DNA of 57,216 bases from a virus. The position numbers were made by a program, and so were the translations under genes. This document shows, in pieces, positions 1 to 57,216 of the stretch. Where the stretch lies: IMG/VR virus record IMGVR_UViG_3300009194_000013, positions 1-57,216 of that record. The stretch is one strand, 5' to 3'. Within the stretch, counting starts at the first letter, position 1. Every line of letters begins with the position of its first letter. Below the pieces are notes generated by a model, which saw only the letters and a list, made by a program, of their open reading frames with translations, was not told the origin of the DNA and made no database searches.

Positions 1-123
1 CTGCATCACTGCATCACTGCATCACTGCATCACTGCATCACTGCATCACTGCATCACTGCATCACTGCATCACTGCATCACTGCATCACTGCATCACTGC
101 ATCACTGCATCACTGCATCACTG
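1..123. repeat. 8-bp tandem repeat array, left end
   Basis: Fifteen perfect copies of the unit CTGCATCA followed by CTG, running straight from base 1. The same array in the same orientation closes the window at 57094-57216. Bases 1-119 equal bases 57098-57216 exactly. It lies upstream of the small terminase gene, where packaging sites are usually found. The real copy number cannot be read here because the array touches both ends. Confidence 0.95.
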
Positions 124-356
124 GACATACATACGTGACGCTATGCACACGATCAGCTAGAGGCGCGACAACGGTCAATCAAATGGTGTGGATACCCTAT
201 CGGGGGCCCCTAGCGTTTCCCGTAACGTGCGGGGACGAAGAAGCCCGACCTTCGCGAGTTTTTGAGTTTTTAAGTTTGAATAAACAATGTTGCGTTTGTA
301 GGTTAGGGTATCTACTACTGAGTTAAACTGATTCTCAGCATTAAATTGTGCGACTG
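124..356. other. Non-coding stretch between terminal array and terminase promoter
   Basis: No convincing gene is seen. A 63-codon open frame at 135-326 has a GTG start, no ribosome binding site and a composition unlike the neighbouring proteins. The stretch contains a GGGGCCCC palindrome near 205 and AT-rich DNA from about 255 to 350. Its place before a lambda-type terminase suits a cos or pac region, but no cohesive end can be defined from the sequence alone. Confidence 0.5.
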
Positions 357-385
357 TTGGACTTCATTTCGCACTCGCGTAATAA
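357..385 (+). promoter_or_regulatory. Predicted promoter of the packaging/late operon
   Basis: TTGGAC at 357-362, a 17-base spacer, then TAATAA at 380-385. The spacer carries GCACTCGC (371-378), a one-base variant of an element repeated in other control regions of this genome. The ATG of the small terminase is at 394, only 8 bases after the -10 box, and no Shine-Dalgarno sequence precedes it. A transcript from here would be leaderless or nearly so. Confidence 0.6.
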
Positions 386-393
386 TCCTCACC

Positions 394-852
394 ATGAACA
401 AAACCATTGATGAATTCTTTGCCGACGCAACGCTGATAAAGACGTCAGTTGGTCGAGGTGGAGCCCGCCCCAACACTGGCCCAAAGCGTGGCCATAAGAG
501 CGCAACCTCAAATACACCTGAAGGCGAGCTAACGGACTATCAGCGACTTGAACGAGCAAAAGCCGACAAAGAAGAACAGCAAGCTCGCTCAGCTAAGGTC
601 AAAGCTGACCTCGACGAAGGTTCAGTCGTTTACCGTGACGCAGTTGAAAGCGCTGCCGCCCAGGCATTTGCAGCATGTAGTCAATCAATGGACGCAATAC
701 CCGACGCACTTGAGCGTGACGGTATTGACCCGGACATTTGCATAAAGGTCGGCGAGATCATCAACACGGCAAAAATGCAGTTGATGAAAGACCTTGAGAA
801 GACCTATACGCAAGCTAAGGCCGAAGAAGCTGAAGCGGATGAAAATGATTGA
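394..852 (+). CDS. terS: Terminase small subunit (Nu1/DUF1441-like)
   Basis: 152 residues. Small terminases bind the packaging site and deliver DNA to the large subunit. The N-terminal GRGGARPNTGPKRG segment is the basic Gly/Pro-rich lead common in phage small terminases. The charged helix around ERAKADKEEQQARSAKVKAD, followed by an EGSVVYRDAVE turn, matches the Nu1-like pattern. The ATG at 394 was preferred over an in-frame ATG at 346 because the 346 start would lie upstream of the predicted promoter and adds a Cys/Trp-rich stretch foreign to the family. It overlaps the large terminase start by 14 bases, which suggests translational coupling. The call rests on pattern and position; no structural homology could be tested. 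Confidence 0.75.
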   Translation: MNKTIDEFFADATLIKTSVGRGGARPNTGPKRGHKSATSNTPEGELTDYQRLERAKADKEEQQARSAKVKADLDEGSVVYRDAVESAAAQAFAACSQSMDAIPDALERDGIDPDICIKVGEIINTAKMQLMKDLEKTYTQAKAEEAEADEND

Positions 853-2986
853 ACACGAAAGTCGAGCTATCGCGGGCGTATTCAGCCCATACCTGGCGTT
901 TCAACCAGCCCGCAAAATATCAGTATCGCAAGGCGCAGCCGACAACCTGATATTCAAGCAGCCTGGCATGATTCCGACGAAATGGTCGGCTGAGTTAACA
1001 CCGTACATGGTCGAGCCAATGGATATGCTCGCCAGTCGACGACATGAGGGTGTTGCATTTGCAGGCCCTGCCCGCACAGGTAAGACAGGTGGTCTTCTGC
1101 TCGGGTGGTTAGCTCACAATGTCGTAAACGATCCAGGCGACATGCTGTTCATTCAGATGACCCAGGACAAGGCTCGTGAGTTTTCAAAGACAGATATTGC
1201 GCGTGCCCTTACTCATTCCCCTAAGCTACACGCGCTCATGGGTCGCACGCAAGACGACAACACGCACGACAAGATGTTCAAGCACGGTATGTGGTTGCGC
1301 ATCGGCTGGCCAACCGGCCCAAACGTGGCGGGCTCGTCGTATCGCTACGCAGCCATTACCGACCTAGACCGCATGGAGAATGCGGAAAACGTCAACGGGG
1401 AAGGCCCATTATTCAAACTGGTGCTGAAACGAACCGCAACTTTTATGTCACGGGGCATGTGCCTGGTCGAGTCAAGCCCAGGTATACAACTAACTGACCC
1501 ACACTGGCGCCCAGCCACGCCGCATGAAGCCCCGCCAGTCACAGGTGTGCTCGGGGTGTACAACCAAAGTGACCGAAGACGCTGGTATTGGAAGTGTTGG
1601 CATTGCTCTGAGCGATTTGAAGCTGAACCGGGGCTGAGATTGTTTGGTCTACCCGGTGACGAAGAGTTGCTTGAGATAGTTCGTGAAGCCGATCTTGAAG
1701 AGATCGCAACGCAATACAACCGAGTTATCTGCCCTCACTGCAATGGGCCGATGGTGCCACGCCAGCGAAAGCAGTTGAATGCTGAAGGCGTATGGCTACA
1801 AGATGGTCTGCGAATGGATAAGTATGGCGACGTTCACGGAAAGGCGATTGAAAGCTCTATCGCAGGCTACTGGCTTGGCGGTGTAGCTGCGGCGTATCAA
1901 TCATGGCGCTCGCTGGTGCTTCGCTACTTGCAGGGGCTACGTGACTACTCGCTGACGGACAGCGAAGAAACGCTGAAGACCACGGTCAACACCGACCAGG
2001 GCATGCCGTACATGAGTCGACTGCTAAACGACGCGAAGAAAAACGCTCAAGACCCGTCGTCTCGTGCTGAGAAAGACTTGTTGCGTTACATCGTTCCGCC
2101 TGAAACAAGGTTTCTGGTCGCAACGGTCGACGTGCAAGGTGGCATGAACTCTCGCTTCGTCGTGCAGGTACATGCAGTCGGCCCAAACCGCGAGAAGTGG
2201 ATTGTTGACCGCTACAGCATCACCTCGTCTAACCGTCAAGGCATGGGGGACGAGTTTGCGCCAATCGACCCAGCCCGTTATGAGGAAGACTGGGACATGA
2301 TTACCGAGAAGGTCGTTCGCGCCACATACAAGACGACAATCGAAGGTAAAGAGCTTCGTATCCGAACAACGGTTGTCGATACGGGTGGTGAAGATGGGGT
2401 GACTGACCGAGCATATGCTTGGTATCGACGTATCGGTAAGCAAGGTCTCGAAAGTCGAGTCATGCTCATCAAAGGTGAGGGGCGCGATCAGAAAGCCAAC
2501 TTCCCATTCATCAAAGAGACGAAGGTCGGTGGTAAGGACGGTAAGCAACACGACATCACGCTATACCTGCTAAACACGAACAAGCTCAAGGATGTGATCG
2601 AGACGGGCATTCGACGCGACGTACCAGGGCCTGGCTACATCCATGTTCCTACATGGTTGCCGCGTGCCTGGTGGGATGAGCTACAGGCCGAAGTGCGCAA
2701 CGAGCGAGGTCTATGGGTTCAGATACGAAAGCGCAACGAAGCGTTCGACTTGCTGGCCTACTGCGAAGCCGCGTGCCTACGTCTTGGTGCAGATCGCTTC
2801 AATTGGCAAGTACCACCCACCTGGGCGCGTCCGCTTGAGACGAACAGCGATTTGATTAGCCGTGATGAGCGACGAGACGAGCAAGAGGATCGGCAGATTG
2901 CGTCTATGCCAATCGCCGAAGCGCGACCAGCCGCATCAAGACGCCCGAAAAGACGCTCAGCATCGTCGAGCTATGTCCGGGGTTGA
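839..2986 (+). CDS. terL: Terminase large subunit (lambda GpA family)
   Basis: 715 residues: packaging ATPase plus cohesive-end nuclease. The P-loop is GPARTGKT at about residues 76-83 (canonical, where lambda GpA has a deviant one). The probable Walker B is AAITDLDRME, followed by a coupling region. Paired Cys motifs (CWHC and CPHC, roughly residues 245-305) suggest a small zinc-binding insertion. The C-terminal nuclease domain shows VATVDVQGG and TVVDTGGEDG, carrying the acidic metal ligands of GpA-type nucleases. Length fits GpA (about 640-730). ATGs at 839 and 845 both overlap terS; an earlier ATG at 794 would add an Arg/Lys-rich leader without a ribosome site and is less likely. The stop codon lies inside the -35 box of the next promoter. 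Confidence 0.95.
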   Translation: MKMIEHESRAIAGVFSPYLAFQPARKISVSQGAADNLIFKQPGMIPTKWSAELTPYMVEPMDMLASRRHEGVAFAGPARTGKTGGLLLGWLAHNVVNDPGDMLFIQMTQDKAREFSKTDIARALTHSPKLHALMGRTQDDNTHDKMFKHGMWLRIGWPTGPNVAGSSYRYAAITDLDRMENAENVNGEGPLFKLVLKRTATFMSRGMCLVESSPGIQLTDPHWRPATPHEAPPVTGVLGVYNQSDRRRWYWKCWHCSERFEAEPGLRLFGLPGDEELLEIVREADLEEIATQYNRVICPHCNGPMVPRQRKQLNAEGVWLQDGLRMDKYGDVHGKAIESSIAGYWLGGVAAAYQSWRSLVLRYLQGLRDYSLTDSEETLKTTVNTDQGMPYMSRLLNDAKKNAQDPSSRAEKDLLRYIVPPETRFLVATVDVQGGMNSRFVVQVHAVGPNREKWIVDRYSITSSNRQGMGDEFAPIDPARYEEDWDMITEKVVRATYKTTIEGKELRIRTTVVDTGGEDGVTDRAYAWYRRIGKQGLESRVMLIKGEGRDQKANFPFIKETKVGGKDGKQHDITLYLLNTNKLKDVIETGIRRDVPGPGYIHVPTWLPRAWWDELQAEVRNERGLWVQIRKRNEAFDLLAYCEAACLRLGADRFNWQVPPTWARPLETNSDLISRDERRDEQEDRQIASMPIAEARPAASRRPKRRSASSSYVRG

Positions 2987-3011
2987 CGGAACGTAAAGCA
3001 AGTGCTAAATT
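2983..3011 (+). promoter_or_regulatory. Strong predicted sigma70-type promoter after terL
   Basis: TTGACG (2983-2988), a 17-base spacer, TAATTT-like TAAATT (3006-3011). The -35 box contains the terL stop codon. The spacer ends in GCAAGTGC (2998-3005), directly abutting the -10 box; the same 8-mer recurs in other control regions of this genome. A 9-bp inverted repeat (2991-2999 with 3018-3026) spans spacer and start site and could be an operator. Confidence 0.65.
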
Positions 3012-3017
3012 CACATC

Positions 3018-3105
3018 GCTTTACGTGGAAGTGAGCACCTGGAACCCGAGCCGTAGGGTAAAGCGGCAGGCGAAGGCCCTGAGTCGAAAGTCTCAGGGTC
3101 TTAGT
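3018..3105 (+). ncRNA. Candidate structured leader or small RNA between terL and the head genes
   Basis: The predicted start lies about 7 bases past the TAAATT box. GCTTTAC (3018-3024) can pair with GTAAAGC (3058-3064), closing a 33-base G-rich interior. CGGCAG (3064-3069) can pair with CTGCCG (3110-3115), enclosing the terminator hairpin at 3076-3099. No open frame of useful length lies on this strand. The layout, promoter then about 80 structured nucleotides then terminator ahead of the head operon, could be a small RNA, an antitermination leader or an attenuator. I do not recognise a named RNA family; a hammerhead core was looked for and not found. Confidence 0.4.
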
Positions 3106-3108
3106 CTT
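3076..3108 (+). terminator. Intrinsic terminator between terminase and head genes
   Basis: GCCCTGAG / CTCAGGGT arms around a TCGAAAG-type loop, followed by a modest T-rich tail (CTTAGTCTTT) in the rightward direction. It also lies against the stop codon of the leftward RHH gene (3101) and could insulate both directions. The tail is interrupted, so efficiency is uncertain. Confidence 0.6.
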
Positions 3109-3292
3109 TCTGCCGTTGGTAATCCGCATAGGCCACGCTAGCCGCTGCGCGAACCCCCGCCGACAAATTACCCTTGCCGAGCACCTTTAGCATGCGTTCG
3201 GTCATCTCATCAATCGTCACTTGTTTGCGCTTCAAGGTCTCGCCGTTAATCAAAGGCTTTGGGCCGCGCTTTCGAGGGGGTTTCTTTTCCAT
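3101..3292 (-). CDS. Small ribbon-helix-helix-like DNA-binding protein
   Basis: 63 residues. A basic N-terminus (EKKPPRKRGPKPL) is followed by VTIDEMTERMLKVL and GKGNLSAGVRAAA. This is the strand-helix-helix spacing of MetJ/Arc-type ribbon-helix-helix regulators, with the NLS-G-R turn before helix B. Such small proteins usually bind operator DNA as dimers. It is the only leftward gene inside the rightward late block. The start at 3292 is chosen because -10-like TATGAT ends 6 bases upstream and no Shine-Dalgarno is present, suggesting a leaderless message. An upstream in-frame start at 3310 would lie before that box. Its targets are not known; the neighbouring promoter at 2983 is an obvious candidate. 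Confidence 0.6.
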   Translation of the reverse strand: MEKKPPRKRGPKPLINGETLKRKQVTIDEMTERMLKVLGKGNLSAGVRAAASVAYADYQRQKD

Positions 3293-3298
3293 GCGTAA

Positions 3299-3304
3299 AT
3301 CATA
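3299..3304 (-). promoter_or_regulatory. Predicted -10 box abutting the RHH gene start
   Basis: TATGAT on the minus strand ends 6 bases before the ATG at 3292, so transcription would start at or next to the start codon. The -35 region (around 3321-3328) is weak. The missing Shine-Dalgarno agrees with a leaderless message. Confidence 0.4.
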
Positions 3305-3403
3305 CAGCACTATTTATACGACTTTGGTATCACGCAAATGATCCGCAGCGGTTGACTACATATCGGACTGCATAATTTGTCACTACTCATTACGGTGTAC
3401 AAA

Positions 3404-3631
3404 ATGGCAGTCACCCAAGCTCAGATAGACGCACTGAACGACCAGATCGCATCAGCCGAGCGTCAAGTCACCAACGGCTCGCAGAGCGTGACGTACCGCT
3501 CCATTCAGGATTTGAAGACGGCTCGCGATGACTTGCAAAAGCAGTTGACCGCTCAGGAAGTTTCGAGCGGTGCCCAAGCTCCGCGCTCCAAACACACCCG
3601 CGTGTACTACGCGGGTCGGGGGTACAAGTAA
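3404..3631 (+). CDS. gpW-like head-tail joining protein
   Basis: 75 residues. Lambda gpW seals the head vertex after packaging and gives the tail its binding surface. The predicted fold here is two helices (residues 3-24 and 36-53) flanking a short strand pair with the SVTYRSIQDLKTARDDLQKQL pattern split around residue 30, as in gpW, where a beta-hairpin precedes SVSDLKKYI. Size matches gpW (68). It lies between terminase and portal, as in lambda, and its stop overlaps the portal start by one base (TAATG). The ATG at 3404 is used rather than an in-frame one at 3377, whose extra residues fit no family pattern. Confidence 0.75.
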   Translation: MAVTQAQIDALNDQIASAERQVTNGSQSVTYRSIQDLKTARDDLQKQLTAQEVSSGAQAPRSKHTRVYYAGRGYK

Positions 3632-5310
3632 TGGCGCGAACTCCTGCAAAGCCTGCCAAACCAGCCGCCAAGCCAGTTGCTAGAACGCAGCCGGTGAGTC
3701 GCCGCGCTGTTGCGTCAAAGCCCGCTGCGAAGACCTCAGTCAAGCCAGCGGCAAAGACAACAAGCAGGACCAAGGTAGCTGCCGCCATAGGTACGACGTT
3801 AGGTACGGTGGTCAATCAGTACGACGCTGGTGGCCAGGGTCGCCGAGTGAAGGGCTGGAAGGCTCCAAACAGCGGCCCAAACGCAGCGATCAAAGGTCTT
3901 CAGACCATTCGCAACCGCTCTCGCGATGCGGTTCGCAACGACTGGACAAACGCGTCAACCCTTCAGCACTGGACGACCAATCTGATCGGCACAGGCATCG
4001 TGCCTCGTGTCGACAAGATTGAAAGCGAAAGCCAGCGCGAAGTCGTTGAGTTGCTTTGGGACGACTGGTGCAAAGTCTGCGATGCAGACAGCTTGCTCAA
4101 CTTTTATGGCCTGCAAACGCTGGCAACCCGTGCATGGCTTGAGTCGGGTGAGTGCTTTGTACGCATTCGTCCGCGTCGTATCGACGGTGGCATGGAAGTG
4201 CCGATGCAGATTCAACTGCTCGAAGCCGACATGGTGCCCATGCTCGATGCCGACACCTGGCCACGCATGCCAAGCGGCAACAAGATTCGCAGCGGCATCG
4301 AGTTGAATCGCTCAAACCAGAAAGTCGCCTACTGGGTCTACAAAGAGCATCCAGGCGACAAGCCTTGTAGTCCGAGCGCGGATCAATTGGTTCGTATCGC
4401 CAAGAGCCAGATGCTTCACATCATGGAGCCAAAGCGCATCGGTCAATTGCGCGGCGTACCTGACTTCGCGCCCGTGCTTGTGCGCGTTCGCAATACGCTC
4501 GATGTCGATGACGCCGTGATTGAACGCTACAAGATCGCCAACTTGTTTGCAGCATTCATCAAGCAAGACAGCTTGCCAGGTTTTAACGACGGCACCGATC
4601 CAGTCACAGGTAAGGCAATCGAAGCCGAAGAAGATGGCGATCCAATGGTTGGCCTTGAGCCCGGCATCGTTCACAAGCTGATCCCAGGTGAGTCGATGGA
4701 GTTTGCAAACCCGCCTGAAGCGGGTACGACTTATTCGGAGTTCATTCGAGGTCAACACATCGGCTCCACAGCGGGCGTCGGCATGCCTTACGAACTCGCA
4801 TCTGGCGACATTCGCGAGATTCAAGATCGCACGCTGCGCATCATCATCAACGAGTTCCGTCGTTACGCCGAGCAGCGTCAGTGGCAGATCATCATCCCTC
4901 AGATGTGTCAGCCGGTGCGCGAAGCGTGGGTCGACATGGCAACGATTGTCGGCAAGATCGGCTTCAGTCTCGCTGACAACTGCAAACGCGTTCAATGGGC
5001 GCCCCAAGGCTGGGCATACATTCACCCGACGCAAGACGTTGAAGCCAAGACCAAGGAAGTCGAGGCAGGCTTTCGCTCTCGCGACTCGGTTATCGCTGAG
5101 CGTGGTGACGATCCGAACACGGTCGACAAGGAGCGTGCGGCATCGAAGAAGCGTGCGAAGCGACTCGGGCTTGACAACGAGCAGGTTAAAACAAAGCCAG
5201 CGCAACCCAATCCGAACCAACCGAAACCCGATCCAGAAGCGCTGCTTGAGCAAATGCTCAACTTGCTCGCTGCTATCAAGAACCACGCCGAATCAACCGG
5301 CGCAATTTAA
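3631..5310 (+). CDS. Portal protein (lambda gpB family)
   Basis: 559 residues. The portal forms the dodecameric channel at one capsid vertex for DNA entry and tail attachment. The lambda-type signature is clear: RRVKGW near residue 70, RNRSRDAVRNDWTNASTLQ, then NLIGTGIVPR, LWDDWCKVCDADSL and the C-terminal wing-crown region with GEDDP-like DERGDDPNTVDKER. The first 50 residues are an unusual Ala/Pro/Lys-rich basic extension resembling a histone H1 tail; it may sit in the head interior against DNA (inference). The C-terminus is Pro/Gln/Asn-rich. Length is close to lambda gpB (533). Unlike lambda, the next gene is not the protease but a 3.7-kb accessory cassette. Confidence 0.95.
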   Translation: MARTPAKPAKPAAKPVARTQPVSRRAVASKPAAKTSVKPAAKTTSRTKVAAAIGTTLGTVVNQYDAGGQGRRVKGWKAPNSGPNAAIKGLQTIRNRSRDAVRNDWTNASTLQHWTTNLIGTGIVPRVDKIESESQREVVELLWDDWCKVCDADSLLNFYGLQTLATRAWLESGECFVRIRPRRIDGGMEVPMQIQLLEADMVPMLDADTWPRMPSGNKIRSGIELNRSNQKVAYWVYKEHPGDKPCSPSADQLVRIAKSQMLHIMEPKRIGQLRGVPDFAPVLVRVRNTLDVDDAVIERYKIANLFAAFIKQDSLPGFNDGTDPVTGKAIEAEEDGDPMVGLEPGIVHKLIPGESMEFANPPEAGTTYSEFIRGQHIGSTAGVGMPYELASGDIREIQDRTLRIIINEFRRYAEQRQWQIIIPQMCQPVREAWVDMATIVGKIGFSLADNCKRVQWAPQGWAYIHPTQDVEAKTKEVEAGFRSRDSVIAERGDDPNTVDKERAASKKRAKRLGLDNEQVKTKPAQPNPNQPKPDPEALLEQMLNLLAAIKNHAESTGAI

Positions 5311-5328
5311 GACTGAAAGGAAATTATC

Positions 5329-6795
5329 ATGTCTTTCGTTATTCGACTGTTGACTGAATCCGGCATGAGCCACGAGGGCGCCGTCGCACTGAGCGAGCGT
5401 CTTTTACACACTGACGACAAGCGAGTCGTACCAGCAGGCTACGCTCTCAATGCGCTGACTGAAGCTATACGCGGCTTCGTTCCTGCGGGAGTGAAATTTG
5501 CATTGGCAGGCGATTCGCGTTTTTATCAAGCGGCTCAAGGCGGCAGGGACCAGCAGATTTGGTTATACAACCTGAACATGTTGCTTGGCGGGTGTATCAA
5601 TATCCGTCAGCACTTGGCTGCTGGTGGGGCGTGGATGACAAACTCACTGACGGAGCAATTTGCATTTGCTCGCTCTGACATCGGTGGTTTCATCACTGAC
5701 TTCGGTATCAATGACATCATTCTGTCTCGTCGAAACCTTGCTGAGCTGAAGGCGTACCACATCCAAATCATGAACTGGATGCGAGCCAGGGGGGCTTACT
5801 GGATTGACACAACAACAACAACGGCGCAATCTCTGACACTCGCAGAACGCAACGTACTTGCGGCATTCAACACTTGGCGCCTGACGAACGATCACGGCTA
5901 CGCGAAGTACAAGTGCATTGATATTGCCCGGTACACAAACAAGCCAGATTTGTCCAACATTCGAGACACCTGGCACGACGACAATTTGCATCTGAACCTT
6001 TTTGGCTCTTGGTCGCTTGCTTATTCGGTTGTAGATGATTTTTCTGGTGTTTTCGCCCCAGTTGGTAAGAATCTTCCCGCGCTACAAATGCTCCCAAATC
6101 CCGACCTGCTTGGGTTTTCATCAGGGGCATATGGGCCGCAGCCAGCGGGTTGCGCTGTTGAGCCAGATGGCGGGGCGACCATTGTTTCATCACTCAGCTA
6201 CGACTACAACCCAAACGGGTCATGGAAGATTGTCGTTACAGGCACGACTGCATCAAGTCTTGCGTACATTGCGATGGGTCGGCTCGCTATTCTCCCCTGG
6301 GTCGCATCGCGGTTCTTGCAAGCAGGTAACTGCATCAAGCCTACCGTCGCCAACGGGGTTATCTATCAAGCATTGAGCGAAGGCTCTTTGGCATCTGGCA
6401 GCGACCCAACTGCGACCTGGCCAACCACACTTGGCACGCTATTCCAGGCGGGCAGTGTTGTGCTGCGCCCCGTGCCCGAGGTGTCATTCCAGACTCACGA
6501 CCTTGATGTGCGTGCGGACCTGGCTTATGTCAAGTCGAGCGCTCTCGGGGCTGTCGACATCCTCAACTTCGGGTTTGATGCTGCCGGTGGCTTTCAATTC
6601 GGCACATCGTCGCCAACTTTCGGCGCATCGCCAAGCACACCCCTGCGAGGCCCTGGTATGCGTGTTGGTACAGGTGGGATACCTGTGCAGCCAACTACGG
6701 CAAGCATTAACCCGCAGCTTCGGATTCATGCTCCCGCTGGAGAAACAACTACTGTGTACATCGACCGCATCGCGGGCACGCTGACAGAGCGTTGA
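5329..6795 (+). CDS. SGNH/GDSL-family hydrolase, putative virion esterase
   Basis: 488 residues. The hydrolase domain occupies roughly residues 50-235. Block I is AGDSR with the nucleophile Ser63, a central Gly is in the LLGGCIN region, block III is GIND at 126-129, and the Asp-His pair is DNLH with His221. SGNH enzymes remove acyl or acetyl groups from carbohydrates and lipids; in virions they typically trim surface polysaccharide. The C-terminal half (240-488) is Ser/Thr/Gly-rich and beta-like, suggesting a virion-anchoring or binding part. A good ribosome site (GAAAGGA) lies 8 bases before the ATG. Its place between portal and prohead protease is unusual and suggests insertion; whether it sits on the capsid or tail is unknown. 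Confidence 0.7.
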   Translation: MSFVIRLLTESGMSHEGAVALSERLLHTDDKRVVPAGYALNALTEAIRGFVPAGVKFALAGDSRFYQAAQGGRDQQIWLYNLNMLLGGCINIRQHLAAGGAWMTNSLTEQFAFARSDIGGFITDFGINDIILSRRNLAELKAYHIQIMNWMRARGAYWIDTTTTTAQSLTLAERNVLAAFNTWRLTNDHGYAKYKCIDIARYTNKPDLSNIRDTWHDDNLHLNLFGSWSLAYSVVDDFSGVFAPVGKNLPALQMLPNPDLLGFSSGAYGPQPAGCAVEPDGGATIVSSLSYDYNPNGSWKIVVTGTTASSLAYIAMGRLAILPWVASRFLQAGNCIKPTVANGVIYQALSEGSLASGSDPTATWPTTLGTLFQAGSVVLRPVPEVSFQTHDLDVRADLAYVKSSALGAVDILNFGFDAAGGFQFGTSSPTFGASPSTPLRGPGMRVGTGGIPVQPTTASINPQLRIHAPAGETTTVYIDRIAGTLTER

Positions 6796-6827
6796 TTCGG
6801 CCATTTAACCATTAGGAGAAATTCACC

Positions 6828-7052
6828 ATGAGTAGTTTCAAGTTTGAAGAGGGGCAGTCAGTACAGGTTACTGAGACTGGCGGCAGAGGGCGTGTCATAG
6901 GTCGGCGGGCGTTCCCCGGCTCGGCGTCTGCGTACCTCATTCGACTCAACGAACCGCAAGAGGCTGTGTCAGGCGAGACATGGGGACGTGAGACCACCCC
7001 CAATGATGTTTGGTTGGGTGAAGGCTTGATTCGCGTTGCGCCAACCAACTAA
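6828..7052 (+). CDS. Small beta-rich protein, SH3/KOW-like
   Basis: 74 residues, no named family recognised. The pattern GQSVQVTETGGRGRVIGRR followed by AYLIRLNEPQEAV and WLGEGLIRV resembles a small SH3- or KOW-type barrel: paired strands around a Gly-rich turn, ending in a hydrophobic strand. TTAGGAGAA lies 8 bases ahead of the ATG. It sits in the accessory cassette between portal and protease and may be a structural or assembly adaptor of its neighbours (inference). Confidence 0.6.
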   Translation: MSSFKFEEGQSVQVTETGGRGRVIGRRAFPGSASAYLIRLNEPQEAVSGETWGRETTPNDVWLGEGLIRVAPTN

Positions 7053-7082
7053 CCCAACCTCGTAACATATAGGAGATTCAGC

Positions 7083-7526
7083 ATGCAAACACTTATTCAC
7101 GGTCTCGGTAGCGATAACAAGATGACGCCAATTCCTTCAGACCCAACGGGCGGTCTGAAAGTCATTGCAGGTGCTGTCCGCAGCGTAAGCTCTGCGACAA
7201 TTGCAAATGGCGCTTCTGTCAGTTCGGTAATTGACTTGAATCAGACGGCCCTCATCGGCTTTCTGATGCCAGCGGCATGGACGTCGGCTGCGTTGAATAT
7301 TGAAGTAAGTTCAAACAACGCGGATTGGAATGTAGTCGGCGTTTACAACTCCGATCAATCAGTCGCAAGCACCTGGGCAAGTCCTGTAGTTGGGGGCGCC
7401 TATTCGGTCGACGTGATGGCCCTTTTACCCTGGCGTTACATTCGCTTCCGATCTGGCACGTCAGGCTCGCCGATCAATCAAGGCGCGGCTCGCGCTATCA
7501 ACGTCATCACGCGAGCACTAACATGA
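7083..7526 (+). CDS. Predicted beta-sandwich virion-associated protein
   Basis: 147 residues. The features SSATIANGASVSSVIDL, GFLMPAAWTSAALNIEVS, a RYIRFRSGTSGSPINQGAAR strand and a final INVITRAL recur in proteins encoded near head genes of many siphophages. They look like a jelly-roll or discoidin-like carbohydrate-binding sandwich. The function is not established; capsid-surface binding is inference from fold type and position. Strong ribosome site TAGGAGA. The stop overlaps the next start (ATGA at 7523-7526), so the two are probably translationally coupled. Confidence 0.65.
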   Translation: MQTLIHGLGSDNKMTPIPSDPTGGLKVIAGAVRSVSSATIANGASVSSVIDLNQTALIGFLMPAAWTSAALNIEVSSNNADWNVVGVYNSDQSVASTWASPVVGGAYSVDVMALLPWRYIRFRSGTSGSPINQGAARAINVITRALT

Positions 7527-8323
7527 GCCTTATGACGCTATGTAATAGAAGCCCACAGCGGCGCCGCATAGCTGCTGGCTTTGCAGTCCTTCGCCGCTTG
7601 GGCGCGGATGCACACTTGTATCTACCCGGTATCGGCTATCTCAATGGTGTCGATGCGGGTAACTATGCGGACGCCACAGCAACGCTGGCGTCTGTGGACG
7701 GCCCGGTTGGGCGGGTAGTTGATCCATTCGGCGGCATCACGGCAAACAACACGACTACAGCGCAAAAGCCGATATTGAGGCTCGATGCGTCAGGACGCTA
7801 CACATGGCAGTTTGACGGCACGGATGATCGGCTGACTTTGGCATCAATGCCGATCCAGATGGCTGACGATTTCGTGATGCTCAGTGTGTTTTCAGCCACT
7901 TCAGCTACATCGGCTTCGGGCAGAGTTTTGGCTGCGGCAGGACATTCGGTTGACAGCCTTGCGCTTGCTCGGCTCAGCGTCCTAAATACAGGACTGCTTG
8001 AAATGTTGTGGCGAGACTCGGGTGGCGTTGTTCAGCGTGTCACGTCATCGGCTTCTGTGGTGGCAGGTACGACATACGTGACCTGCGGGCGCAAGTCCGG
8101 GGCTAACAAAACGCTTCGAGTAAACAGTGTTTTACAGGGCACGAACACAGGCTCGCTAGCCTCCACCACTTTTAACAATTACTTACTCGGGTCGCGCAGC
8201 TATGGTGGCGAGTTTTTTGACGGAAAAATGGCCAGCCATGTTATTTGTCGCGGAAACTTATCTGATACTGAATTGGTAACGCTCGAAAGAGCCTTTGCTG
8301 CGTGCGCGGGGTTAGTGATATGA
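7523..8323 (+). CDS. LamG/concanavalin-like lectin-fold protein
   Basis: 266 residues from the ATG that overlaps the previous stop. The central part has the LamG pattern: RYTWQFDGTDDRLTLAS (strand, D/N-rich turn, strand), then FVMLSVFSATSATSASGRV, a VTCGRKSGANKTLRVNS hairpin and a closing GEFFDGKMASHVICRG strand with ELVTLERAFA. LamG folds bind sugars or proteins, and in phages they are common on fibres and capsid decorations. No signal peptide is present. With the SGNH enzyme and the beta-sandwich protein it forms a set that could engage cell-surface glycans (inference). The N-terminal 25 residues are Arg-rich, with no family match noticed. Confidence 0.65.
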   Translation: MSLMTLCNRSPQRRRIAAGFAVLRRLGADAHLYLPGIGYLNGVDAGNYADATATLASVDGPVGRVVDPFGGITANNTTTAQKPILRLDASGRYTWQFDGTDDRLTLASMPIQMADDFVMLSVFSATSATSASGRVLAAAGHSVDSLALARLSVLNTGLLEMLWRDSGGVVQRVTSSASVVAGTTYVTCGRKSGANKTLRVNSVLQGTNTGSLASTTFNNYLLGSRSYGGEFFDGKMASHVICRGNLSDTELVTLERAFAACAGLVI

Positions 8324-8658
8324 CGATATACGACGCACACATAACCATCACGGTGCCCGCCTCGCTCGCCAGTGTTGCGGCGATGGTTGGCCGGGCTATG
8401 GACCCTGACACGGGCGGGTCTGAATCCTTTGCTCGTGATGTTGTTGATTACGTGGAGGGTGAGCCCGTATACGCTGACACAATCACTTGCAGCACGGTAT
8501 GCCGTTCGGCGTTCAAAGACCGCGCCAGGGTAATGCTGGCCGACCCGTCCGTCCTGTATTACGCATGCGCGCAGGACTACGCACAGCGCTGGCCCACCCT
8601 GACGCCTCCAACCCTTGAGCAGTGTGCTGCTTTTGTCGCAGCCGCAACGCTTACTTAA
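8320..8658 (+). CDS. Hypothetical protein of the head-accessory cassette
   Basis: 112 residues; its ATG overlaps the previous stop (ATGA). The N-terminus YDAHITITVPASLASVAAMVGRAMDPDTGG alternates like a beta-strand and a helix. The middle is acidic and the C-terminus (PTLTPPTLEQCAAFVAAATL) is helical. No known domain or catalytic motif was recognised. It is bracketed by the LamG-like gene and a small membrane protein gene and is read in the same operon. Confidence 0.6.
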   Translation: MTIYDAHITITVPASLASVAAMVGRAMDPDTGGSESFARDVVDYVEGEPVYADTITCSTVCRSAFKDRARVMLADPSVLYYACAQDYAQRWPTLTPPTLEQCAAFVAAATLT

Positions 8659-8689
8659 CAACACCATCGCGCAAAAGGAGCGCAGCATC

Positions 8690-8992
8690 ATGAACCTATT
8701 TGATTCGCATAATTCGTCGCATTTGGGAAAGGACGAAGGTATGCACGAGAACGACACACCTATTGCATTTTTGAAGATAGCCGCAGCATGGCTGTTCGCA
8801 GCAATGGCCGAGGCTTGCACTTTTGTCTTCGGTCTGTCGCTGTCTCAGTGGGTGCAAGTCGCCGCCCTGTTGTTCACGGTGGCTCAGTTGTATTTCCTGT
8901 TGCGCGACAAGTGGTGGCGCGACCCTAAACGCACGCGCTCTACACGCCGACTGCAATACGACCGCAGCAAGGCTGACAAGCCACGCACATAG
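8690..8992 (+). CDS. Small two-TM membrane protein, holin-like candidate
   Basis: 100 residues. Two hydrophobic stretches, about residues 25-47 (IAFLKIAAAWLFAAMAEA...) and 52-68 (VQVAALLFTVAQLYFLL), are followed by a strongly basic C-terminal tail (KWWRDPKRTRSTRRL). That outline is shared by class II holins and other small phage membrane proteins. The usual lysis genes are 18 kb away, next to the muramidase, so this may be a second holin, an inner-membrane docking factor or a DNA-entry protein. Start fixed by AAGGAG at the proper distance. It directly precedes the prohead protease. Confidence 0.55.
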   Translation: MNLFDSHNSSHLGKDEGMHENDTPIAFLKIAAAWLFAAMAEACTFVFGLSLSQWVQVAALLFTVAQLYFLLRDKWWRDPKRTRSTRRLQYDRSKADKPRT

Positions 8993-9016
8993 AATCGCAG
9001 CCAACAGAGGACGCAT

Positions 9017-10057
9017 ATGAAGACTTGGTACACCGTCAAGGCGAAAGCCGACAAACCCGAAGAAGCTGAAATCGACATTCATGACGAAATCGGCGTTTGG
9101 GGTATCACCGCTCGCGACTTCATCAGTGATTTGAAGAAGTTGCCTGACAGCGTGAAGAACCTCACCTTGTCCGTGAACTCACCAGGCGGCTCAGTGTTCG
9201 ACGGATTCGCCATCTACAACGCACTGAAGAATGTTCGCGAAGGTGGCGTGACGATCACAGCCAAAGTCATGGGTATCGCGGCGTCTGCTGCGTCGTTCAT
9301 CGTCATGGCGTCCAACAAGATCGTCATGCCTGAGAACTCCATGATGATGGTTCACTATGCGTCGGCCCTGGCCTGGGGCAACGCGGAGGACATGCGCGAT
9401 ACTGCGGACATCCTCGACAAGATCGACAACTCACTCGTCGGCATCTACGTCGCACGTACCGGCAAGACCGAAGACGAAGTTCGCGCATTGCTCAAGGACG
9501 AGTCTTACATGAGCGCGGAGCAAGCGAAAGAGCTTGGCTTTGCGGATGAGGTTACGGAAAACGTGCGGGCTACCGCCAGCTTTGAGATTGATCGCCTGCC
9601 TGCAAATGTGCAAGCGCTGTTCCGCACTGTGCAAGCGCAACAGACTTCGCCACAGAACGAGCCGAAAGCCGATCCGGTTGTAGACGCTGAGCCGACAGTC
9701 GCTGAGCAGGTCCAGGCCCTGGCCAAAGAATCTGGCTTCGAGGCCCAAGCTGCATTCTTCGCAACCAACTACGCAAGCGTGGCCGACGCCAAAGCAGCAC
9801 TCACGAATGCTCGTGAAATTGCGGCTCTGTGCGCAGTCGCCAAGAAGCCTGATCTGAGTGATCGCTTCATTCAGGACAAGAAGTCCGTCGCCGATGTTCG
9901 CGCTGAACTCTGCAACAGCCTCGCTAGCGAGGATGAGCAGAAGCCAACGAGCAGCGCACGACGCAATGAGCACACGCCATCCGATCCGCAGCCGGTGGCG
10001 GGTTTGAAAACCGCTGACGTTTGGGCTGCACGTCGTAACTCTCACAAAGGAGCCTGA
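9017..10057 (+). CDS. ClpP/S49-type prohead protease with C-terminal scaffold region
   Basis: 346 residues, equivalent to lambda gpC carrying the Nu3 scaffold. The N-terminal 190 residues are ClpP-like: SVNSPGGSVFDGFAIYNAL (oxyanion Gly pair), GIAASAASFI with nucleophile Ser90, MMMVHYAS with His113, and the SAEQAKELGFADEV motif that follows the third catalytic residue. The rest (about 200-346) is Ala/Glu/Gln-rich, coiled-coil-like and basic at the end, as expected for an internal scaffold that is later cleaved. No separate scaffold gene is seen, so an internal start within this gene is possible, as in lambda Nu3. It is followed after 2 bases by the decoration gene, whose ribosome site lies in its last codons. 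Confidence 0.92.
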   Translation: MKTWYTVKAKADKPEEAEIDIHDEIGVWGITARDFISDLKKLPDSVKNLTLSVNSPGGSVFDGFAIYNALKNVREGGVTITAKVMGIAASAASFIVMASNKIVMPENSMMMVHYASALAWGNAEDMRDTADILDKIDNSLVGIYVARTGKTEDEVRALLKDESYMSAEQAKELGFADEVTENVRATASFEIDRLPANVQALFRTVQAQQTSPQNEPKADPVVDAEPTVAEQVQALAKESGFEAQAAFFATNYASVADAKAALTNAREIAALCAVAKKPDLSDRFIQDKKSVADVRAELCNSLASEDEQKPTSSARRNEHTPSDPQPVAGLKTADVWAARRNSHKGA

Positions 10058-10059
10058 AA

Positions 10060-10404
10060 ATGGCATTGACACAAGGTAAGCTGACCGGCGAGTTTTTGCT
10101 CTCGGAAGCCAATGGCTACCAAAGCCGCGAAAACATCGTCATTGACTCAACCGCAGGCGCGATGGTGCCCGGCACGGTGGTGGGCAAGATGGCCAATGGC
10201 CGTTACAAAGCCTACGCCAATGGCAACAGCGCTGGCGATGCCGACGTCGCAGCAGGCATCCTGTACGCAGGTGTGCCCGACACGGCGACCAATCAAAAGG
10301 CCGTCATGATCGCTCGCTTGGCTGAAGTCCAAGACTCCATGCTGACCGGCATCGACGCGAATGGTCGCGCCGACCTGGCTGCGGCCATGATCCTCTTCCG
10401 CTGA
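10060..10404 (+). CDS. Head decoration protein D-like
   Basis: 114 residues, matching lambda gpD (110). GpD trimers bind the expanded capsid and stabilise it against packaged-DNA pressure. Family marks are TQGKLTGEFLLSEANGYQSRENIVI at the start (shown in part), the AGDADVAAGILYAGVPDT segment and the final ADLAAAMILFR. It lies between protease/scaffold and major capsid genes exactly as in lambda. AAAGGAG is 8 bases ahead of the ATG. Confidence 0.92.
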   Translation: MALTQGKLTGEFLLSEANGYQSRENIVIDSTAGAMVPGTVVGKMANGRYKAYANGNSAGDADVAAGILYAGVPDTATNQKAVMIARLAEVQDSMLTGIDANGRADLAAAMILFR

Positions 10405-10441
10405 TTTCCGGCGTCATCCAACTCTACAGGAGAACTCTGTC

Positions 10442-11437
10442 ATGGCATCACTCGACATTTTCAATGATGACGCCTTCAGTCTGCAATCGCTGACCAAGGC
10501 CATCAACGACACCCCCTACCAGCCGATGCGCATCGGCGAACTGAACCTCTTCGGCGAAGAGTCCATCAACACTACTTCAGTGAGCATCGAACGCCTGGGC
10601 TCTACCCTCGGCCTGGTGCCCGTTTCCGCACGCGGCTCGGTTCCAACTCGCAATCGCGACGAAAAGCCCAGCATGTTCGACATCAAGACCGTTCGCCTGG
10701 CCAAAGCCGACGCGATGATGGCCGATGAAATCCAGAATGTTCGTGCTTTTGGCAGTGAAACAGAACTGGAAACGATTCAAAACCGCGTGAATCGCAAGCT
10801 CGGCAAGCTCCGTCGTGACATTGACGTCACCCTGGAATATCAGCGCATGGGCGCACTGAAGGGTCAAATTGTTGACTCGGATGGCAGTACCGTTCTGTTG
10901 GACTGCTACACGCTGTTCAACCTGACCAAGCAGACCCATGACATGGTGCTCGACAACGACACGACCAAAGTCAAGCTCAAAGCGGTCGAAGCCAAGCGCA
11001 AGGTCGAAAACGCTCTCGGCGCCAAGATGTATCGCGGCCTGCGCGCATTCTGCTCGGCGTCGTACTTCGATGCCCTGGTTGGCCATCCCGCTGTGGCGAA
11101 AGCCTATGACTTGTGGCTCGAAGGCCAGTTCTTGCGCGAAGATCAGCGTGGCGGCTTTCCCTTTGTCGGCATTCAATGGGAGGAATACCGTGGCGCTGTC
11201 AGCGGCCAGGCATTTGTTCCTGACGGCAAGGCCATTCTTGTGCCAGAAGGTGTCGCAGATATGTTCGTGACGCACTTTGCGCCTGCTGACTACGTCGAGA
11301 CGGTCAACACCAACGGCCTGCCGTACTACTCGAAGCAAGAGCGCATGCGCATGGATCGTGGTGTCGAGATCGAAGCTCAAACGCAGACCATCTCGATCAA
11401 CACGCAGCCCGATGCTGTGATCGAACTGTCGATCTGA
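10442..11437 (+). CDS. Major capsid protein (lambda gpE family)
   Basis: 331 residues, close to lambda gpE (341). Recognisable parts are LDIFNDDAFSLQSLTKAIN at the start, GELNLFGEESINTTSVSIE, PRGSVPTRNRDEK-like SARGSVPTRNRD, a MMADEIQNVRAFGSE arm and a C-terminal AQTQTISINTQPDAVIELS, as in HK97-fold gpE proteins. Strong ribosome site CAGGAGAA. As the major virion protein it should be made in large amounts. The short gap before the next gene has no terminator. Confidence 0.95.
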   Translation: MASLDIFNDDAFSLQSLTKAINDTPYQPMRIGELNLFGEESINTTSVSIERLGSTLGLVPVSARGSVPTRNRDEKPSMFDIKTVRLAKADAMMADEIQNVRAFGSETELETIQNRVNRKLGKLRRDIDVTLEYQRMGALKGQIVDSDGSTVLLDCYTLFNLTKQTHDMVLDNDTTKVKLKAVEAKRKVENALGAKMYRGLRAFCSASYFDALVGHPAVAKAYDLWLEGQFLREDQRGGFPFVGIQWEEYRGAVSGQAFVPDGKAILVPEGVADMFVTHFAPADYVETVNTNGLPYYSKQERMRMDRGVEIEAQTQTISINTQPDAVIELSI

Positions 11438-11442
11438 GTACC

Positions 11443-11748
11443 ATGCACCCTGCGTTTGTCAGGGCCGCAAAGAGCGTTCGATCCCGTTTGGGGTTGGACG
11501 CTCTTTTTGCAGGTACCCATGAAACAAAGGCCCCGCTCGAATGCGGGCTCGAAGTCGTTGACGGTCAAGGCAACGTCACGGTGGCACAGTTTGTTGCAAC
11601 CCTGGACAAAGCGCTCGATCCACAAAAGGGCAATACCCTGGTGTACCTGCATTCAGACGGCAACCCTATTGTCGGTGAGAGCTATACGCTTGATGTGATG
11701 ATCGCTGACAACGGTGCAAATCAGCGCTGGATTTTGCTGAAAGCATGA
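11443..11748 (+). CDS. Putative head-tail connector/head completion protein
   Basis: 101 residues. It lies between capsid and gpZ-like genes, where lambda encodes gpFI/gpFII. The C-terminal half (YLHSDGNPIVGESYTLDVMIADNGANQRWILL) is beta-rich like gpFII or Gifsy-2-type connectors, which share a small barrel fold with little sequence identity. The N-terminal helix AFVRAAKSVRSRLGLDALF is typical of small head completion proteins. The call rests mainly on position and size. The stop overlaps the next start (ATGA). Confidence 0.55.
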   Translation: MHPAFVRAAKSVRSRLGLDALFAGTHETKAPLECGLEVVDGQGNVTVAQFVATLDKALDPQKGNTLVYLHSDGNPIVGESYTLDVMIADNGANQRWILLKA

Positions 11749-12584
11749 CAATGGCTACCGCACTCGTAAGCTACGATCTTTCTGAGCTTGAGGTACTGGC
11801 CAAGGGCTTGGGTAGCCTGGACGCCAACACCCTGGGTGGGACAGCTATACGCACAGTCAACGAAGTCACAAAACGAGGCTTTGCTACAGCCAAGCGGCAA
11901 ATGCTTTCGGGGGTTGCGCTTTCAGAGTCGTATGTCAACGAGCGTATGACCGTGGAAGAGGCGACTGATCCAAAAGAGCCGACTGCAACAATCATTGCGT
12001 TTCGTCCGGGCGGCAAGCGCAAGCCTGCTACAAAGCCAGTGAACTTGCGCCAGTACGCTGCTCGCATTGAGCAAGAGTTCACCAACTGGCGCAATGACGG
12101 CACGGCTCGAAACAGCGGTCGTCAGGTTTTCGTCACGACAATGGGCGGCGTGTTGCCGAAAGGTCAGGCCGGGGCCGTCAACCAAGGCGCCATGTACGAG
12201 AACCCTCGTAAGCCCGGCTCGAAGCTGCCGTTCAAAAAGCGAATCGGCAATCAAGTGCTTGGCTTGCCGGTTGGTACAAAGGCCAAAGACATCTCAGTCG
12301 AGGTTCGTACCGGCAATCGAAAGATCATACGACCTTCATCGAAAGGTTTCAAAGCCTTCATGCAGCGCATGCCCAACGGCGAGGTGCTGCTTATGCGCCG
12401 CACGACCAAGACAGGTGGCAAAGGCAACAAAGGAAAGATGGAGTCGTTGCATTCGCTTTCAGTTTGGCAGTTGTTCAATGCTGAGCGCACGAAAGCAAAG
12501 ATCATCCCTCTGATAATGGCCGATCTCGAATCGACGGCAGTATCAGACTTCTCCGAGCAGATTGAGAAAGCATTCAAGCTATGA
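11745..12584 (+). CDS. Minor tail protein Z-like tail completion protein
   Basis: 279 residues. GpZ acts late in lambda tail assembly and positions the DNA end at the tail. The N-terminal pattern ELEVLAKGLGSLDANTLGGTAIRTVNEVTKRGFATAKRQM (helices with conserved N-V-T) and the very basic middle match PF06763-type proteins. It is longer than lambda gpZ (192), mainly through an insert at about residues 80-200 rich in Lys, Arg and Gly. Start by ATGA overlap with the upstream gene; a second ATG lies six bases on. It overlaps the next gene by 4 bases. Confidence 0.75.
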   Translation: MTMATALVSYDLSELEVLAKGLGSLDANTLGGTAIRTVNEVTKRGFATAKRQMLSGVALSESYVNERMTVEEATDPKEPTATIIAFRPGGKRKPATKPVNLRQYAARIEQEFTNWRNDGTARNSGRQVFVTTMGGVLPKGQAGAVNQGAMYENPRKPGSKLPFKKRIGNQVLGLPVGTKAKDISVEVRTGNRKIIRPSSKGFKAFMQRMPNGEVLLMRRTTKTGGKGNKGKMESLHSLSVWQLFNAERTKAKIIPLIMADLESTAVSDFSEQIEKAFKL

Positions 12585-13042
12585 GCAAAGCGAAGACACT
12601 GGCCGCGAACATCTCAGCGCGTCTTAGCGAGATACGCATCGCCAACGGCTATCTGACTGACATCGGCGCGTCAGTCAAGCGCGGCAAGCTGACTTTCAAC
12701 GAAAGTGAAGCGCCGTGCATCGTCTTGGTTGAAGGCGACGACGACCCAATTGAGCAGCAGAATCTGCAATGCCGACTTAGCTTGAGCTTTATTGCTGAAG
12801 GTCATGACGTATGCGATCCAGAAAACCCCAACGACAAGATTCACGACATCGCGACTGACATCAAGAAAGCCATCTTTGGCGATGACACGACGTTCGGTGG
12901 ACTGGTCAAACCGAATCGCAATGCCACCCCCGGTCTGCGCTATACCGGCAGCAGCAAAGGTGTGCGCGAGGACGGCTCAAAGCTGGTGTCATGTGGCATT
13001 CAATTTGAATGTGAGATCGTAGAAGACCTGTCGAACCCGTAA
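12581..13042 (+). CDS. Tail terminator protein (gpU-like)
   Basis: 153 residues. It begins [25 protein letters not shown] and contains [36 protein letters not shown] and a [12 protein letters not shown] end (each shown in part). This is the alpha/beta pattern of tail terminator proteins: an N-terminal helix, a strand carrying a drug-efflux-like VEGDDDP, and a long helix before the last strands. Such proteins cap the tail tube at its final length and join it to the head. Position between gpZ-like and tail tube genes supports this. It overlaps the previous gene by ATGA. Confidence 0.7.
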
Positions 13043-13126
13043 CGCAATTCTCCCGCAGTTGTTTCGGGTTCGTCATTACTTACACTTGCGGGAACTCTTT
13101 AGAGCGACTTTTTTGGAGATTCAATC

Positions 13127-14091
13127 ATGAGCAACGCACGCGGTTTCTTGGGGCTGGCGATCTGTACATCGCCCGTTATGAGGGTGGTGTATTCTTGGAC
13201 TACGAAGGCCCTTTCGAGTGCCGCAAGTTTGAGATCAAGCCCAACGTCGATCTGAAGGAACTCGTTTCCAAGGGTCGCTTCACCTACGGTCAAACCATTG
13301 AATCGGTTCCAGTGCCGCAGCCGTCTGACCTGACAGTCGAATTGTCCGAAGTCAACAAGACCTCCCTGGCCATCGCCTTGCTGGGCACCACCTCAAGCGT
13401 GGCTCAGACATCAGGCACTCTGACCAACGAAGCCATCGTCTCTTCGATTGACAAATGGGTTGCGCTGTCGAAGGTGTCTCTTACAGGTGCTCAAACAGTC
13501 GCTGGTGGTGCAGTCACCGCCGCAGTTACCGGCGCGATCAGCGGCACGACCTTGACGGTGAGCGTTGTTTCTTCCGGCACTTTGTCTGTCGGTCAGGCCA
13601 TTTCCGGCTCAGGCATGACAGCCGGTACACGCATCACCGCATTCCTCACAGGCACAGGTGGCACAGGCACCTATACGGTCAACAACAGTCAGACTTTTGC
13701 GAGCGCTTCGATCACAGGCGCGGCGGGTGCCACCTACGTTGAGGGTGAAGACTTCATCGTGAACAAGACACTGGGCTGGATCAAAGCCCTGTCTAGCGGC
13801 GACATCATCGACGATCAACCTTTGAAGGTCACGACCACTTACGGCAGCGTGAGCGGCGTTGAAATCAAGGGCTCGACACAAGCGCAGGTTCGCGCCAAGT
13901 TCAAGCTGGATGGCGTGAACTTCGTTGACAACGCAAGCTGCATCGTCACCGTGCATGAAGGCATCATCGCCTCGGACAGCGCCTTCGACTTCCTGGCCGA
14001 CGACTTCAACACCGTCACGATGCCTGGTCGCATGAAGACACCTACCGGCTTCATTGAGCCCTACACGGTTCGTCTGCTGGACGCAGCATAA
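13127..14091 (+). CDS. Major tail tube protein, reading frame broken near codon 9
   Basis: About 321 residues once the frame is restored. TTTTGGAGA lies 8 bases before the ATG at 13127. That frame reads MSNARGFLG and then ends after about 43 codons. Shifting by -1 at the GGGG run (13150-13153) gives [21 protein letters not shown] split across the junction and stays open to 14091. The body has the tail tube pattern [30 protein letters not shown] and a C-terminal [11 protein letters not shown] and [14 protein letters not shown]. Residues from about 125 to 195 of the restored protein are an inserted Ser/Thr/Gly-rich module ([33 protein letters not shown]) found in many virion proteins as an Ig-like decoration. 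One missing G by error, a true mutation or programmed slippage could explain the break. A fallback TTG start at 13195 has no ribosome site. Confidence 0.8.
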
Positions 14092-14131
14092 GTCGTACAC
14101 GACAAGTCCCTGACGGCTAGGCCGACAGGCG

Positions 14132-14170
14132 CGGGGTGTCAGGGTAATTCCTGGCACCCCGTTTTCTTTT
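14132..14170 (+). terminator. Strong terminator between tail tube and tape measure genes
   Basis: Twelve-base arms (14132-14143 and 14150-14161, one G-T pair) around a 6-base loop, followed by TTTTCTTTT. It lies inside the late operon, after the tail tube gene, which must be highly expressed, and before the tape measure gene, which is needed in few copies. Partial termination would set that ratio. Confidence 0.85.
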
Positions 14171-14185
14171 AACCGGAAGAAAGCA

Positions 14186-17100
14186 ATGGCAACACAAAAG
14201 AAAGACGTCGAACTCGGCATTGGCGTAAACGTCAAGAACACCGAGCGCGTCAAGGCCCTGACGGAAGACTTGAACAGCCTGGCGCAAAGCGGTAAAGCCG
14301 CTACGCCTGAATTTGAGCGACTGGCTTCTGAGCTTGAGCAGTTGGGTAAGCAAGCGGGTGCCGCAGAGAGCTTGCAGCAAGTCGAAACGGAGTTGACGCA
14401 GACGGCTGAAGCCATGTCTCAGGCTTTCGACAAGTCTGAGCAACTGGCTCGCTCGCTCGATGAGCAGCGCAAGGCTACGCAGAATGTGCGCGATGCTCAG
14501 AAGATCGCTCAGGAGACTTACGACAACACCCGAATCAAGCTCGCTGAAGTAAAAGGTGAGCTTGATGAGCTTCGCGCTTCCACAGACCGCGCAGGTAAAA
14601 GCTCAGAAGACTATATCGACCGTCAGCGCAATCTAAAAGAACAGATCGCTGGCTTAGAAACGTCGGCGAAGAAGCAGGGTATTGCGCTTCAGCAGGCCAA
14701 TCGCGAGCTTCGAGATTCAAACGCCGAGTTGGGGCGCGCCGAAAGTGCTGCTAACAAGACGCAAAAAGCTGTCGATCAGTTGAGTCGTAAGTACGACGAG
14801 CAGACGCAGGCGGTTATCAAGGCCCGTGATGCACTCACGCAGACGGGCGCTTCTGCCGATGCAGCTGAGCAGGCTCAGCAAGCGCTCGCGGCTGCTATTG
14901 ATGACGTTGCAAAAGCATCGACTGAGTACAACCGACTGCGCACGCAATCCGCTGAGATTGAAGCCGCAGTCGCTGAAGCGAACGAGCGAAATGTAAACCT
15001 AGCCAAACGTGCTGCGGCTGAACGTGAGACTGCGGCTCGGGCGGCAAAGGCAGCGGCCAATGAGCAGGCTGCTGCTGAAACTAAGCTGAGCTACGCCTTG
15101 GATGAGGTCGCTGCCCGTGAAGCAGAGGTCGCAGAGAATGCCAGGCAAGCCGGAAATGCGCTCGACAAGGCATTCAGTGTCACAGGGGCTCGCTCAATCG
15201 CAGCGATTAAAGCTGACATCGACGAGGTGAACCGTTCGCTGGCATTGCTTCAATCGCAGGGATTGAGTAAGCTGGAACTCGACCGGGCGTTTGCCGGTGC
15301 CAATGAGCGTGTCAAAGAACTCAAGCGTGAGCTTTCGTCGGTGCCCGGCCAGTTCAATCTTGTTGGTGCAAGCGTTGACTTTCTGAAAAACCAGTTCGTA
15401 CAGCTTGCCGCCGCGTACCAAGGCATCGACCTGGCCAGCAAGTTCCTACAAGCCAACATCCAGATCGAAGGTCTTCGTCGCACTTTGACGATCTCGACCG
15501 GCTCGTTTCAAGAAGCTGAGCGTCAGATTGCGTTCTTGCGTAAGACGGCTGATTTAACCGGCCAGTCTTTTTCTCAGATTGCGGACGAGTACAAGAAGTT
15601 CAGCATTTCATTGAGTACGAGCGGCTACTCGTTGTCACAGACAGAGGAACTGTTCTTGGCCGTGGCCAGTGCAGCGGGTAAGTTGGGTCTGAGCAGCGAT
15701 AAGACCGGCAATATCCTGAACGCTCTATCGCAGATCGCCAACAAAGGCGTTGTGTCGATGGAAGAGTTGCGCGGTCAGATGGGTGAATCGCTGCCAGGTG
15801 CGTTGCAGTTGGCGGCAGATGCTACAGGCATCTCAACGGATCGCCTTATCAAGCTGATTGAGACGGGGCAGGTGCTGTCTCGGGACATGCTGCCGTATTT
15901 GGCCAAGGCTATGACGGATAAGTTTGGCGATGCCAAGGAAGAAGTGCAGGGCTTCCAAGCTGAGTGGAACCGTTTGTCAAATGCAATAACGAAGCTGTCG
16001 CAAGACGCTAACGACAGCACGTTCTTCAAAGCGCTCACTACGTCGGTAGCTTTTGCTGCGGACAACTTCAAGGGACTCGCGGATGCTGCGTTCATCGCAG
16101 GTAAAGCCTTTGCGGCGTTCAAGCTACTAGACTACCTGGGTCAAACCAAAGCCGTTGCGGAAGCTACGCGCCTGCTTACGACAGAGCAAAAGGTAAACAC
16201 CGAAGTCGTAAAGCAGAATACGGTTCAAAAGGAGCTGAACACCGTAGCCGAGGCACAAGGCTCTGTCGCGAGAAAGAAGGCCGCTGCGGATGTAGTAGCT
16301 GAGACTGCCGCGCTGCAAGCCAACACAGCTGTCACCTCGACCAACACTGCGTCGAAGACCGGCGCTATCGCATCACTTGGTCGCATGGGGCAAGCGGTAA
16401 CGGCGACAGCGGGCTCCGCAGCCGCGATGGCGTCTACTCTTGCAGCAGGTATCGGTCGGTTTGGCGCGTGGGGTGCAGCCGCGTACCTGGCTTACAGCGT
16501 GGCAAAAGACCTTAGCGATGTAATCGCAGATGGCGTGTTTAAGCTGACCGGCTACAACGAGCGCATAGCCGAAGCTGAGCGAGTGTCGGCGTCTTTGCAA
16601 AAAAGACTGGCCGAGGCCGAGGAAGGTCGTCGGCAGTCGTACCTGCTCATCCAAGATCGCTTTCAAGACGCTATAAAAAGCTCAGAGCAAGCCGTTGTTG
16701 TTGCAGACAAAGAAGTCAAAGCCATAGAAGCTCGCAGCGCTATGCAAGTAGGTCTTGCGAAACTTTACGGGGACACCACTATTGCAGCCGTTGCAGAAGC
16801 AAAGGCGTCTGAGAACATCGCCCAGGCGTTGCAAGGAGAAGCTGACGTCCGGGAGCTTCAAGCCACGCTCCTGGAAAAGAAGGTATCAGCCCTACAAGCT
16901 GCCGCAGAAGCAAACAACGAGAATAACGAGACTGTTCTTGCCTCAATCGAGTCGGAACGCAAGAACGCAGAAGGCTTGCGCGCCGCTGCCGAAGCTGCCC
17001 GTGCAAAAGCACAAGCCGCAAACGACGTGGCCACCGCTTCTCAGTCAGCCGCTTTGGCGCTTAAAGACAACTCCGGTCGAGTCGATGAGTTGAAGCTGGC

Positions 17101-18160
17101 ATACGAAGCCGCGAGCAAAGAAGTGGAGACGCTGCGCTACATGCAAGAGCGCGGGGTTGTCACCGGGGAAACGGTAGCCGCAGGTATGCGACAACAGGTA
17201 TTGGCGTTGAACGCGTATCGAGACGCCCTAGCCGATTCCGCCGCACGCTTGCGTCTTAGCATTGAGACTTTGCGCGTAGACACGCAAACGCGTCAAGCCG
17301 GCCTGTCTGTAAAGCTGGCCGAGGCTCAGGCGTCTGAGAAGGTCGCTCAAGCCTACGGTAATGAGAGAGGCGCCTTAGATGCTCAAATCGTACAAAAGCG
17401 CGTGTCGATTGAACAGACCCGAGCCGCCGCGCAGGCAAAAATAGACGAGGCAGACGCGACCATAAAGGAGTTACAGCTTCAGAAGGAGTTGATAACTGGA
17501 TCAGACGACTTGGCAGTTCGTCAACGTGCCGAGATTGAGTTGCGAATCAAGTCAGAACAAGCCAAAAAGAAAGAAGCCGAAGCTAGCGACTCTGTTGTAA
17601 AAGGCTTGGAAGCCGAAATTGATGCTGTTGAGCGTGCCGCTCGTGCGAAGGCCATTGCGAACCAAGCCAACAACGTCGGCGGCATCCGCAATGCAAGCGA
17701 CAACATTCAGATCGACGAGAACGGTCGCAGTGACTATCAGCGCAACCTGATGTCACAACAAGGTGGGCCGGTCGACAACAGTTTCATCTTCCAATTGCGA
17801 GACAGACTGGCCAGGGGTGATAGCTTCGCAGCTAGTGAGTTGCCTGCGATTGAGAACGCATATCGTGTAGCTCTTGAGAACCAGAAGATGATGGCTAGCA
17901 CAAAGGTGCCGTCGCTTGAAGGTATGCGCGATGCCGATTCTTGGGTCAACACTTTACGCAACGTCGTAGAGCGTGCTGGTGGTAGCACTTCAGGTGGTAT
18001 TACATCGGGTAAGAGTGTGGGCCTAAATACATCGTCGCATACAGTCACGGTTAAGTTCGGCAGTTCATCAAAGACGGTAAACACGGCCAGTGCCGCTGAC
18101 GCGAAGCAATTGAGCGATCTGTTCAAGGAACTTGAGAATCAATCTAACCGAGCATCGTAA
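14186..18160 (+). CDS. Tape measure protein
   Basis: 1324 residues. The tape measure fixes tail length and helps DNA enter the cell. The first 400 residues are almost entirely coiled coil with Ala/Glu/Gln/Lys heptads. The conserved tape-measure core at about 435-590 includes FRKTADLTGQ-like FLRKTADLTGQSFSQIADEY, AAGKLGLSSDKTGNILNAL, MEELRGQMGESLPGALQLAA and LSRDMLPYLAKAM. A hydrophobic stretch at about 740-775 (AAMASTLAAGIGRF, GAAAYLAYSVAKDL) is a likely membrane-insertion segment. Long coiled coils follow to about 1180. At roughly 1.5 angstrom per residue as alpha helix it predicts a tail near 200 nm. Start ATG has AACCGGAAGAAAG upstream. No separate tail assembly chaperone gene lies ahead of it. 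Confidence 0.93.
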   Translation: MATQKKDVELGIGVNVKNTERVKALTEDLNSLAQSGKAATPEFERLASELEQLGKQAGAAESLQQVETELTQTAEAMSQAFDKSEQLARSLDEQRKATQNVRDAQKIAQETYDNTRIKLAEVKGELDELRASTDRAGKSSEDYIDRQRNLKEQIAGLETSAKKQGIALQQANRELRDSNAELGRAESAANKTQKAVDQLSRKYDEQTQAVIKARDALTQTGASADAAEQAQQALAAAIDDVAKASTEYNRLRTQSAEIEAAVAEANERNVNLAKRAAAERETAARAAKAAANEQAAAETKLSYALDEVAAREAEVAENARQAGNALDKAFSVTGARSIAAIKADIDEVNRSLALLQSQGLSKLELDRAFAGANERVKELKRELSSVPGQFNLVGASVDFLKNQFVQLAAAYQGIDLASKFLQANIQIEGLRRTLTISTGSFQEAERQIAFLRKTADLTGQSFSQIADEYKKFSISLSTSGYSLSQTEELFLAVASAAGKLGLSSDKTGNILNALSQIANKGVVSMEELRGQMGESLPGALQLAADATGISTDRLIKLIETGQVLSRDMLPYLAKAMTDKFGDAKEEVQGFQAEWNRLSNAITKLSQDANDSTFFKALTTSVAFAADNFKGLADAAFIAGKAFAAFKLLDYLGQTKAVAEATRLLTTEQKVNTEVVKQNTVQKELNTVAEAQGSVARKKAAADVVAETAALQANTAVTSTNTASKTGAIASLGRMGQAVTATAGSAAAMASTLAAGIGRFGAWGAAAYLAYSVAKDLSDVIADGVFKLTGYNERIAEAERVSASLQKRLAEAEEGRRQSYLLIQDRFQDAIKSSEQAVVVADKEVKAIEARSAMQVGLAKLYGDTTIAAVAEAKASENIAQALQGEADVRELQATLLEKKVSALQAAAEANNENNETVLASIESERKNAEGLRAAAEAARAKAQAANDVATASQSAALALKDNSGRVDELKLAYEAASKEVETLRYMQERGVVTGETVAAGMRQQVLALNAYRDALADSAARLRLSIETLRVDTQTRQAGLSVKLAEAQASEKVAQAYGNERGALDAQIVQKRVSIEQTRAAAQAKIDEADATIKELQLQKELITGSDDLAVRQRAEIELRIKSEQAKKKEAEASDSVVKGLEAEIDAVERAARAKAIANQANNVGGIRNASDNIQIDENGRSDYQRNLMSQQGGPVDNSFIFQLRDRLARGDSFAASELPAIENAYRVALENQKMMASTKVPSLEGMRDADSWVNTLRNVVERAGGSTSGGITSGKSVGLNTSSHTVTVKFGSSSKTVNTASAADAKQLSDLFKELENQSNRAS

Positions 18161-18162
18161 TC

Positions 18163-18555
18163 ATGCCAATCACATTAACTTACGACACGACAAACATCGA
18201 ACTGCCAGAAGACCTGTACTGGTCAGACGAAGATTGGTCGCCCATTGAGCAGACGTCTGATTATTCAGTTCGCGGTGCGCTCATCATCCAAGAGGCTGTT
18301 AGAACGAACGGCAGACCGATCACCTTACAGCCTGAAGATGACCGTAGCGCAGCTATGTCGAGAGCTACCTTTGACATCTTACGCAATTGGGCCGCAGTCG
18401 CCGGGCGGCAGATGACCCTTACACTGCGAGGTGAAACATACAACGTCATATTTCGGCATACAGAGCGAGCAATTGAATCACGTCCATTCGTTCACTACAG
18501 CGACGTGCAATCAACTGACTACTATCTTACAACCCTGCGTTTCACGGTGATCTAA
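18163..18555 (+). CDS. Tail protein next to the tape measure, unknown function
   Basis: 130 residues, beginning 3 bases after the tape measure stop. ITLTYDTTNIELPEDLYWSDED, a YSVRGALIIQEAV strand, GRPITLQPEDDRSAAMSRATFDIL and LTLRGETYNVIFRH describe a small beta-rich protein with an acidic first third. Position corresponds to the distal tail genes that follow the tape measure in long-tailed phages. No specific family recognised; a distal tail or hub-adaptor role is inference. Confidence 0.65.
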   Translation: MPITLTYDTTNIELPEDLYWSDEDWSPIEQTSDYSVRGALIIQEAVRTNGRPITLQPEDDRSAAMSRATFDILRNWAAVAGRQMTLTLRGETYNVIFRHTERAIESRPFVHYSDVQSTDYYLTTLRFTVI

Positions 18556-21500
18556 ATGGCAATACAAGCTGGCGACGTAAAACTCATCAAGTCTCAAGTG
18601 ATGGATGACGTACCTGAAGGCGGCGGGGCACCCGTTGCAGCAGTCGTTGTCGATGGCACGAGCAACGGCATATTTAACGACATCAGTGAGCTTGACCGCG
18701 CAGGCGGGCGAGTCAACTTAGCCAAAGTCTTTGCCGGTGTTCGCACATCTGACGTCGACGGTTATTTTGGCCTGAATGTCATCGTCTCCGATCCCCCCGA
18801 AGACCCAAACGTGTCGATCACGCTTTTCACAACAGGCGATCAGTTCGACAGACGCGACTCGGCGTCGTCTCGAATGGAGTCGTACTTAGCCCGTGGCCCC
18901 GCTTATCAAGGTTATCTGTTCGGGGACCATATTCAAGGGCAAATGCGAGTCACGCTTTTGCAAAGAAACGAGGCACCAATCCCGTCAGTCGGCACGACAT
19001 TGGTACTAACCAAGGCTCTCGGTCTTAGCAATGAGTTTTCGCAGTATGTGCGTGTAACAGATGTCGCAGTCAGCGTGCGTAATTTCACCGATAGTCAGGC
19101 TGATTTCTCACGCACACAAGTCATTCTTGACATCAGCGATCAATTGCAAGAAGACTTCCCAGGGTTTGACGCGCTACGTCAAGACAGCACGATGAACTAC
19201 ACGGGTAAAACCAAGACATTTGAAACCATTGTCGCCGACGCGGCACGTTATTACGGTGTCGTAGCTTTGGAAGAAGTCGCGACCCTGGGCGATTACACCG
19301 TAAAAGCCGAAGGCATCTATACCCAGCTTGTTCCGAGTACACGCACGGAAGTACCCATTGCCGATGCTCGAATGAACCAACAACTGGTCGCCCAGGTTTC
19401 GACAGGTGGCGCGATCACCAGCAATCTGACCCTGGCCTTTACCACAACGCAGTCTCTGTATATCGGCGGCTCAATCATGCCGAACAGTCTGAGTATTTCT
19501 CGCTCAGGTACAACCTTGACCGATAAAGGGGGGCTGCTCATGCAGAGTGGTACGCCAGTCGGCACAGTTGATTACGACAATGGCATCGTAGCTTTGAGTA
19601 CGAATGTGTTCGGCACATCGTCAGGTGCGCACAGCGTCATCTACGAGCCCGCAACACAGCCGACCATTGTGTCTGAGACGCTGGGTATTGCGGTTACTCA
19701 AGAAGGCCAACGGCTGTCGTATACAGTCACGCTTGACCCAGTTCCACTGCGCAAGACGCTGCAAGTCAGTTATCGTGCGCAGGGCCGCTGGTATGTTCTG
19801 ACCGAAGACGGTAGCGGGGCCATTCGAGGCTCGGACAGCAGCTTTGGCGCAGGCACCCTCAACTACAGCACAGGCACTGTGTCACTGACGCTCGGTGCGC
19901 TGCCAGATGTCGAAAGCCGAGTTATCTTGCTTTGGGGTTCGTCAGCCCCATCGCGCCCTGAGACGCTTGTTCCAGACACTGACCCGATTACGTCGACGTC
20001 AAAGGTTTTTGCAAAATTCGTGACAATCGGTCAGGCCATCAAGCCAGGCACCGTAACGCTTGCATGGAATGACGGGTCGGCGAAGACCGCTACAGACAAC
20101 AACGGCGTGTTGACTGGTGACGCGGTTGGTTCGGTTTACTATGGCGCAGGGCAAATCTATTTTGCACCAAACGTGCTTCCTGCAAAAGGCACAGCCGTAA
20201 CGCTGACTGTATCCGAGGCCGTTCAGCACACCGGAACTGTTGGAGCATTCACTGACGGCGGCTCTGTGTGGAACTTTTCGCTGACTGCTCCGGTAAAGCT
20301 GCGCTCAGTCGAACTCAGCATCATCGGTCAATACGCGAGCCGCGAATACCCTGGCACCGATGCGACCGCGAAAGAGAGTATTCGAGTGTTCGATGATGGG
20401 ACAGGTAATTTGCAGATAGCCAACGTCACTGCGAACTTGACTGTCGGTAGCATCAACTACACAACGGGCGCCTGCTCTATAAGTAAGAGCGTCAGCGGGT
20501 TCAAGTCAGACCAGCCGACATTTGCAAACCGAGTGCCACTCGGGGCGAGTGACCCATCCAGCTATATTAAGCAGACGGGTTACGAGTTGCGCACCGTAGC
20601 TTTGACCGTGCTTAACGGTTCAGGTGGCGCGACGATAGGGCGTCCATCATGGGCTTGGTGGACCGGCACGCAGGGTGATGCTGCCATGTTGCGATACGCT
20701 GGCTCAGATGGCGCGACCGCACAGAACTACCCATTTACACTGGATGAATTGATATATCGCAAGACACGCTTCTTGAATGCATTCGGCTGGGGGGCGGATA
20801 GCTTTTCGACTTTTTATATAGGCTCAGAGCGCCACGTTGTTGCCTCCGAGGGTATTGTGCGAAACCCGTCGCCTGCAACAGGGGAGGGTACCGTTGTGGG
20901 CAACTCGTCATCAAATACACTGACTTTGACTGAGTGGATTCCAGGGGTTAGCCCCGTGCCGGATAACACGCGCTCTACCAGTGTTGTACCCGTATCCGGG
21001 GTCGGTACTCTATTACTGACAGACACTGCAACTTTTCGTACTGCCGTGGCTCCGCTTATCAATGGAGGCTTCAGCATTATCGGCACATGGCAAGACGGAG
21101 CCACATTCAACGCGACTGCAAACTCTTCAGGCATCATCTCAACCGGATCGGCACCTGTTGGCGAGACGCCTGGTAGTCGCGGCATTTTTGGCGTCGTTGA
21201 TTACGAGATGGGCATCGCTGACGTGCGCTTCGGTCGCCGCGTTCCAGCGAGCATGGCCGCTGAGTCCGATGTGATCGACATCAGCGAACTCGGCCTAGTC
21301 GGGGTCACCTACATCCAAAGCCGAGGTGTGCAAAGTGACAGTCTGCGATACAACGCAGTCGGCTACGCATACTTACCGCTTGACCCAGTGATTCTCGGGC
21401 TCAACCCTGTGCGCCTACCTGCCGATGGGCGTGTGCCTATCTTCAGGCCAGGATCGTTTGCAGTCATTGGTCATACCGGAACCGTTGGACCAGCTACCGT

Positions 21501-22239
21501 TAGCAATGGGCAAACGATCAATTGCGGTCGAATCCGCCTGTCTCGCGTGCGAGTCATCGGAAACAACGGTGTCGTCATCAACACAGGTTACAGCGCCGAT
21601 CTCGACACCGGCCTGGTCACATTTAGCGACGTAACCGGCTACTCTCAGCCAGTTACGGTCGAGCACCGTATTGAGGACATGACCCTGGTGCGTGACGCTC
21701 AGATCAACGGGCAGTTGAGCTTTACTCGCCCTGTTACGCATGACTACCCGGTTCCCGGTTCCTACGTTTCCAGTGCTCTTGTCGGTGGCGACGTGCGTGC
21801 TCGTACTTCGCTTGTTTTCGATCAGCTCACTTGGACGAATGTGTGGAGCGATTCTGTCATCGGAGGCGCGGCTAACGGCACATATAACGACGCTCAGAAT
21901 CCAATCACCGTCACAAACAGCGGAGCCTTGACCGAACGCTGGGCGTGTGTGTTTACCAGCAGCACAGCGTTCAATGTCATAGGCGAGCATGTCGGGATCA
22001 TCGCGACTGGCAACACCGGCAGCGACTGCGCCCCTAACAACCCGGCGACGAGCTTGCCGTACTTCACCATCCCATCGGCAGGCTGGGGTCTTGGCTGGGC
22101 TGTCGGCAACGTCCTTCGCTTCAACACGATTGCTGCGATGGCACCTTTGTGGGTTGCCCGCACAATCCTGCAAGGCCCTGAGACAGTGACCGATGACAAC
22201 TTCACGATCTTGATCCGTGGCGACGTAGACCACCCCTAA
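18556..22239 (+). CDS. Large modular tail protein with repeated beta modules
   Basis: 1227 residues, starting directly after the previous stop. The middle and C-terminal parts carry a repeated strand-turn-strand unit: GTVDYDNGIVALS, GTLNYSTGTVSLT, GSVYYGAGQIYFA, GSINYTTGACSIS, GVVDYEMGIADVR and the weaker GYSADLDTGLVTFS. They are spaced about 75-250 residues apart and each is probably the heart of one beta-sandwich. The first 220 residues (RVNLAKVFAGVRTSDVDGYFG, DLQEDFPGFDALR-like end) look like a separate docking domain. The size and place after the tape measure suggest a central tail-tip or baseplate scaffold. No enzymatic motif seen. Mosaic growth of the repeats by recombination is likely (inference). 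Confidence 0.75.
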   Translation: MAIQAGDVKLIKSQVMDDVPEGGGAPVAAVVVDGTSNGIFNDISELDRAGGRVNLAKVFAGVRTSDVDGYFGLNVIVSDPPEDPNVSITLFTTGDQFDRRDSASSRMESYLARGPAYQGYLFGDHIQGQMRVTLLQRNEAPIPSVGTTLVLTKALGLSNEFSQYVRVTDVAVSVRNFTDSQADFSRTQVILDISDQLQEDFPGFDALRQDSTMNYTGKTKTFETIVADAARYYGVVALEEVATLGDYTVKAEGIYTQLVPSTRTEVPIADARMNQQLVAQVSTGGAITSNLTLAFTTTQSLYIGGSIMPNSLSISRSGTTLTDKGGLLMQSGTPVGTVDYDNGIVALSTNVFGTSSGAHSVIYEPATQPTIVSETLGIAVTQEGQRLSYTVTLDPVPLRKTLQVSYRAQGRWYVLTEDGSGAIRGSDSSFGAGTLNYSTGTVSLTLGALPDVESRVILLWGSSAPSRPETLVPDTDPITSTSKVFAKFVTIGQAIKPGTVTLAWNDGSAKTATDNNGVLTGDAVGSVYYGAGQIYFAPNVLPAKGTAVTLTVSEAVQHTGTVGAFTDGGSVWNFSLTAPVKLRSVELSIIGQYASREYPGTDATAKESIRVFDDGTGNLQIANVTANLTVGSINYTTGACSISKSVSGFKSDQPTFANRVPLGASDPSSYIKQTGYELRTVALTVLNGSGGATIGRPSWAWWTGTQGDAAMLRYAGSDGATAQNYPFTLDELIYRKTRFLNAFGWGADSFSTFYIGSERHVVASEGIVRNPSPATGEGTVVGNSSSNTLTLTEWIPGVSPVPDNTRSTSVVPVSGVGTLLLTDTATFRTAVAPLINGGFSIIGTWQDGATFNATANSSGIISTGSAPVGETPGSRGIFGVVDYEMGIADVRFGRRVPASMAAESDVIDISELGLVGVTYIQSRGVQSDSLRYNAVGYAYLPLDPVILGLNPVRLPADGRVPIFRPGSFAVIGHTGTVGPATVSNGQTINCGRIRLSRVRVIGNNGVVINTGYSADLDTGLVTFSDVTGYSQPVTVEHRIEDMTLVRDAQINGQLSFTRPVTHDYPVPGSYVSSALVGGDVRARTSLVFDQLTWTNVWSDSVIGGAANGTYNDAQNPITVTNSGALTERWACVFTSSTAFNVIGEHVGIIATGNTGSDCAPNNPATSLPYFTIPSAGWGLGWAVGNVLRFNTIAAMAPLWVARTILQGPETVTDDNFTILIRGDVDHP

Positions 22240-22253
22240 CCTGAGAGACCATC

Positions 22254-23426
22254 ATGGCTGACACATCCGTAAAATTCTTCCATAGCTCCATGAGTGGGGC
22301 GCCAGTGCTCAACGGCGTTGCCGGTGCGATGATCGGGCTTCTCGACGCTTGCCTGGTCAACGGCTTCGGCTCAGGCAACGTCGACAGCATCGTCATCGCA
22401 AGTGGCGTGGCCACAGTCACGCGCTCAGCAGGGCATCCGTTTGAGGTCGGCAGCGTTGCGCTGATCGCAGGGGCTACCGTTACGGGCGGCTCAATCAACG
22501 GCGAGCAGAAAGTGCTGTCTGTTACGACCAACACATATACGTTCGCGTGTGCAGGTATTTCCAATCAGACGGCCACCGGAACGATCACACACAAGCTGGC
22601 ACCGCTCGGCTGGACGAAGCAATACAGCGGCACGAACTTGGCGGCTTACAAGTCGTCTGACGTTACATCGACCGGACTTTTTCTGCGCGTTAACGACACG
22701 GGTACAACAAGCTCTCGGGTTGTAGGCTATGAGACGATGAGTGATGTCGACACGGGTATTGGCGCTTTTCCAACAGGCGGACAGATGTCAGGCGGCCTCT
22801 ACTGGCCAAAATCCAACGCCGCCGATTCGACATCGCGTCCTTGGATTTTGATTGGCGACGGTCGGATCATGTATTTGATGAGCACCTACAGCACGAATCA
22901 ATCCGGCAACTACGGTTTTGATTCCGTGTTTGGCGACATCAACTCAGTTAAAAGTTCTGATGCGTATGGCTGTCTAATAAACGGCTTTACGAATACCTCT
23001 TTTGGCACAGCCGGTCAAAACTCCTGCGACTACGATACGTCAGACATAGGCGCGGCGTCAACCGGACTTTATGTTGCGCGACCATACACGGGTTTAGGGG
23101 GTTCAATTGCTGGGCGCAGAGCGTTCCCGTGCCTGGTCGGTAGCCAGACACGTTCTGGTGCTACGGGTGGTAACGCGCCAATGACGTATCCAAACCATGC
23201 CGATGGCGGCATTTACTTAACGCAGGCGTACATTGCAGACTCAGGTCTGTCAGTGCTCCGGGGTACTTCGCCAGGTTTTTATTGCTCCGGTCAGACTATC
23301 GGCGTATCAGTTTTCGCATCTCGGGACAAACTAACGGGTGTCACCGGGCTGAGTGGCAAGACGCTCATGGCTGTTAACTCGTTAGTTGGTGTTTTCTTCT
23401 TTGACATTACAGGGCCTTGGAGATAA
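22254..23426 (+). CDS. Tail-tip protein with N-terminal beta modules
   Basis: 390 residues. Residues about 40-110 (VDSIVIASGVATVTRSAGH, FEVGSVALIAGATVTGGSIN, YTFACAGISNQTATGTITH) form a compact beta module seen in other phage structural proteins. The rest is rich in Gly, Ser, Thr, Asn and aromatic residues, with repeated GG/GN turns, as in receptor-contact proteins. No catalytic motif. Located between the large modular tail protein and a LamG protein. A structural or host-contact role is inferred from composition and position. Confidence 0.65.
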   Translation: MADTSVKFFHSSMSGAPVLNGVAGAMIGLLDACLVNGFGSGNVDSIVIASGVATVTRSAGHPFEVGSVALIAGATVTGGSINGEQKVLSVTTNTYTFACAGISNQTATGTITHKLAPLGWTKQYSGTNLAAYKSSDVTSTGLFLRVNDTGTTSSRVVGYETMSDVDTGIGAFPTGGQMSGGLYWPKSNAADSTSRPWILIGDGRIMYLMSTYSTNQSGNYGFDSVFGDINSVKSSDAYGCLINGFTNTSFGTAGQNSCDYDTSDIGAASTGLYVARPYTGLGGSIAGRRAFPCLVGSQTRSGATGGNAPMTYPNHADGGIYLTQAYIADSGLSVLRGTSPGFYCSGQTIGVSVFASRDKLTGVTGLSGKTLMAVNSLVGVFFFDITGPWR

Positions 23427-23428
23427 GC

Positions 23429-24472
23429 ATGACACCTTTTGAGGCCAGTACACTTTTATTGACGCACTGTGATGACTTCACCGATAAAGCCCCGCGTCGG
23501 CAAACGCTTTTTCAATCCTTTCCGACGTATCCTGTATCAATCAATACAACTACGAAAAAGTTTGGAAGCGGCGCTATTGATCTCGGCGATGGCGTGCAAG
23601 TAAGAGGGGCATACTGCGTGTGCCGTAGACCTGAAAGTCTCCCTTTTACTTTAGAAGGATGGGTTTATATTCGCAGCAACGCGGCGACGTCCAGGGCCTT
23701 ATTCGGGCTGCACATGCAGCCTGCCGCATCCGGCATCCCTATAGTTAGCTTAACGATCAATTCCTCTAACCGTCTGACGCTGAATCTACGCCTTAGTAAC
23801 GGTACCTACCTTGACGCTAGCGACACGAGCGACATAACGCTAAACCAGTGGCTGCATGTGGCTTATACGCGAGACCATGAGAACACGTTACGCCTATTTT
23901 TAGGTGGTCAGCAGGTGGGGGTCGTCAGTCAATCTGTCAGTGACGGGACTTACACGCCGGACGATTACAACTTCGCGCTAGGACGCCCGCCCGGCAGTGC
24001 ATTGCCGGTAGCCGACGCACTGGTCGACGAAGTTCGATTCGTTGCAGGCTATTGTGTTTACGCGGCTGACTTTACACCACCGGCAGCACCATTCGACGAC
24101 TGCCCGCTCGTGGATTTAGGCTTTATTTATCCAAGCGATCTAACGCGCAAAGAGCCTACATTCACGTCAATCACAAAGAAGTATGTGGCGCCGATCCCGT
24201 CATTGATGGACGTGTACCACGGCGGTGATGGACGCATTGACGCCACCGTCAAAGAAAAGGGCACGCCAGACATGCCGCTTCGTCGTAAAGTGCGCCTGGT
24301 CAGAGAGCGCGACGGCACTGTAGTCCGCGAAACATGGAGCGATCCTGTTACGGGCGCGTACAGCTTCACCAACATCAACCGCAATGAGCGCTACACCGTC
24401 ATCAGCTACGACTACGAGTTCAACTACCGTGCTGTGATTGCCGACAATCTGCAACCGGACGCAATGACATGA
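23429..24472 (+). CDS. LamG-domain tail protein
   Basis: 351 residues from the ATG preceded by TTGGAGATAAGC. Residues about 15-215 are a LamG/concanavalin A-like domain: PFTLEGWVYIRSN, RALFGLHMQP, LNQWLHVAYTRDHENTLRLF with the conserved WHVAxxR-type strand, LFLGGQQVGVV and a DALVDEVRFVAGYCVYAADF strand ending in FTPPAAPFDDCP. The C-terminal part (about 230-351) has a carboxypeptidase-regulatory-like fold pattern (KVRLVRERDGTVVRETWSD, GAYSFTNINRNERYTVISYD). It probably binds host surface sugars; the second domain may link it to the tail. The stop overlaps the next start by ATGA. Confidence 0.75.
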   Translation: MTPFEASTLLLTHCDDFTDKAPRRQTLFQSFPTYPVSINTTTKKFGSGAIDLGDGVQVRGAYCVCRRPESLPFTLEGWVYIRSNAATSRALFGLHMQPAASGIPIVSLTINSSNRLTLNLRLSNGTYLDASDTSDITLNQWLHVAYTRDHENTLRLFLGGQQVGVVSQSVSDGTYTPDDYNFALGRPPGSALPVADALVDEVRFVAGYCVYAADFTPPAAPFDDCPLVDLGFIYPSDLTRKEPTFTSITKKYVAPIPSLMDVYHGGDGRIDATVKEKGTPDMPLRRKVRLVRERDGTVVRETWSDPVTGAYSFTNINRNERYTVISYDYEFNYRAVIADNLQPDAMT

Positions 24473-24861
24473 CGCTTCATATATCAACTACGCACGCGAA
24501 TGACCGACTCAATGGAACCGTGAGTAGTCTCGATAGAGGCACGGCTCACGCCAAGATTCGCCTGTACAACGGTACACAACCAGCGGCAGGCGGATCAGCG
24601 ACGACACTTCTCGCTGAGATCGTCCTGACAAAGCCATGCGGCACCGTGACAGGTGGCGTGCTGACGTTGACGCAGGAGAATGATTACGACATTGCCGTTG
24701 CCAATGGTGTCGCCACCTGGGCACGCTTCATCGACGGTGACGGCAACTGGTCAATTGATTGTGATGTCAGTGATGCGGCAGGCTCAGCACCAGTCAAGAT
24801 CGACGACACCTCGATCATTGCCGGTGGCCAGGTTATTTTGATGTCGGCTGTATTGGGGTAA
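24469..24861 (+). CDS. Small beta-rich tail protein
   Basis: 130 residues. LNGTVSSLDRGTAHAKIRLYNG, TTLLAEIVLTKPCGTVTGGVL and ATWARFIDGDGNWSIDCDVSD (shown in part) form an all-beta pattern with the W-x-R-F-x-D-x-D-G segment that I have seen in several phage tail-region proteins. No named family can be given. It overlaps the LamG gene by ATGA and is followed after 3 bases by the tail hub gene, so the four are co-translated. Confidence 0.6.
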   Translation: MTLHISTTHANDRLNGTVSSLDRGTAHAKIRLYNGTQPAAGGSATTLLAEIVLTKPCGTVTGGVLTLTQENDYDIAVANGVATWARFIDGDGNWSIDCDVSDAAGSAPVKIDDTSIIAGGQVILMSAVLG

Positions 24862-24864
24862 CGC

Positions 24865-26730
24865 ATGGCTAGTGCTGACCTCATATTTGAGTACCCGCCA
24901 GCGTCGAATGGCGATCTGATATTTGGGGGCGCGCCTGTACCTGAAGGCGCATACGAGGTCACGGTAAATGCAACCCTACCTTCACTGGTTATCGCAGTAG
25001 TTATCGGCGATCCAAGGGAAGTTGAAGTAGATGCACTGCTACCCAGCCTGTCGCTCGCAGTTGAAGTCAGTTACGACATTGCAGTTGAGCGTCCGGTCGT
25101 AGGCTCGGTGGCCACCGATTGGCAGAAGGCTGGCCAGGCTAAGAGCGGGAGCGAAGTTCGCGCTCAAGGTGTGCAGCATCTGCCATACGGGCGGCAGACA
25201 ACTTGGCAGACTGCTAAACCAGTTGACGCAAGTACAACCGTCCGCAAGCCAAAGACCTTCAAGTCACTCAAGACGTCAAACACACCTGCCAACCAAGACG
25301 GCGCTCAGATGTCTGCTCAGACTAAATCGGCTCACCATGTCATGCTGCGCGACAAGCGCGTGACGCAGGTTTCTCGTTTCCAAGATGGTATAGACCGACG
25401 CGCAGAAGTCGCGACAAGCTATCAAGATCGCTATAGAGATCGCAGACCGTCGCTTAAAAGTGCCATGCAGACGGCGCAAGCGCTTCGCAAGATGGTGGCA
25501 GGATCGTTCGGTGTTGGCGTCAGCGTGCGTGTGGCGAGACTGGCCAGGCATCAAGACGCGATGCGCCCACCGGCAGGCATTGAGACTGCTGTTGTCCCTC
25601 CGACGCCAACACCTTGCTACACACCTTCCCCGCATGTGCTGTTCAGTCAGATACCTGGCGGCAGCAACTTGCTTTTCATTTGCAACAATCATGTCTTGCC
25701 TGGTGGCGAGACCGTAATCGTTCCTGTTCGGAGGGTCTATATGGTTATCAACGACGTCTACTTGCGTCGAGTTGCCGGTAATGTTTATTTGCCGAACTAC
25801 TCGATGTCACTCTCGATTGACGTTGACTCTTGGACATGGGGCTTCAACGCATCGCTGCCTGCCGAAATGCTCGGCAATCTGCAACCTGACGTTGACGGCG
25901 AGCCAGTCGAGCTTGAGGCTAGCATCAATGGCAATGCGTATCGCATCCTGGCCGAGAACATCAGTCGAGACCGCACTTTCGCAAATGCTCGAATCAGCGT
26001 GTCGGGGCGTGGTAAGGGTGCGCTGCTCGCGTCGCCATATTCCCCTGTGCTCACGTTCGCCAACACCATTGACCGCACGGCTCAGCAACTGATGGCCGAT
26101 GTGCTGCAAGTCAACGGCATTCCGCTTGACTGGGATATTGACTGGCAGCTTGACGACTGGCTGGTGCCCGCAAACGTGTTCAATGTCCAGGGTAGCTACA
26201 TGGATGGCTTAAACGCGATAACAGGCGCAGCCGGGGCTTACTTGCAGCAACATCCCGTGTCGCAGCAATTCAGCGCTCTGTTGCGCTACCCGGTGGCGCC
26301 TTGGGAGTGGGGCGACGTGACACCCGACTTCGAGTTGCCAAGCGACGTCACTGAGCGCGAGAGCATTGAATGGCGCAATCGTCCGAACTACAACCGCGTG
26401 TATGTGAGCGGCACAAGCCAGGGTGTTTTGTGTCGCGTCAGCCGCGAAGGCAGTGCTGGCGACTTGGCGGCGCCTATGATTGTTGATCCGCTCATCACTG
26501 CGGCTGCGGCTGGTCGTCAGCGAGGTCTTAGCGTACTGGCCAATACAGGGCGCCAAGCGATGATCGGGCTGCGTCTACCTGTGCTACCTGAGACCGGCAT
26601 CATCACACCCGGCAAGTTCGTTCGCTACGTTGATAATGGCTTGTCGAGGATTGGCTTGGTGCGAGGTGTCTCAGTCGACAGCCGCCATCCGGCTACCTGG
26701 CAGTCGTTGCAGTTGGAGACACACGAATGA
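24865..26730 (+). CDS. Tail hub/baseplate protein (gp27/late-control-D-like)
   Basis: 621 residues. Residues about 285-621 resemble phage hub proteins: YLPNYSMSLSIDVDSWTWGF, ISRDRTFANARISVSGRGKG (shown in part), LFANTIDRTAQQLMADVLQ-like region, then PDFELPSDVTERESIEWRN and ARVTGV-like final domain ending LQLETHE. Hub proteins form the trimer that closes the tail tube at its tip. The N-terminal third differs: two short repeats (EVTVNATLPSLVIAVVI and EVDALLPSLSLAVEV) and then about 150 residues rich in Arg, Gln, Thr and Ser with little hydrophobic content, probably a flexible tether. The last base pairs overlap the next gene start (ATGA). Confidence 0.75.
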   Translation: MASADLIFEYPPASNGDLIFGGAPVPEGAYEVTVNATLPSLVIAVVIGDPREVEVDALLPSLSLAVEVSYDIAVERPVVGSVATDWQKAGQAKSGSEVRAQGVQHLPYGRQTTWQTAKPVDASTTVRKPKTFKSLKTSNTPANQDGAQMSAQTKSAHHVMLRDKRVTQVSRFQDGIDRRAEVATSYQDRYRDRRPSLKSAMQTAQALRKMVAGSFGVGVSVRVARLARHQDAMRPPAGIETAVVPPTPTPCYTPSPHVLFSQIPGGSNLLFICNNHVLPGGETVIVPVRRVYMVINDVYLRRVAGNVYLPNYSMSLSIDVDSWTWGFNASLPAEMLGNLQPDVDGEPVELEASINGNAYRILAENISRDRTFANARISVSGRGKGALLASPYSPVLTFANTIDRTAQQLMADVLQVNGIPLDWDIDWQLDDWLVPANVFNVQGSYMDGLNAITGAAGAYLQQHPVSQQFSALLRYPVAPWEWGDVTPDFELPSDVTERESIEWRNRPNYNRVYVSGTSQGVLCRVSREGSAGDLAAPMIVDPLITAAAAGRQRGLSVLANTGRQAMIGLRLPVLPETGIITPGKFVRYVDNGLSRIGLVRGVSVDSRHPATWQSLQLETHE

Positions 26731-26951
26731 GTCTGAATCTATTCAAACAGTTCAAGTCGCTGATCCCTACGCCGCCGCTTTTTGTCGGCGAGGTGATTAC
26801 GTTCATCAACGGGACGGCGACAATCGAGTTACCTGACGGCGGGCGCGTACAGGCTCGCGGTGAGGCGACGATAGGTGATCGGGTATTTGTGCATGACGGG
26901 ATCATTCAAGGCCCTGCACCTGATCTGACTTTGGAAATCATTGAAGTTTGA
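26727..26951 (+). CDS. Small OB/barrel-like baseplate protein
   Basis: 74 residues. FVGEVITFINGTATIELPDG, VQARGEATIGDRVFVHDG and a last hydrophobic strand are a short five-strand barrel pattern like the N-terminal OB parts of baseplate spike proteins (gpV/gp5 type), but no spike helix follows. It overlaps the hub gene by ATGA and ends just before the muramidase, the usual place of hub-associated factors. Function is inferred from fold pattern and position. Confidence 0.6.
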   Translation: MSLNLFKQFKSLIPTPPLFVGEVITFINGTATIELPDGGRVQARGEATIGDRVFVHDGIIQGPAPDLTLEIIEV

Positions 26952-26962
26952 AAGGCACTGCG

Positions 26963-27481
26963 ATGGACTTCGACAAAGCATTCGAGCGGCTGATTGGCCA
27001 TGAAGGTGGATTTCAGCGCGACCCACACGACCGAGCCAACTGGTCTACTGGAAAGATCGGTCAAGGTGAGTTGCGCGGCACCAAGTACGGCATCAGCGCA
27101 ATGTCATACCCAGGTGAAGACATTGAGAACTTGACGCTTGAGCGTGCGAAGTTTCTCTACTACCGTGACTTTTGGGCAGCGGCTGGTTGCGACTTGGTTC
27201 CGGTGCCGGTCAAGTACGCGCTGTTCGACACAGCAGTGCATACCTCGGCACCAGGCAAACCAGTGACTGCGATCAAGATGCTTCAGCGCTCAGTCGGTGC
27301 GCACGACGATGGTATCTTGGGTAGCCGCACTGCGATGGCCATCGCCAACTTCGATCCCTACCGATTACTGGCCAGGTTCATCGGTGAACGTATTGACTAC
27401 ACGAACAACAATCGAGAGCAGTGGGCTCGTTACGGGGCCGGTTGGAGTCAGCGTTTTGCTGAGATTTTGAAAGCAGCTTGA
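26963..27481 (+). CDS. Endolysin, glycoside hydrolase family 108 muramidase
   Basis: 172 residues. It starts MDFDKAFERLIGHEGGF; the Glu of the HEGG motif (Glu14) is the family 108 catalytic acid. GTKYGISAMSYPGEDI follows, then an FYRDFWAAAGCDLVP-like section and a C-terminal helical peptidoglycan-binding part (AIKMLQRSVGAHDDGILGSRT, an EF-like D-x-D-x-G turn). It cuts the glycan strands of peptidoglycan at lysis. No signal peptide or signal-anchor is seen, so release needs a holin, probably the next gene. The ATG at 26963 follows GAAAGGC; an upstream TTG start at 26948 is unlikely. Length is typical (160-180). Confidence 0.9.
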   Translation: MDFDKAFERLIGHEGGFQRDPHDRANWSTGKIGQGELRGTKYGISAMSYPGEDIENLTLERAKFLYYRDFWAAAGCDLVPVPVKYALFDTAVHTSAPGKPVTAIKMLQRSVGAHDDGILGSRTAMAIANFDPYRLLARFIGERIDYTNNNREQWARYGAGWSQRFAEILKAA

Positions 27482-27493
27482 AAGGAAAGCATC

Positions 27494-28087
27494 ATGGATT
27501 GGAAAAAAGTAATCGGTGCGATTGCACCTGGTCTTGCGACTGCATTGGGTGGCCCTCTCGCCGGGGCCGCAGTTGGCGTCTTGGCTGAGAAGGTTTTAGG
27601 CGGCTCAAGTGGCGATCCTGTGACGGACGAAGCCAAGCTGGCGGGTATCCTGAGCGGAGGCATGACGCCTGAGTTGCAAGCCAAAGTCATCGAAGCAGAG
27701 ACCGCGCTGAAGCTCGAAGCCATGCGCATGGGGCTCGAAGAAAAGAAGCTGGATGCTGCCACCGATCACGCCTACTTGAACGACGTGTCGGATGCTCGCA
27801 AGAACACTTCAATGGACAAGGACGTGCTTGGACTTGGCATTGCTGTTTTGATTGTGTGGGGTGTCTTGACCGCAGGCACTTTGTTGGGCTTGTACAAAGT
27901 ATTGATCGGAGGCATCGAGATCGAAGACATCGGTATTGCTGCCACGGTGTTTACGGTACTCGGCTCGATCATTGGCTATGTGAGCAACAGCGCACAACAA
28001 GTTTTGGGTTACTACTTTGGATCGTCTCGCGGCTCAAACCAAAAGACAGCCGCAATGGCCGAAGCGATCAGCAATATCCGCAAGTAA
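27494..28087 (+). CDS. Three-TM holin-like protein
   Basis: 197 residues. The N-terminal amphipathic glycine-rich segment (VIGAIAPGLATALGGPLAGA, VGVLAEKVLGG) is followed by a charged helical stretch (about 45-95) with the ARKNTSMDKDVLG turn, then two membrane helices at about 110-130 and 140-165, and a basic tail. This is the outline of 3TM holins of the gene-transfer-agent type. It follows the muramidase by 12 bases with GAAAGGAAAGC before the ATG, forming a lysis pair. No Rz/Rz1 spanin pair was identified nearby. Confidence 0.75.
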   Translation: MDWKKVIGAIAPGLATALGGPLAGAAVGVLAEKVLGGSSGDPVTDEAKLAGILSGGMTPELQAKVIEAETALKLEAMRMGLEEKKLDAATDHAYLNDVSDARKNTSMDKDVLGLGIAVLIVWGVLTAGTLLGLYKVLIGGIEIEDIGIAATVFTVLGSIIGYVSNSAQQVLGYYFGSSRGSNQKTAAMAEAISNIRK

Positions 28088-28106
28088 CAAATCTCGCAGG
28101 GCCTTA

Positions 28107-28139
28107 ACCCAGGGTGTCGAAAGACCCCTGGGTCTTTTT
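28107..28139 (+). terminator. Terminator of the late operon
   Basis: ACCCAGGG-type left arm (from 28107) pairs with CCCCTGGGT (28125-28133) over a TCGAAAG loop, followed by CTTTTTA. It lies just after the holin gene and overlaps the stop of the convergent leftward gene, so it separates the two transcription blocks. Loop and arm style match the terminator at 3076. Confidence 0.8.
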
Positions 28140-28308
28140 ATTTAAAGTAGAGTGACCCGAAGCCGCTGTAGTTGCACCCGTCAATTTTTAAAGACGTGAC
28201 AACCCCGATGTAACCAGGCGTCTTCTTGTTATCTCGATGTATTCGAGCCACGGCTCTACGAATACGTTGCCTAGCTGCAAACCGATCTTTCTTAGACTGA
28301 CGGCTCAT
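28138..28308 (-). CDS. Short basic protein, 56 residues
   Basis: Begins MSRQSKKDRFAARQRIRRAV and ends GCNYSGFGSLYFK. It has nine Arg and seven Lys, with an Arg-rich first half, so it is probably a nucleic-acid or membrane-surface binder, but no family was recognised. The ATG overlaps the upstream stop (ATGA at 28305-28308). It is the last gene of the leftward block, and its stop codon lies inside the late terminator tail. Confidence 0.65.
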   Translation of the reverse strand: MSRQSKKDRFAARQRIRRAVARIHRDNKKTPGYIGVVTSLKIDGCNYSGFGSLYFK

Positions 28309-28535
28309 GACTTCGAGGCATCGTCTTTGGCCAAAGCATCGCGCATCGCTTTCAACTCGGCTTCCACCCTTTTGTTGATGACGTGTTCGCCCAGTATTTC
28401 AGACCAACGCTGCGGAGCCATCCAGCCCAGCACGAAGCTGGTGTGTGCGAGCCTGGCCAGGGTGCCGAGCAGGCTAAATGGGGAGAAGAAAACAAGACCG
28501 AACAATGAGCCGATTAGTGCGATTGCGAGTTTCAT
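28305..28535 (-). CDS. Small membrane protein
   Basis: 76 residues. KLAIALIGSLFGLVFFSPFS is a single hydrophobic N-terminal helix that could be a signal anchor, with a second, weaker hydrophobic stretch after it. The last 35 residues are charged and helical (EHVINKRVEAELKAMRDALAK). The outline, N-in anchor plus charged outer helix, also fits an inner-membrane spanin-like protein, but no partner lipoprotein overlaps it. ATGA overlaps on both sides mark it as part of an operon. Confidence 0.6.
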   Translation of the reverse strand: MKLAIALIGSLFGLVFFSPFSLLGTLARLAHTSFVLGWMAPQRWSEILGEHVINKRVEAELKAMRDALAKDDASKS

Positions 28536-28840
28536 GTGTTGCCTTTCAAACGAGGAACATCCTCAATGATCCTGGCGTCAACGTCGATGACGTCTTTTCG
28601 CGCAGGGGGTTGATATACGAACTCGACTGTGCCGGTTGATTTGTATTCCATCCAGTCGAGTCGACCATGACCGATGATTCGATCAGATTCTTCAAAGCCT
28701 TCGGGTGACGCGTCCCACTCAGGGCACAACCTGATTTGTTCGCCAGATTGGCGAACAGGTATACCGGCTGCACGCAGCTTTTTAACGACGCAAGTGATGC
28801 CTTGTTCTTGCTCGGCTCGGGTGACACGGACGCGGATCAT
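28532..28840 (-). CDS. Hypothetical protein
   Basis: 102 residues from the ATG preceded by AAAGCAGG. MIRVRVTRAEQEQGITCVVKKLRAAG (shown in part) reads as a strand followed by a helix; GIPVRQSGEQIRLCPEWDASP and a final VEFVYQPPARKDVIDVDARI follow. No domain identified. Tight overlap with the downstream gene (ATGA) and a one-base gap to the upstream gene place it in the leftward operon of small genes. Confidence 0.6.
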   Translation of the reverse strand: MIRVRVTRAEQEQGITCVVKKLRAAGIPVRQSGEQIRLCPEWDASPEGFEESDRIIGHGRLDWMEYKSTGTVEFVYQPPARKDVIDVDARIIEDVPRLKGNT

Positions 28841-28841
28841 T

Positions 28842-29201
28842 TCAAACCTGCTTTCTTTGTCGCATGTGTGGTGGCACGAAGTCAGATGGGTACGCCCCAT
28901 TGCTGAAACGCGGTGTCCAATCTGGCATTGGGGCGATTATTGACATGGTGACGCCAAGTTCTTTTAGACCAATTGCAATTGCGTCAAAGTCAAGGCGAGA
29001 CATCACCGTCAACAAGTCGTGACCAGCCCTGTCGATACGCGCATAGATACGTGCGCCAGCAGACGGATGACATGAGTATTCCATCAGGAAGGCGATGAAG
29101 GCATCCTTGTCATTTGGCAGGCCGTCGAAGCGCAGCCCAACGCCTTCGTACTCTGCGTATGGCCAGGGCTCTTGCCATAGTGATTTGAAGCGAGGTGTCA
29201 T
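28842..29201 (-). CDS. Hypothetical protein
   Basis: 119 residues. It is an alpha/beta-looking protein with an aromatic N-terminus (WQEPWPYAEYEGVGLRFDG), a middle with SAGARIYARIDRAGHDLLTVM and a proline-rich C-terminus. No catalytic motif or family recognised. The start overlaps the previous stop by one base (TGATG). Confidence 0.6.
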   Translation of the reverse strand: MTPRFKSLWQEPWPYAEYEGVGLRFDGLPNDKDAFIAFLMEYSCHPSAGARIYARIDRAGHDLLTVMSRLDFDAIAIGLKELGVTMSIIAPMPDWTPRFSNGAYPSDFVPPHMRQRKQV

Positions 29202-29404
29202 CAGTAAAACCTCAAAGGAATAACGAAATCAGCAAAGCCCTCGCAGTGACAGCGGGCTTCTTTTTGAAATGCTGAGCAAACATGCAAGCGGGTCGGCGAC
29301 TCGTGCAGCCGAAAAGTACCGTAGTGCAAACCCCACGCCAGGCCATGTTTACTACAGTAGCGGCAGGTGTAGTTGAATTCAAGCCGCCTTGCGTCGTGTC
29401 TCAT
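29201..29404 (-). CDS. Small Cys/His-rich protein
   Basis: 67 residues. Two Cys pairs, CRYCSKHG near residue 14 and HVCSAFQKEARCHCEG near residue 42, are spaced like a small zinc-binding knuckle. Such proteins in phages often bind nucleic acid or host factors; no specific role can be given. It overlaps the upstream start by ATGA. Confidence 0.6.
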   Translation of the reverse strand: MRHDARRLEFNYTCRYCSKHGLAWGLHYGTFRLHESPTRLHVCSAFQKEARCHCEGFADFVIPLRFY

Positions 29405-29841
29405 GACTTCTCGGGCGGCAAAAGCACGGCGTCAATGTGGAGTCGGATTGAGCCATCTTTAGCAGTCGACCAGTTCATGGCATTGGCGTGAGGAAGCGCA
29501 AGTCGACAGCCAGATTTAATGCCGTCAACGAAATGCTGCAAGGTTTCAGCCGCCAGCATACCTTCGGGTTTTCTTTGATGTATGAGATTGCCTTGCGAGT
29601 CACGAACCTCAAGCATCTTCAGCTTGTCTTTACACTCCATGATGTCTGCGATTTGACGCAACTGGCTCGCGCTAAAGCCACCATCTAAGCCCACTGTAAG
29701 AGGGTGCAGTGCTTTGAAATCTTCGTCGTAGTCGTAATCGACTTCCCCGACCCAGTTTGAACCATTCGCGTCAACAGCGATTGAGCGAATATCTTCCCTC
29801 ATCGCATCCAGTTTTTCCTGTGAGTAAAATTCGCCGGTCAT
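29401..29841 (-). CDS. Hypothetical acidic protein
   Basis: 146 residues, acidic. The first part is helical (SQEKLDAMREDIRSIAVD). The middle, DYDYDEDFKALHPLTVGLDGG, is followed by FSASQLRQIADIME. The last part, a QHFVDGIKSGCRLALP helix and SIRLHIDAVLLPP strand, is alternating. No family recognised. It overlaps its neighbours by 4 bases on both sides. Confidence 0.6.
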   Translation of the reverse strand: MTGEFYSQEKLDAMREDIRSIAVDANGSNWVGEVDYDYDEDFKALHPLTVGLDGGFSASQLRQIADIMECKDKLKMLEVRDSQGNLIHQRKPEGMLAAETLQHFVDGIKSGCRLALPHANAMNWSTAKDGSIRLHIDAVLLPPEKS

Positions 29842-30404
29842 TTCTTGAATCTCCTAAAGCCGCCTCGTTCGCTTTTCCATTGAGCCGTCTTTCGACCGCG
29901 ACTAAAGTTCTTTTCGTACTGAATAGTCAAGGGTGCTCTAAACGACCCTGGTGTGATGAGTATCGTTACGGTGCCTTTGTCACAATCAATACGAACTCTG
30001 TCGGCAGGTATGAACTGGCCGTTCTCGTCGATGAAGGCGTCCCCTCTGATCGCATGTGCTTCGCGCAGCGCAGGGTGATTGAGTGCTTGCTCGAAAGCAT
30101 CTTCACTCATTTCAATCTGAGCCAACGCATCGCCAACTTCTTCTTGAAGTCGTTCAAAGTCTTTCTCAGGAAAAGCATGCCATCCAAAGCCGAGCGCATC
30201 CGCAGGAGGCTCGTCGGGCTCGACAAGCGACGGGAAGCGAGCATGCGGTTCATACTCAAGAACCTTGTCCCAAGGCTTGCCGCTCTTTGTGAGACTGCGT
30301 TTGTCAAATTGAGCAACGACGCAGCCATGCGTGGTCGTTCGGATGATTGCAGTCTCACCCTTCAGATGTGCAATCGGGCCGATGTAGATGGCGTGAGTAG
30401 TCAA
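29838..30404 (-). CDS. Hypothetical protein with a TTG start
   Basis: 188 residues. The start is taken as TTG at 30404 because GAGGGGA lies 6 bases before it and the codon overlaps the previous stop (TTGA), as ATGA does elsewhere in this operon. A longer ATG reading from 30512 would run through the upstream gene. The N-terminus (THAIYIGPIAHLKGETAIIR) looks like a small beta barrel that ends in VVAQFDKRSL. A helical Glu-rich middle (EKDFERLQEEVGDALAQIEM) recalls the MazG-like neighbour. Function unknown. Confidence 0.6.
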   Translation of the reverse strand: MTTHAIYIGPIAHLKGETAIIRTTTHGCVVAQFDKRSLTKSGKPWDKVLEYEPHARFPSLVEPDEPPADALGFGWHAFPEKDFERLQEEVGDALAQIEMSEDAFEQALNHPALREAHAIRGDAFIDENGQFIPADRVRIDCDKGTVTILITPGSFRAPLTIQYEKNFSRGRKTAQWKSERGGFRRFKK

Positions 30405-30712
30405 AACGCGTCCCCTCGCATAAGCCCTTCCCAAACCGCCATTTGCTCGACCTTCTTTGCGCCTCGCTCTTTGATGAAATCTGTACGCAAGCCAAAGGCG
30501 TCTACAGTGCATTCAATCTGAGCCAGCACATCGGCCAGTTCTTCTTCGAGCCGCAAGCGATTTGTCTTTCCGCTGCTCGGGTCAATCTCGTCGATGCCCT
30601 GGATGATGCAGCGGCTAACAACCGCCATAGCTTCACCGAGTTCTTCGCCGGTCTTGCCGAGACGACGCAGGCGCACCGGGTCGCTTTCATGAATCCATTC
30701 GGTTACTGGCAT
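30401..30712 (-). CDS. MazG-like nucleotide pyrophosphohydrolase
   Basis: 103 residues. The all-alpha NTP-pyrophosphatase signature is present: GKTGEELGEAMAVVSR (the E-E-x-x-E helix) and, 30 residues later, LEEELADVLAQIE (E-x-x-D helix), which together hold the Mg-nucleotide site. These enzymes hydrolyse (d)NTPs to monophosphates; phage versions are thought to adjust nucleotide or alarmone pools. It is smaller than full MazG and closer to the single-domain MazG-like type. Start at ATG 30712 (TGATG overlap) with GGAGG 6 bases away; GTG at 30715 is an alternative. A second MazG-like gene lies at 34915. Confidence 0.75.
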   Translation of the reverse strand: MPVTEWIHESDPVRLRRLGKTGEELGEAMAVVSRCIIQGIDEIDPSSGKTNRLRLEEELADVLAQIECTVDAFGLRTDFIKERGAKKVEQMAVWEGLMRGDAF

Positions 30713-31896
30713 CACTTGCCTCCAAGACGAGCTTCGCCAAACAGACCGCAGTAAGCAATCAAGTCTTCAACTGAATCGCGGTGCGGGGCTCCCCTGGACT
30801 GGCTTCGCACCATCTTGAGCAAGGCCATGAGCAGCCAGCCTTCCGACTCCTTGAGCGCGTTACCTGTGATGGTGTTGAATGCATCGACGGTGGCCTTCAT
30901 AGAGCGCTCGCCTTCCGGCTTGTCGTAGGTGGCAATGCGATCACGCATGTGAGCGGCAGCGGCGTCGAGCAGTTCATCTGCTGCAAACGCAGGCTTTTTA
31001 CCAACTGGCGGTGCCCACATTTCGCCGCCGCGATATTCGTAGCCCAGGTGGTCGAGTGTCTTGCATGCAGCCTCGTAGACTCGATACTCGTCTTCGCGCA
31101 CAACCTGAACCCCTAAATCCTTAGCCTGCGCTTCATTCAATGCAATCTTCAAAGCACGGGCGAGTGAAGTATTGCCCGCTCGCTTGGCAACTTCCCTGAG
31201 CCTTATTAAGTGGGTGGTGCTGCCGTAAAGGGCATTGCGAAGAACGATTTCATCCGACTCGGCGATCTCTTTGACTGCCTGCGTCAGTTGTACTTGTACG
31301 GCATTGAGACTTTCAATCAACTTTTCAGCAGTTGTAGTGCCGATGGCGACTGCTGCTCGGGTGTTGACTGCGATGCTTCGAGCGTGGCCAATCAAGCGAA
31401 CATAAGTCGGCTGCTCGGTAAATGACGGACGCTTTGCCTCATCGTCGCCCTGGCTTTCGGCGGCAGTCGCATTGCTTATACCTGTGTCGGATGTCGTATA
31501 CGTCTGTAAACCGTCAACCCCCTGGCTTACAAGTTGACCGCGCTTTATGTCTTCGCTGGCTACGCCGATTGGGGGTGCGTATTCAGTACGAACTGACACA
31601 TCCCCTGCTTGAACTGTGCGTGCCGAAACCAGTGGGGTGGTAGCGTCTGCGATAACAGTTGCCGCGTGCATGCCGGTGAGCAGCCAGTCTATTGGCGCCC
31701 CTTCATCACCCGACAGCACGACAGATACGTCATCAATGACGCGATACGACACGACGTCACCTGGACGTTCTTGCGACGACCATCTGATATTTTCGGCAAA
31801 AGCCGCACACGTTGAGCCGTCACGCGAAATAATTTGGACTTTTGTATGCGGTGCAACCGGGCATTCGCCGCCTGTCCATTTGATGAAGTCGCTCAT
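30712..31896 (-). CDS. Multi-domain protein with C-terminal DUF6378-like domain
   Basis: 394 residues. The C-terminal 90 residues (DELLDAAAAHMRDRIATYDK, GERSMKATVDAFNTITG, GWLLMALLKMVRSQ, DSVEDLIAYCGL) match the DUF6378 pattern common in phages, whose role is unknown. The N-terminal part (1-75) begins IKWTGGECPVAPHTKVQI and is a small barrel-like domain also seen alone in phage proteins. The middle is low in motifs. The fusion of two phage-typical modules is noteworthy. Its ribosome site and ATG lie in a 35-bp segment duplicated at 32425. Confidence 0.7.
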   Translation of the reverse strand: MSDFIKWTGGECPVAPHTKVQIISRDGSTCAAFAENIRWSSQERPGDVVSYRVIDDVSVVLSGDEGAPIDWLLTGMHAATVIADATTPLVSARTVQAGDVSVRTEYAPPIGVASEDIKRGQLVSQGVDGLQTYTTSDTGISNATAAESQGDDEAKRPSFTEQPTYVRLIGHARSIAVNTRAAVAIGTTTAEKLIESLNAVQVQLTQAVKEIAESDEIVLRNALYGSTTHLIRLREVAKRAGNTSLARALKIALNEAQAKDLGVQVVREDEYRVYEAACKTLDHLGYEYRGGEMWAPPVGKKPAFAADELLDAAAAHMRDRIATYDKPEGERSMKATVDAFNTITGNALKESEGWLLMALLKMVRSQSRGAPHRDSVEDLIAYCGLFGEARLGGK

Positions 31897-31927
31897 TGCT
31901 TGTTACCTTTCTGTTGTTCAAGTTCAG
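31893..31927. repeat. 35-bp exact direct repeat, copy 1
   Basis: Identical to 32425-32459. On the minus strand it reads ...GAACAACAGAAAGGTAACAA.. and ends in the overlapping stop and start ATGA. Here it supplies the ribosome site and start codon of the gene beginning at 31896, while its upstream half is no longer part of a gene. Confidence 0.95.
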
Positions 31928-31932
31928 TTTGG

Positions 31933-32106
31933 TTAATCGCAGCTTGGACACTCGACGTCATCGCCCATGTCGCACATGCAACACTTCTCTGAATCGCAGT
32001 GCGGACACGTCTCAAGTCCTTGAGGGCTGTTCGGTTTGTTGTGCTTGCGCTCGGCGGCAGTTGATCCGCAAGATGGGCATTCTTCTGGTGTTTCGCGGTA
32101 GTTCAT
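31933..32106 (-). CDS. Zinc-ribbon-like small protein
   Basis: 57 residues with four Cys pairs: ECPSCGS, ETCPHCDS, KCCMCDMG and ECPSCD. These would make two zinc knuckles, as in small nucleic-acid-binding or redox proteins. The ATG at 32106 is 2 bases after the upstream stop; longer readings would run through the upstream gene. No specific family recognised. Cys density is far above that of its neighbours. Confidence 0.65.
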   Translation of the reverse strand: MNYRETPEECPSCGSTAAERKHNKPNSPQGLETCPHCDSEKCCMCDMGDDVECPSCD

Positions 32107-32107
32107 A

Positions 32108-32428
32108 TCAGCACTCACTGATGTCGCGAATTTTTTCAGATGAAACAAGCCGAACCGGTTGACGGGTGCGATCCTTGGCGGTCTCAATGACGCAGTGATA
32201 CTGAACGCTGACAGATGTCGGGCGAGTATAGTGCGCTTGGCTGAAGTTGTAAGTATGAATTTCTGGTGTGCCGATTCGGGCTCGTGTCGGCGTCTTCTGA
32301 TTAGCGTGCAACATGACGCCAACGTCAGTGCCTGGCGGGTGCATTGCCCTGGCCAGTTCAAGGAGCTTGTCGTGTGCATCGCGCACAGCCGCAATGGCTG
32401 CGTCGATTTCCTGTGTAGTGGGTTTCAT
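32108..32428 (-). CDS. Hypothetical protein
   Basis: 106 residues. A helical N-terminus (TTQEIDAAIAAVRDAHDKLL) is followed by a strand-rich half with RIGTPEIHTYNFSQAHYTRP and a short charged end. No domain recognised. Start overlaps the previous stop (ATGA) inside the second copy of the 35-bp repeat. Confidence 0.6.
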   Translation of the reverse strand: MKPTTQEIDAAIAAVRDAHDKLLELARAMHPPGTDVGVMLHANQKTPTRARIGTPEIHTYNFSQAHYTRPTSVSVQYHCVIETAKDRTRQPVRLVSSEKIRDISEC

Positions 32429-32459
32429 TGCTTGTTACCTTTCTGTTGTTCAAGTTCAG
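32425..32459. repeat. 35-bp exact direct repeat, copy 2
   Basis: Identical to 31893-31927. In this copy the whole segment is coding: it is the end of the 73-residue gene (..ELEQQKGNKQ stop) and the start codon of the next. It is probably the original, the other copy being a duplicated translation-start cassette. Confidence 0.95.
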
Positions 32460-32646
32460 CACATGTCGTCATGAGACGAACAATCGCGCCACGCACCCTG
32501 GGCATATCATCACCAACATAACCAGCGACAAACGCTAAGGCGTTACTCTCGTTGTTTGTCCAGTCGTACTGCTTGTTGCTTCGGATATTCTCAATCGCAG
32601 CATCAATTGCTTTGATGAGCGTTTGTTCAGCCTTGCTGGTAGCCAT
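32425..32646 (-). CDS. Small helical protein
   Basis: 73 residues, nearly all alpha-helical by pattern: KAEQTLIKAIDAAIENIRSN, then ALAFVAGYVGDD and VRGAIVRLMTTCAELEQQKG. Possibly a small dimer-forming regulator or inhibitor; no family recognised. The ATG has no clear Shine-Dalgarno. It is the first gene after a 75-base gap, so its transcript may start there. Confidence 0.6.
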   Translation of the reverse strand: MATSKAEQTLIKAIDAAIENIRSNKQYDWTNNESNALAFVAGYVGDDMPRVRGAIVRLMTTCAELEQQKGNKQ

Positions 32647-32721
32647 GATGTTGCGTTCGTCTACGTTGTTTATGTAGAGAATGTAGTTTTAAGTTAATGA
32701 CATTGGAATAGGGGGTTACCC

Positions 32722-34179
32722 TTATCCGCGTCGTATCATCGCCAGCTTCAACGAATCCTGCACACTGGCCTTTGTCTCTGTACGTTCAACCATCTCTTCT
32801 TCAATCGTGCGCTCAGCAATCAGCAGATGTACGAACGTGTTGCGAAAGTAGCCAGCGGACACCTGGCGCACGTTGCCAATGCGCTCAATGACTTGCTCAA
32901 ACTCTTCAAGGTTCCACGTCTGAGAGAAGAACGCGATGTGATTGCACACGTCTTGCATGCCGTCAATGCCGTGGCCACCACTGGCCGGATGGATGAACAG
33001 TTGCGGTATTCGACCCGCCCGAAACTCAGCTAAGGTCTTCGGGTTGTCGTCGAAGTAACGACCGTTGGGAAATGCTTCGAGCAACCTGGCCAAGTCACTG
33101 CGGAACTGATAGGTGACAAGCAGAGGTTCGCCGTTAAGCTCTGAGACTAGATCACGAAGCGCGTCGATCTTTTCGTCATGCACCGGCAACCAGGGTGCCG
33201 TGTCGTTGCCTGGATCGGGCTTCGTGTAAACCGCACCGGACGCAAGCTGTCGCAGCTTCATCGACTTGCTGCCCGCGTTGAACGCTTCAATCTCATGGCC
33301 AACAAGCTCGATGAAAAACTCCTTTTCCATCTGCTTGTACAACTCACGCGATTTGGCGTTAAGGCGTACCGGAATCTTGTTGTACACCGTGTCGGGCAAC
33401 TGCATGTAGTCACGAGCGTTTAGAGCAATCGTGCGAGGACGCATCAACTCTTTGATCTCAGCGTCTGCCCAGGGTGTTGGCTTGTACAGCACCTCAAATG
33501 CATTGTCCGAAGACTTGATTGCGTTGAACCAGCGCTCTTTGAACGCGGTGAAGCTGCGCCCAAGCGTGGCGCCGCCGTCGATGTACCAATGCTGCCCCCA
33601 AAGGTCAACTAGACCGTTCGGTGCTGGCGTGCCCGTCATGTTGAACCAGTATCTAACCTTCTGATGGCTTGTTGCGGCCAGGGCGTATGCTCGGCTGGAA
33701 CCACCCGACTTGCGCTTTGATAACTTTCCGGTTTTCTCACTCTTGCGTATGTCAATGCGCAACGACTTCAGCTTCGTGCTTTCGTCCGGTATGACCATGT
33801 TCCAACGCCACTCATCGCCCATCACTTCGGCAAGCCAGGGTAGATTCTCGTAGTTGATTGTCGTGATGTCAGCGTTAGCTCGCAGCGCGGCTAACCGCTG
33901 ATCTGGCGTGCCGATGGCTTCTGCAATTGACAGATGCTCGAAGTTCTCCCACTTGTCTCGCTCATTACGCCAAACCATCGACGCAATGCGCTTTGTCGAT
34001 ACGACAAGAAGTTTGTCTACTTCGCCGAAGAACTTCAGATAGCTGTACGTGGCTAAGCCTGTTGCCGTCTTTCCGCTACCAGGTCCAGCCCAGTCGTTAG
34101 CTCGCCCTGCGCTGATGTTGAAGTCGCGCATCTGCTTTTGGTAAAGCCGAGGCGTCCATATCTTCTTTTGGTTCGACAT
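32722..34179 (-). CDS. SNF2-like superfamily 2 helicase
   Basis: 485 residues. Motif I is GPGSGKT at 32-38, motif II the variant PDEST at 131-135 in place of DEAH, and motif III TGTPAPNG at 182-189. The C-terminal RecA-like lobe shows LVTYQFRSDLARLLEAF, FIHPASGGHGIDGMQ and the arginine-finger segment ERIGNVRQ in place of the RIHRIGQ of SNF2 proteins. Phage SNF2 helicases accompany VRR-NUC, DUF2800 and DUF2815 genes, as here, and probably remodel or unwind DNA in replication or recombination. The N-terminus is short with no accessory domain. It is the last large gene of the replication cassette. Confidence 0.9.
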   Translation of the reverse strand: MSNQKKIWTPRLYQKQMRDFNISAGRANDWAGPGSGKTATGLATYSYLKFFGEVDKLLVVSTKRIASMVWRNERDKWENFEHLSIAEAIGTPDQRLAALRANADITTINYENLPWLAEVMGDEWRWNMVIPDESTKLKSLRIDIRKSEKTGKLSKRKSGGSSRAYALAATSHQKVRYWFNMTGTPAPNGLVDLWGQHWYIDGGATLGRSFTAFKERWFNAIKSSDNAFEVLYKPTPWADAEIKELMRPRTIALNARDYMQLPDTVYNKIPVRLNAKSRELYKQMEKEFFIELVGHEIEAFNAGSKSMKLRQLASGAVYTKPDPGNDTAPWLPVHDEKIDALRDLVSELNGEPLLVTYQFRSDLARLLEAFPNGRYFDDNPKTLAEFRAGRIPQLFIHPASGGHGIDGMQDVCNHIAFFSQTWNLEEFEQVIERIGNVRQVSAGYFRNTFVHLLIAERTIEEEMVERTETKASVQDSLKLAMIRRG

Positions 34180-34213
34180 AGATAAACGCCCCTGGCTAGA
34201 GGGGCGTCGTTGT

Positions 34214-34465
34214 TCAGTTGAAGAAGTTGTCTAATGAGAAGTCAAAGCTGAAGGGCTCGGCGATCTTGTCAGGAGCGCCATAGAGCAAGTAGTTCGCAAG
34301 CCTGGCCTTGATTGTCCAAAAGTCTGCTGCACTCCACATACCGCTGTCGTCTGACTGCATGCCGCGCTCGTCGCATTGCTGTACGTTGAGCGTCTTTGAG
34401 ATCAACTCAGCGTCAAGGGTTACGCCGAGAGTCGAATTGATCTCACCCAGCGTAACCCTGCGCAT
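34214..34465 (-). CDS. Small paralog protein with FSFDF tail
   Basis: 83 residues from the ATG that overlaps the previous stop (TGATG). The body (TLGEINSTLGVTLDAELI, then MWSAADFWTIKARLANYLLY) aligns by eye with residues 8-56 of the upstream gene product (TIQERLGVPITGAFV, YWSESQFGDICDKLIAHI), so the two are probably paralogs with a MerR- or excisionase-like small fold. The tail EPFSFDFSLDNFFN carries the Phe-x-Phe motif shared through this cassette. Function unknown; adaptor or DNA-binding role is inference. Confidence 0.65.
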   Translation of the reverse strand: MRRVTLGEINSTLGVTLDAELISKTLNVQQCDERGMQSDDSGMWSAADFWTIKARLANYLLYGAPDKIAEPFSFDFSLDNFFN

Positions 34466-34863
34466 CACTCGAAGCTGAAGCCGGTGTCGTCAGCAGCAGG
34501 GGCTTCGTCACCAAAGCTGAATCCAGTGTCTTCGGCAACAGGGGTGACATCGCCGAATGTGAAGCCGGTGTCTTGAGCAGCAGGGGCGTCATCACCAAAG
34601 CTGAAAGGTGCGGCGTCACCGGAAGCAGTCGTATCGCCTTTTGGCTTGGCAGGCTTCTTGTCGGCCACAGCTTTGGACGTGCGGCGCGAGTTGATGTGTG
34701 CGATCAGCTTGTCGCAGATGTCACCAAATTGGCTTTCAGACCAGTAGACGGCTCGCTTTTCCTTTTCGACTGGTTCGACCTTCAGTTCACCTTCGACGAA
34801 GGCGCCTGTGATGGGCACCCCGAGACGTTCTTGAATGGTCTTGATGTTGATCTTGTCGGTCAT
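34465..34863 (-). CDS. Paralog protein with four Phe-x-Phe acidic repeats
   Basis: 132 residues. Residues 1-60 are the small domain shared with the downstream gene. Residues 63-80 are a Lys/Ala/Pro linker. The last 50 residues are four near-copies of a 14-residue unit: APFSFGDDAPAAQD, TGFTFGDVTPVAED, TGFSFGDEAPAADD and TGFSFE. The repeats are acidic and probably unstructured, each with one F-[ST]-F core. The SSB-like protein of this cassette ends in the same kind of sequence (KEDAPFSFS), so this protein could offer four copies of a docking peptide. No such family is known to me. Confidence 0.7.
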   Translation of the reverse strand: MTDKINIKTIQERLGVPITGAFVEGELKVEPVEKEKRAVYWSESQFGDICDKLIAHINSRRTSKAVADKKPAKPKGDTTASGDAAPFSFGDDAPAAQDTGFTFGDVTPVAEDTGFSFGDEAPAADDTGFSFE

Positions 34864-34914
34864 TGTCTTCGTTCCTATGGTTAGGCGTTGGTGGGAGACG
34901 TTAGTGTATGCGCC

Positions 34915-35352
34915 TTAGTAGCTCTTGCCGCCTTCGGCAATGCGATTTTCGATCTTGTGATCGGCGCGTTGGGCGTTGAAGGCCAGCTTGTCTGCAATGG
35001 CGTCGCCGATGTCCATATTCATGGCGCCAGCCAAGTCAAAGATGCGAATCAACGCATCGGCCAGTTCGACTTCCAACATCTTGCGCTGCGGCAACTTGTC
35101 GTCCATCAAACCCTTGCGATGACCTTCCATACCTTCGCTGATCTCGCTGTGTGTCAAACACAGCTTTTGGGCGACCAGGGCACCGCCGAGCAGCTTTTGC
35201 AATGGGTCTTTCGGATCGTTGATGACCTCGCAAAGATCGAGCCCTGTTGCATGGTGAGTCCACCAGCCCGCTTCTTTGCTTGCGCCGTGACAGATTTGCT
35301 GAAGAAGATTCCCGCAATGGGATACTTGAAGTTCATTTACAGGGGCGTTCAT
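34915..35352 (-). CDS. MazG-like NTP pyrophosphohydrolase, second copy
   Basis: 145 residues. The C-terminal 85 residues hold the MazG motif pair: LTHSEISEGMEGHRKG (E-x-x-E helix) and VELADALIRIFDLAGAM (E-x-x-D helix), followed by DIGDAIADKLAFNAQRADHK. The residues LPQRKMLE between them are typical of the phage type. The N-terminal 50 residues are an extra Cys/His-containing part. It would cleave NTPs or dNTPs to NMP and pyrophosphate. GGAGAAA precedes the ATG. It differs clearly from the copy at 30401, so the two were probably acquired separately. Confidence 0.8.
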   Translation of the reverse strand: MNAPVNELQVSHCGNLLQQICHGASKEAGWWTHHATGLDLCEVINDPKDPLQKLLGGALVAQKLCLTHSEISEGMEGHRKGLMDDKLPQRKMLEVELADALIRIFDLAGAMNMDIGDAIADKLAFNAQRADHKIENRIAEGGKSY

Positions 35353-35597
35353 TTGGATTTCTCCGTTGGTTGAAAAAGGGTTGCGTTAGGGCCGCATGGC
35401 ATCTCGGGCTCGCGCATGTCAATGCAGTAGCCGCGTGTACGCGATTTGGCGATAACCAGTTCGTTGCATCGCAGGACGCGCACAGTGGCGTCACCCGACT
35501 TGAGGTCTTTCTGAATGCATTTGCTGCACGCCAGGCATTGCTTACGCTCTTGGAACCAAAGCGCAGTGCGCGCATCGAGTTTGTCGTCTCGTTTCAT
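35349..35597 (-). CDS. Small Cys-rich protein
   Basis: 82 residues. CLACSKCIQKDL at about residue 21, a later C in VLRCNELVI, and MREPEMPCGPNA look like parts of a zinc-binding site. The middle strand VRVLRCNELVIAKSRTRGY is basic. A nucleic-acid contact is possible. It overlaps the MazG-like gene and the VRR-NUC gene by 4 bases each. Confidence 0.55.
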   Translation of the reverse strand: MKRDDKLDARTALWFQERKQCLACSKCIQKDLKSGDATVRVLRCNELVIAKSRTRGYCIDMREPEMPCGPNATLFQPTEKSK

Positions 35598-35890
35598 ATT
35601 GGAAATTCCCGGTCAATGGCTTCGACTGTTGTGAGGACAAGAACGACCTCGCCAAGCATCCGCATGCGATCAATCTCGCGCTGCTGCCCACTGCTGAGCA
35701 CGCCATCCTTACCCGCCTTGGTCTCAACCCAGCAGTTACGGCTGTAGAAGGGTGAGCCGTATGCGAAGCGCACGCGGATGTCAGGGCAGTTGCGGCGTCC
35801 AACATACTTGACGAACACAAGCTCGCCGCCGAGCGCTTGAACCCGCTGCTTCAAGTAGTCCTTTACTTTGCCTTCCGGCGTGCGGCTCAT
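35594..35890 (-). CDS. VRR-NUC domain nuclease
   Basis: 98 residues, the normal size of stand-alone phage VRR-NUC proteins. Family marks: EGKVKDYLKQRVQALGGEL, KYVGRRNCPDIRVRF with the catalytic Asp, WVETKAGKDGVLSSGQQREI with the E-x-K pair, and a last LGEVVLVLTTVEAI strand. These PD-(D/E)xK enzymes cut branched or structured DNA. In phages they sit next to SNF2 helicase genes, as here, and may resolve replication or recombination intermediates before packaging. Confidence 0.88.
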   Translation of the reverse strand: MSRTPEGKVKDYLKQRVQALGGELVFVKYVGRRNCPDIRVRFAYGSPFYSRNCWVETKAGKDGVLSSGQQREIDRMRMLGEVVLVLTTVEAIDREFPI

Positions 35891-35891
35891 G

Positions 35892-36122
35892 TTACACCTT
35901 ACCTTTACTGGCCAGGTCGATGTTGGTGTAGAAGTATTCGCCGATCTTCATTTGAGCGAGGTCGAACGACACCATGCCGATAGCCAGCATTGGGGCGAAA
36001 GGTCGAGTACCTACGCTCTCAATGTCAATCATCGCGTGCGGGTACTTCAGCGGGGCGCTACCGAAGCTGAACGAAAAGTCGTTAGCTGCGCTGCCGCCGA
36101 AGTCGAATGAAAAGTCGCTCAT
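35892..36122 (-). CDS. Truncated DEDD 3'-5' exonuclease-like protein with FSF-rich head
   Basis: 76 residues. The first 27 carry two Phe-x-Phe repeats (DFSFDFGGSAANDFSFSFGS), the motif shared through this cassette. From residue 33, AMIDIESVGTRPFAPMLAIG then FDLAQMKIGEYFYTNI is the first DEDD block (D-x-E) of DnaQ/RNase T-like phage exonucleases. The remaining blocks are absent: a TAA stops the frame about 45 residues into the domain, and the next gene starts 2 bases later. A full domain needs about 170 residues, so it should have no nuclease activity. It is either a decayed exonuclease or a short protein kept for its motif-bearing head. Confidence 0.65.
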   Translation of the reverse strand: MSDFSFDFGGSAANDFSFSFGSAPLKYPHAMIDIESVGTRPFAPMLAIGMVSFDLAQMKIGEYFYTNIDLASKGKV

Positions 36123-36123
36123 G

Positions 36124-36603
36124 TCAGCTACCAAAGAAGTCGTTGACGAAAGCTGCGGTTTCATACGCGGCTTCGATTGGTGCTACTGACTCGATGACTG
36201 GTTCCGCAAAGAAGTTTTCAGGTGAAACGACTTCTTTGATTTCGACAGCAAGACCCTTGATCTTCAGCGGCTCAGACTTCCAAGGCTGAATGACACCATC
36301 GTCGTCGGTCATGACGGTAAAGCCTTCTGGTGGCACGATACCCGACCATTCAAAATCTTCCCACACGCCAATGTTGTAGTGACTCGTGTGAGCTTCGAGC
36401 AGCGCCTCTTCGATGGTGGCGCAATCGCGATACCACTTGTCGCCGTCCCAATATGCAAAAGTATCGGAATCATCCGGGCTAGGGCGTTCAAGGCGACGTT
36501 TGTAAACACCCTTGAAGCCGGGCTTCTCGTAGCCTGGGAAGTAATCGGTGGCAACCAGTTGAATTTCGGCGAGTGTGTCGGGGGTCACGGTGAGTCCTTT
36601 CAT
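36124..36603 (-). CDS. Hypothetical protein ending in NDFFGS
   Basis: 159 residues. An N-terminal helix (VTPDTLAEIQLVATDYF) is followed by FAYWDGDKWYRDCATIEEAL and FEWSGIVPPEGFTVMTDDDG, which look like a compact beta-rich domain with conserved Trp/Asp. The last 50 residues are acidic and Ala/Val/Glu-rich, ending FVNDFFGS, again an acidic double-Phe tip. No family recognised. It sits directly downstream of the polymerase gene. Confidence 0.6.
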   Translation of the reverse strand: MKGLTVTPDTLAEIQLVATDYFPGYEKPGFKGVYKRRLERPSPDDSDTFAYWDGDKWYRDCATIEEALLEAHTSHYNIGVWEDFEWSGIVPPEGFTVMTDDDGVIQPWKSEPLKIKGLAVEIKEVVSPENFFAEPVIESVAPIEAAYETAAFVNDFFGS

Positions 36604-36647
36604 GATGTGTGTATCTTCGTTTGTATGCTTTGTTTATGCCATTGGGG

Positions 36648-38528
36648 TTAACCCCATGAAAACTCAGTTTGCGTTGCCTTTTTGGCACGAGGTTTGCGAA
36701 CCTTTGGCGGCGGTGCAGTGTGGCCAATCGCAATTAGCATGTCGTTGGCGATCTGGATGTAGCGCTCGTAGTCGATGTCAGATGGGAACTCATCTGGCAA
36801 CGTCATGAGCGGTCTACAGCCATCGCTGTTGGCTACCTTGTTGTTGGTGCCATGCACGTTGGCCTTGCGGTAGTACATCGGAGCGGGGTTCTGCTTGGTG
36901 TAAATCCAGCGCACGGTCTTGCCGACAAACTGGCCATGCCAGGTAGCGCCGCCCGTCACGCGCTGAACGCTGACGAAGTGTCGAATGTCGCGGCACATGC
37001 GTATGAACAACTCAATATCAACGCCGTGCTCAAGGTACGCGCAGACCGCCTGGACACAAACTTGATTGGTTGGGCTTGGCCAGGACGATGCGACTGGTTC
37101 GGGCTCGGCAAAGTCACCCTTGAGCTTTACGCCGCCCTTTTCTTTGATGGCGATGTATGAATTGACACTGGCCGAGTACAGAGCCTTGTAGCGCGTCTCT
37201 TCAGTCTCAAAGCCGGTGTCCACTTCCCACCAACGAATGATGTCAATCAAATCGTCGTAAGCATCCTTGCGGCACTTGATTACGATGCCGTCTGTATTGC
37301 CGGATACGACCTTGATGAAGTCGTTGGACTCAATCTGCTCAATCAACATGAGCAATGCCAACTGGCCGGTGAGTGTCACCTGAATCATCAAGTCTGGTGA
37401 GTAGAGCGCTGAGTAGACGTTTCCGAACTTGCCGAAGGAGCCGTTGAGCACAATCTTCAGCGTGTCGGCCAGGGTCTTGTTACCCATACGCTTGGCTTCA
37501 ATGCGCGTATTGAAAATGTCGGTGTAAACGCTCAGGAAATGCCGCCCCAAATGCTGCGGGAACAACAAGGTCTTGATGATGATCGCTGGGTAGTAGCTGG
37601 CGACATCGCGGTCGACTAAAATCCAATCGTCGTCAGCTAAGTGCGCGACAGCCTTCTCGGTTGAATGTAACCCGCCGATACCCAGCTTGTACGTCGAATC
37701 GCCGATAGTGACTTTGCGGCCTTCAATAGTCTTTGGAATCTCAACCTTGCCGCTGTGCTGGACATAGAAGGTCGCGTCACACACGTCCTTGAATATGGCT
37801 TGCAACTCAGGCGTCTTGAAGCTAAGCCACTTTGGCGGCGTGTACTTGAACGACTTGATGTCGATGTCAGGCTTGCCGATTTTCCAGCCGATGATTCGAC
37901 TGATGCGCTCCTTCAGCACAGCTTCGGCAATCTGAGCATCTGACTTGCTGCGTAGATCAATTCCGTACTCGCGGCTCATGCGCTCGCGGATTTCAATCTG
38001 TGCTTTGAACTTCCTGGCCGCGTCTTCGGTTAAGTCGCAGTCGTTACCGCAATAGAGCGACAAGTCGTCTCGCTCGCTCGGTGAGATGCTGGCGTCAGGC
38101 TCAATGGGCAAGTCTTGCAGCGTCTTGCTGTGCATCTTGCCGCCATACGTCTTGAGCGAGTTGATGCCCGGCATGATCTCAATCAAGTCGATGTGATCGT
38201 ATTGAGGAATCTTGAAGCCGTAATTGCGCTCAGCATGCCAGGGGCTCAGGCCTGTCAAGATCAACTCATCGCTCAGCCGCTTCAGCGCTTCGTTGCTAAA
38301 GCCTTGGAGCGCTGCGCCAATCATCACCATGTCGTACTTGTGGCCGTTGAAGGTGAACAAGCGACACGCTTTGAGCGTTGCGTCGACCATCGCTCGATTC
38401 AGCGCATGTCCAGGGTACATGCGGAACTCGCGCCGAGCCCCTGTGTCCATGCGCTTCAACTTGATGAGAAAGAAGTCGCGATAACACTCCGTATCGAGCG
38501 ATGCGTCAGGCTTTGGTGCGACGATCAC
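36648..38528 (-). CDS. Family B DNA polymerase
   Basis: 626 residues. The proofreading domain has Exo I with Asp12 and Glu14 (LDTECY), Exo II around FNGHKYD (61-66) and Exo III YCGND (159-163). The polymerase domain has motif A DVASYYP (308-314), motif B KIVLNGSFG (358-366) and motif C SGNTDG (409-414), in which the first Asp of the usual DTD is Asn but the metal-binding Asp413 remains. It copies phage DNA, probably with the D5-type primase-helicase at 48547. It is short, as in compact phage B polymerases; no terminal-protein insertions were identified. GTG start, overlapping the upstream stop (GTGA), with GAAAGG before it. The C-terminus is basic and ends TQTEFSWG. Confidence 0.92.
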   Translation of the reverse strand: MIVAPKPDASLDTECYRDFFLIKLKRMDTGARREFRMYPGHALNRAMVDATLKACRLFTFNGHKYDMVMIGAALQGFSNEALKRLSDELILTGLSPWHAERNYGFKIPQYDHIDLIEIMPGINSLKTYGGKMHSKTLQDLPIEPDASISPSERDDLSLYCGNDCDLTEDAARKFKAQIEIRERMSREYGIDLRSKSDAQIAEAVLKERISRIIGWKIGKPDIDIKSFKYTPPKWLSFKTPELQAIFKDVCDATFYVQHSGKVEIPKTIEGRKVTIGDSTYKLGIGGLHSTEKAVAHLADDDWILVDRDVASYYPAIIIKTLLFPQHLGRHFLSVYTDIFNTRIEAKRMGNKTLADTLKIVLNGSFGKFGNVYSALYSPDLMIQVTLTGQLALLMLIEQIESNDFIKVVSGNTDGIVIKCRKDAYDDLIDIIRWWEVDTGFETEETRYKALYSASVNSYIAIKEKGGVKLKGDFAEPEPVASSWPSPTNQVCVQAVCAYLEHGVDIELFIRMCRDIRHFVSVQRVTGGATWHGQFVGKTVRWIYTKQNPAPMYYRKANVHGTNNKVANSDGCRPLMTLPDEFPSDIDYERYIQIANDMLIAIGHTAPPPKVRKPRAKKATQTEFSWG

Positions 38529-38716
38529 TTGCGACCTTTCGTGACCTCTTTGCGCTGCGTGTCTTCAATGCATGGGCGCACGCACTCTTTATGCACGCGA
38601 TGCTCGCTGCCGTCGACTTCTTGCACTGTTGCGAAGATGAAGCCGCCACCTCGCTTGTAAACAAGGCGGTTGAGACAGTGCCAGCATAGCGACGGGCCGT
38701 GATCTTTTTTCCACAT
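38525..38716 (-). CDS. Small zinc-finger-like protein
   Basis: 63 residues. CWHCLNRLVYKRGGG then HRVHKECVRPC give a C-x2-C ... H/C-x-x-C arrangement of one zinc site. Basic at both ends. It overlaps the polymerase start by 4 bases and is its probable translational partner. It may be a DNA- or polymerase-binding accessory (inference). Confidence 0.6.
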   Translation of the reverse strand: MWKKDHGPSLCWHCLNRLVYKRGGGFIFATVQEVDGSEHRVHKECVRPCIEDTQRKEVTKGRK

Positions 38717-38808
38717 AGGTGTTTCCGTTGTTGCTCTTTGGTGAGAGGGTTTTCAGGTGCAGGGAGCGAACATCGAAGTCGTTGTGCAATCCGTATTCAC
38801 CCTCTCGC

Positions 38809-38829
38809 CAAAAAGCCCCCGAAGGGGCG
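38809..38829 (-). terminator. Leftward intrinsic terminator
   Basis: On the minus strand GCCCC-TTC-GGGGGC is followed by TTTTT, a compact textbook terminator. It ends the transcript of the lipoprotein and small membrane protein genes (38845-39389), so the polymerase genes downstream need readthrough or their own promoter. Confidence 0.8.
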
Positions 38830-38844
38830 CGTGACTAAGCGAAA

Positions 38845-38979
38845 TCACTTACCACGCATGCGCTGAATGCGAAGCCACACGCCGCGCACCTGCCAGCCGA
38901 TCCAACAGCCGACAAGAAGCGCGAGCATCATAGCGAGGACAACATCACCTCGCCCTGCAAAAATGCCGACCGGCATCAT
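38845..38979 (-). CDS. 44-residue single-TM protein
   Basis: Begins MMPVGIFAGRGDVV, followed by a membrane helix (LAMMLALLVGCWIGWQV) and a basic tail (RGVWLRIQRMRGK), so the N-terminus is probably outside. The start is the ATG that overlaps the lipoprotein stop (ATGA); longer readings enter that gene. Encoded with the lipoprotein and followed by a terminator, the pair is a small two-gene membrane cassette. Confidence 0.6.
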   Translation of the reverse strand: MMPVGIFAGRGDVVLAMMLALLVGCWIGWQVRGVWLRIQRMRGK

Positions 38980-39389
38980 TTGGCGATCTTCGGAAGTGGA
39001 TGCGGCACCTTCGATGTAGGTGCGCACTTGCCGTCTTCAGATGCGTAAGGCGACTCCTTGAAGTCTGCATCTGTGCGGCACCCAACGGCGTTGCTGACGG
39101 TGCTGCACTTGAGCTTGGCGACTTTGCCGCCGTCTGCATTGAGCACATCAATGGTGGCCCAGCCGTCGCCTTGCGGGCATGTAGGTTCTTGTGTGCTGTC
39201 GCCACGGGATACGATCTTCAGATCGCCACCGCTTGGCATTGACGAGCGAAACACTTGTGCGTTGAACTCGGCGTTTTCGCGTGCTTGTTGACGGGCTGTT
39301 TCCAGGGTGTTGAATGAGACGTCGGCCTCACCGCACGCTGTCAAAGCGATGACGGCAACAATGGACAAGGCAAGGAACTTCGTTTTCAT
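38976..39389 (-). CDS. Phage-encoded lipoprotein
   Basis: 137 residues. A lipoprotein signal peptide is clear: MKTKFLALSIVAVIALTAC with the lipobox LTAC and modified Cys19. The mature part is hydrophilic, has four further Cys (EPTCPQ, LKCSTV, VGCRTD, GKCAPT) that could form two disulfides, and ends in a Pro/Lys-rich tail. Lysis spanins (Rz1) are much shorter and Pro-rich throughout, so this is more likely a surface lipoprotein that blocks entry of competing phage or alters the envelope (inference). GAAAG lies before the ATG. It is set within the replication block but with its own terminator downstream. Confidence 0.75.
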   Translation of the reverse strand: MKTKFLALSIVAVIALTACGEADVSFNTLETARQQARENAEFNAQVFRSSMPSGGDLKIVSRGDSTQEPTCPQGDGWATIDVLNADGGKVAKLKCSTVSNAVGCRTDADFKESPYASEDGKCAPTSKVPHPLPKIAK

Positions 39390-39450
39390 GGTTTAACTTT
39401 CAAAGGTTTTGAGGGCTGGTATCCGGCGCCCTCTGAATGCCGGTAAAGCG

Positions 39451-39795
39451 TTAGACTTTCTTTTGCTTCGAGCGATTGAGCGGCGAGATGCTGTCTTCGG
39501 GCTTGACGGCCCAAACGCGCACAACGGGCGTACCGTCTGAGTTCAAGTAGGGCATGCCAAAGTTCTCAGCGTTGTTGTCACGAACTATGAAACTCTTGCT
39601 CGGGCCTTTGCGATGACGCCACGACGCAGCCGCTGTACGAACGCGCTGTGCGCACGCTTTAAGCGTCTCCTTAGCCCTGGGCTGTACGTCGATGTACGTC
39701 CCTGGCTTCATGGCGTCGAACGGGTAGTCACATGGGCGACCACCGGCGCGACTTGGTTTAGGAGGCGGCATGCCCTTCTTGATCTCAAACGACAC
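39451..39795 (-). CDS. Small basic phage protein (DUF7303-like)
   Basis: 114 residues, GTG start with GAAGGA before it. CDYPFDAMKPGTYIDV, AQRVRTAAASWRHRKGPSKS (shown in part), FIVRDNN and VVRVWAVK follow the YPF-x-x-M/L-x-x-G ... basic helix ... V-R-V-W pattern of small proteins seen in many phage replication regions, which I associate with DUF7303. The basic helix suggests nucleic-acid contact. Function unknown. Confidence 0.55.
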   Translation of the reverse strand: MSFEIKKGMPPPKPSRAGGRPCDYPFDAMKPGTYIDVQPRAKETLKACAQRVRTAAASWRHRKGPSKSFIVRDNNAENFGMPYLNSDGTPVVRVWAVKPEDSISPLNRSKQKKV

Positions 39796-39805
39796 GTTTG
39801 ATCCT

Positions 39806-40024
39806 TCAGTAGAACTTCACTTGACTCGGGCGAACTGTCACATCGCCGTTGTCCTTGGTCTTGACGACGACCCAGTGACCGCGCAAGCCTTCGTAGACTT
39901 TGCCGATGGTGCCCTGGCCAGTGTGGGTACGGGCGTTGTATTTCACACGCTTGTCAACGCTGCTCTTGAGCTTGGCCAGGTGTGCGGCGGCTGGATCGAC
40001 TTTGGTCTTGGTTGTGGTTGCCAT
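39806..40024 (-). CDS. KOW/SH3-like small protein
   Basis: 72 residues. A basic N-terminus (TTTKTKVDPAAAHLAKLKSS) precedes KRVKYNARTHTGQGTIGKVY, GHWVVVKTKDNGDVTVRP and a final Phe-Tyr. These describe a small KOW-like barrel often found in nucleic-acid-associated proteins. AAAGGAC before the ATG. Function unknown. Confidence 0.6.
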   Translation of the reverse strand: MATTTKTKVDPAAAHLAKLKSSVDKRVKYNARTHTGQGTIGKVYEGLRGHWVVVKTKDNGDVTVRPSQVKFY

Positions 40025-40090
40025 GATGGTATTGTCCTTTCTAAGACAGAGTTTGTGATGGGTAAATACCCTTGGTTTGTGACTTTGGAG

Positions 40091-41098
40091 TTACAGGGTA
40101 TTGGTGCCTTCGACGCCGCGCTGAATGCGGTTGGCTGTACGCGATTGGAAAGCGTTGATGGCCAACTTCATGTAGCGCAGTGCCAGGACATTTTCGTCGC
40201 ACGGGAAGCGCTCGTTGAGAATGGTCGTGCGGTGAATCAAGATCGCAAGCAGATGCTCGTTCTGGACACCTGTGACGCCGACTTCCTTGACAGGCCCGTG
40301 CTGGAACTCGAAATCGCAGAGGCTACCGCGTCCGTCTGCACCGACAACGACGTAGCTGTGCGCCAGCAGATCAGGACGGTGCGCCGCAAACACGCGAGTC
40401 TCGTTGCCGTCTGTGAGGATAGGGTGGTAGTCTTCACTCGCGATTTGATCTTTGAGCGTGCTCGGCAGTTGTGTGAAGGCTTCAGTCGTTGAGGTAATGC
40501 TTGCTGCCGTTGCGTCCGGGGTTGGCGTGACTTCTGGGCAGTCAAGAGCTTTTGCAGCTTCGTCGCGCTTCTTCTTCGCTTGCTCGCGCATGAGTTGAGC
40601 GCCCATGCGAATGTAGTCGCTGCGCATCTTTGGCCTGGTCTCGCTCCACAATTCAATGCTCATCCCGGTCGTTTGCAAGACGAACTGAATGATGGTGGCA
40701 ACATCGACGTTTTCGCCTTCGATGTCGATGAACGCGGGTATGTGACTGATCTCGACTTTATCGCCAGTCTCATCGACGATAAAGGTATCGCCGCGAGCAA
40801 AGCGTGTAGCAGGCTCAGTCCCGATAATGTAGAGGTCGTCAGTCTCGTGCGTGACAGGAAAGTCGTAAATCTCGAACGACCAGGGTAGGGTGTGCTTGTG
40901 CGCGCCTTCTTGCGCTTTACCGTGTTCGACGAGTTCGTCGAACGTGTACTCACGCACAGCGCCCTCGTTGTTGTCTTCTGGCTTTGCAGTAGTGGCGCTG
41001 TCCTTCTCGACAACAGCGGGTGCAACCGCTGGCGCGAGCGCTTTCTCGGTAGTTGCAATGACAGCGGCCAAAGCCGCTAATTGTTTCTTGGGTGGCAT
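40091..41098 (-). CDS. Replication-cassette protein with C-terminal helical module
   Basis: 335 residues from the ATG preceded by GAAAG. The N-terminus is Lys/Ala-rich. The middle begins YTFDELVEHGKAQEGAHKHT and runs through DLYIIGTEPATRF and DTFIVDETGDKVEISHIPAF, a beta-rich domain. Near 200 is a basic helix (AQLMREQAKKKRDEAAKAL). The last 60 residues, EHLLAILIHRTTILNERFPC, ALRYMKLAINAFQSRT and RIQRGVEGT, form a helical hairpin that occurs as a separate small protein in many phages. I recognise the pattern but cannot name it with certainty. It lies just downstream of the SSB-like gene. Function unknown. Confidence 0.65.
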   Translation of the reverse strand: MPPKKQLAALAAVIATTEKALAPAVAPAVVEKDSATTAKPEDNNEGAVREYTFDELVEHGKAQEGAHKHTLPWSFEIYDFPVTHETDDLYIIGTEPATRFARGDTFIVDETGDKVEISHIPAFIDIEGENVDVATIIQFVLQTTGMSIELWSETRPKMRSDYIRMGAQLMREQAKKKRDEAAKALDCPEVTPTPDATAASITSTTEAFTQLPSTLKDQIASEDYHPILTDGNETRVFAAHRPDLLAHSYVVVGADGRGSLCDFEFQHGPVKEVGVTGVQNEHLLAILIHRTTILNERFPCDENVLALRYMKLAINAFQSRTANRIQRGVEGTNTL

Positions 41099-41111
41099 GA
41101 TTGAATCACTT

Positions 41112-41264
41112 TCAGTCAGTTGATTGGCGGACAAACGCCGCCTCGTGCATTGGATTGCCTGTGACATCCACGCAGAGACCTGCGTCGTATGAAGAGTCGT
41201 AGAAAGCGTCCAGTTCGGACGCCTCCATTTCAAACAACGACTCGCTCTCTGCGTGGTATATCAA
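41112..41264 (-). CDS. Possible small acidic protein between SSB and the next gene
   Basis: Fifty residues if the TTG at 41264 is used, 38 if the ATG at 41228 is used. IYHAESESLFEMEASELDAF and DAGLCVDVTGNPMHEAAF look like real protein, and a long gap would remain otherwise. No ribosome site is clear: an AAAGGAGG lies at about 41303-41310 inside the end of the SSB gene but is too far away. Acidic and unlike shadow-frame products, but the start is unsure. Confidence 0.4.
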   Translation of the reverse strand: MIYHAESESLFEMEASELDAFYDSSYDAGLCVDVTGNPMHEAAFVRQSTD

Positions 41265-41283
41265 ACGACGCGTTGAAGCTGGA

Positions 41284-41997
41284 TCAGGAAAACGAAAAAG
41301 GTGCGTCCTCCTTTGCAGCACCGCTACCAAAGAAGCCGTCGTCACCTGTAGCCGCAGCAGATGTGTCGGCACCGAAGCCGAAGCCGTCGTCAGCGGATGC
41401 CGATGCGCCGCCGTCTTCAGCGTAGTCGAAGTCAGCTTCATCGAAGCCTGCGCCGCCGCTGAATGCTTCGCCGTCGTCTTCAAACTGGATGGCCAGGAGC
41501 TTGGCGTTGATGCGCTTGCCGTAGCCGTTTTCCTGAGCCCAAATGTCCAGCTTCACGTTGACGTAGCAACCGGAGTAGGGGGCCTTGACACGGTAGTTGT
41601 CGATCTTCTTGCCGTCGATGAAGCCGTCACCATTCTTGTCGATGTAGACGACCTTGCCTTCGTACTTGGCTTTGCCCACCACAGCAGGGCGCGACTTGTT
41701 GCTTGCGCTCAGGTAGTAGTTGCCGGGGAAGCCGTCGTACTCTGATTTGGTGTTGCCGTCATGCAGACACAGATCGCCTTTGGCGCGGAGCGACTTGAGC
41801 ATGTCCTGGGCTTTGGCGCCCCACTTCTCATTGGCTACGGTTGTCATGGTGTTGACAATCGCCTGCATGATGAGGGCTTGAGCCTTCGGGTCGATCAAGA
41901 ACGACGCATCGCAGCGAGGCTCGCCGTTGCCGTTGAATGGCTTTGGTTCCCAAATGTTGGGGAAGGCCAGGCGCACGCGTTTGAGATTGAGTTCCAT
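41284..41997 (-). CDS. Single-stranded DNA-binding protein (DUF2815-like)
   Basis: 237 residues. The core (MELNLKRVRLAFPNIWEPK, DASFLIDPKAQALI, GFPGNYYLSASNKSRP, SGCYVNVKLDIWAQ and AKLLAIQFEDDGE) has the OB-fold order of DUF2815 phage SSBs, which coat ssDNA during replication and recombination. The last 50 residues are acidic and glycine-rich with repeated Phe cores: FDEADFDYAED, DDGFGFGADT, DDGFFGSG and the tip KEDAPFSFS. Such acidic, Phe-bearing tails recruit partners in bacterial SSB and T7 gp2.5. Here the same motif appears on several neighbours. GAAAGG before the ATG. It lies between the DUF2800 nuclease and an unknown gene. Confidence 0.85.
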   Translation of the reverse strand: MELNLKRVRLAFPNIWEPKPFNGNGEPRCDASFLIDPKAQALIMQAIVNTMTTVANEKWGAKAQDMLKSLRAKGDLCLHDGNTKSEYDGFPGNYYLSASNKSRPAVVGKAKYEGKVVYIDKNGDGFIDGKKIDNYRVKAPYSGCYVNVKLDIWAQENGYGKRINAKLLAIQFEDDGEAFSGGAGFDEADFDYAEDGGASASADDGFGFGADTSAAATGDDGFFGSGAAKEDAPFSFS

Positions 41998-42027
41998 AGA
42001 TACCTTTCAAAGTTTGATTTGCCGTCT

Positions 42028-43419
42028 TCAGTCGAAGTCAAAAGACGATGTGAGGTCGATAGTGATAGCGGGTCGGGGGTCGATGTCTTCGACGACCTTT
42101 GTACCCGATGGGGGAGCGCGGTGAATGATGGTTTGCAGCTTGCCCCAGGCTGCTTTGCTCAGCTTCGGCTTCTTGCCTTTGGTCAGCTTCTCAGCTTGCG
42201 CTGGCGATATGAGACTTCGCTTGGTGTATTCGATTTGCGGCAAGCCTGCTTCTTGAAGCAAGAACTCAGCGTCAAACTCGCTACCCCATTTGCGGTCACC
42301 CTCGTCACCAGCCACCAGCTTGTAGCCATCCACCGGCCTATTTGCTTCGAGTTCGGCGCGAGTGCGGGCGTCGATGAAGTCGCAATACTTGCGAAGCATC
42401 GGAAGCATGCGCTTCATCTTCCCCAGCTCTTGAACAGATGGGCGCCTGGTTTCCTGGGCATCCATCTTCTCGAAACTCTCGAATGCGACTTCGAGAGCCA
42501 TGCGCTCAGCTTCATAGCAGGGATACGCCTTGCAGAACTGACAGACGTCCGGGCTCGGGTGAGCCTTTGCCATCGGGTCGCGTGTGTTTTCAGCTTGCTC
42601 GCTGATCCACGCTACCCACTTCAAATGTTCTTCCACGGATACGACGTACTCGTCGATGTGGTCGAGCGTAGGTTGCACGATGATGTAGCGAATGCGCTTT
42701 AACTTGTGCAGTTGATCCTGCAACTCGTTTCGAGCAGCTTCCGCGTACATCACCAATTGCGTGTTGGGCTTAAATGACGGCCCACCAGCAAAGAGTGCTT
42801 CCATTTGAATGTCCTTCGGTGCGGTCGAAAAATGCAAGCCTTCCAGCTTGTACTTCGCGTAGACCTTCTTGAATCCGCACTTCAGGTCGATGATCGTCAG
42901 TTCGTCAGGCGGGAACAGCACCACTGAATCACTGGTGCCCTTTGCATCAGGCTCGCCCGTGATGTGCTCAATGCTCAGTCGCGCCTCGACCATGAGCGTC
43001 CCACCGGCTTTGACCATCTCGCGCACAAACTCGATGTAAGTCTGCGCCCAGTCGATCATGTCTTGCGTAACGACGATGCCGCCGTCAGAAGACTCACCAC
43101 CAAGCCGGTAGGTGACTGTTCCGTCGTCATGAACCAAAGCGTTCTTGTTCAAGGCCATTGACAACAGAACGTCGTCGTCAGCCTTCAAACACTTTTCGCT
43201 CAGGTCATGACAGATCGTCCCCGTGTTCGCTGCCTCGCCGCTGGTATCGGGCAAGCCCTCTTCCATGCGAGGTGACACATGACAAATAGTCCAACGGCCT
43301 GAACCCGAAGCGCCGAGCTTCGCATGCACTTTCGCTTCGACAATCGGGATCGTCCGTTTGGGCGCCATATCGAAGAAGCTATCGAGCATGCTTGACTCGG
43401 GCTCAGGTTTGCCGCTCAT
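42028..43419 (-). CDS. DUF2800-like PD-(D/E)xK nuclease
   Basis: 463 residues. DUF2800 proteins are RecB/Cas4-like exonucleases paired with DUF2815 SSBs. Family marks: HAKLGASGSGRWTICHVSPR near residue 30, ANTGTICHDLSEKCL (the H-x-x-x-E helix), GTSDSVVLFPPDELTIIDLK with the catalytic D and D-x-K, and a QFCKAYPCYEAER Cys cluster near 290 that may bind a metal. The N-terminus PEPESSMLDSFFDM and the C-terminus DLTSSFDFD are acidic and Phe-rich like the tips of the neighbouring proteins. It probably resects DNA ends for annealing with the SSB. It overlaps no neighbour but follows the upstream stop by 2 bases. Confidence 0.85.
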   Translation of the reverse strand: MSGKPEPESSMLDSFFDMAPKRTIPIVEAKVHAKLGASGSGRWTICHVSPRMEEGLPDTSGEAANTGTICHDLSEKCLKADDDVLLSMALNKNALVHDDGTVTYRLGGESSDGGIVVTQDMIDWAQTYIEFVREMVKAGGTLMVEARLSIEHITGEPDAKGTSDSVVLFPPDELTIIDLKCGFKKVYAKYKLEGLHFSTAPKDIQMEALFAGGPSFKPNTQLVMYAEAARNELQDQLHKLKRIRYIIVQPTLDHIDEYVVSVEEHLKWVAWISEQAENTRDPMAKAHPSPDVCQFCKAYPCYEAERMALEVAFESFEKMDAQETRRPSVQELGKMKRMLPMLRKYCDFIDARTRAELEANRPVDGYKLVAGDEGDRKWGSEFDAEFLLQEAGLPQIEYTKRSLISPAQAEKLTKGKKPKLSKAAWGKLQTIIHRAPPSGTKVVEDIDPRPAITIDLTSSFDFD

Positions 43420-43421
43420 GC

Positions 43422-44012
43422 TCAGGCCAGGGCTTTGTCAGCGGCTGCACACAGGTCAGCCCACAGGTCGGGACGCGTTTGCACGTCACCGAAGCCCTTC
43501 AGAGCGTGCTCGCCCATCAGCTTGCCGAAGGCGCCCTGGTCTTTCGTCGCAAAGGCCATCAGCTTGGCTTTGACATCGTCCAGGGTGTACGCCTTGTCGG
43601 ATGCAGGGGCAGCGGGCATGTCGGCACCCAGGTACTGCATCAGTTCAGTCCACTTGTCGGATGCCTTTTCAACGTCGTTCATGTTCTTGAAGCCGAACTT
43701 CAGCATGGCGCCGTTGAAAGCGGTTGCGTCTGTCTTGTGGTAGGCACCCAGGGCGCTCTTGACTTCATCAAACGTGTACGTTTGGGTCGAACTTTGGGTT
43801 GCCACGGAAGCCGTACTGGACTGCTTCGTGTCTGACGCAGCGGCCACCTCCACCGAGGCAGTAGACGGCGTATGGGCAGTCTGAGCAGACGGTTTTGCGG
43901 TCGCTGACGTGGAGGGTGCGTTTCCCACGACCAAACCTTCGAGCTTTTGCAAGGAAGGCACGGCGGCTGCGAGTGCTGCCAGGGAAACGAAGTTGAGCGT
44001 AATGGATTGCAT
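43422..44012 (-). CDS. Two-repeat protein upstream of the recombination genes
   Basis: 196 residues. Two copies of a roughly 50-residue helical unit: YTFDEVKSALGAYHKTDATA.. ending LMQYLG (about 77-127), and YTLDDVKAKLMAFATKDQGA.. ending LCAAAD (about 139-190). The [YT]-F/L-D-D/E-V-K-x-x-L start of each unit is seen in small phage proteins encoded beside SSB genes. The N-terminal 75 residues are Ala/Ser/Thr-rich and probably disordered. First gene of the leftward replication transcript; GAAAGGA precedes the ATG. Function unknown; a protein-binding adaptor is plausible. Confidence 0.65.
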   Translation of the reverse strand: MQSITLNFVSLAALAAAVPSLQKLEGLVVGNAPSTSATAKPSAQTAHTPSTASVEVAAASDTKQSSTASVATQSSTQTYTFDEVKSALGAYHKTDATAFNGAMLKFGFKNMNDVEKASDKWTELMQYLGADMPAAPASDKAYTLDDVKAKLMAFATKDQGAFGKLMGEHALKGFGDVQTRPDLWADLCAAADKALA

Positions 44013-44183
44013 GAGAGTCCTTTCGGGTTGGTTGAGTTTGCATGTCTCAGTTTGCGAGATGCAGATTGAAATGTAGCAGACGTATCAGTCGTTACGCAAG
44101 TGCGAAATGCTGGTATAAACCCCTATTGCTTCGCAACTGCGAAACGTCACAATCTCAATCACGCAAACCAACCGGAGAAACCA
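44013..44183. promoter_or_regulatory. Divergent control region
   Basis: Separates the leftward replication block from the rightward block. Rightward: TTACGC (44092-44097), a 16-base spacer, TATAAA (44114-44119). GCAAGTGC (44096-44103) overlaps the -35 box, and the related GCAACTGC (44133-44140) lies about 14 bases past the -10 box, inside a TTCGCAACTGCGAA palindrome. On the minus strand ATTTCGCACTTGCGTAA nearly repeats the terminase promoter spacer (ATTTCGCACTCGCGTAA). These are good operator candidates for a regulator that controls both directions. Confidence 0.55.
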
Positions 44184-44834
44184 ATGCGTCTTTGTAATGT
44201 CATCAAGTCTTGGTTTAAACCCAAGCCACCTGCCGCCGCAGCGAGTCGTATCGACGCTGAAGATAAGATGAGGGGGATGCCGTATGTCAAGGAGTTACAC
44301 GGCAGTAACAAAGAACTCATAGACCGTCGAGTTTTCCACGCTGCTTTGTTCAACTCATCAAGGTCGTATGAACTGCACGACTATCAGAAGGCTGCACTTG
44401 ACGCGCTTGAGCGCAAGTCGCCTGATGAACTGCCAACCAAGCGCAGCCCTCCCTCCCCTGAGACCCTGGCCTGGCTTGAGCGAAAGTCACCTGATGAGCG
44501 CCCGTCAATCACGCTGTCGCCGTCCCCCGAGACGCTGAACACCTGGCTTGAGCGCCAATCAGATGGACAATCCAAAGCGATCCCTTTCAAGGCGCCCGCT
44601 CGCAAAGGTCATAGCGACAGCTTGCTCAAGAGCTACACCGACGATGTGATGGCCACGCAAATGTTGATGCAGACCTCCTACACGACCACTACGAGTCTTG
44701 CCGATACGCCTGCAACCGGCATCGAGTCGGGCAATGGCGGTGACTTTGGCGGGGGTGGTGCTTCGGGAAGTTGGGACTCATCATCCAGTGATTTTTCTTC
44801 AAGCGACTCGTCGTCGTGCTCATCAACTGACTGA
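44184..44834 (+). CDS. Low-complexity protein with Ser-rich tail
   Basis: 216 residues from the ATG preceded by CCGGAGAAA. Residues about 75-130 hold two and a half copies of a 25-residue unit (LERKSPDELPTKRSPPSPET, LERKSPDERPSITLSPSPET, LERQSDG). The tail is GGDFGGGGASGSW followed by a run of Ser/Asp. Such a Gly/Ser/Asp end occurs in several bacterial and phage proteins and is probably disordered. First gene of the rightward block. Function unknown; an early host-binding protein is possible. Confidence 0.65.
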   Translation: MRLCNVIKSWFKPKPPAAAASRIDAEDKMRGMPYVKELHGSNKELIDRRVFHAALFNSSRSYELHDYQKAALDALERKSPDELPTKRSPPSPETLAWLERKSPDERPSITLSPSPETLNTWLERQSDGQSKAIPFKAPARKGHSDSLLKSYTDDVMATQMLMQTSYTTTTSLADTPATGIESGNGGDFGGGGASGSWDSSSSDFSSSDSSSCSSTD

Positions 44835-44859
44835 TACCTTCAACCAAAGGAGTCACATC

Positions 44860-45054
44860 ATGCAGATCATTCAAACCATCGTCGCGGCTTTCAAGCCGAT
44901 GAGTATCGAGAGCATGCTGCAAAAGCAACTCGAAGAGGCTGAGCGACAACTCGTCGAAACGATTCATCATCTTGAGTCGTATGAACACAACGAAATGCTC
45001 TTGCGAGCCCGCATTGAGCGCATCAAAGCACAACAACTGAAGAAGGAACTGTGA
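44860..45054 (+). CDS. Small coiled-coil protein
   Basis: 64 residues, start fixed by AAAGGAG 8 bases upstream. IIQTIVAAFKPMSIESML is a short amphipathic helix, followed by a 40-residue coiled coil (LQKQLEEAERQLVETIHHLE, LLRARIERIKAQQLKKEL). Probably a dimer; function unknown. The stop overlaps the next ATG by one base. Confidence 0.65.
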   Translation: MQIIQTIVAAFKPMSIESMLQKQLEEAERQLVETIHHLESYEHNEMLLRARIERIKAQQLKKEL

Positions 45055-45476
45055 TGAAACGAGTAATCGTCTATGAAGTAAGCCAAGCACACCATGACGT
45101 CGTTGGCTCGCACGTTGAAATGTACGACCGCGATCCGATTGGCGAGACTAAAGTAACTGCCTTCTCGCTGCCAGCCGGTGGGCCGCCACTGTTCGCGTTC
45201 GGAGACAAGATTCGGCGGTTCAGCCTGCCTGTACAAGAAGTCAGATACGAAGGCAAAACTGAGTATCTGGCCATTGGCCCTAAGTTGCATCGAATGCTCG
45301 ACATCGCTTTGCGCGGTGAATACGAGGATCGCGAAGTTGAGTTGAAAAGTATTTTTCAGCGCCGCGCCATCCTTGCTGAGCAGGAAAACAATCGCTTGCT
45401 GCAATGCTTCGAGCGCTTCCACGCAACCAATCGCTTCAAGCGGGCATGGTTAGCCTTCTTCGGGAGACTGCCATGA
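45054..45476 (+). CDS. Hypothetical protein
   Basis: 140 residues. The N-terminal half (RVIVYEVSQAHHDVVGSHVE, VTAFSLPAGGPPLFAFGDKI) is beta-rich. The C-terminal half is a helix (QRRAILAEQENNRLLQCFER) ending in an aromatic basic patch (FKRAWLAFFGRLP) that could touch membrane. No family recognised. Start by TGATG overlap. Confidence 0.6.
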   Translation: MKRVIVYEVSQAHHDVVGSHVEMYDRDPIGETKVTAFSLPAGGPPLFAFGDKIRRFSLPVQEVRYEGKTEYLAIGPKLHRMLDIALRGEYEDREVELKSIFQRRAILAEQENNRLLQCFERFHATNRFKRAWLAFFGRLP

Positions 45477-45658
45477 GCAGCCCGCTTGAAGACTATGAAG
45501 ACGCTGAGTTGACTCGCGCAAAGATGTTTGCAATCGAACAACTGGCAAATGAGCGCCGACACAAGCGTGCTTGTTATTCACTGTTGTGGTGGGGTTGCTT
45601 CGTCGTATGTTGCGGCGCGGCTGTTGTGGTGATTACTTTGAGGGGGATTGGGCAATGA
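45473..45658 (+). CDS. Small single-TM protein
   Basis: 61 residues. An acidic N-terminus (SSPLEDYEDAELTRAKMF) and a helix are followed by one Cys-rich membrane segment (SLLWWGCFVVCCGAAVVVIT) near the C-terminus, so it is likely tail-anchored. ATGA overlaps at both ends. Function unknown. Confidence 0.6.
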   Translation: MSSPLEDYEDAELTRAKMFAIEQLANERRHKRACYSLLWWGCFVVCCGAAVVVITLRGIGQ

Positions 45659-45852
45659 GCCGACAAAAAGACGCACGCGACTGCGTAAACCTCGCATACA
45701 AATACTCGTCACTTCGGGGTGCCGTCCGAGACCGGTACCCTGACCTGCTAAACGACAGTGTGTTGATGATTCTCGATGTGAAAATTGCGGCTCTCAATGC
45801 AGCATTTGATGCTCGGGTAAAAGAGATTGCAGACGAAGGAGACGGATCATGA
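45655..45852 (+). CDS. Small helical protein
   Basis: 65 residues. KDARDCVNLAYKYSSLRGAV then LLNDSVLMILDVKIAALNAA and a charged end suggest two or three helices. No motif recognised. ATGA overlaps upstream and downstream. Confidence 0.55.
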   Translation: MSRQKDARDCVNLAYKYSSLRGAVRDRYPDLLNDSVLMILDVKIAALNAAFDARVKEIADEGDGS

Positions 45853-46469
45853 GCGAATCAATCACCGTCGCAGACGGCAAGTACACGGCAATCAACGACA
45901 ACGGTAAGCTCACGGCACTTCGCCACGGTAAACCCTGGGCGCGTGACCTTATTGGCGACAATCTCGTTTACTGGATGTTCGTGCGCATTCGGGAGTTGGA
46001 AGAAGCGGCTCGTGTTGCAGCACCGGCAGTGCGGGAGGGTGGCATTACCCAGGTACAGCAAGAGGACAATCGCTTCATCCAGTGCGAGAAATGCACGCAC
46101 ATGAGCCTCGTAGCCGCTACACCTACGCTCGACATCGAGACGCTTCGCAGTGACGCCTACTTCATCTTTGACGCAGTGAACGCCGATCAAGTGGTTCGCG
46201 ATGTGATCGAGTGGTATCACGCATCGCTCGATACGGCATTGCGGAAAGGAACTGCCGCTGGGGCGCTGGCTGCACCGGAAGTCCAGGGGGGTGGCGAGGC
46301 GTTATGCGTCTTGAAAGAGCTTGAATGGTCAGGGGAGTCGCCTTTACCGGGCGGAAACTGGCAGCAGTATTGCTGCCCAATCTGCGAAGAGTCTGAACAC
46401 AAAGGCCACCTGTCGGGCTGCAAGCTGGCCGCTGCCATTGCACAGGCACAGCAAGGGGGCGGATCATGA
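45849..46469 (+). CDS. Protein with C-terminal zinc-knuckle
   Basis: 206 residues. The N-terminus (ITVADGKYTAINDNGKLTAL, RHGKPWARDLIGDNLVYWM) looks like a small ligand-binding fold. The C-terminus YCCPICEESEHKGHLSGCKL is a C-x2-C ... H-x-x-C/H knuckle seen at the end of several phage early proteins. A second Cys pair (CEKCTH) lies near residue 77. No family name. ATGA overlaps on both sides. Confidence 0.6.
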   Translation: MSESITVADGKYTAINDNGKLTALRHGKPWARDLIGDNLVYWMFVRIRELEEAARVAAPAVREGGITQVQQEDNRFIQCEKCTHMSLVAATPTLDIETLRSDAYFIFDAVNADQVVRDVIEWYHASLDTALRKGTAAGALAAPEVQGGGEALCVLKELEWSGESPLPGGNWQQYCCPICEESEHKGHLSGCKLAAAIAQAQQGGGS

Positions 46470-46771
46470 GCACCAAAAGCAATAGGGTCGCCAGCGTGGG
46501 TAGCCACGCCTTCAGGACACCTGAGATTAAAAACCAAAGGCTGATAACCGACTACTTGATCTCGCAGCAGGACAAGACAAGAGCGCTGATGCAGCCCAAG
46601 CAAGGGGGCTCTCATAACCGCAAGCTGACAGACGATCAGGTGCGTCAAGTCCGCATTGATCTGCGCACGATGAGTATCGCCAAGGTCGCTGAGACGTATG
46701 GCGTTTCAACATCCACCATCAAAGGTATACGCGACGGTATCAACTATGCAAATGTGAAGGACTCAAAATGA
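46466..46771 (+). CDS. HTH protein
   Basis: 101 residues. Residues 52-95 (KLTDDQVRQVRIDLRTMSIA, KVAETYGVSTSTIKGIRDGI) are a helix-turn-helix of the kind found in Hin-type recombinases and at the end of HNH homing nucleases: T-D-x-Q-V ... S-I-A-K-V-A ... Y-G-V-S-x-S-T-I. No nuclease domain precedes it; the first 50 residues are basic and unstructured. Either a small regulator or the remains of a homing-type protein. ATGA overlaps. Confidence 0.65.
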   Translation: MSTKSNRVASVGSHAFRTPEIKNQRLITDYLISQQDKTRALMQPKQGGSHNRKLTDDQVRQVRIDLRTMSIAKVAETYGVSTSTIKGIRDGINYANVKDSK

Positions 46772-47703
46772 CTGGAATCGTTATCCAATGCCCACTTTGT
46801 ACCGACTTCGATCCACATGCGACGTGTCGGTTCTGCTCACTCATACCCGATGAGGATGTAGCTGAGTGGAAACGTGCGGTTAGCTCTGCTGAGCCGGTGC
46901 CGAACACTGGTGTTGTATATGTTCGAGCGCACACCCTACTAGCCATCAATCGAGCGATTGTCAATGCGATTGCTGCACAGGGGGCTGAGCCAACAAGCGT
47001 ATCTGAGTTGTATCAACTGCGTGATGGTTGCGGGGTCGATGAGCTTCCCGGCATGTGGGATCAGTCAGATTTTATAGGCGGGGAGACCGACTGCACATTG
47101 TTAAACGAGGCACACGAAAAGGGGTATGCGGCTCTGACGTCAGCTAAACAACCAAACGGCGACGAGCTTGATGAAGATCATCCTTTGTGGGGTGTCAACG
47201 AGCAGATCAAAGGTTTGATGGAAGGCATTGGTGCTACCGAGGATCATGAAGACGTCATCGCGTTCTTACTGGCCACTGGCCTTCCCGAGCCAACTGTTGA
47301 CCGCATGCACAAGGCGTTGGTGTTTGGGGATACGAAGGTTGTTGTGCCTGTTGGTAAAGATGAAACCGAAGCCTTTGAAAACTTGATGGGGCTAAATTTC
47401 TTCTTCTCCCCATCCGACTTCAGCGACAAACTGGCCGGTGATTTGCCGCATGCGGGTGAGTACCGTAACTTCACCCTTCGCGACTATTTTGAAATTTGGA
47501 AGAGCGCTTTTACTTTTGCGAAAAGCACTGCGGGTAGTCGAGTAGCTGAACCAGTTTTCGTCGTCGATCATGTTAGCTCTAGCTACGGTGACGGCCCTGG
47601 GGATAGCACGATGATTGTCGGCAACAGTGCAAAGACCAAAGAGATGAAGCGCGGTACGAAGCTCTACGTTTACGACGAGCCTGGCTACATTAAAAACAAC
47701 TGA
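46768..47703 (+). CDS. Hypothetical protein with N-terminal Cys motif
   Basis: 311 residues. CPLCTDFDPHATCRFC at residues 8-23 is a zinc-knuckle-like start, as in the zinc-end gene two upstream. The middle (about 95-180) is acidic. The last third has FFFSPSDFSDKLAGDLPHAG and a beta-rich end with VFVVDHVSSSYGDGPGDSTM (shown in part). No known domain. ATGA overlap with the previous gene. Confidence 0.6.
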   Translation: MTGIVIQCPLCTDFDPHATCRFCSLIPDEDVAEWKRAVSSAEPVPNTGVVYVRAHTLLAINRAIVNAIAAQGAEPTSVSELYQLRDGCGVDELPGMWDQSDFIGGETDCTLLNEAHEKGYAALTSAKQPNGDELDEDHPLWGVNEQIKGLMEGIGATEDHEDVIAFLLATGLPEPTVDRMHKALVFGDTKVVVPVGKDETEAFENLMGLNFFFSPSDFSDKLAGDLPHAGEYRNFTLRDYFEIWKSAFTFAKSTAGSRVAEPVFVVDHVSSSYGDGPGDSTMIVGNSAKTKEMKRGTKLYVYDEPGYIKNN

Positions 47704-47714
47704 AAGGAAACGAC

Positions 47715-47939
47715 ATGAACATCTACGCATTTATCATCGGTTGGCTCGTCGGCTTTGTTTGCTTGCGCATACTCGACCGTCTCAAGCGCAAGCCGGATGA
47801 ACCCAAAGACGGTTGTCACGATCCACTCATGCAATGCGACGACCCAATGGCGTGCTACGGAGGCAAAGTAAAGCGCTGCAAGAACTCAAACGTCGTTGAC
47901 GGCAGTGAGTTGTTATTCAAGGACGACGGCAAGTCATGA
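47715..47939 (+). CDS. Small N-anchored, Cys-rich protein
   Basis: 74 residues. FIIGWLVGFVCLRILDRL is an N-terminal membrane helix, followed by a basic patch and an acidic Cys-rich part (GCHDPLMQCDDPMACYGG, KRCKN). GAAAGGAAACGAC before the ATG. Topology and role unknown. Confidence 0.6.
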   Translation: MNIYAFIIGWLVGFVCLRILDRLKRKPDEPKDGCHDPLMQCDDPMACYGGKVKRCKNSNVVDGSELLFKDDGKS

Positions 47940-48154
47940 GCTACATCCTTCTCAACAAGCGCAACCGTCCTGCCGGTGGCCATCGACTTATCCGCGAGAC
48001 GGTAGGCGAGAGTGCTGCGATGTTCGCTCGCTTTTGGGACTTACATGACAGCGACAACGCACCTCACCGCTGGCACGACATCAACAAGAAGCCGCAAGAA
48101 GTCGGTCTGTGTGAACAAACGACTCTCTTCCAATCGGACGACCTCACGTCGTAA
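47936..48154 (+). CDS. Hypothetical protein
   Basis: 72 residues. SYILLNKRNRPAGGHRLIRE and SAAMFARFWDLHDSDNAPHR give a mixed alpha/beta protein rich in His and Arg. No family recognised. It overlaps the previous gene by ATGA and is the last gene before a control region. Confidence 0.55.
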   Translation: MSYILLNKRNRPAGGHRLIRETVGESAAMFARFWDLHDSDNAPHRWHDINKKPQEVGLCEQTTLFQSDDLTS

Positions 48155-48265
48155 GTTCTCATAGCCCATACAGCTTCTCGTATGGGCACCTCTGTTATCA
48201 AAACACCCCCTGGTTGCGGCTCGGTGCGCAACCCTTATAGTCACTTACTTCGCACTTGCTAAACT
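48155..48265 (+). promoter_or_regulatory. Hairpins and predicted leaderless promoter before the HTH gene
   Basis: Two hairpins, GCCCATAC/GTATGGGC (48164-48187) and GGTTGC/GCAACC (48212-48233), precede a promoter: TAGTCA (48238-48243, 4 of 6 match), 16-base spacer, TAAACT (48260-48265). GCACTTGC (48252-48259) abuts the -10 box, as in the terL-downstream promoter. The ATG at 48273 is 8 bases after the -10 box and no Shine-Dalgarno is present. The first hairpin may act as terminator of the upstream genes but has no T tail. Confidence 0.5.
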
Positions 48266-48272
48266 GCCGTCC

Positions 48273-48542
48273 ATGAACACCGAACCCATCACCCCCCTCT
48301 TAGCCTGGCTGCGTAAGGCTACCCCTGAGCAAAAAGAGCGAGCCGCGACTCTCGCAGGCACCAAGGTCAACTACCTCTTCCAGCTTGCCTCAGAGGGCGG
48401 CAACCGGGGTAAGAACATCTCGGCAGCACTGGCCTTCCGCATTGAAGACGCCATGCGTGTCGTAGAACAAGAGTCGAAGGGGTCGCTCAAAGCAGTCAGT
48501 GCCCGCGAGCTTGCGTCCATGTGGACAGTCGCGGGGTTCTAA
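48273..48542 (+). CDS. Small HTH regulator (Cro/YdaS-like)
   Basis: 89 residues. ITPLLAWLRKATPEQKERAA, TLAGTKVNYLFQLASEGG and KNISAALAFRIEDAMRVVEQ follow the five-helix lambda-repressor-like pattern of YdaS/Cro proteins: A-x-x-A-G-T-x-x-x-Y-L-x-Q-L as helices 2-3 and I-S-A-x-x-A-x-R-I as helix 4-5. It probably binds operators; the GCACTTGC element at its own start is a candidate. Apparently translated from a leaderless message. It lies directly upstream of the primase-helicase gene. Confidence 0.7.
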   Translation: MNTEPITPLLAWLRKATPEQKERAATLAGTKVNYLFQLASEGGNRGKNISAALAFRIEDAMRVVEQESKGSLKAVSARELASMWTVAGF

Positions 48543-48546
48543 CGTC

Positions 48547-51135
48547 ATGAATCAACCAGCATCACTCCACGCGCTCCCACGCCTTCTGAAAGACTGCAAC
48601 ACATGGCTTGTGTGGCGGCTTACCCAAATTGAGGGGGAAAAGAAGCCCAAGAAAATCCCCTACTACATCAGCGGTGCGCCGCGCTCCAAAGAGATACCTC
48701 AGGGTAGCCCTGAAGACTTGAGCGCATTGACCTCACTGCAAAACGCCATCGACACAGTACCCAGGCGCAACTACAGCGGTGTTGGCTTGGCCATGATCGC
48801 TGCGAACCAGTTGGTAGCATTGGACTTTGACGATTGCGTGACAGATGGCGTCATATTGCCCGCCGTGCGCGAGCTTATCCAAGGGACATACAGCGAGTTT
48901 AGTCCGAGCGGCACTGGTATACGAGCCTTCTTCAAAGGCGCATGCCGTGACCGCAAAGATCACAACGAGAAGAAGCGCTTTGAGTTCGGCATTGAGTTCT
49001 TCCACGCTGCCGGATACGTCACGGTGACCGGCAACAGCACCCCTGATTGCTCGTTCTTCGGATGGGACATCGCCGAGATGCCTGAGAGCGTGCATGTGCT
49101 TTACAAGCAGCGCTTCGGTGCCCCTGCCTCAATGGTGGCCTATGACAGTGCGCAATCGGGCGGGATGCTGGGCGCTGTATCTGACGATGACTGGTTCGCC
49201 ACCTCGCAAGAGATCAAGCAGAAGATCGGCATGAGCATTGAGAAGGCTCGCGTGCTGCTTGAGCACCTGAGTGCTGATTGCGGCTATCAAGAGTGGTTGC
49301 AGACCGGCCAATCGCTGCATCACGAGTTCGACGGCAGCGATGAGGCGTTGGAGTTGTGGAAGGAATGGTCTAAGACATCGAACGAGAAGTACCCTGGCAA
49401 CAAGGCAGTTGAAGCAAAGTGGAACTCGTTCGGCTCTTACACAGGCCCCTCGATCACAGGCGCGTATCTGCTGCGTCACGCAAAGGACGCCAAGACGCTT
49501 GAGAAGTATGAGGCGGTTGCCGAGTGGAAAGAGCAGATCAAAGAGTGTGAAGAGGAAATGCAGATTCGCGAGAAGCTGTGCCCTCAGATCGCCAAAGACA
49601 CGCGCCTGCAAGACATTGATCGCGAGTCACTTGCTCAGACGCTGCTTGAGAAGTTCAAGAAGTTCGGCACGAAACTCACGATTGCCTTTTGCCGCAAGCT
49701 CATCACGCCGCCCGATAAGCTGACACCCACCGTCAAGCAAAAGAGACCGCTCACCGAGTTTGGCAACTGCGACCGCATGCTGGACAAGTACGGTGACTCG
49801 CTGATGTTCGTTCCTGAGACGGACGCCTGGTACTGCTGGACAGGCGTGTATTGGAAGCGCAGCACCAAGACCGAGATTGAGTTCTATGCCAAAGAGACGA
49901 TCAGAGGTTTGGTACATGAGGCGGGTGAGCATGAGCAAGACATCGCTGAGTTCTACGACTTCTGCAAGATCAGCCAGCAAGCAAAGATGGTGCGCAACGT
50001 CGTTGACTTGGCCAGTAGTGATCCTCGCGTTTGCGTGCCTGCTTGTGAGTTGGACAAACACAAGGGTTTGCTGTGCGTGCAGAACGGGGTTGTCAATCTG
50101 CGCACAGGTGAGTTGATGCAGCCTGACCCTGCGTACCGGATGACCAGGGCATGCGCGTGCGATTACAACCCAAAAGCACAAGCGCCGCTTTTCAGGAAAG
50201 TGCTCAGCGATGTGTTCAATGATGACCGTGAGATGTGTGAGTTCTTCATGCGTCTGATTGGTTACGCGGCGGTTGGCGATCCGGTAGAAGACGTGATGGT
50301 CATCCCCTACGGCAACGGCTCCAACGGCAAGAGCACGGTCTTCGGAACGATCCGCAAAGTGTTAGGCACATACGCTAAGTCTGCGGCGCCTGAAACTTTT
50401 GTGAGCGATGGACGCAGCAATTCAGGCAGCGGACCGCGTGAGGACATCGTGAGACTACAAGGCGCACGCTTTGTCTACATCGCTGAGCCTGATGAGGGCT
50501 CTGAGCTACGAGAAGGTGCTATCAAGTCAATGACAGGTGGCGATGCGATCCCTGCACGCGCAATGTATGCCCGCATGTCGATTGAGGTAGAGCCTTCATG
50601 GGTGCCGTTCATGCCTACCAACCACAAGCCGGTTGTCAAGGGTAACGACAATGGTATTTGGCGCCGCCTGGTGCTGCTTCCATTCACCCGTAACTTTGAG
50701 AACGACCCACTGATTACGAAGGATGAAGATTTGGCGCAAAAGCTCGAAGCAGAAGCCGAGGGGGTATTAGCACTTGTCGTGTTGGCGGCGGGGGCCTACC
50801 TGGCAAGAGGCTTGTTGCTGCCTGAGTCTGTCAAGAGGGCACGAGACGAGTACCGGGCGCAAATGGACTTGTTGTCCGAATGGTTGGACGAGAGATGCGA
50901 GATGCAGTCCGAGTATCGCGAGTCGATGAAATCGCTGTGGGCGTCTTGGGAAACCTTCGCAAAACAGAGGGGTGTTTTGCAATATGTGAAGTCAAGCATT
51001 GCCCTTGGCAAGCGCTTGGAGCAGCGTTTCCCGCCGTTCAAGGACGCGTCTGGTCAAAGGTGGCGTTTAGGATTGAAGCTCAAGTCGATTGATGTCAATG
51101 CTGACGATTGGGCTGACGGCTTTTTTGAATCGTGA
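48547..51135 (+). CDS. Primase-helicase (primase-polymerase plus D5-type helicase)
   Basis: 862 residues. The N-terminal 200 residues resemble bifunctional primase-polymerase domains of the NrS-1 type: NTWLVWRLTQIEGEKKPKKI, the metal site VALDFDDC, and FSPSGTGIRAFFKG, with FFHAAGYVTVTGN before the helical linker. A PriCT-like helical part follows. The superfamily 3 helicase has D5_N sequence, Walker A GNGSNGKS at 589-596, ARFVYIAEPDEG as Walker B region and FMPTNHKPVVKGND as sensor (motif C). It would synthesise primers and unwind the fork for polymerase B. ATG at 48547 has only a weak ribosome site; the upstream stop is 4 bases away, so coupling is likely. A candidate origin lies just downstream. 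Confidence 0.9.
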   Translation: MNQPASLHALPRLLKDCNTWLVWRLTQIEGEKKPKKIPYYISGAPRSKEIPQGSPEDLSALTSLQNAIDTVPRRNYSGVGLAMIAANQLVALDFDDCVTDGVILPAVRELIQGTYSEFSPSGTGIRAFFKGACRDRKDHNEKKRFEFGIEFFHAAGYVTVTGNSTPDCSFFGWDIAEMPESVHVLYKQRFGAPASMVAYDSAQSGGMLGAVSDDDWFATSQEIKQKIGMSIEKARVLLEHLSADCGYQEWLQTGQSLHHEFDGSDEALELWKEWSKTSNEKYPGNKAVEAKWNSFGSYTGPSITGAYLLRHAKDAKTLEKYEAVAEWKEQIKECEEEMQIREKLCPQIAKDTRLQDIDRESLAQTLLEKFKKFGTKLTIAFCRKLITPPDKLTPTVKQKRPLTEFGNCDRMLDKYGDSLMFVPETDAWYCWTGVYWKRSTKTEIEFYAKETIRGLVHEAGEHEQDIAEFYDFCKISQQAKMVRNVVDLASSDPRVCVPACELDKHKGLLCVQNGVVNLRTGELMQPDPAYRMTRACACDYNPKAQAPLFRKVLSDVFNDDREMCEFFMRLIGYAAVGDPVEDVMVIPYGNGSNGKSTVFGTIRKVLGTYAKSAAPETFVSDGRSNSGSGPREDIVRLQGARFVYIAEPDEGSELREGAIKSMTGGDAIPARAMYARMSIEVEPSWVPFMPTNHKPVVKGNDNGIWRRLVLLPFTRNFENDPLITKDEDLAQKLEAEAEGVLALVVLAAGAYLARGLLLPESVKRARDEYRAQMDLLSEWLDERCEMQSEYRESMKSLWASWETFAKQRGVLQYVKSSIALGKRLEQRFPPFKDASGQRWRLGLKLKSIDVNADDWADGFFES

Positions 51136-51145
51136 CGATTGGTTT

Positions 51146-51244
51146 TACGGCAGGTACGGCAGGTTTAAGCTCTTTTACATGAACTAGTTCACCTCACACG
51201 AGAGGGTTCTATAAAAAGGGTATTAACCTGCCGTACCTGCCGTA
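51146..51244. repeat. 20-bp perfect inverted repeat with internal 9-bp iterons (candidate origin)
   Basis: Arms 51146-51165 and 51225-51244 are perfect inverse copies. Each arm is two tandem copies of ACGGCAGGT plus one flanking base at each end, so the site holds four 9-mers, two in each orientation. The 59-base interior is AT-leaning, with GAACTAGTTC (51181-51190) and CTATAAAAAG. It follows the primase-helicase gene and precedes the Mor-like gene. It could be the replication origin, an operator for the Mor-like gene or a very long hairpin. Confidence 0.75.
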
Positions 51245-51294
51245 GAGGGTTTAGATTAGTAACTGAATGATGTTTTCTGAAAGGTAGGTTCTCA

Positions 51295-51921
51295 ATGAGA
51301 CAAAAGACACACGGGATTCTTGAAGATGTAGCGGCTGAGATCGGGTACACAGCTACGTGCCTACTGGTCGATTGGTTCGGTGGTATTGGTCAGTTGTATG
51401 TACCGACTGAGGTCAATGAGGATCATCCAATCACGAAGGTCATTGGCGTGCCCGCAATGAATCGCCTGGTCAAGTTGTTTGAGGGATCAGACGTGCATGA
51501 GCGATTCGTTTGGCTCAACCAGAACGAGCAGCGTGACATTGCACGCAGAGACCGATTGATTGCAGCGCTCTTGTTCATGGGTCTTGGTGCCAAGCAGATC
51601 GGCGTGCTCTCAGGCATGAGCGAGCGGCATGTATTCCTGGCCCGTCAGCGTGTCGAGCGGCTTGGTATCTTGCCGATGATCCTGAGTCGTTCAGGTGTGC
51701 GCAAGCTGCATATCGTTCCGATTGAGAACGACGAGCTTGAAGAATCGCCGGATGAAAGTTATACAGAAAACCCAGGGGCAAAACCCAGGGACAAAACCCA
51801 GGGGCAAAACCCAGGGGCAAAACCCAGGGGCAAAGACTCTGCTTGTGTGGCCATGCGCGATGCGTTGACGCAGACAAAGCCACCTGTGAAGAAAACTCGG
51901 CGCGTGCGTCGTAAGTATTGA
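51295..51921 (+). CDS. Mor-like transcription activator
   Basis: 208 residues. The Mu Mor/C pattern is present: GILEDVAAEIGYTATCLLVD, WFGGIGQLYVP, DHPITKVIGVPAMNRLVKLF (dimer domain, residues about 8-65), then DIARRDRLIAALLFMGLGAK and QIGVLSGMSERHVFLARQRV as HTH (about 80-120). Mor activates middle genes in Mu; here it may switch on late genes. The tail after residue 155 is low complexity (NPGAKPRDKTQGQ repeats) encoded by five 13-bp repeats, and ends basic (KKTRRVRRKY). It starts with GAAAGGTAGG upstream and lies just behind the 20-bp inverted repeat. Confidence 0.7.
   Translation: MRQKTHGILEDVAAEIGYTATCLLVDWFGGIGQLYVPTEVNEDHPITKVIGVPAMNRLVKLFEGSDVHERFVWLNQNEQRDIARRDRLIAALLFMGLGAKQIGVLSGMSERHVFLARQRVERLGILPMILSRSGVRKLHIVPIENDELEESPDESYTENPGAKPRDKTQGQNPGAKPRGKDSACVAMRDALTQTKPPVKKTRRVRRKY
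51768..51832 (+). repeat. Five 13-bp tandem repeats inside the Mor-like gene
   Basis: Unit AAACCCAGGGGCA, five copies head to tail, the second with one change (G to A). Thirteen is not a multiple of three, so successive copies are read in different frames and three copies make one peptide period (NPGAKPRDKTQGQ). Gain or loss of one copy would shift the frame of the last 30 residues. Confidence 0.95.
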
Positions 51922-51934
51922 AAGGAGATCGGAG

Positions 51935-52255
51935 ATGAGCCAGCAGCCTTATGCGATTACTGATGAGCAGGTATGTCGTGCGGTTGACCACTATTGGTGT
52001 GGTCGGCGTAGGTGGGGTAAAGCTAGCAATCCGCTTTACATACTCATGACTATGACTCAGAGGGGGCGCGATGAATGCTTAGCTGCAATGCGCCTCGCAT
52101 TCAACAAGCAGTTGATTCAGCACAACGTCTACATCGAGTTGTCGTGGCTAACCAAAGCGGGATACGACTTACTCGACAGAGACATCCCGCTTGATACGCC
52201 CGTCTTTAACGAAAGCGATTCAACAGATCATTGCACTCAGATGAAGGGTACGTGA
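51935..52255 (+). CDS. Hypothetical protein
   Basis: 106 residues, AAAGGAGATCGGAG before the ATG. AITDEQVCRAVDHYWCGRRR and a central helical part (GRDECLAAMRLAFNKQLI) followed by a YIELSWLTKAGYDLL strand. No family recognised. Its last 50 bases overlap the convergent gene that ends at 52206. Confidence 0.6.
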   Translation: MSQQPYAITDEQVCRAVDHYWCGRRRWGKASNPLYILMTMTQRGRDECLAAMRLAFNKQLIQHNVYIELSWLTKAGYDLLDRDIPLDTPVFNESDSTDHCTQMKGT

Positions 52256-52523
52256 TCTCATCGGGCATGTCGGCAAGCTCTGCAATGGAGCCCGACAGCC
52301 GGTCCATGTCAATCGCACACGCCCGCAACTGATCGAGGGTGATGTTGTGCGCATTGCAGTAGCAGCGAACCGCTTCAGCAATGATTAGATGCATGCTGTG
52401 ACCCATCGTCACACAAACCTGGGCGCCGAGCACGTTCAGGTTAACAAGGTAAACGACCTCGGCGGTGTGCGTCTGAGTGATACGAATCATCTCGGCTTCG
52501 TATTCTGCTTGTGTCATGGGCAT
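52206..52523 (-). CDS. Hypothetical helical protein, convergent overlap
   Basis: 105 residues, helical: MTQAEYEAEMIRITQTHTAE, VVYLVNLNVLGAQVCVTMG and HNITLDQLRACAIDMDRLSG. GGAAAG lies before the ATG at 52523. It is read against the preceding rightward gene, with 50 bp shared by the two 3' ends, and both frames look genuine. Function unknown. Confidence 0.6.
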   Translation of the reverse strand: MPMTQAEYEAEMIRITQTHTAEVVYLVNLNVLGAQVCVTMGHSMHLIIAEAVRCYCNAHNITLDQLRACAIDMDRLSGSIAELADMPDEITYPSSECNDLLNRFR

Positions 52524-52983
52524 GGTGCTTGTCTTTCCGGTGTTAAGTGAAAACTGGAATTGAAAATTGAACAGGATAGCTTTTCTGGAAATGCTGTTTT
52601 TGTTACGACTCCTTTCTCTCGCTCACCGCGCCGCGCTCTGATCGCCAGGAAAAGCCAAGTTGCTCAGAATCGCGTTTAGTCAGCGGATTGCATGCATTGG
52701 ATTGCGTATCGTAAGCATGCGTAACGCGTGCCAGTTGAACTATCAGAGAGTGGTCAAGGGGTAGCATAGTGTTTGGCTTTTATTCGCTCAGAATCGGCTT
52801 TGATGCGTTTTGAATGCATGCATGAAAAAGGGGTCACGCCCCATTACCGAAGCGTGACCCCTAGGCCGTTCAGGCTCATTGCCCGGTTTGAAATGCACAA
52901 AGGCTAGCCACCCCCGAGAGAGTGGCTAGCCCCTAGGCAATTCGCAGGCCGTCAGCCTGCGGTTTAGCTTGTTTGTGCTGGCG
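52524..52983. other. 460-bp non-coding region with stacked hairpins and an imperfect repeat
   Basis: No gene is seen on either strand. GCTCAGAATCG occurs at about 52658 and 52786, each followed by related DNA ending in TGCATGCAT, an imperfect direct repeat of about 40 bases. Three hairpins lie in a row at 52829-52862, 52902-52931 and 52944-52960. The phrase CCCCTAGGC follows both of the first two. Leftward transcripts of the 53-57 kb genes would enter this region. Confidence 0.6.
52829..52862 (-). terminator. Leftward terminator of the early block
   Basis: Eleven-base perfect arms AGGGGTCACGC / GCGTGACCCCT with a 12-base loop. On the minus strand a CTTTTTC run follows. Two more stable hairpins upstream (52902-52931 with 10-base arms, and 52944-52960 with 6-base arms) precede it in the same transcript. 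Confidence 0.7.
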
Positions 52984-53394
52984 TTACGTCATTCGTTCAA
53001 AGTATGCCTTGCCATCGTCACCGATGTACAAATTGTTTTCAGGGAAGAGGGTGCAGAAGCCGCATAGCTTGCTGATTCGCTCGCCTATCTTCATGGGCTT
53101 CAATTCTTTTCTATCCCAAAAGCCCGTGCCGTGGCCATTGCGGCTTAGTGCGAAGTCATGCCCCCACTGTGCGAGCGTGTAGCCGTCTTGCTGTAACGCC
53201 AGATCAAAAAGCAAGCCGCATGCGCTGGCGAAGTTCTTACAGTCTGCTTCGGCCTTTTCGCGTACACCTTCGCCTAGGTCGCAGTGAATGGACAGACTGT
53301 CGCCGGGGTTTTCGTTGTCGTCGTCACCCGGCATGACCCAAAGCAGGCAGACGAGATAACTATAGGTTACTTCTTTTAATTGGTCGCTTGTCAT
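52984..53394 (-). CDS. Widespread small phage protein, unknown function
   Basis: 136 residues from the ATG at 53394. The C-terminal half has GHDFALSRNGHGTGFWDR and a final NLYIGDDGKAYFE, with CKNFASACGLLFDLALQ between. The pattern G-H-D-F-x-x-[ST]-R-x-x-H-G-x-G-F-W-D-R is common to a phage protein found in many early regions, whose function I do not know. An upstream in-frame start at 53502 would read through the next gene. Last gene of the leftward early block. Confidence 0.7.
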   Translation of the reverse strand: MTSDQLKEVTYSYLVCLLWVMPGDDDNENPGDSLSIHCDLGEGVREKAEADCKNFASACGLLFDLALQQDGYTLAQWGHDFALSRNGHGTGFWDRKELKPMKIGERISKLCGFCTLFPENNLYIGDDGKAYFERMT

Positions 53395-53396
53395 GA

Positions 53397-53705
53397 TTAA
53401 GCCCCCTCTATGTCCACAGTTGCCCGCTCGCCTGTTGGTTTGAGGCGCCCAATATAAAGCGTGCCCGCATTTGAATAAATGCGGCTGTAAACCCTTCGCC
53501 ATTTGCCGCCATGAAAAACCATGTAGCGGGTTGGAATACGTGACCCATAGCCCGCCCCGGTGAAGCTAAGGCCGCCGACATGGTGCGGTAGTTCTTTTAT
53601 TTTTACAAGGCAATCTGTAATTGTGCGGCAGTTATACACGGGCTGTGCATCGTAATGCAGCTCTGATTTGTCGCGATATGTCGATAATTGAATTATGGCT
53701 TTCAT
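53397..53705 (-). CDS. Hypothetical protein
   Basis: 102 residues. IQLSTYRDKSELHYDAQPVY, a CRTITDCLVKIKEL helix and TRYMVFHGGKWRRVYSRIYS give a basic alpha/beta protein. GAGGTG lies before the ATG. No family recognised. Confidence 0.6.
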   Translation of the reverse strand: MKAIIQLSTYRDKSELHYDAQPVYNCRTITDCLVKIKELPHHVGGLSFTGAGYGSRIPTRYMVFHGGKWRRVYSRIYSNAGTLYIGRLKPTGERATVDIEGA

Positions 53706-53714
53706 TAAAGCACC

Positions 53715-53858
53715 TCATGAAAAATAAAATAGGGGTTTGGTTTGCACGGTCTTGCCTTTTTCTTTTTCGTTTTTTGCAAATTGCCGTGCCGGGCGTCGCT
53801 GAGTGAATTTATGGGGGGTGCCGTTCACGATAACTAGCCATTGTGTGGGTTTAGCCAT
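53715..53858 (-). CDS. 47-residue basic protein
   Basis: Begins MAKPTQWLVIVNGTPHKFTQ and ends KTVQTKPLFYFS. A short strand pair with a Lys/Arg-rich helix in the middle (RRPARQFAKNEKEKGK). Its ATG overlaps the upstream gene end by 8 bases, and its stop is just before the ribosome site of the next gene, filling an otherwise empty slot in a dense operon. No family recognised. Confidence 0.6.
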   Translation of the reverse strand: MAKPTQWLVIVNGTPHKFTQRRPARQFAKNEKEKGKTVQTKPLFYFS

Positions 53859-54078
53859 TCAAAACCTCCAGTTCAACGCAATTGCAGTCTCTACGCAAAT
53901 AGACAAGGCACTGGTTTGCAGTGGGGTATTCGGGGGATTCGGCAAAGCCGATACCTGGGGCACTGCACAAATGCAGCGTGTAGCCGTTGTCTGTTTGCCA
54001 AATTTCAGCATGCGTTATGCCGTTGGCCTTGAGATATTGAGCCCGCATAGTGGGATTGTTTGCGTATGCGTTAAGCAT
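53851..54078 (-). CDS. Hypothetical protein
   Basis: 75 residues. MRAQYLKANGITHAEIWQTD, YTLHLCSAPGIGFAESPEYP and CLVYLRRDCNCVELEVLNG suggest a small alpha/beta fold with three Cys near the end. Overlaps both neighbours by 8 bases. Function unknown. Confidence 0.55.
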   Translation of the reverse strand: MLNAYANNPTMRAQYLKANGITHAEIWQTDNGYTLHLCSAPGIGFAESPEYPTANQCLVYLRRDCNCVELEVLNG

Positions 54079-54259
54079 TTTTCAACACCTTATAAAAGGA
54101 TTTGAAAAAATGGCACGCTTCGCGGTAAGTGTCACACGTAATTTTGTCGTGTAGTTCGCCGGATGCTTTTCGGGCAATCACTGAATACATGCCAGATGGT
54201 TGCAGTTTTTCCATTTGCACGGATGCACCATCGGGGGTTAATTTAATTTTTGTTTTCAT
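54071..54259 (-). CDS. Small basic protein
   Basis: 62 residues. KIKLTPDGASVQMEKLQPSG, YSVIARKASGELHDKITCDT and YREACHFFKSFYKVL suggest two or three strands followed by one helix, a frequent outline for small phage early proteins. It overlaps the upstream gene by 17 bases and the downstream gene by 8. Function unknown. Confidence 0.55.
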   Translation of the reverse strand: MKTKIKLTPDGASVQMEKLQPSGMYSVIARKASGELHDKITCDTYREACHFFKSFYKVLKNA

Positions 54260-54602
54260 TTAGAAACCTTATCAAATCAATTTGTTTAATTGCTTCTGCC
54301 AGCAATTCCCGTGCAGTCATATGACCGAATTTAGGCGCGTGGCAGTGCGCGTAATAGTCAATTGTTTCATCTCCTTCTTGGTATTCTTCGCCAGAATAAC
54401 CAAGAAAATGCAATGCAATGCTGGCCACATAATCCGCCCTTTGTTGATATGCCTGCGCTCGATTGTGTGCTGCGAATGGCTCAGAACCCGCTACTTCCGG
54501 GCTTGTCATTTTGTATGGCTTGTAAACGTGCCACCGACCACTTATATAGTGCGGCATACTGACGTGTAGTGCTGCACGTTTTAATGCTTGTTTGCGGTTC
54601 AT
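54243..54602 (-). CDS. Hypothetical protein
   Basis: 119 residues, GAGGGG upstream of the ATG at 54602. KQALKRAALHVSMPHYISGR, RAQAYQQRADYVASIALHFL and LLAEAIKQIDLIRFL are helical, with a His/Tyr-rich acidic middle (YYAHCHAPKFGH). No domain recognised. Confidence 0.6.
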   Translation of the reverse strand: MNRKQALKRAALHVSMPHYISGRWHVYKPYKMTSPEVAGSEPFAAHNRAQAYQQRADYVASIALHFLGYSGEEYQEGDETIDYYAHCHAPKFGHMTARELLAEAIKQIDLIRFLNENKN

Positions 54603-54613
54603 GGTTTGACCCC

Positions 54614-55150
54614 TCAAATTGTTACAACGTCACGTTCAGCCCAGTATTCACGCTCGGCGCTTTCCTTTTGGGTGGCTTGCCTGTGCCCACTTATTGCGTG
54701 CTCGGCTTCTGCTATGGCGCATTCTGTCGCGTATTTTTCATCGTCGTATCCCCCGCAGTAATCCTCTTTTATTTGCTCGCCTTCCGGGCTTGTCACTGCG
54801 CATTTGTAATAAAGCCAATGCCACTCATTGCGAAGCCATCCGCGTAAATAGTCAATATCGGCTTGTACTGCCAGTGCGGCTTTCTGGCGTTTTGTGATAC
54901 CTGCGGGCTCATTCTCGCTGCCCCATCCGTCGCGCAGTGCTTCGGCTTGTGCGGCTTGCAGGTCGTACAGGTGATAATAATCACGGTCTCGGTGGATTAC
55001 CACTTCGCCGGGTTTTTTAGCGGGCTTGTGCGCCCATGTATAAACCTCGCGCACCTTACCGTGCCCGTCATTTTCAATCCACGGGGCTCGCATGTCGGTA
55101 TCTTGCTCTATTTCTATTTCGACCGTGTAGCCGTTGATGATGGTTTTCAT
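54614..55150 (-). CDS. Widespread phage early protein, unknown function
   Basis: 178 residues. The start TIINGYTVEIEIEQDTDMRA, PWIENDGHGKVREV, a RDYYHLYDLQAAQAEALRDG helix and GWGSENE follow a pattern shared by phage early proteins in which a beta-hairpin carrying APW-x-x-x-D-G-H-G is followed by R-x-x-x-F/Y-D and a helix ending R-D-G-W-G. The function of that family is unknown to me. The C-terminal part is a long charged helix. Overlaps the next upstream gene by ATGA. Confidence 0.7.
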   Translation of the reverse strand: MKTIINGYTVEIEIEQDTDMRAPWIENDGHGKVREVYTWAHKPAKKPGEVVIHRDRDYYHLYDLQAAQAEALRDGWGSENEPAGITKRQKAALAVQADIDYLRGWLRNEWHWLYYKCAVTSPEGEQIKEDYCGGYDDEKYATECAIAEAEHAISGHRQATQKESAEREYWAERDVVTI

Positions 55151-55410
55151 GGTTGATTGTCCTTTGAAAACGTCAGAGCGTTATATAACGCGTCAACCTC
55201 TTTAAACAAATCCGGGTGTTTCATTGCGGCTAGACAGCCCCTGAATTCTTGATTACGTGAAACATCCAGACCGAACAATTTAAACAAGCCGTTTACACAC
55301 TCCCCCACAATATCGGCTTGCGCTTTGTTTGCGTCGTCTTCGTCTTCAAACAAACGCCCGTCGCTGGTTTTATATGCCGTGGTGGCCACTGTCTTGAAAT
55401 TGGTTTTCAC
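55147..55410 (-). CDS. Hypothetical protein
   Basis: 87 residues. TTAYKTSDGRLFEDEDDANK is a strand followed by an acidic turn, a pattern that I have seen at the N-terminus of small phage proteins. The rest is helical (GLFKLFGLDVSRNQEFRGCL). Overlaps the downstream gene by 4 bases. Function unknown. Confidence 0.6.
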   Translation of the reverse strand: MKTNFKTVATTAYKTSDGRLFEDEDDANKAQADIVGECVNGLFKLFGLDVSRNQEFRGCLAAMKHPDLFKEVDALYNALTFSKDNQP

Positions 55411-55421
55411 GGTCTACCCTT

Positions 55422-55706
55422 TTAAATTCGAGTTATTGAGGCAATACCTGCCTCTTTTAAAAGCCATGCCGCACCGTATATACGTGAGCCATTGGCGTGC
55501 TTTGCAAATGCTGATTTCGGCATAGCCTTATTTATTTCAGCACACATCATGAATAGCTGAAATTCACTCACATATGTTTCTGTAAGTGTCCCGATTAAAA
55601 CAGGCTCATTTCTTTTTATTTTGTATATTTTTACCGTTTTATGGCAGTGCCATGAACCATTGCTTTTTCTATCTTTTTCTTCATATGTGTAAATGAAGTG
55701 CAGCAT
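55422..55706 (-). CDS. Hypothetical protein
   Basis: 94 residues from the ATG preceded by GAGGGGGG. MLHFIYTYEEKDRKSN, then CHKTVKIYKIKRNEPVLIGT and FQLFMMCAEINKAMPK. A strand-rich first half and a helical second half, basic. No family recognised. It begins one base after the upstream gene stops. Confidence 0.6.
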   Translation of the reverse strand: MLHFIYTYEEKDRKSNGSWHCHKTVKIYKIKRNEPVLIGTLTETYVSEFQLFMMCAEINKAMPKSAFAKHANGSRIYGAAWLLKEAGIASITRI

Positions 55707-55707
55707 T

Positions 55708-56442
55708 TTAAACACCCCCCTCTTCAACAATTCCGCCGATTGCGTCATTTAACGTCACGCAATCATCTGGCGTCACAATCGAATCGGAATAGTCAGAGAG
55801 AAATAAATATCTGTGGTCGCTAGAGGTTTTAACCGGCCCTGTGTCCCCGCTCGCGTAGCTCAGATAATGGGATGAGTGCGCTCGTAAGATTGCATTCTGG
55901 GCAAAATGTCTCGCCACTAGCTTATTAAGCACCCGGTCTTCTTTGGTAACAGGTGCCAACTGCGGACACATGCCAATGTAAGCGGTACCGAAGTCAATAG
56001 ACACTTTGAAAGCAACCGAATCGACCGACGCGAAAAAATCAAACGATGCGCGGGTGTGGCTTTGGTGTATGTGGGACACACAAAGCATAGCCGCATAATC
56101 CCCGCTATGCATACTGTCTATTTTGTAGCCTTTTGACTTTTCTTTTTCAGGTAAAAGCCGCTCAGGGTGCAGCATTGTGCAACTGTTTTTCAGTATGTTA
56201 AAAGGCACGATTTGCTTGAATTTCTTGAAAATTTCAAAGGCTTGTTGTAAACCTCTCAGGTTTTTATTGCCGTTCCGGTATGTAACACCAATGGCCCCAT
56301 AAAGTGCGCCGCCAATATAGTCAGGTACAGGCAAACCATTGTTTGCAAACATTTCTAAAATCCTAGTTTCTCGCTCCAATGCTTTTACTGCTCGCTCATG
56401 CGCGGCTTGTATTTCTGCGAGTTTTTCAGCGTGAGTTTTCAT
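55708..56442 (-). CDS. Hypothetical protein, largest of the early block
   Basis: 244 residues, GGAAAG before the ATG. The N-terminal 35 residues are a coiled-coil helix (AEKLAEIQAAHERAVKALER). The rest is mixed, with YGAIGVTYRNGNKNLRGLQQ, AAMLCVSHIHQSHTRASFDF and RAHSSHYLSYASGDTGPVKT. No catalytic motif or known domain was recognised. Base composition is more AT-rich than the structural genes, as for the whole 53-57 kb block. Confidence 0.6.
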   Translation of the reverse strand: MKTHAEKLAEIQAAHERAVKALERETRILEMFANNGLPVPDYIGGALYGAIGVTYRNGNKNLRGLQQAFEIFKKFKQIVPFNILKNSCTMLHPERLLPEKEKSKGYKIDSMHSGDYAAMLCVSHIHQSHTRASFDFFASVDSVAFKVSIDFGTAYIGMCPQLAPVTKEDRVLNKLVARHFAQNAILRAHSSHYLSYASGDTGPVKTSSDHRYLFLSDYSDSIVTPDDCVTLNDAIGGIVEEGGV

Positions 56443-56447
56443 GATCG

Positions 56448-56597
56448 TTACTTTCCAAATTTGATAAAAGAAACCACACGCGCCCAAACAGACACACGCT
56501 TGATGGTGCGCACTGGCGCCGGGTGCTTGAATGTGTGGCCGATTTGGGGGGCTGATTGTGCTAACAGGACGTTAGCTGCTTGTTCGCTGCGCATCAT
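56448..56597 (-). CDS. 49-residue basic protein
   Basis: Begins MMRSEQAANVLLAQSAPQIG and ends with a basic, partly hydrophobic helix (RVSVWARVVSFIKFGK). The ATG overlaps the upstream stop (ATGA) and the stop lies just before the next ribosome site, which supports a real gene. The end resembles an amphipathic membrane-binding helix. Function unknown. Confidence 0.55.
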   Translation of the reverse strand: MMRSEQAANVLLAQSAPQIGHTFKHPAPVRTIKRVSVWARVVSFIKFGK

Positions 56598-56668
56598 TTG
56601 ACAGGCCCAAAGAAAGCCCATACGAGAATGGCGACTGCCGCGATAGTTGCGATGATGTCAGGGGTCAT
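56594..56668 (-). CDS. 24-residue membrane peptide
   Basis: MTPDIIATIAAVAILVWAFF followed by GPVK: almost one membrane helix and nothing else. TTAGGAAAC lies 6 bases before the ATG, and the stop overlaps the next start (ATGA). Short toxic or regulatory membrane peptides of this kind are often missed. Its role is unknown. Confidence 0.5.
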   Translation of the reverse strand: MTPDIIATIAAVAILVWAFFGPVK

Positions 56669-56777
56669 TTTGTTTCCTAAAACTTTCGGGTAGTGTGGCC
56701 CGGCGTCACGCTGCATGCCGTTCACATGCAGTAAGGGGATTGTGACATGCAGTTTTACATATTGCAAGTGCTAAACG
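56669..56777. promoter_or_regulatory. Intergenic region with GCAAGTGC element and repeats
   Basis: Contains GCAAGTGC (56764-56771) followed by TAAACG, the same element seen at 2998, 44096 and 48252. CTGCATG/CATGCAG pairs (56711-56731, with a third CATGCAG at 56747-56753) form a hairpin with competing arms. A leftward promoter for the two small genes below or an operator is likely; no clear -35/-10 pair can be assigned. Confidence 0.4.
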
Positions 56778-57020
56778 TCACGCTTTTAGCGATGCTTCAA
56801 CAATCGCTTTAATTTTTTCAGCTTGCCGCTTTTTGTTGGCAACGATCACATAGGGTTTACCCGCAAGCACCCATGCACCGGCGAGCATGCATTCGCGTCG
56901 AATGATTCGACCGACCGATTCGACTGCGCGTACCTTGGTGCCATCTGAATATTCAATCTGGTAGGCCATCTCACTGGCCCCGCTCATGCTGTAGCGGCTT
57001 GTATTTTTTACGGTAATCAT
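56778..57020 (-). CDS. First gene of the leftward early block, hypothetical
   Basis: 80 residues from the ATG at 57020. ITVKNTSRYSMSGASEMAYQ, EYSDGTKVRAVESVGRIIRR and LAGKPYVIVANKKRQAEKIK suggest a small beta-rich, basic C-terminal protein. It lies nearest the terminal array, the place of first-expressed genes. No family recognised. Confidence 0.6.
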   Translation of the reverse strand: MITVKNTSRYSMSGASEMAYQIEYSDGTKVRAVESVGRIIRRECMLAGAWVLAGKPYVIVANKKRQAEKIKAIVEASLKA

Positions 57021-57049
57021 TTGGTGTCCATGTGGTTTGTGACATTGAG

Positions 57050-57055
57050 ATATTA
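57050..57055 (-). promoter_or_regulatory. Predicted -10 box of the leftward early block
   Basis: TAATAT on the minus strand, 29 bases before the ATG at 57020, with GTCAC shortly downstream as in other control regions here. The -35 region is weak. It lies next to the terminal 8-bp array. Confidence 0.35.
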
Positions 57056-57093
57056 ACACTCAGATTGTCATATCCGTATAGGTAGAAACCCTA

Positions 57094-57216
57094 ATCACTG
57101 CATCACTGCATCACTGCATCACTGCATCACTGCATCACTGCATCACTGCATCACTGCATCACTGCATCACTGCATCACTGCATCACTGCATCACTGCATC
57201 ACTGCATCACTGCATC
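57094..57216. repeat. 8-bp tandem repeat array, right end
   Basis: Same unit and orientation as 1-123 (CTGCATCA in phase from 57098). It ends in the middle of a unit (…CTGCATC), and bases 57098-57216 equal bases 1-119. Either one array split by circular assembly or a direct terminal repeat. Confidence 0.95.

Follow-up and report, generated by a model that had tools for sequence, protein, structure and literature searches.

Loss of one G from a five-G run breaks the reading frame at the start of a phage major tail protein gene in a metagenome record

Programmed -1 frameshifting in phage tail assembly genes is known in the form of the lambda G/GT type, where it takes place in chaperone genes and relies on a conserved heptamer located close to the end of the gene. 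A homologue of the tail gene considered here is found in a cultured relative, Curvibacter phage PCA1 (OP588919.1, UZZ64515.1), which shares both the body and the N-terminal motif of the protein and has the same order of tail completion, tube and tape measure genes as the window, i.e. the whole analysed stretch of 57,216 bases, an IMG/VR virus record. Unlike in the window, the tail gene of PCA1 is intact, with N-terminus and body in a single frame. Furthermore, the PCA1 protein is devoid of an insert of ~72 aa present in the middle of the window protein (window positions 13510-13720, residues about 125-200). This insert resembles a segment known from tail fibre families (phrog_38233), is common to the relatives L003 and L004 and is missing from L005 and L006 as well as from PCA1; it looks like a mobile surface domain.

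The gene body in the window matches phrog_807, a major tail protein with an Ig-like domain, with an E value of 1.3e-28, the match spanning residues 2-298 (positions 12-238 of the 256 of the profile) and hence most of the protein. The location agrees with this family as well, the gene lying between tail completion and tape measure genes with a tail terminator/phrog_5185 gene upstream and the tape measure gene downstream. A strong hairpin of 14 bp, followed by a U-rich tail, lies in the gap that separates the tail tube gene from the tape measure gene (14131-14162, z -4.76) and is likely a terminator or attenuator restricting tape measure expression.

All features at the start of the tail protein gene described in the following are on the plus strand. 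A Shine-Dalgarno-like GGAG, read in the sequence at 13115-13118, is located 8 nt ahead of ATG 13127, the true start codon of the gene. The frame opened by this ATG (13127-13255) is truncated, encoding only 42 aa before the stop at 13255, while the same ATG opens an intact 321-codon gene in the record L002. The body of the major tail (tube) protein (13153-14091) is encoded in the -1 frame, which is without stops from 13015 to 14091 and has the TTG at 13195-13197 as its first in-frame start codon. Viral relatives share 64-71% of aa residues with the body near its N-terminus. Both the ribosome site with its ATG and short frame and the tube body in the -1 frame had been reported in a preliminary description of this DNA, and both are borne out here. 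The same description joined the two frames at the GGGG run at 13150-13153. Four Gs are indeed present at this position, and the missing base is placed within the run because a near-identical record differs there. At the protein level alone, however, the join may fall at any point between TTT (13144) and the G run, as TTT-CTT-GGG-GCT also yields FLGA, and the tblastn match to PCA1 in the body frame begins at 13144.

The near-identical record, IMGVR_UViG_3300027365_000065 (22,483 bp), was retrieved in the scan for relatives of the window. Compared base by base with window positions 1-22,479, it differs solely by one extra G at the run 13150-13153. With five Gs, the tail protein gene of this record is uninterrupted and encodes 321 aa in a single frame, and its N-terminus is exactly the one that the preliminary description had restored by joining the frames. 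An error in this record instead of in the window is unlikely, because, of all positions in 22.5 kb, an insertion at random would need to hit one of the dozen or so bases at which it restores the frame found in the relatives. G/C runs of at least five bases occur 15 times in the intact contig, the one in the tail gene among them, so that the site is an ordinary homopolymer. A scan of viral contigs allowing for 0-3 bases in the run returned the five-G record and no second four-G record, and scans of genome contigs and plasmids gave no four-G record, the window's own record being one that such scans may omit. A literature search for the sample id belonging to the five-G record yielded only a paper that deals with an unrelated MAG of the same metagenome.

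Relatives were also aligned, as the preliminary description had suggested. In an alignment of five homologues beginning at the start codon, M..R.F.GAG.LY is shared in a single frame, and N-terminus and body are found in one frame in 77 of the 80 viral-contig records that were fetched. The near-identical record is part of this set, as are some near-duplicates that come from related samples, and the set is biased towards an intact N-terminal motif by the N-terminal peptide patterns used in the scan. Automatic scoring found the motif and a start codon in one frame with the body in 74 of the 80; L074-L076, whose variant FLGGGDLY was missed by the motif, were added, L074 having been read out in full and L075 and L076 in part only. 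Nucleotide differences to relatives within the body gene concentrate at third codon positions (93, 65 and 167 at positions 1, 2 and 3 in comparison with L003), so the body frame is under normal coding constraint. The three exceptions carry lesions unrelated to that of the window: in L031 (1380-1620) the whole start region of the tail protein gene is absent, in L033 (about 1492-1520) a GTG first codon is followed by AGT and by TAA as third codon, an in-frame stop, and in L094 (1440-1900) an internal deletion is accompanied by a frame change. About 4% of the fetched records thus have some lesion of this gene, which provides the background for judging the window. A frame break at the same Gly codon was found in none of the other records among the 80 scanned.

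Alternatively, translation could truly start at TTG 13195, in which case the upstream ATG frame would be irrelevant. The element GAGGGTGG located ~10 nt upstream of this TTG speaks for such a start. However, a conserved N-terminal block, with an ATG start in nearly all relatives, lies upstream of 13195, and in the intact record the same TTG is found inside the open gene. The TTG is not the native start, as the relatives conserve residues that precede it, and an initiation at this codon is next to impossible, the least credible of all readings considered here.

A second alternative is that the ribosome joins the two frames into the full protein by slipping by -1, in a programmed or casual manner, at G_GGG (or U_UUC). 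A lone Gly codon on GGGG can re-pair following a -1 slip, and a weak potential RNA hairpin (13164-13192) is situated 10 nt 3' of the G run. This hairpin is slightly to moderately more stable than shuffled sequences, with a z of -1.77 and 11 of 200 shuffles being as good; it is equally present in the intact record, whereas other relatives fold differently, and it is therefore not conserved. The sequence GGT TTC TTG GGG CTG harbors no slippery heptamer X XXY YYZ in the zero frame, leaving only the single-tRNA options G_GGG or U_UUC, and there is no Shine-Dalgarno-like element 10-14 nt upstream; the Shine-Dalgarno itself, at ~33 nt upstream, is too distant to stimulate slippage. Moreover, the commonest tail protein of the virion would hang on an inefficient event at codon 9. 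Neither the otherwise identical record nor the 77 fetched records or PCA1 require a slip, and the frame overlap is not conserved in relatives, the near-identical record and 76 further fetched records being in one frame. Taken as a whole, slippage of either kind is extremely improbable. Programmed frameshifting is very unlikely, and this option of the preliminary description is effectively ruled out by the otherwise identical five-G record and the in-frame relatives. More improbable still is the particular case of a real four-G phage variant that would make its tail tube by -1 glycine tRNA slippage at codon 9 with the help of the downstream hairpin.

In contrast to slippage, the other two options of the preliminary description, an error in the record or a real mutation, are supported as a class, since the relatives are in frame and the otherwise identical 22.5-kb record carries the fifth G. 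A non-programmed loss of one base, be it an error or a real deletion, is almost certain.

Within this class, the contig ends are of relevance. The two ends of the window (1-123 and 57094-57216) consist of the same ATCACTGC octamer array, with 123 bp and 15.4 perfect copies each, and the near-identical 22.5-kb contig terminates in the same ATCACTGC array. That both contigs end in this array is read as the mark of a k-mer-limited short-read assembly; a circular or circularly permuted genome, broken at a microsatellite exceeding the assembly word, is probable. Another repeat, five copies of the 13-bp unit AAAACCCAGGGGC, is found at 51767-51834, in the 3' part of a late-activator-like frame (51295-51921).

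Short-read assembly of this kind rarely miscounts runs of five, which renders a real mutation credible, namely a genuine one-base homopolymer deletion in one phage genome or sub-population, resulting in a defective tail tube gene. Its carrier would be a dead or declining variant, or would be complemented by wild-type phages. Five-G runs are natural hotspots of polymerase slippage, the sole difference in 22.5 kb sits precisely at the G run, and the unrelated lesions in 3 of 80 fetched records affect the same gene. On the other hand, the major tail protein gene is presumably essential, and no other decay was seen in the window. Across the rest of the window, no gene matched by the PCA1 proteins changes frame internally, so the record is not generally indel-rich and the genome is otherwise intact where comparable. 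An integrase match was not obtained among the proteins tested in the window, so that a phage whose tail gene is broken could hardly persist as the dominant genome. Searches of the window for Rfam families and tRNAs gave no matches. A lethal variant, with its major tail gene broken, would not be expected to dominate a population that matches the intact record in all other respects, and a consensus error is therefore favoured: judged from these comparisons, it is the somewhat more probable origin of the missing G, and a real but rare deletion is a serious though less probable one.

The record is without one G of a five-G run at codons 8-10 of the gene for the major tail protein, most likely owing to an error in sequencing or assembly of the metagenome contig. 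The real gene of the phage starts at ATG 13127 and reads straight through, with no special translation mechanism at work. The importance of the case is confined to annotation: the proper entry is a major tail protein gene from ATG 13127 with a suspected one-base deletion in the record, rather than a short form started at the TTG or a case of recoding.

With the lambda G/GT type of programmed -1 frameshift the window has in common the -1 relation of two frames in the tail module. Contrary to the chaperone genes of lambda, with their conserved heptamer near the gene end, the break in the window is located at codon 9 of the tube gene, where there is neither a heptamer nor conservation. Observed directly are the one differing base and the uninterrupted frame of the near-identical record and the relatives, and the one-base loss in the window is an ordinary one with no mechanism to explain.
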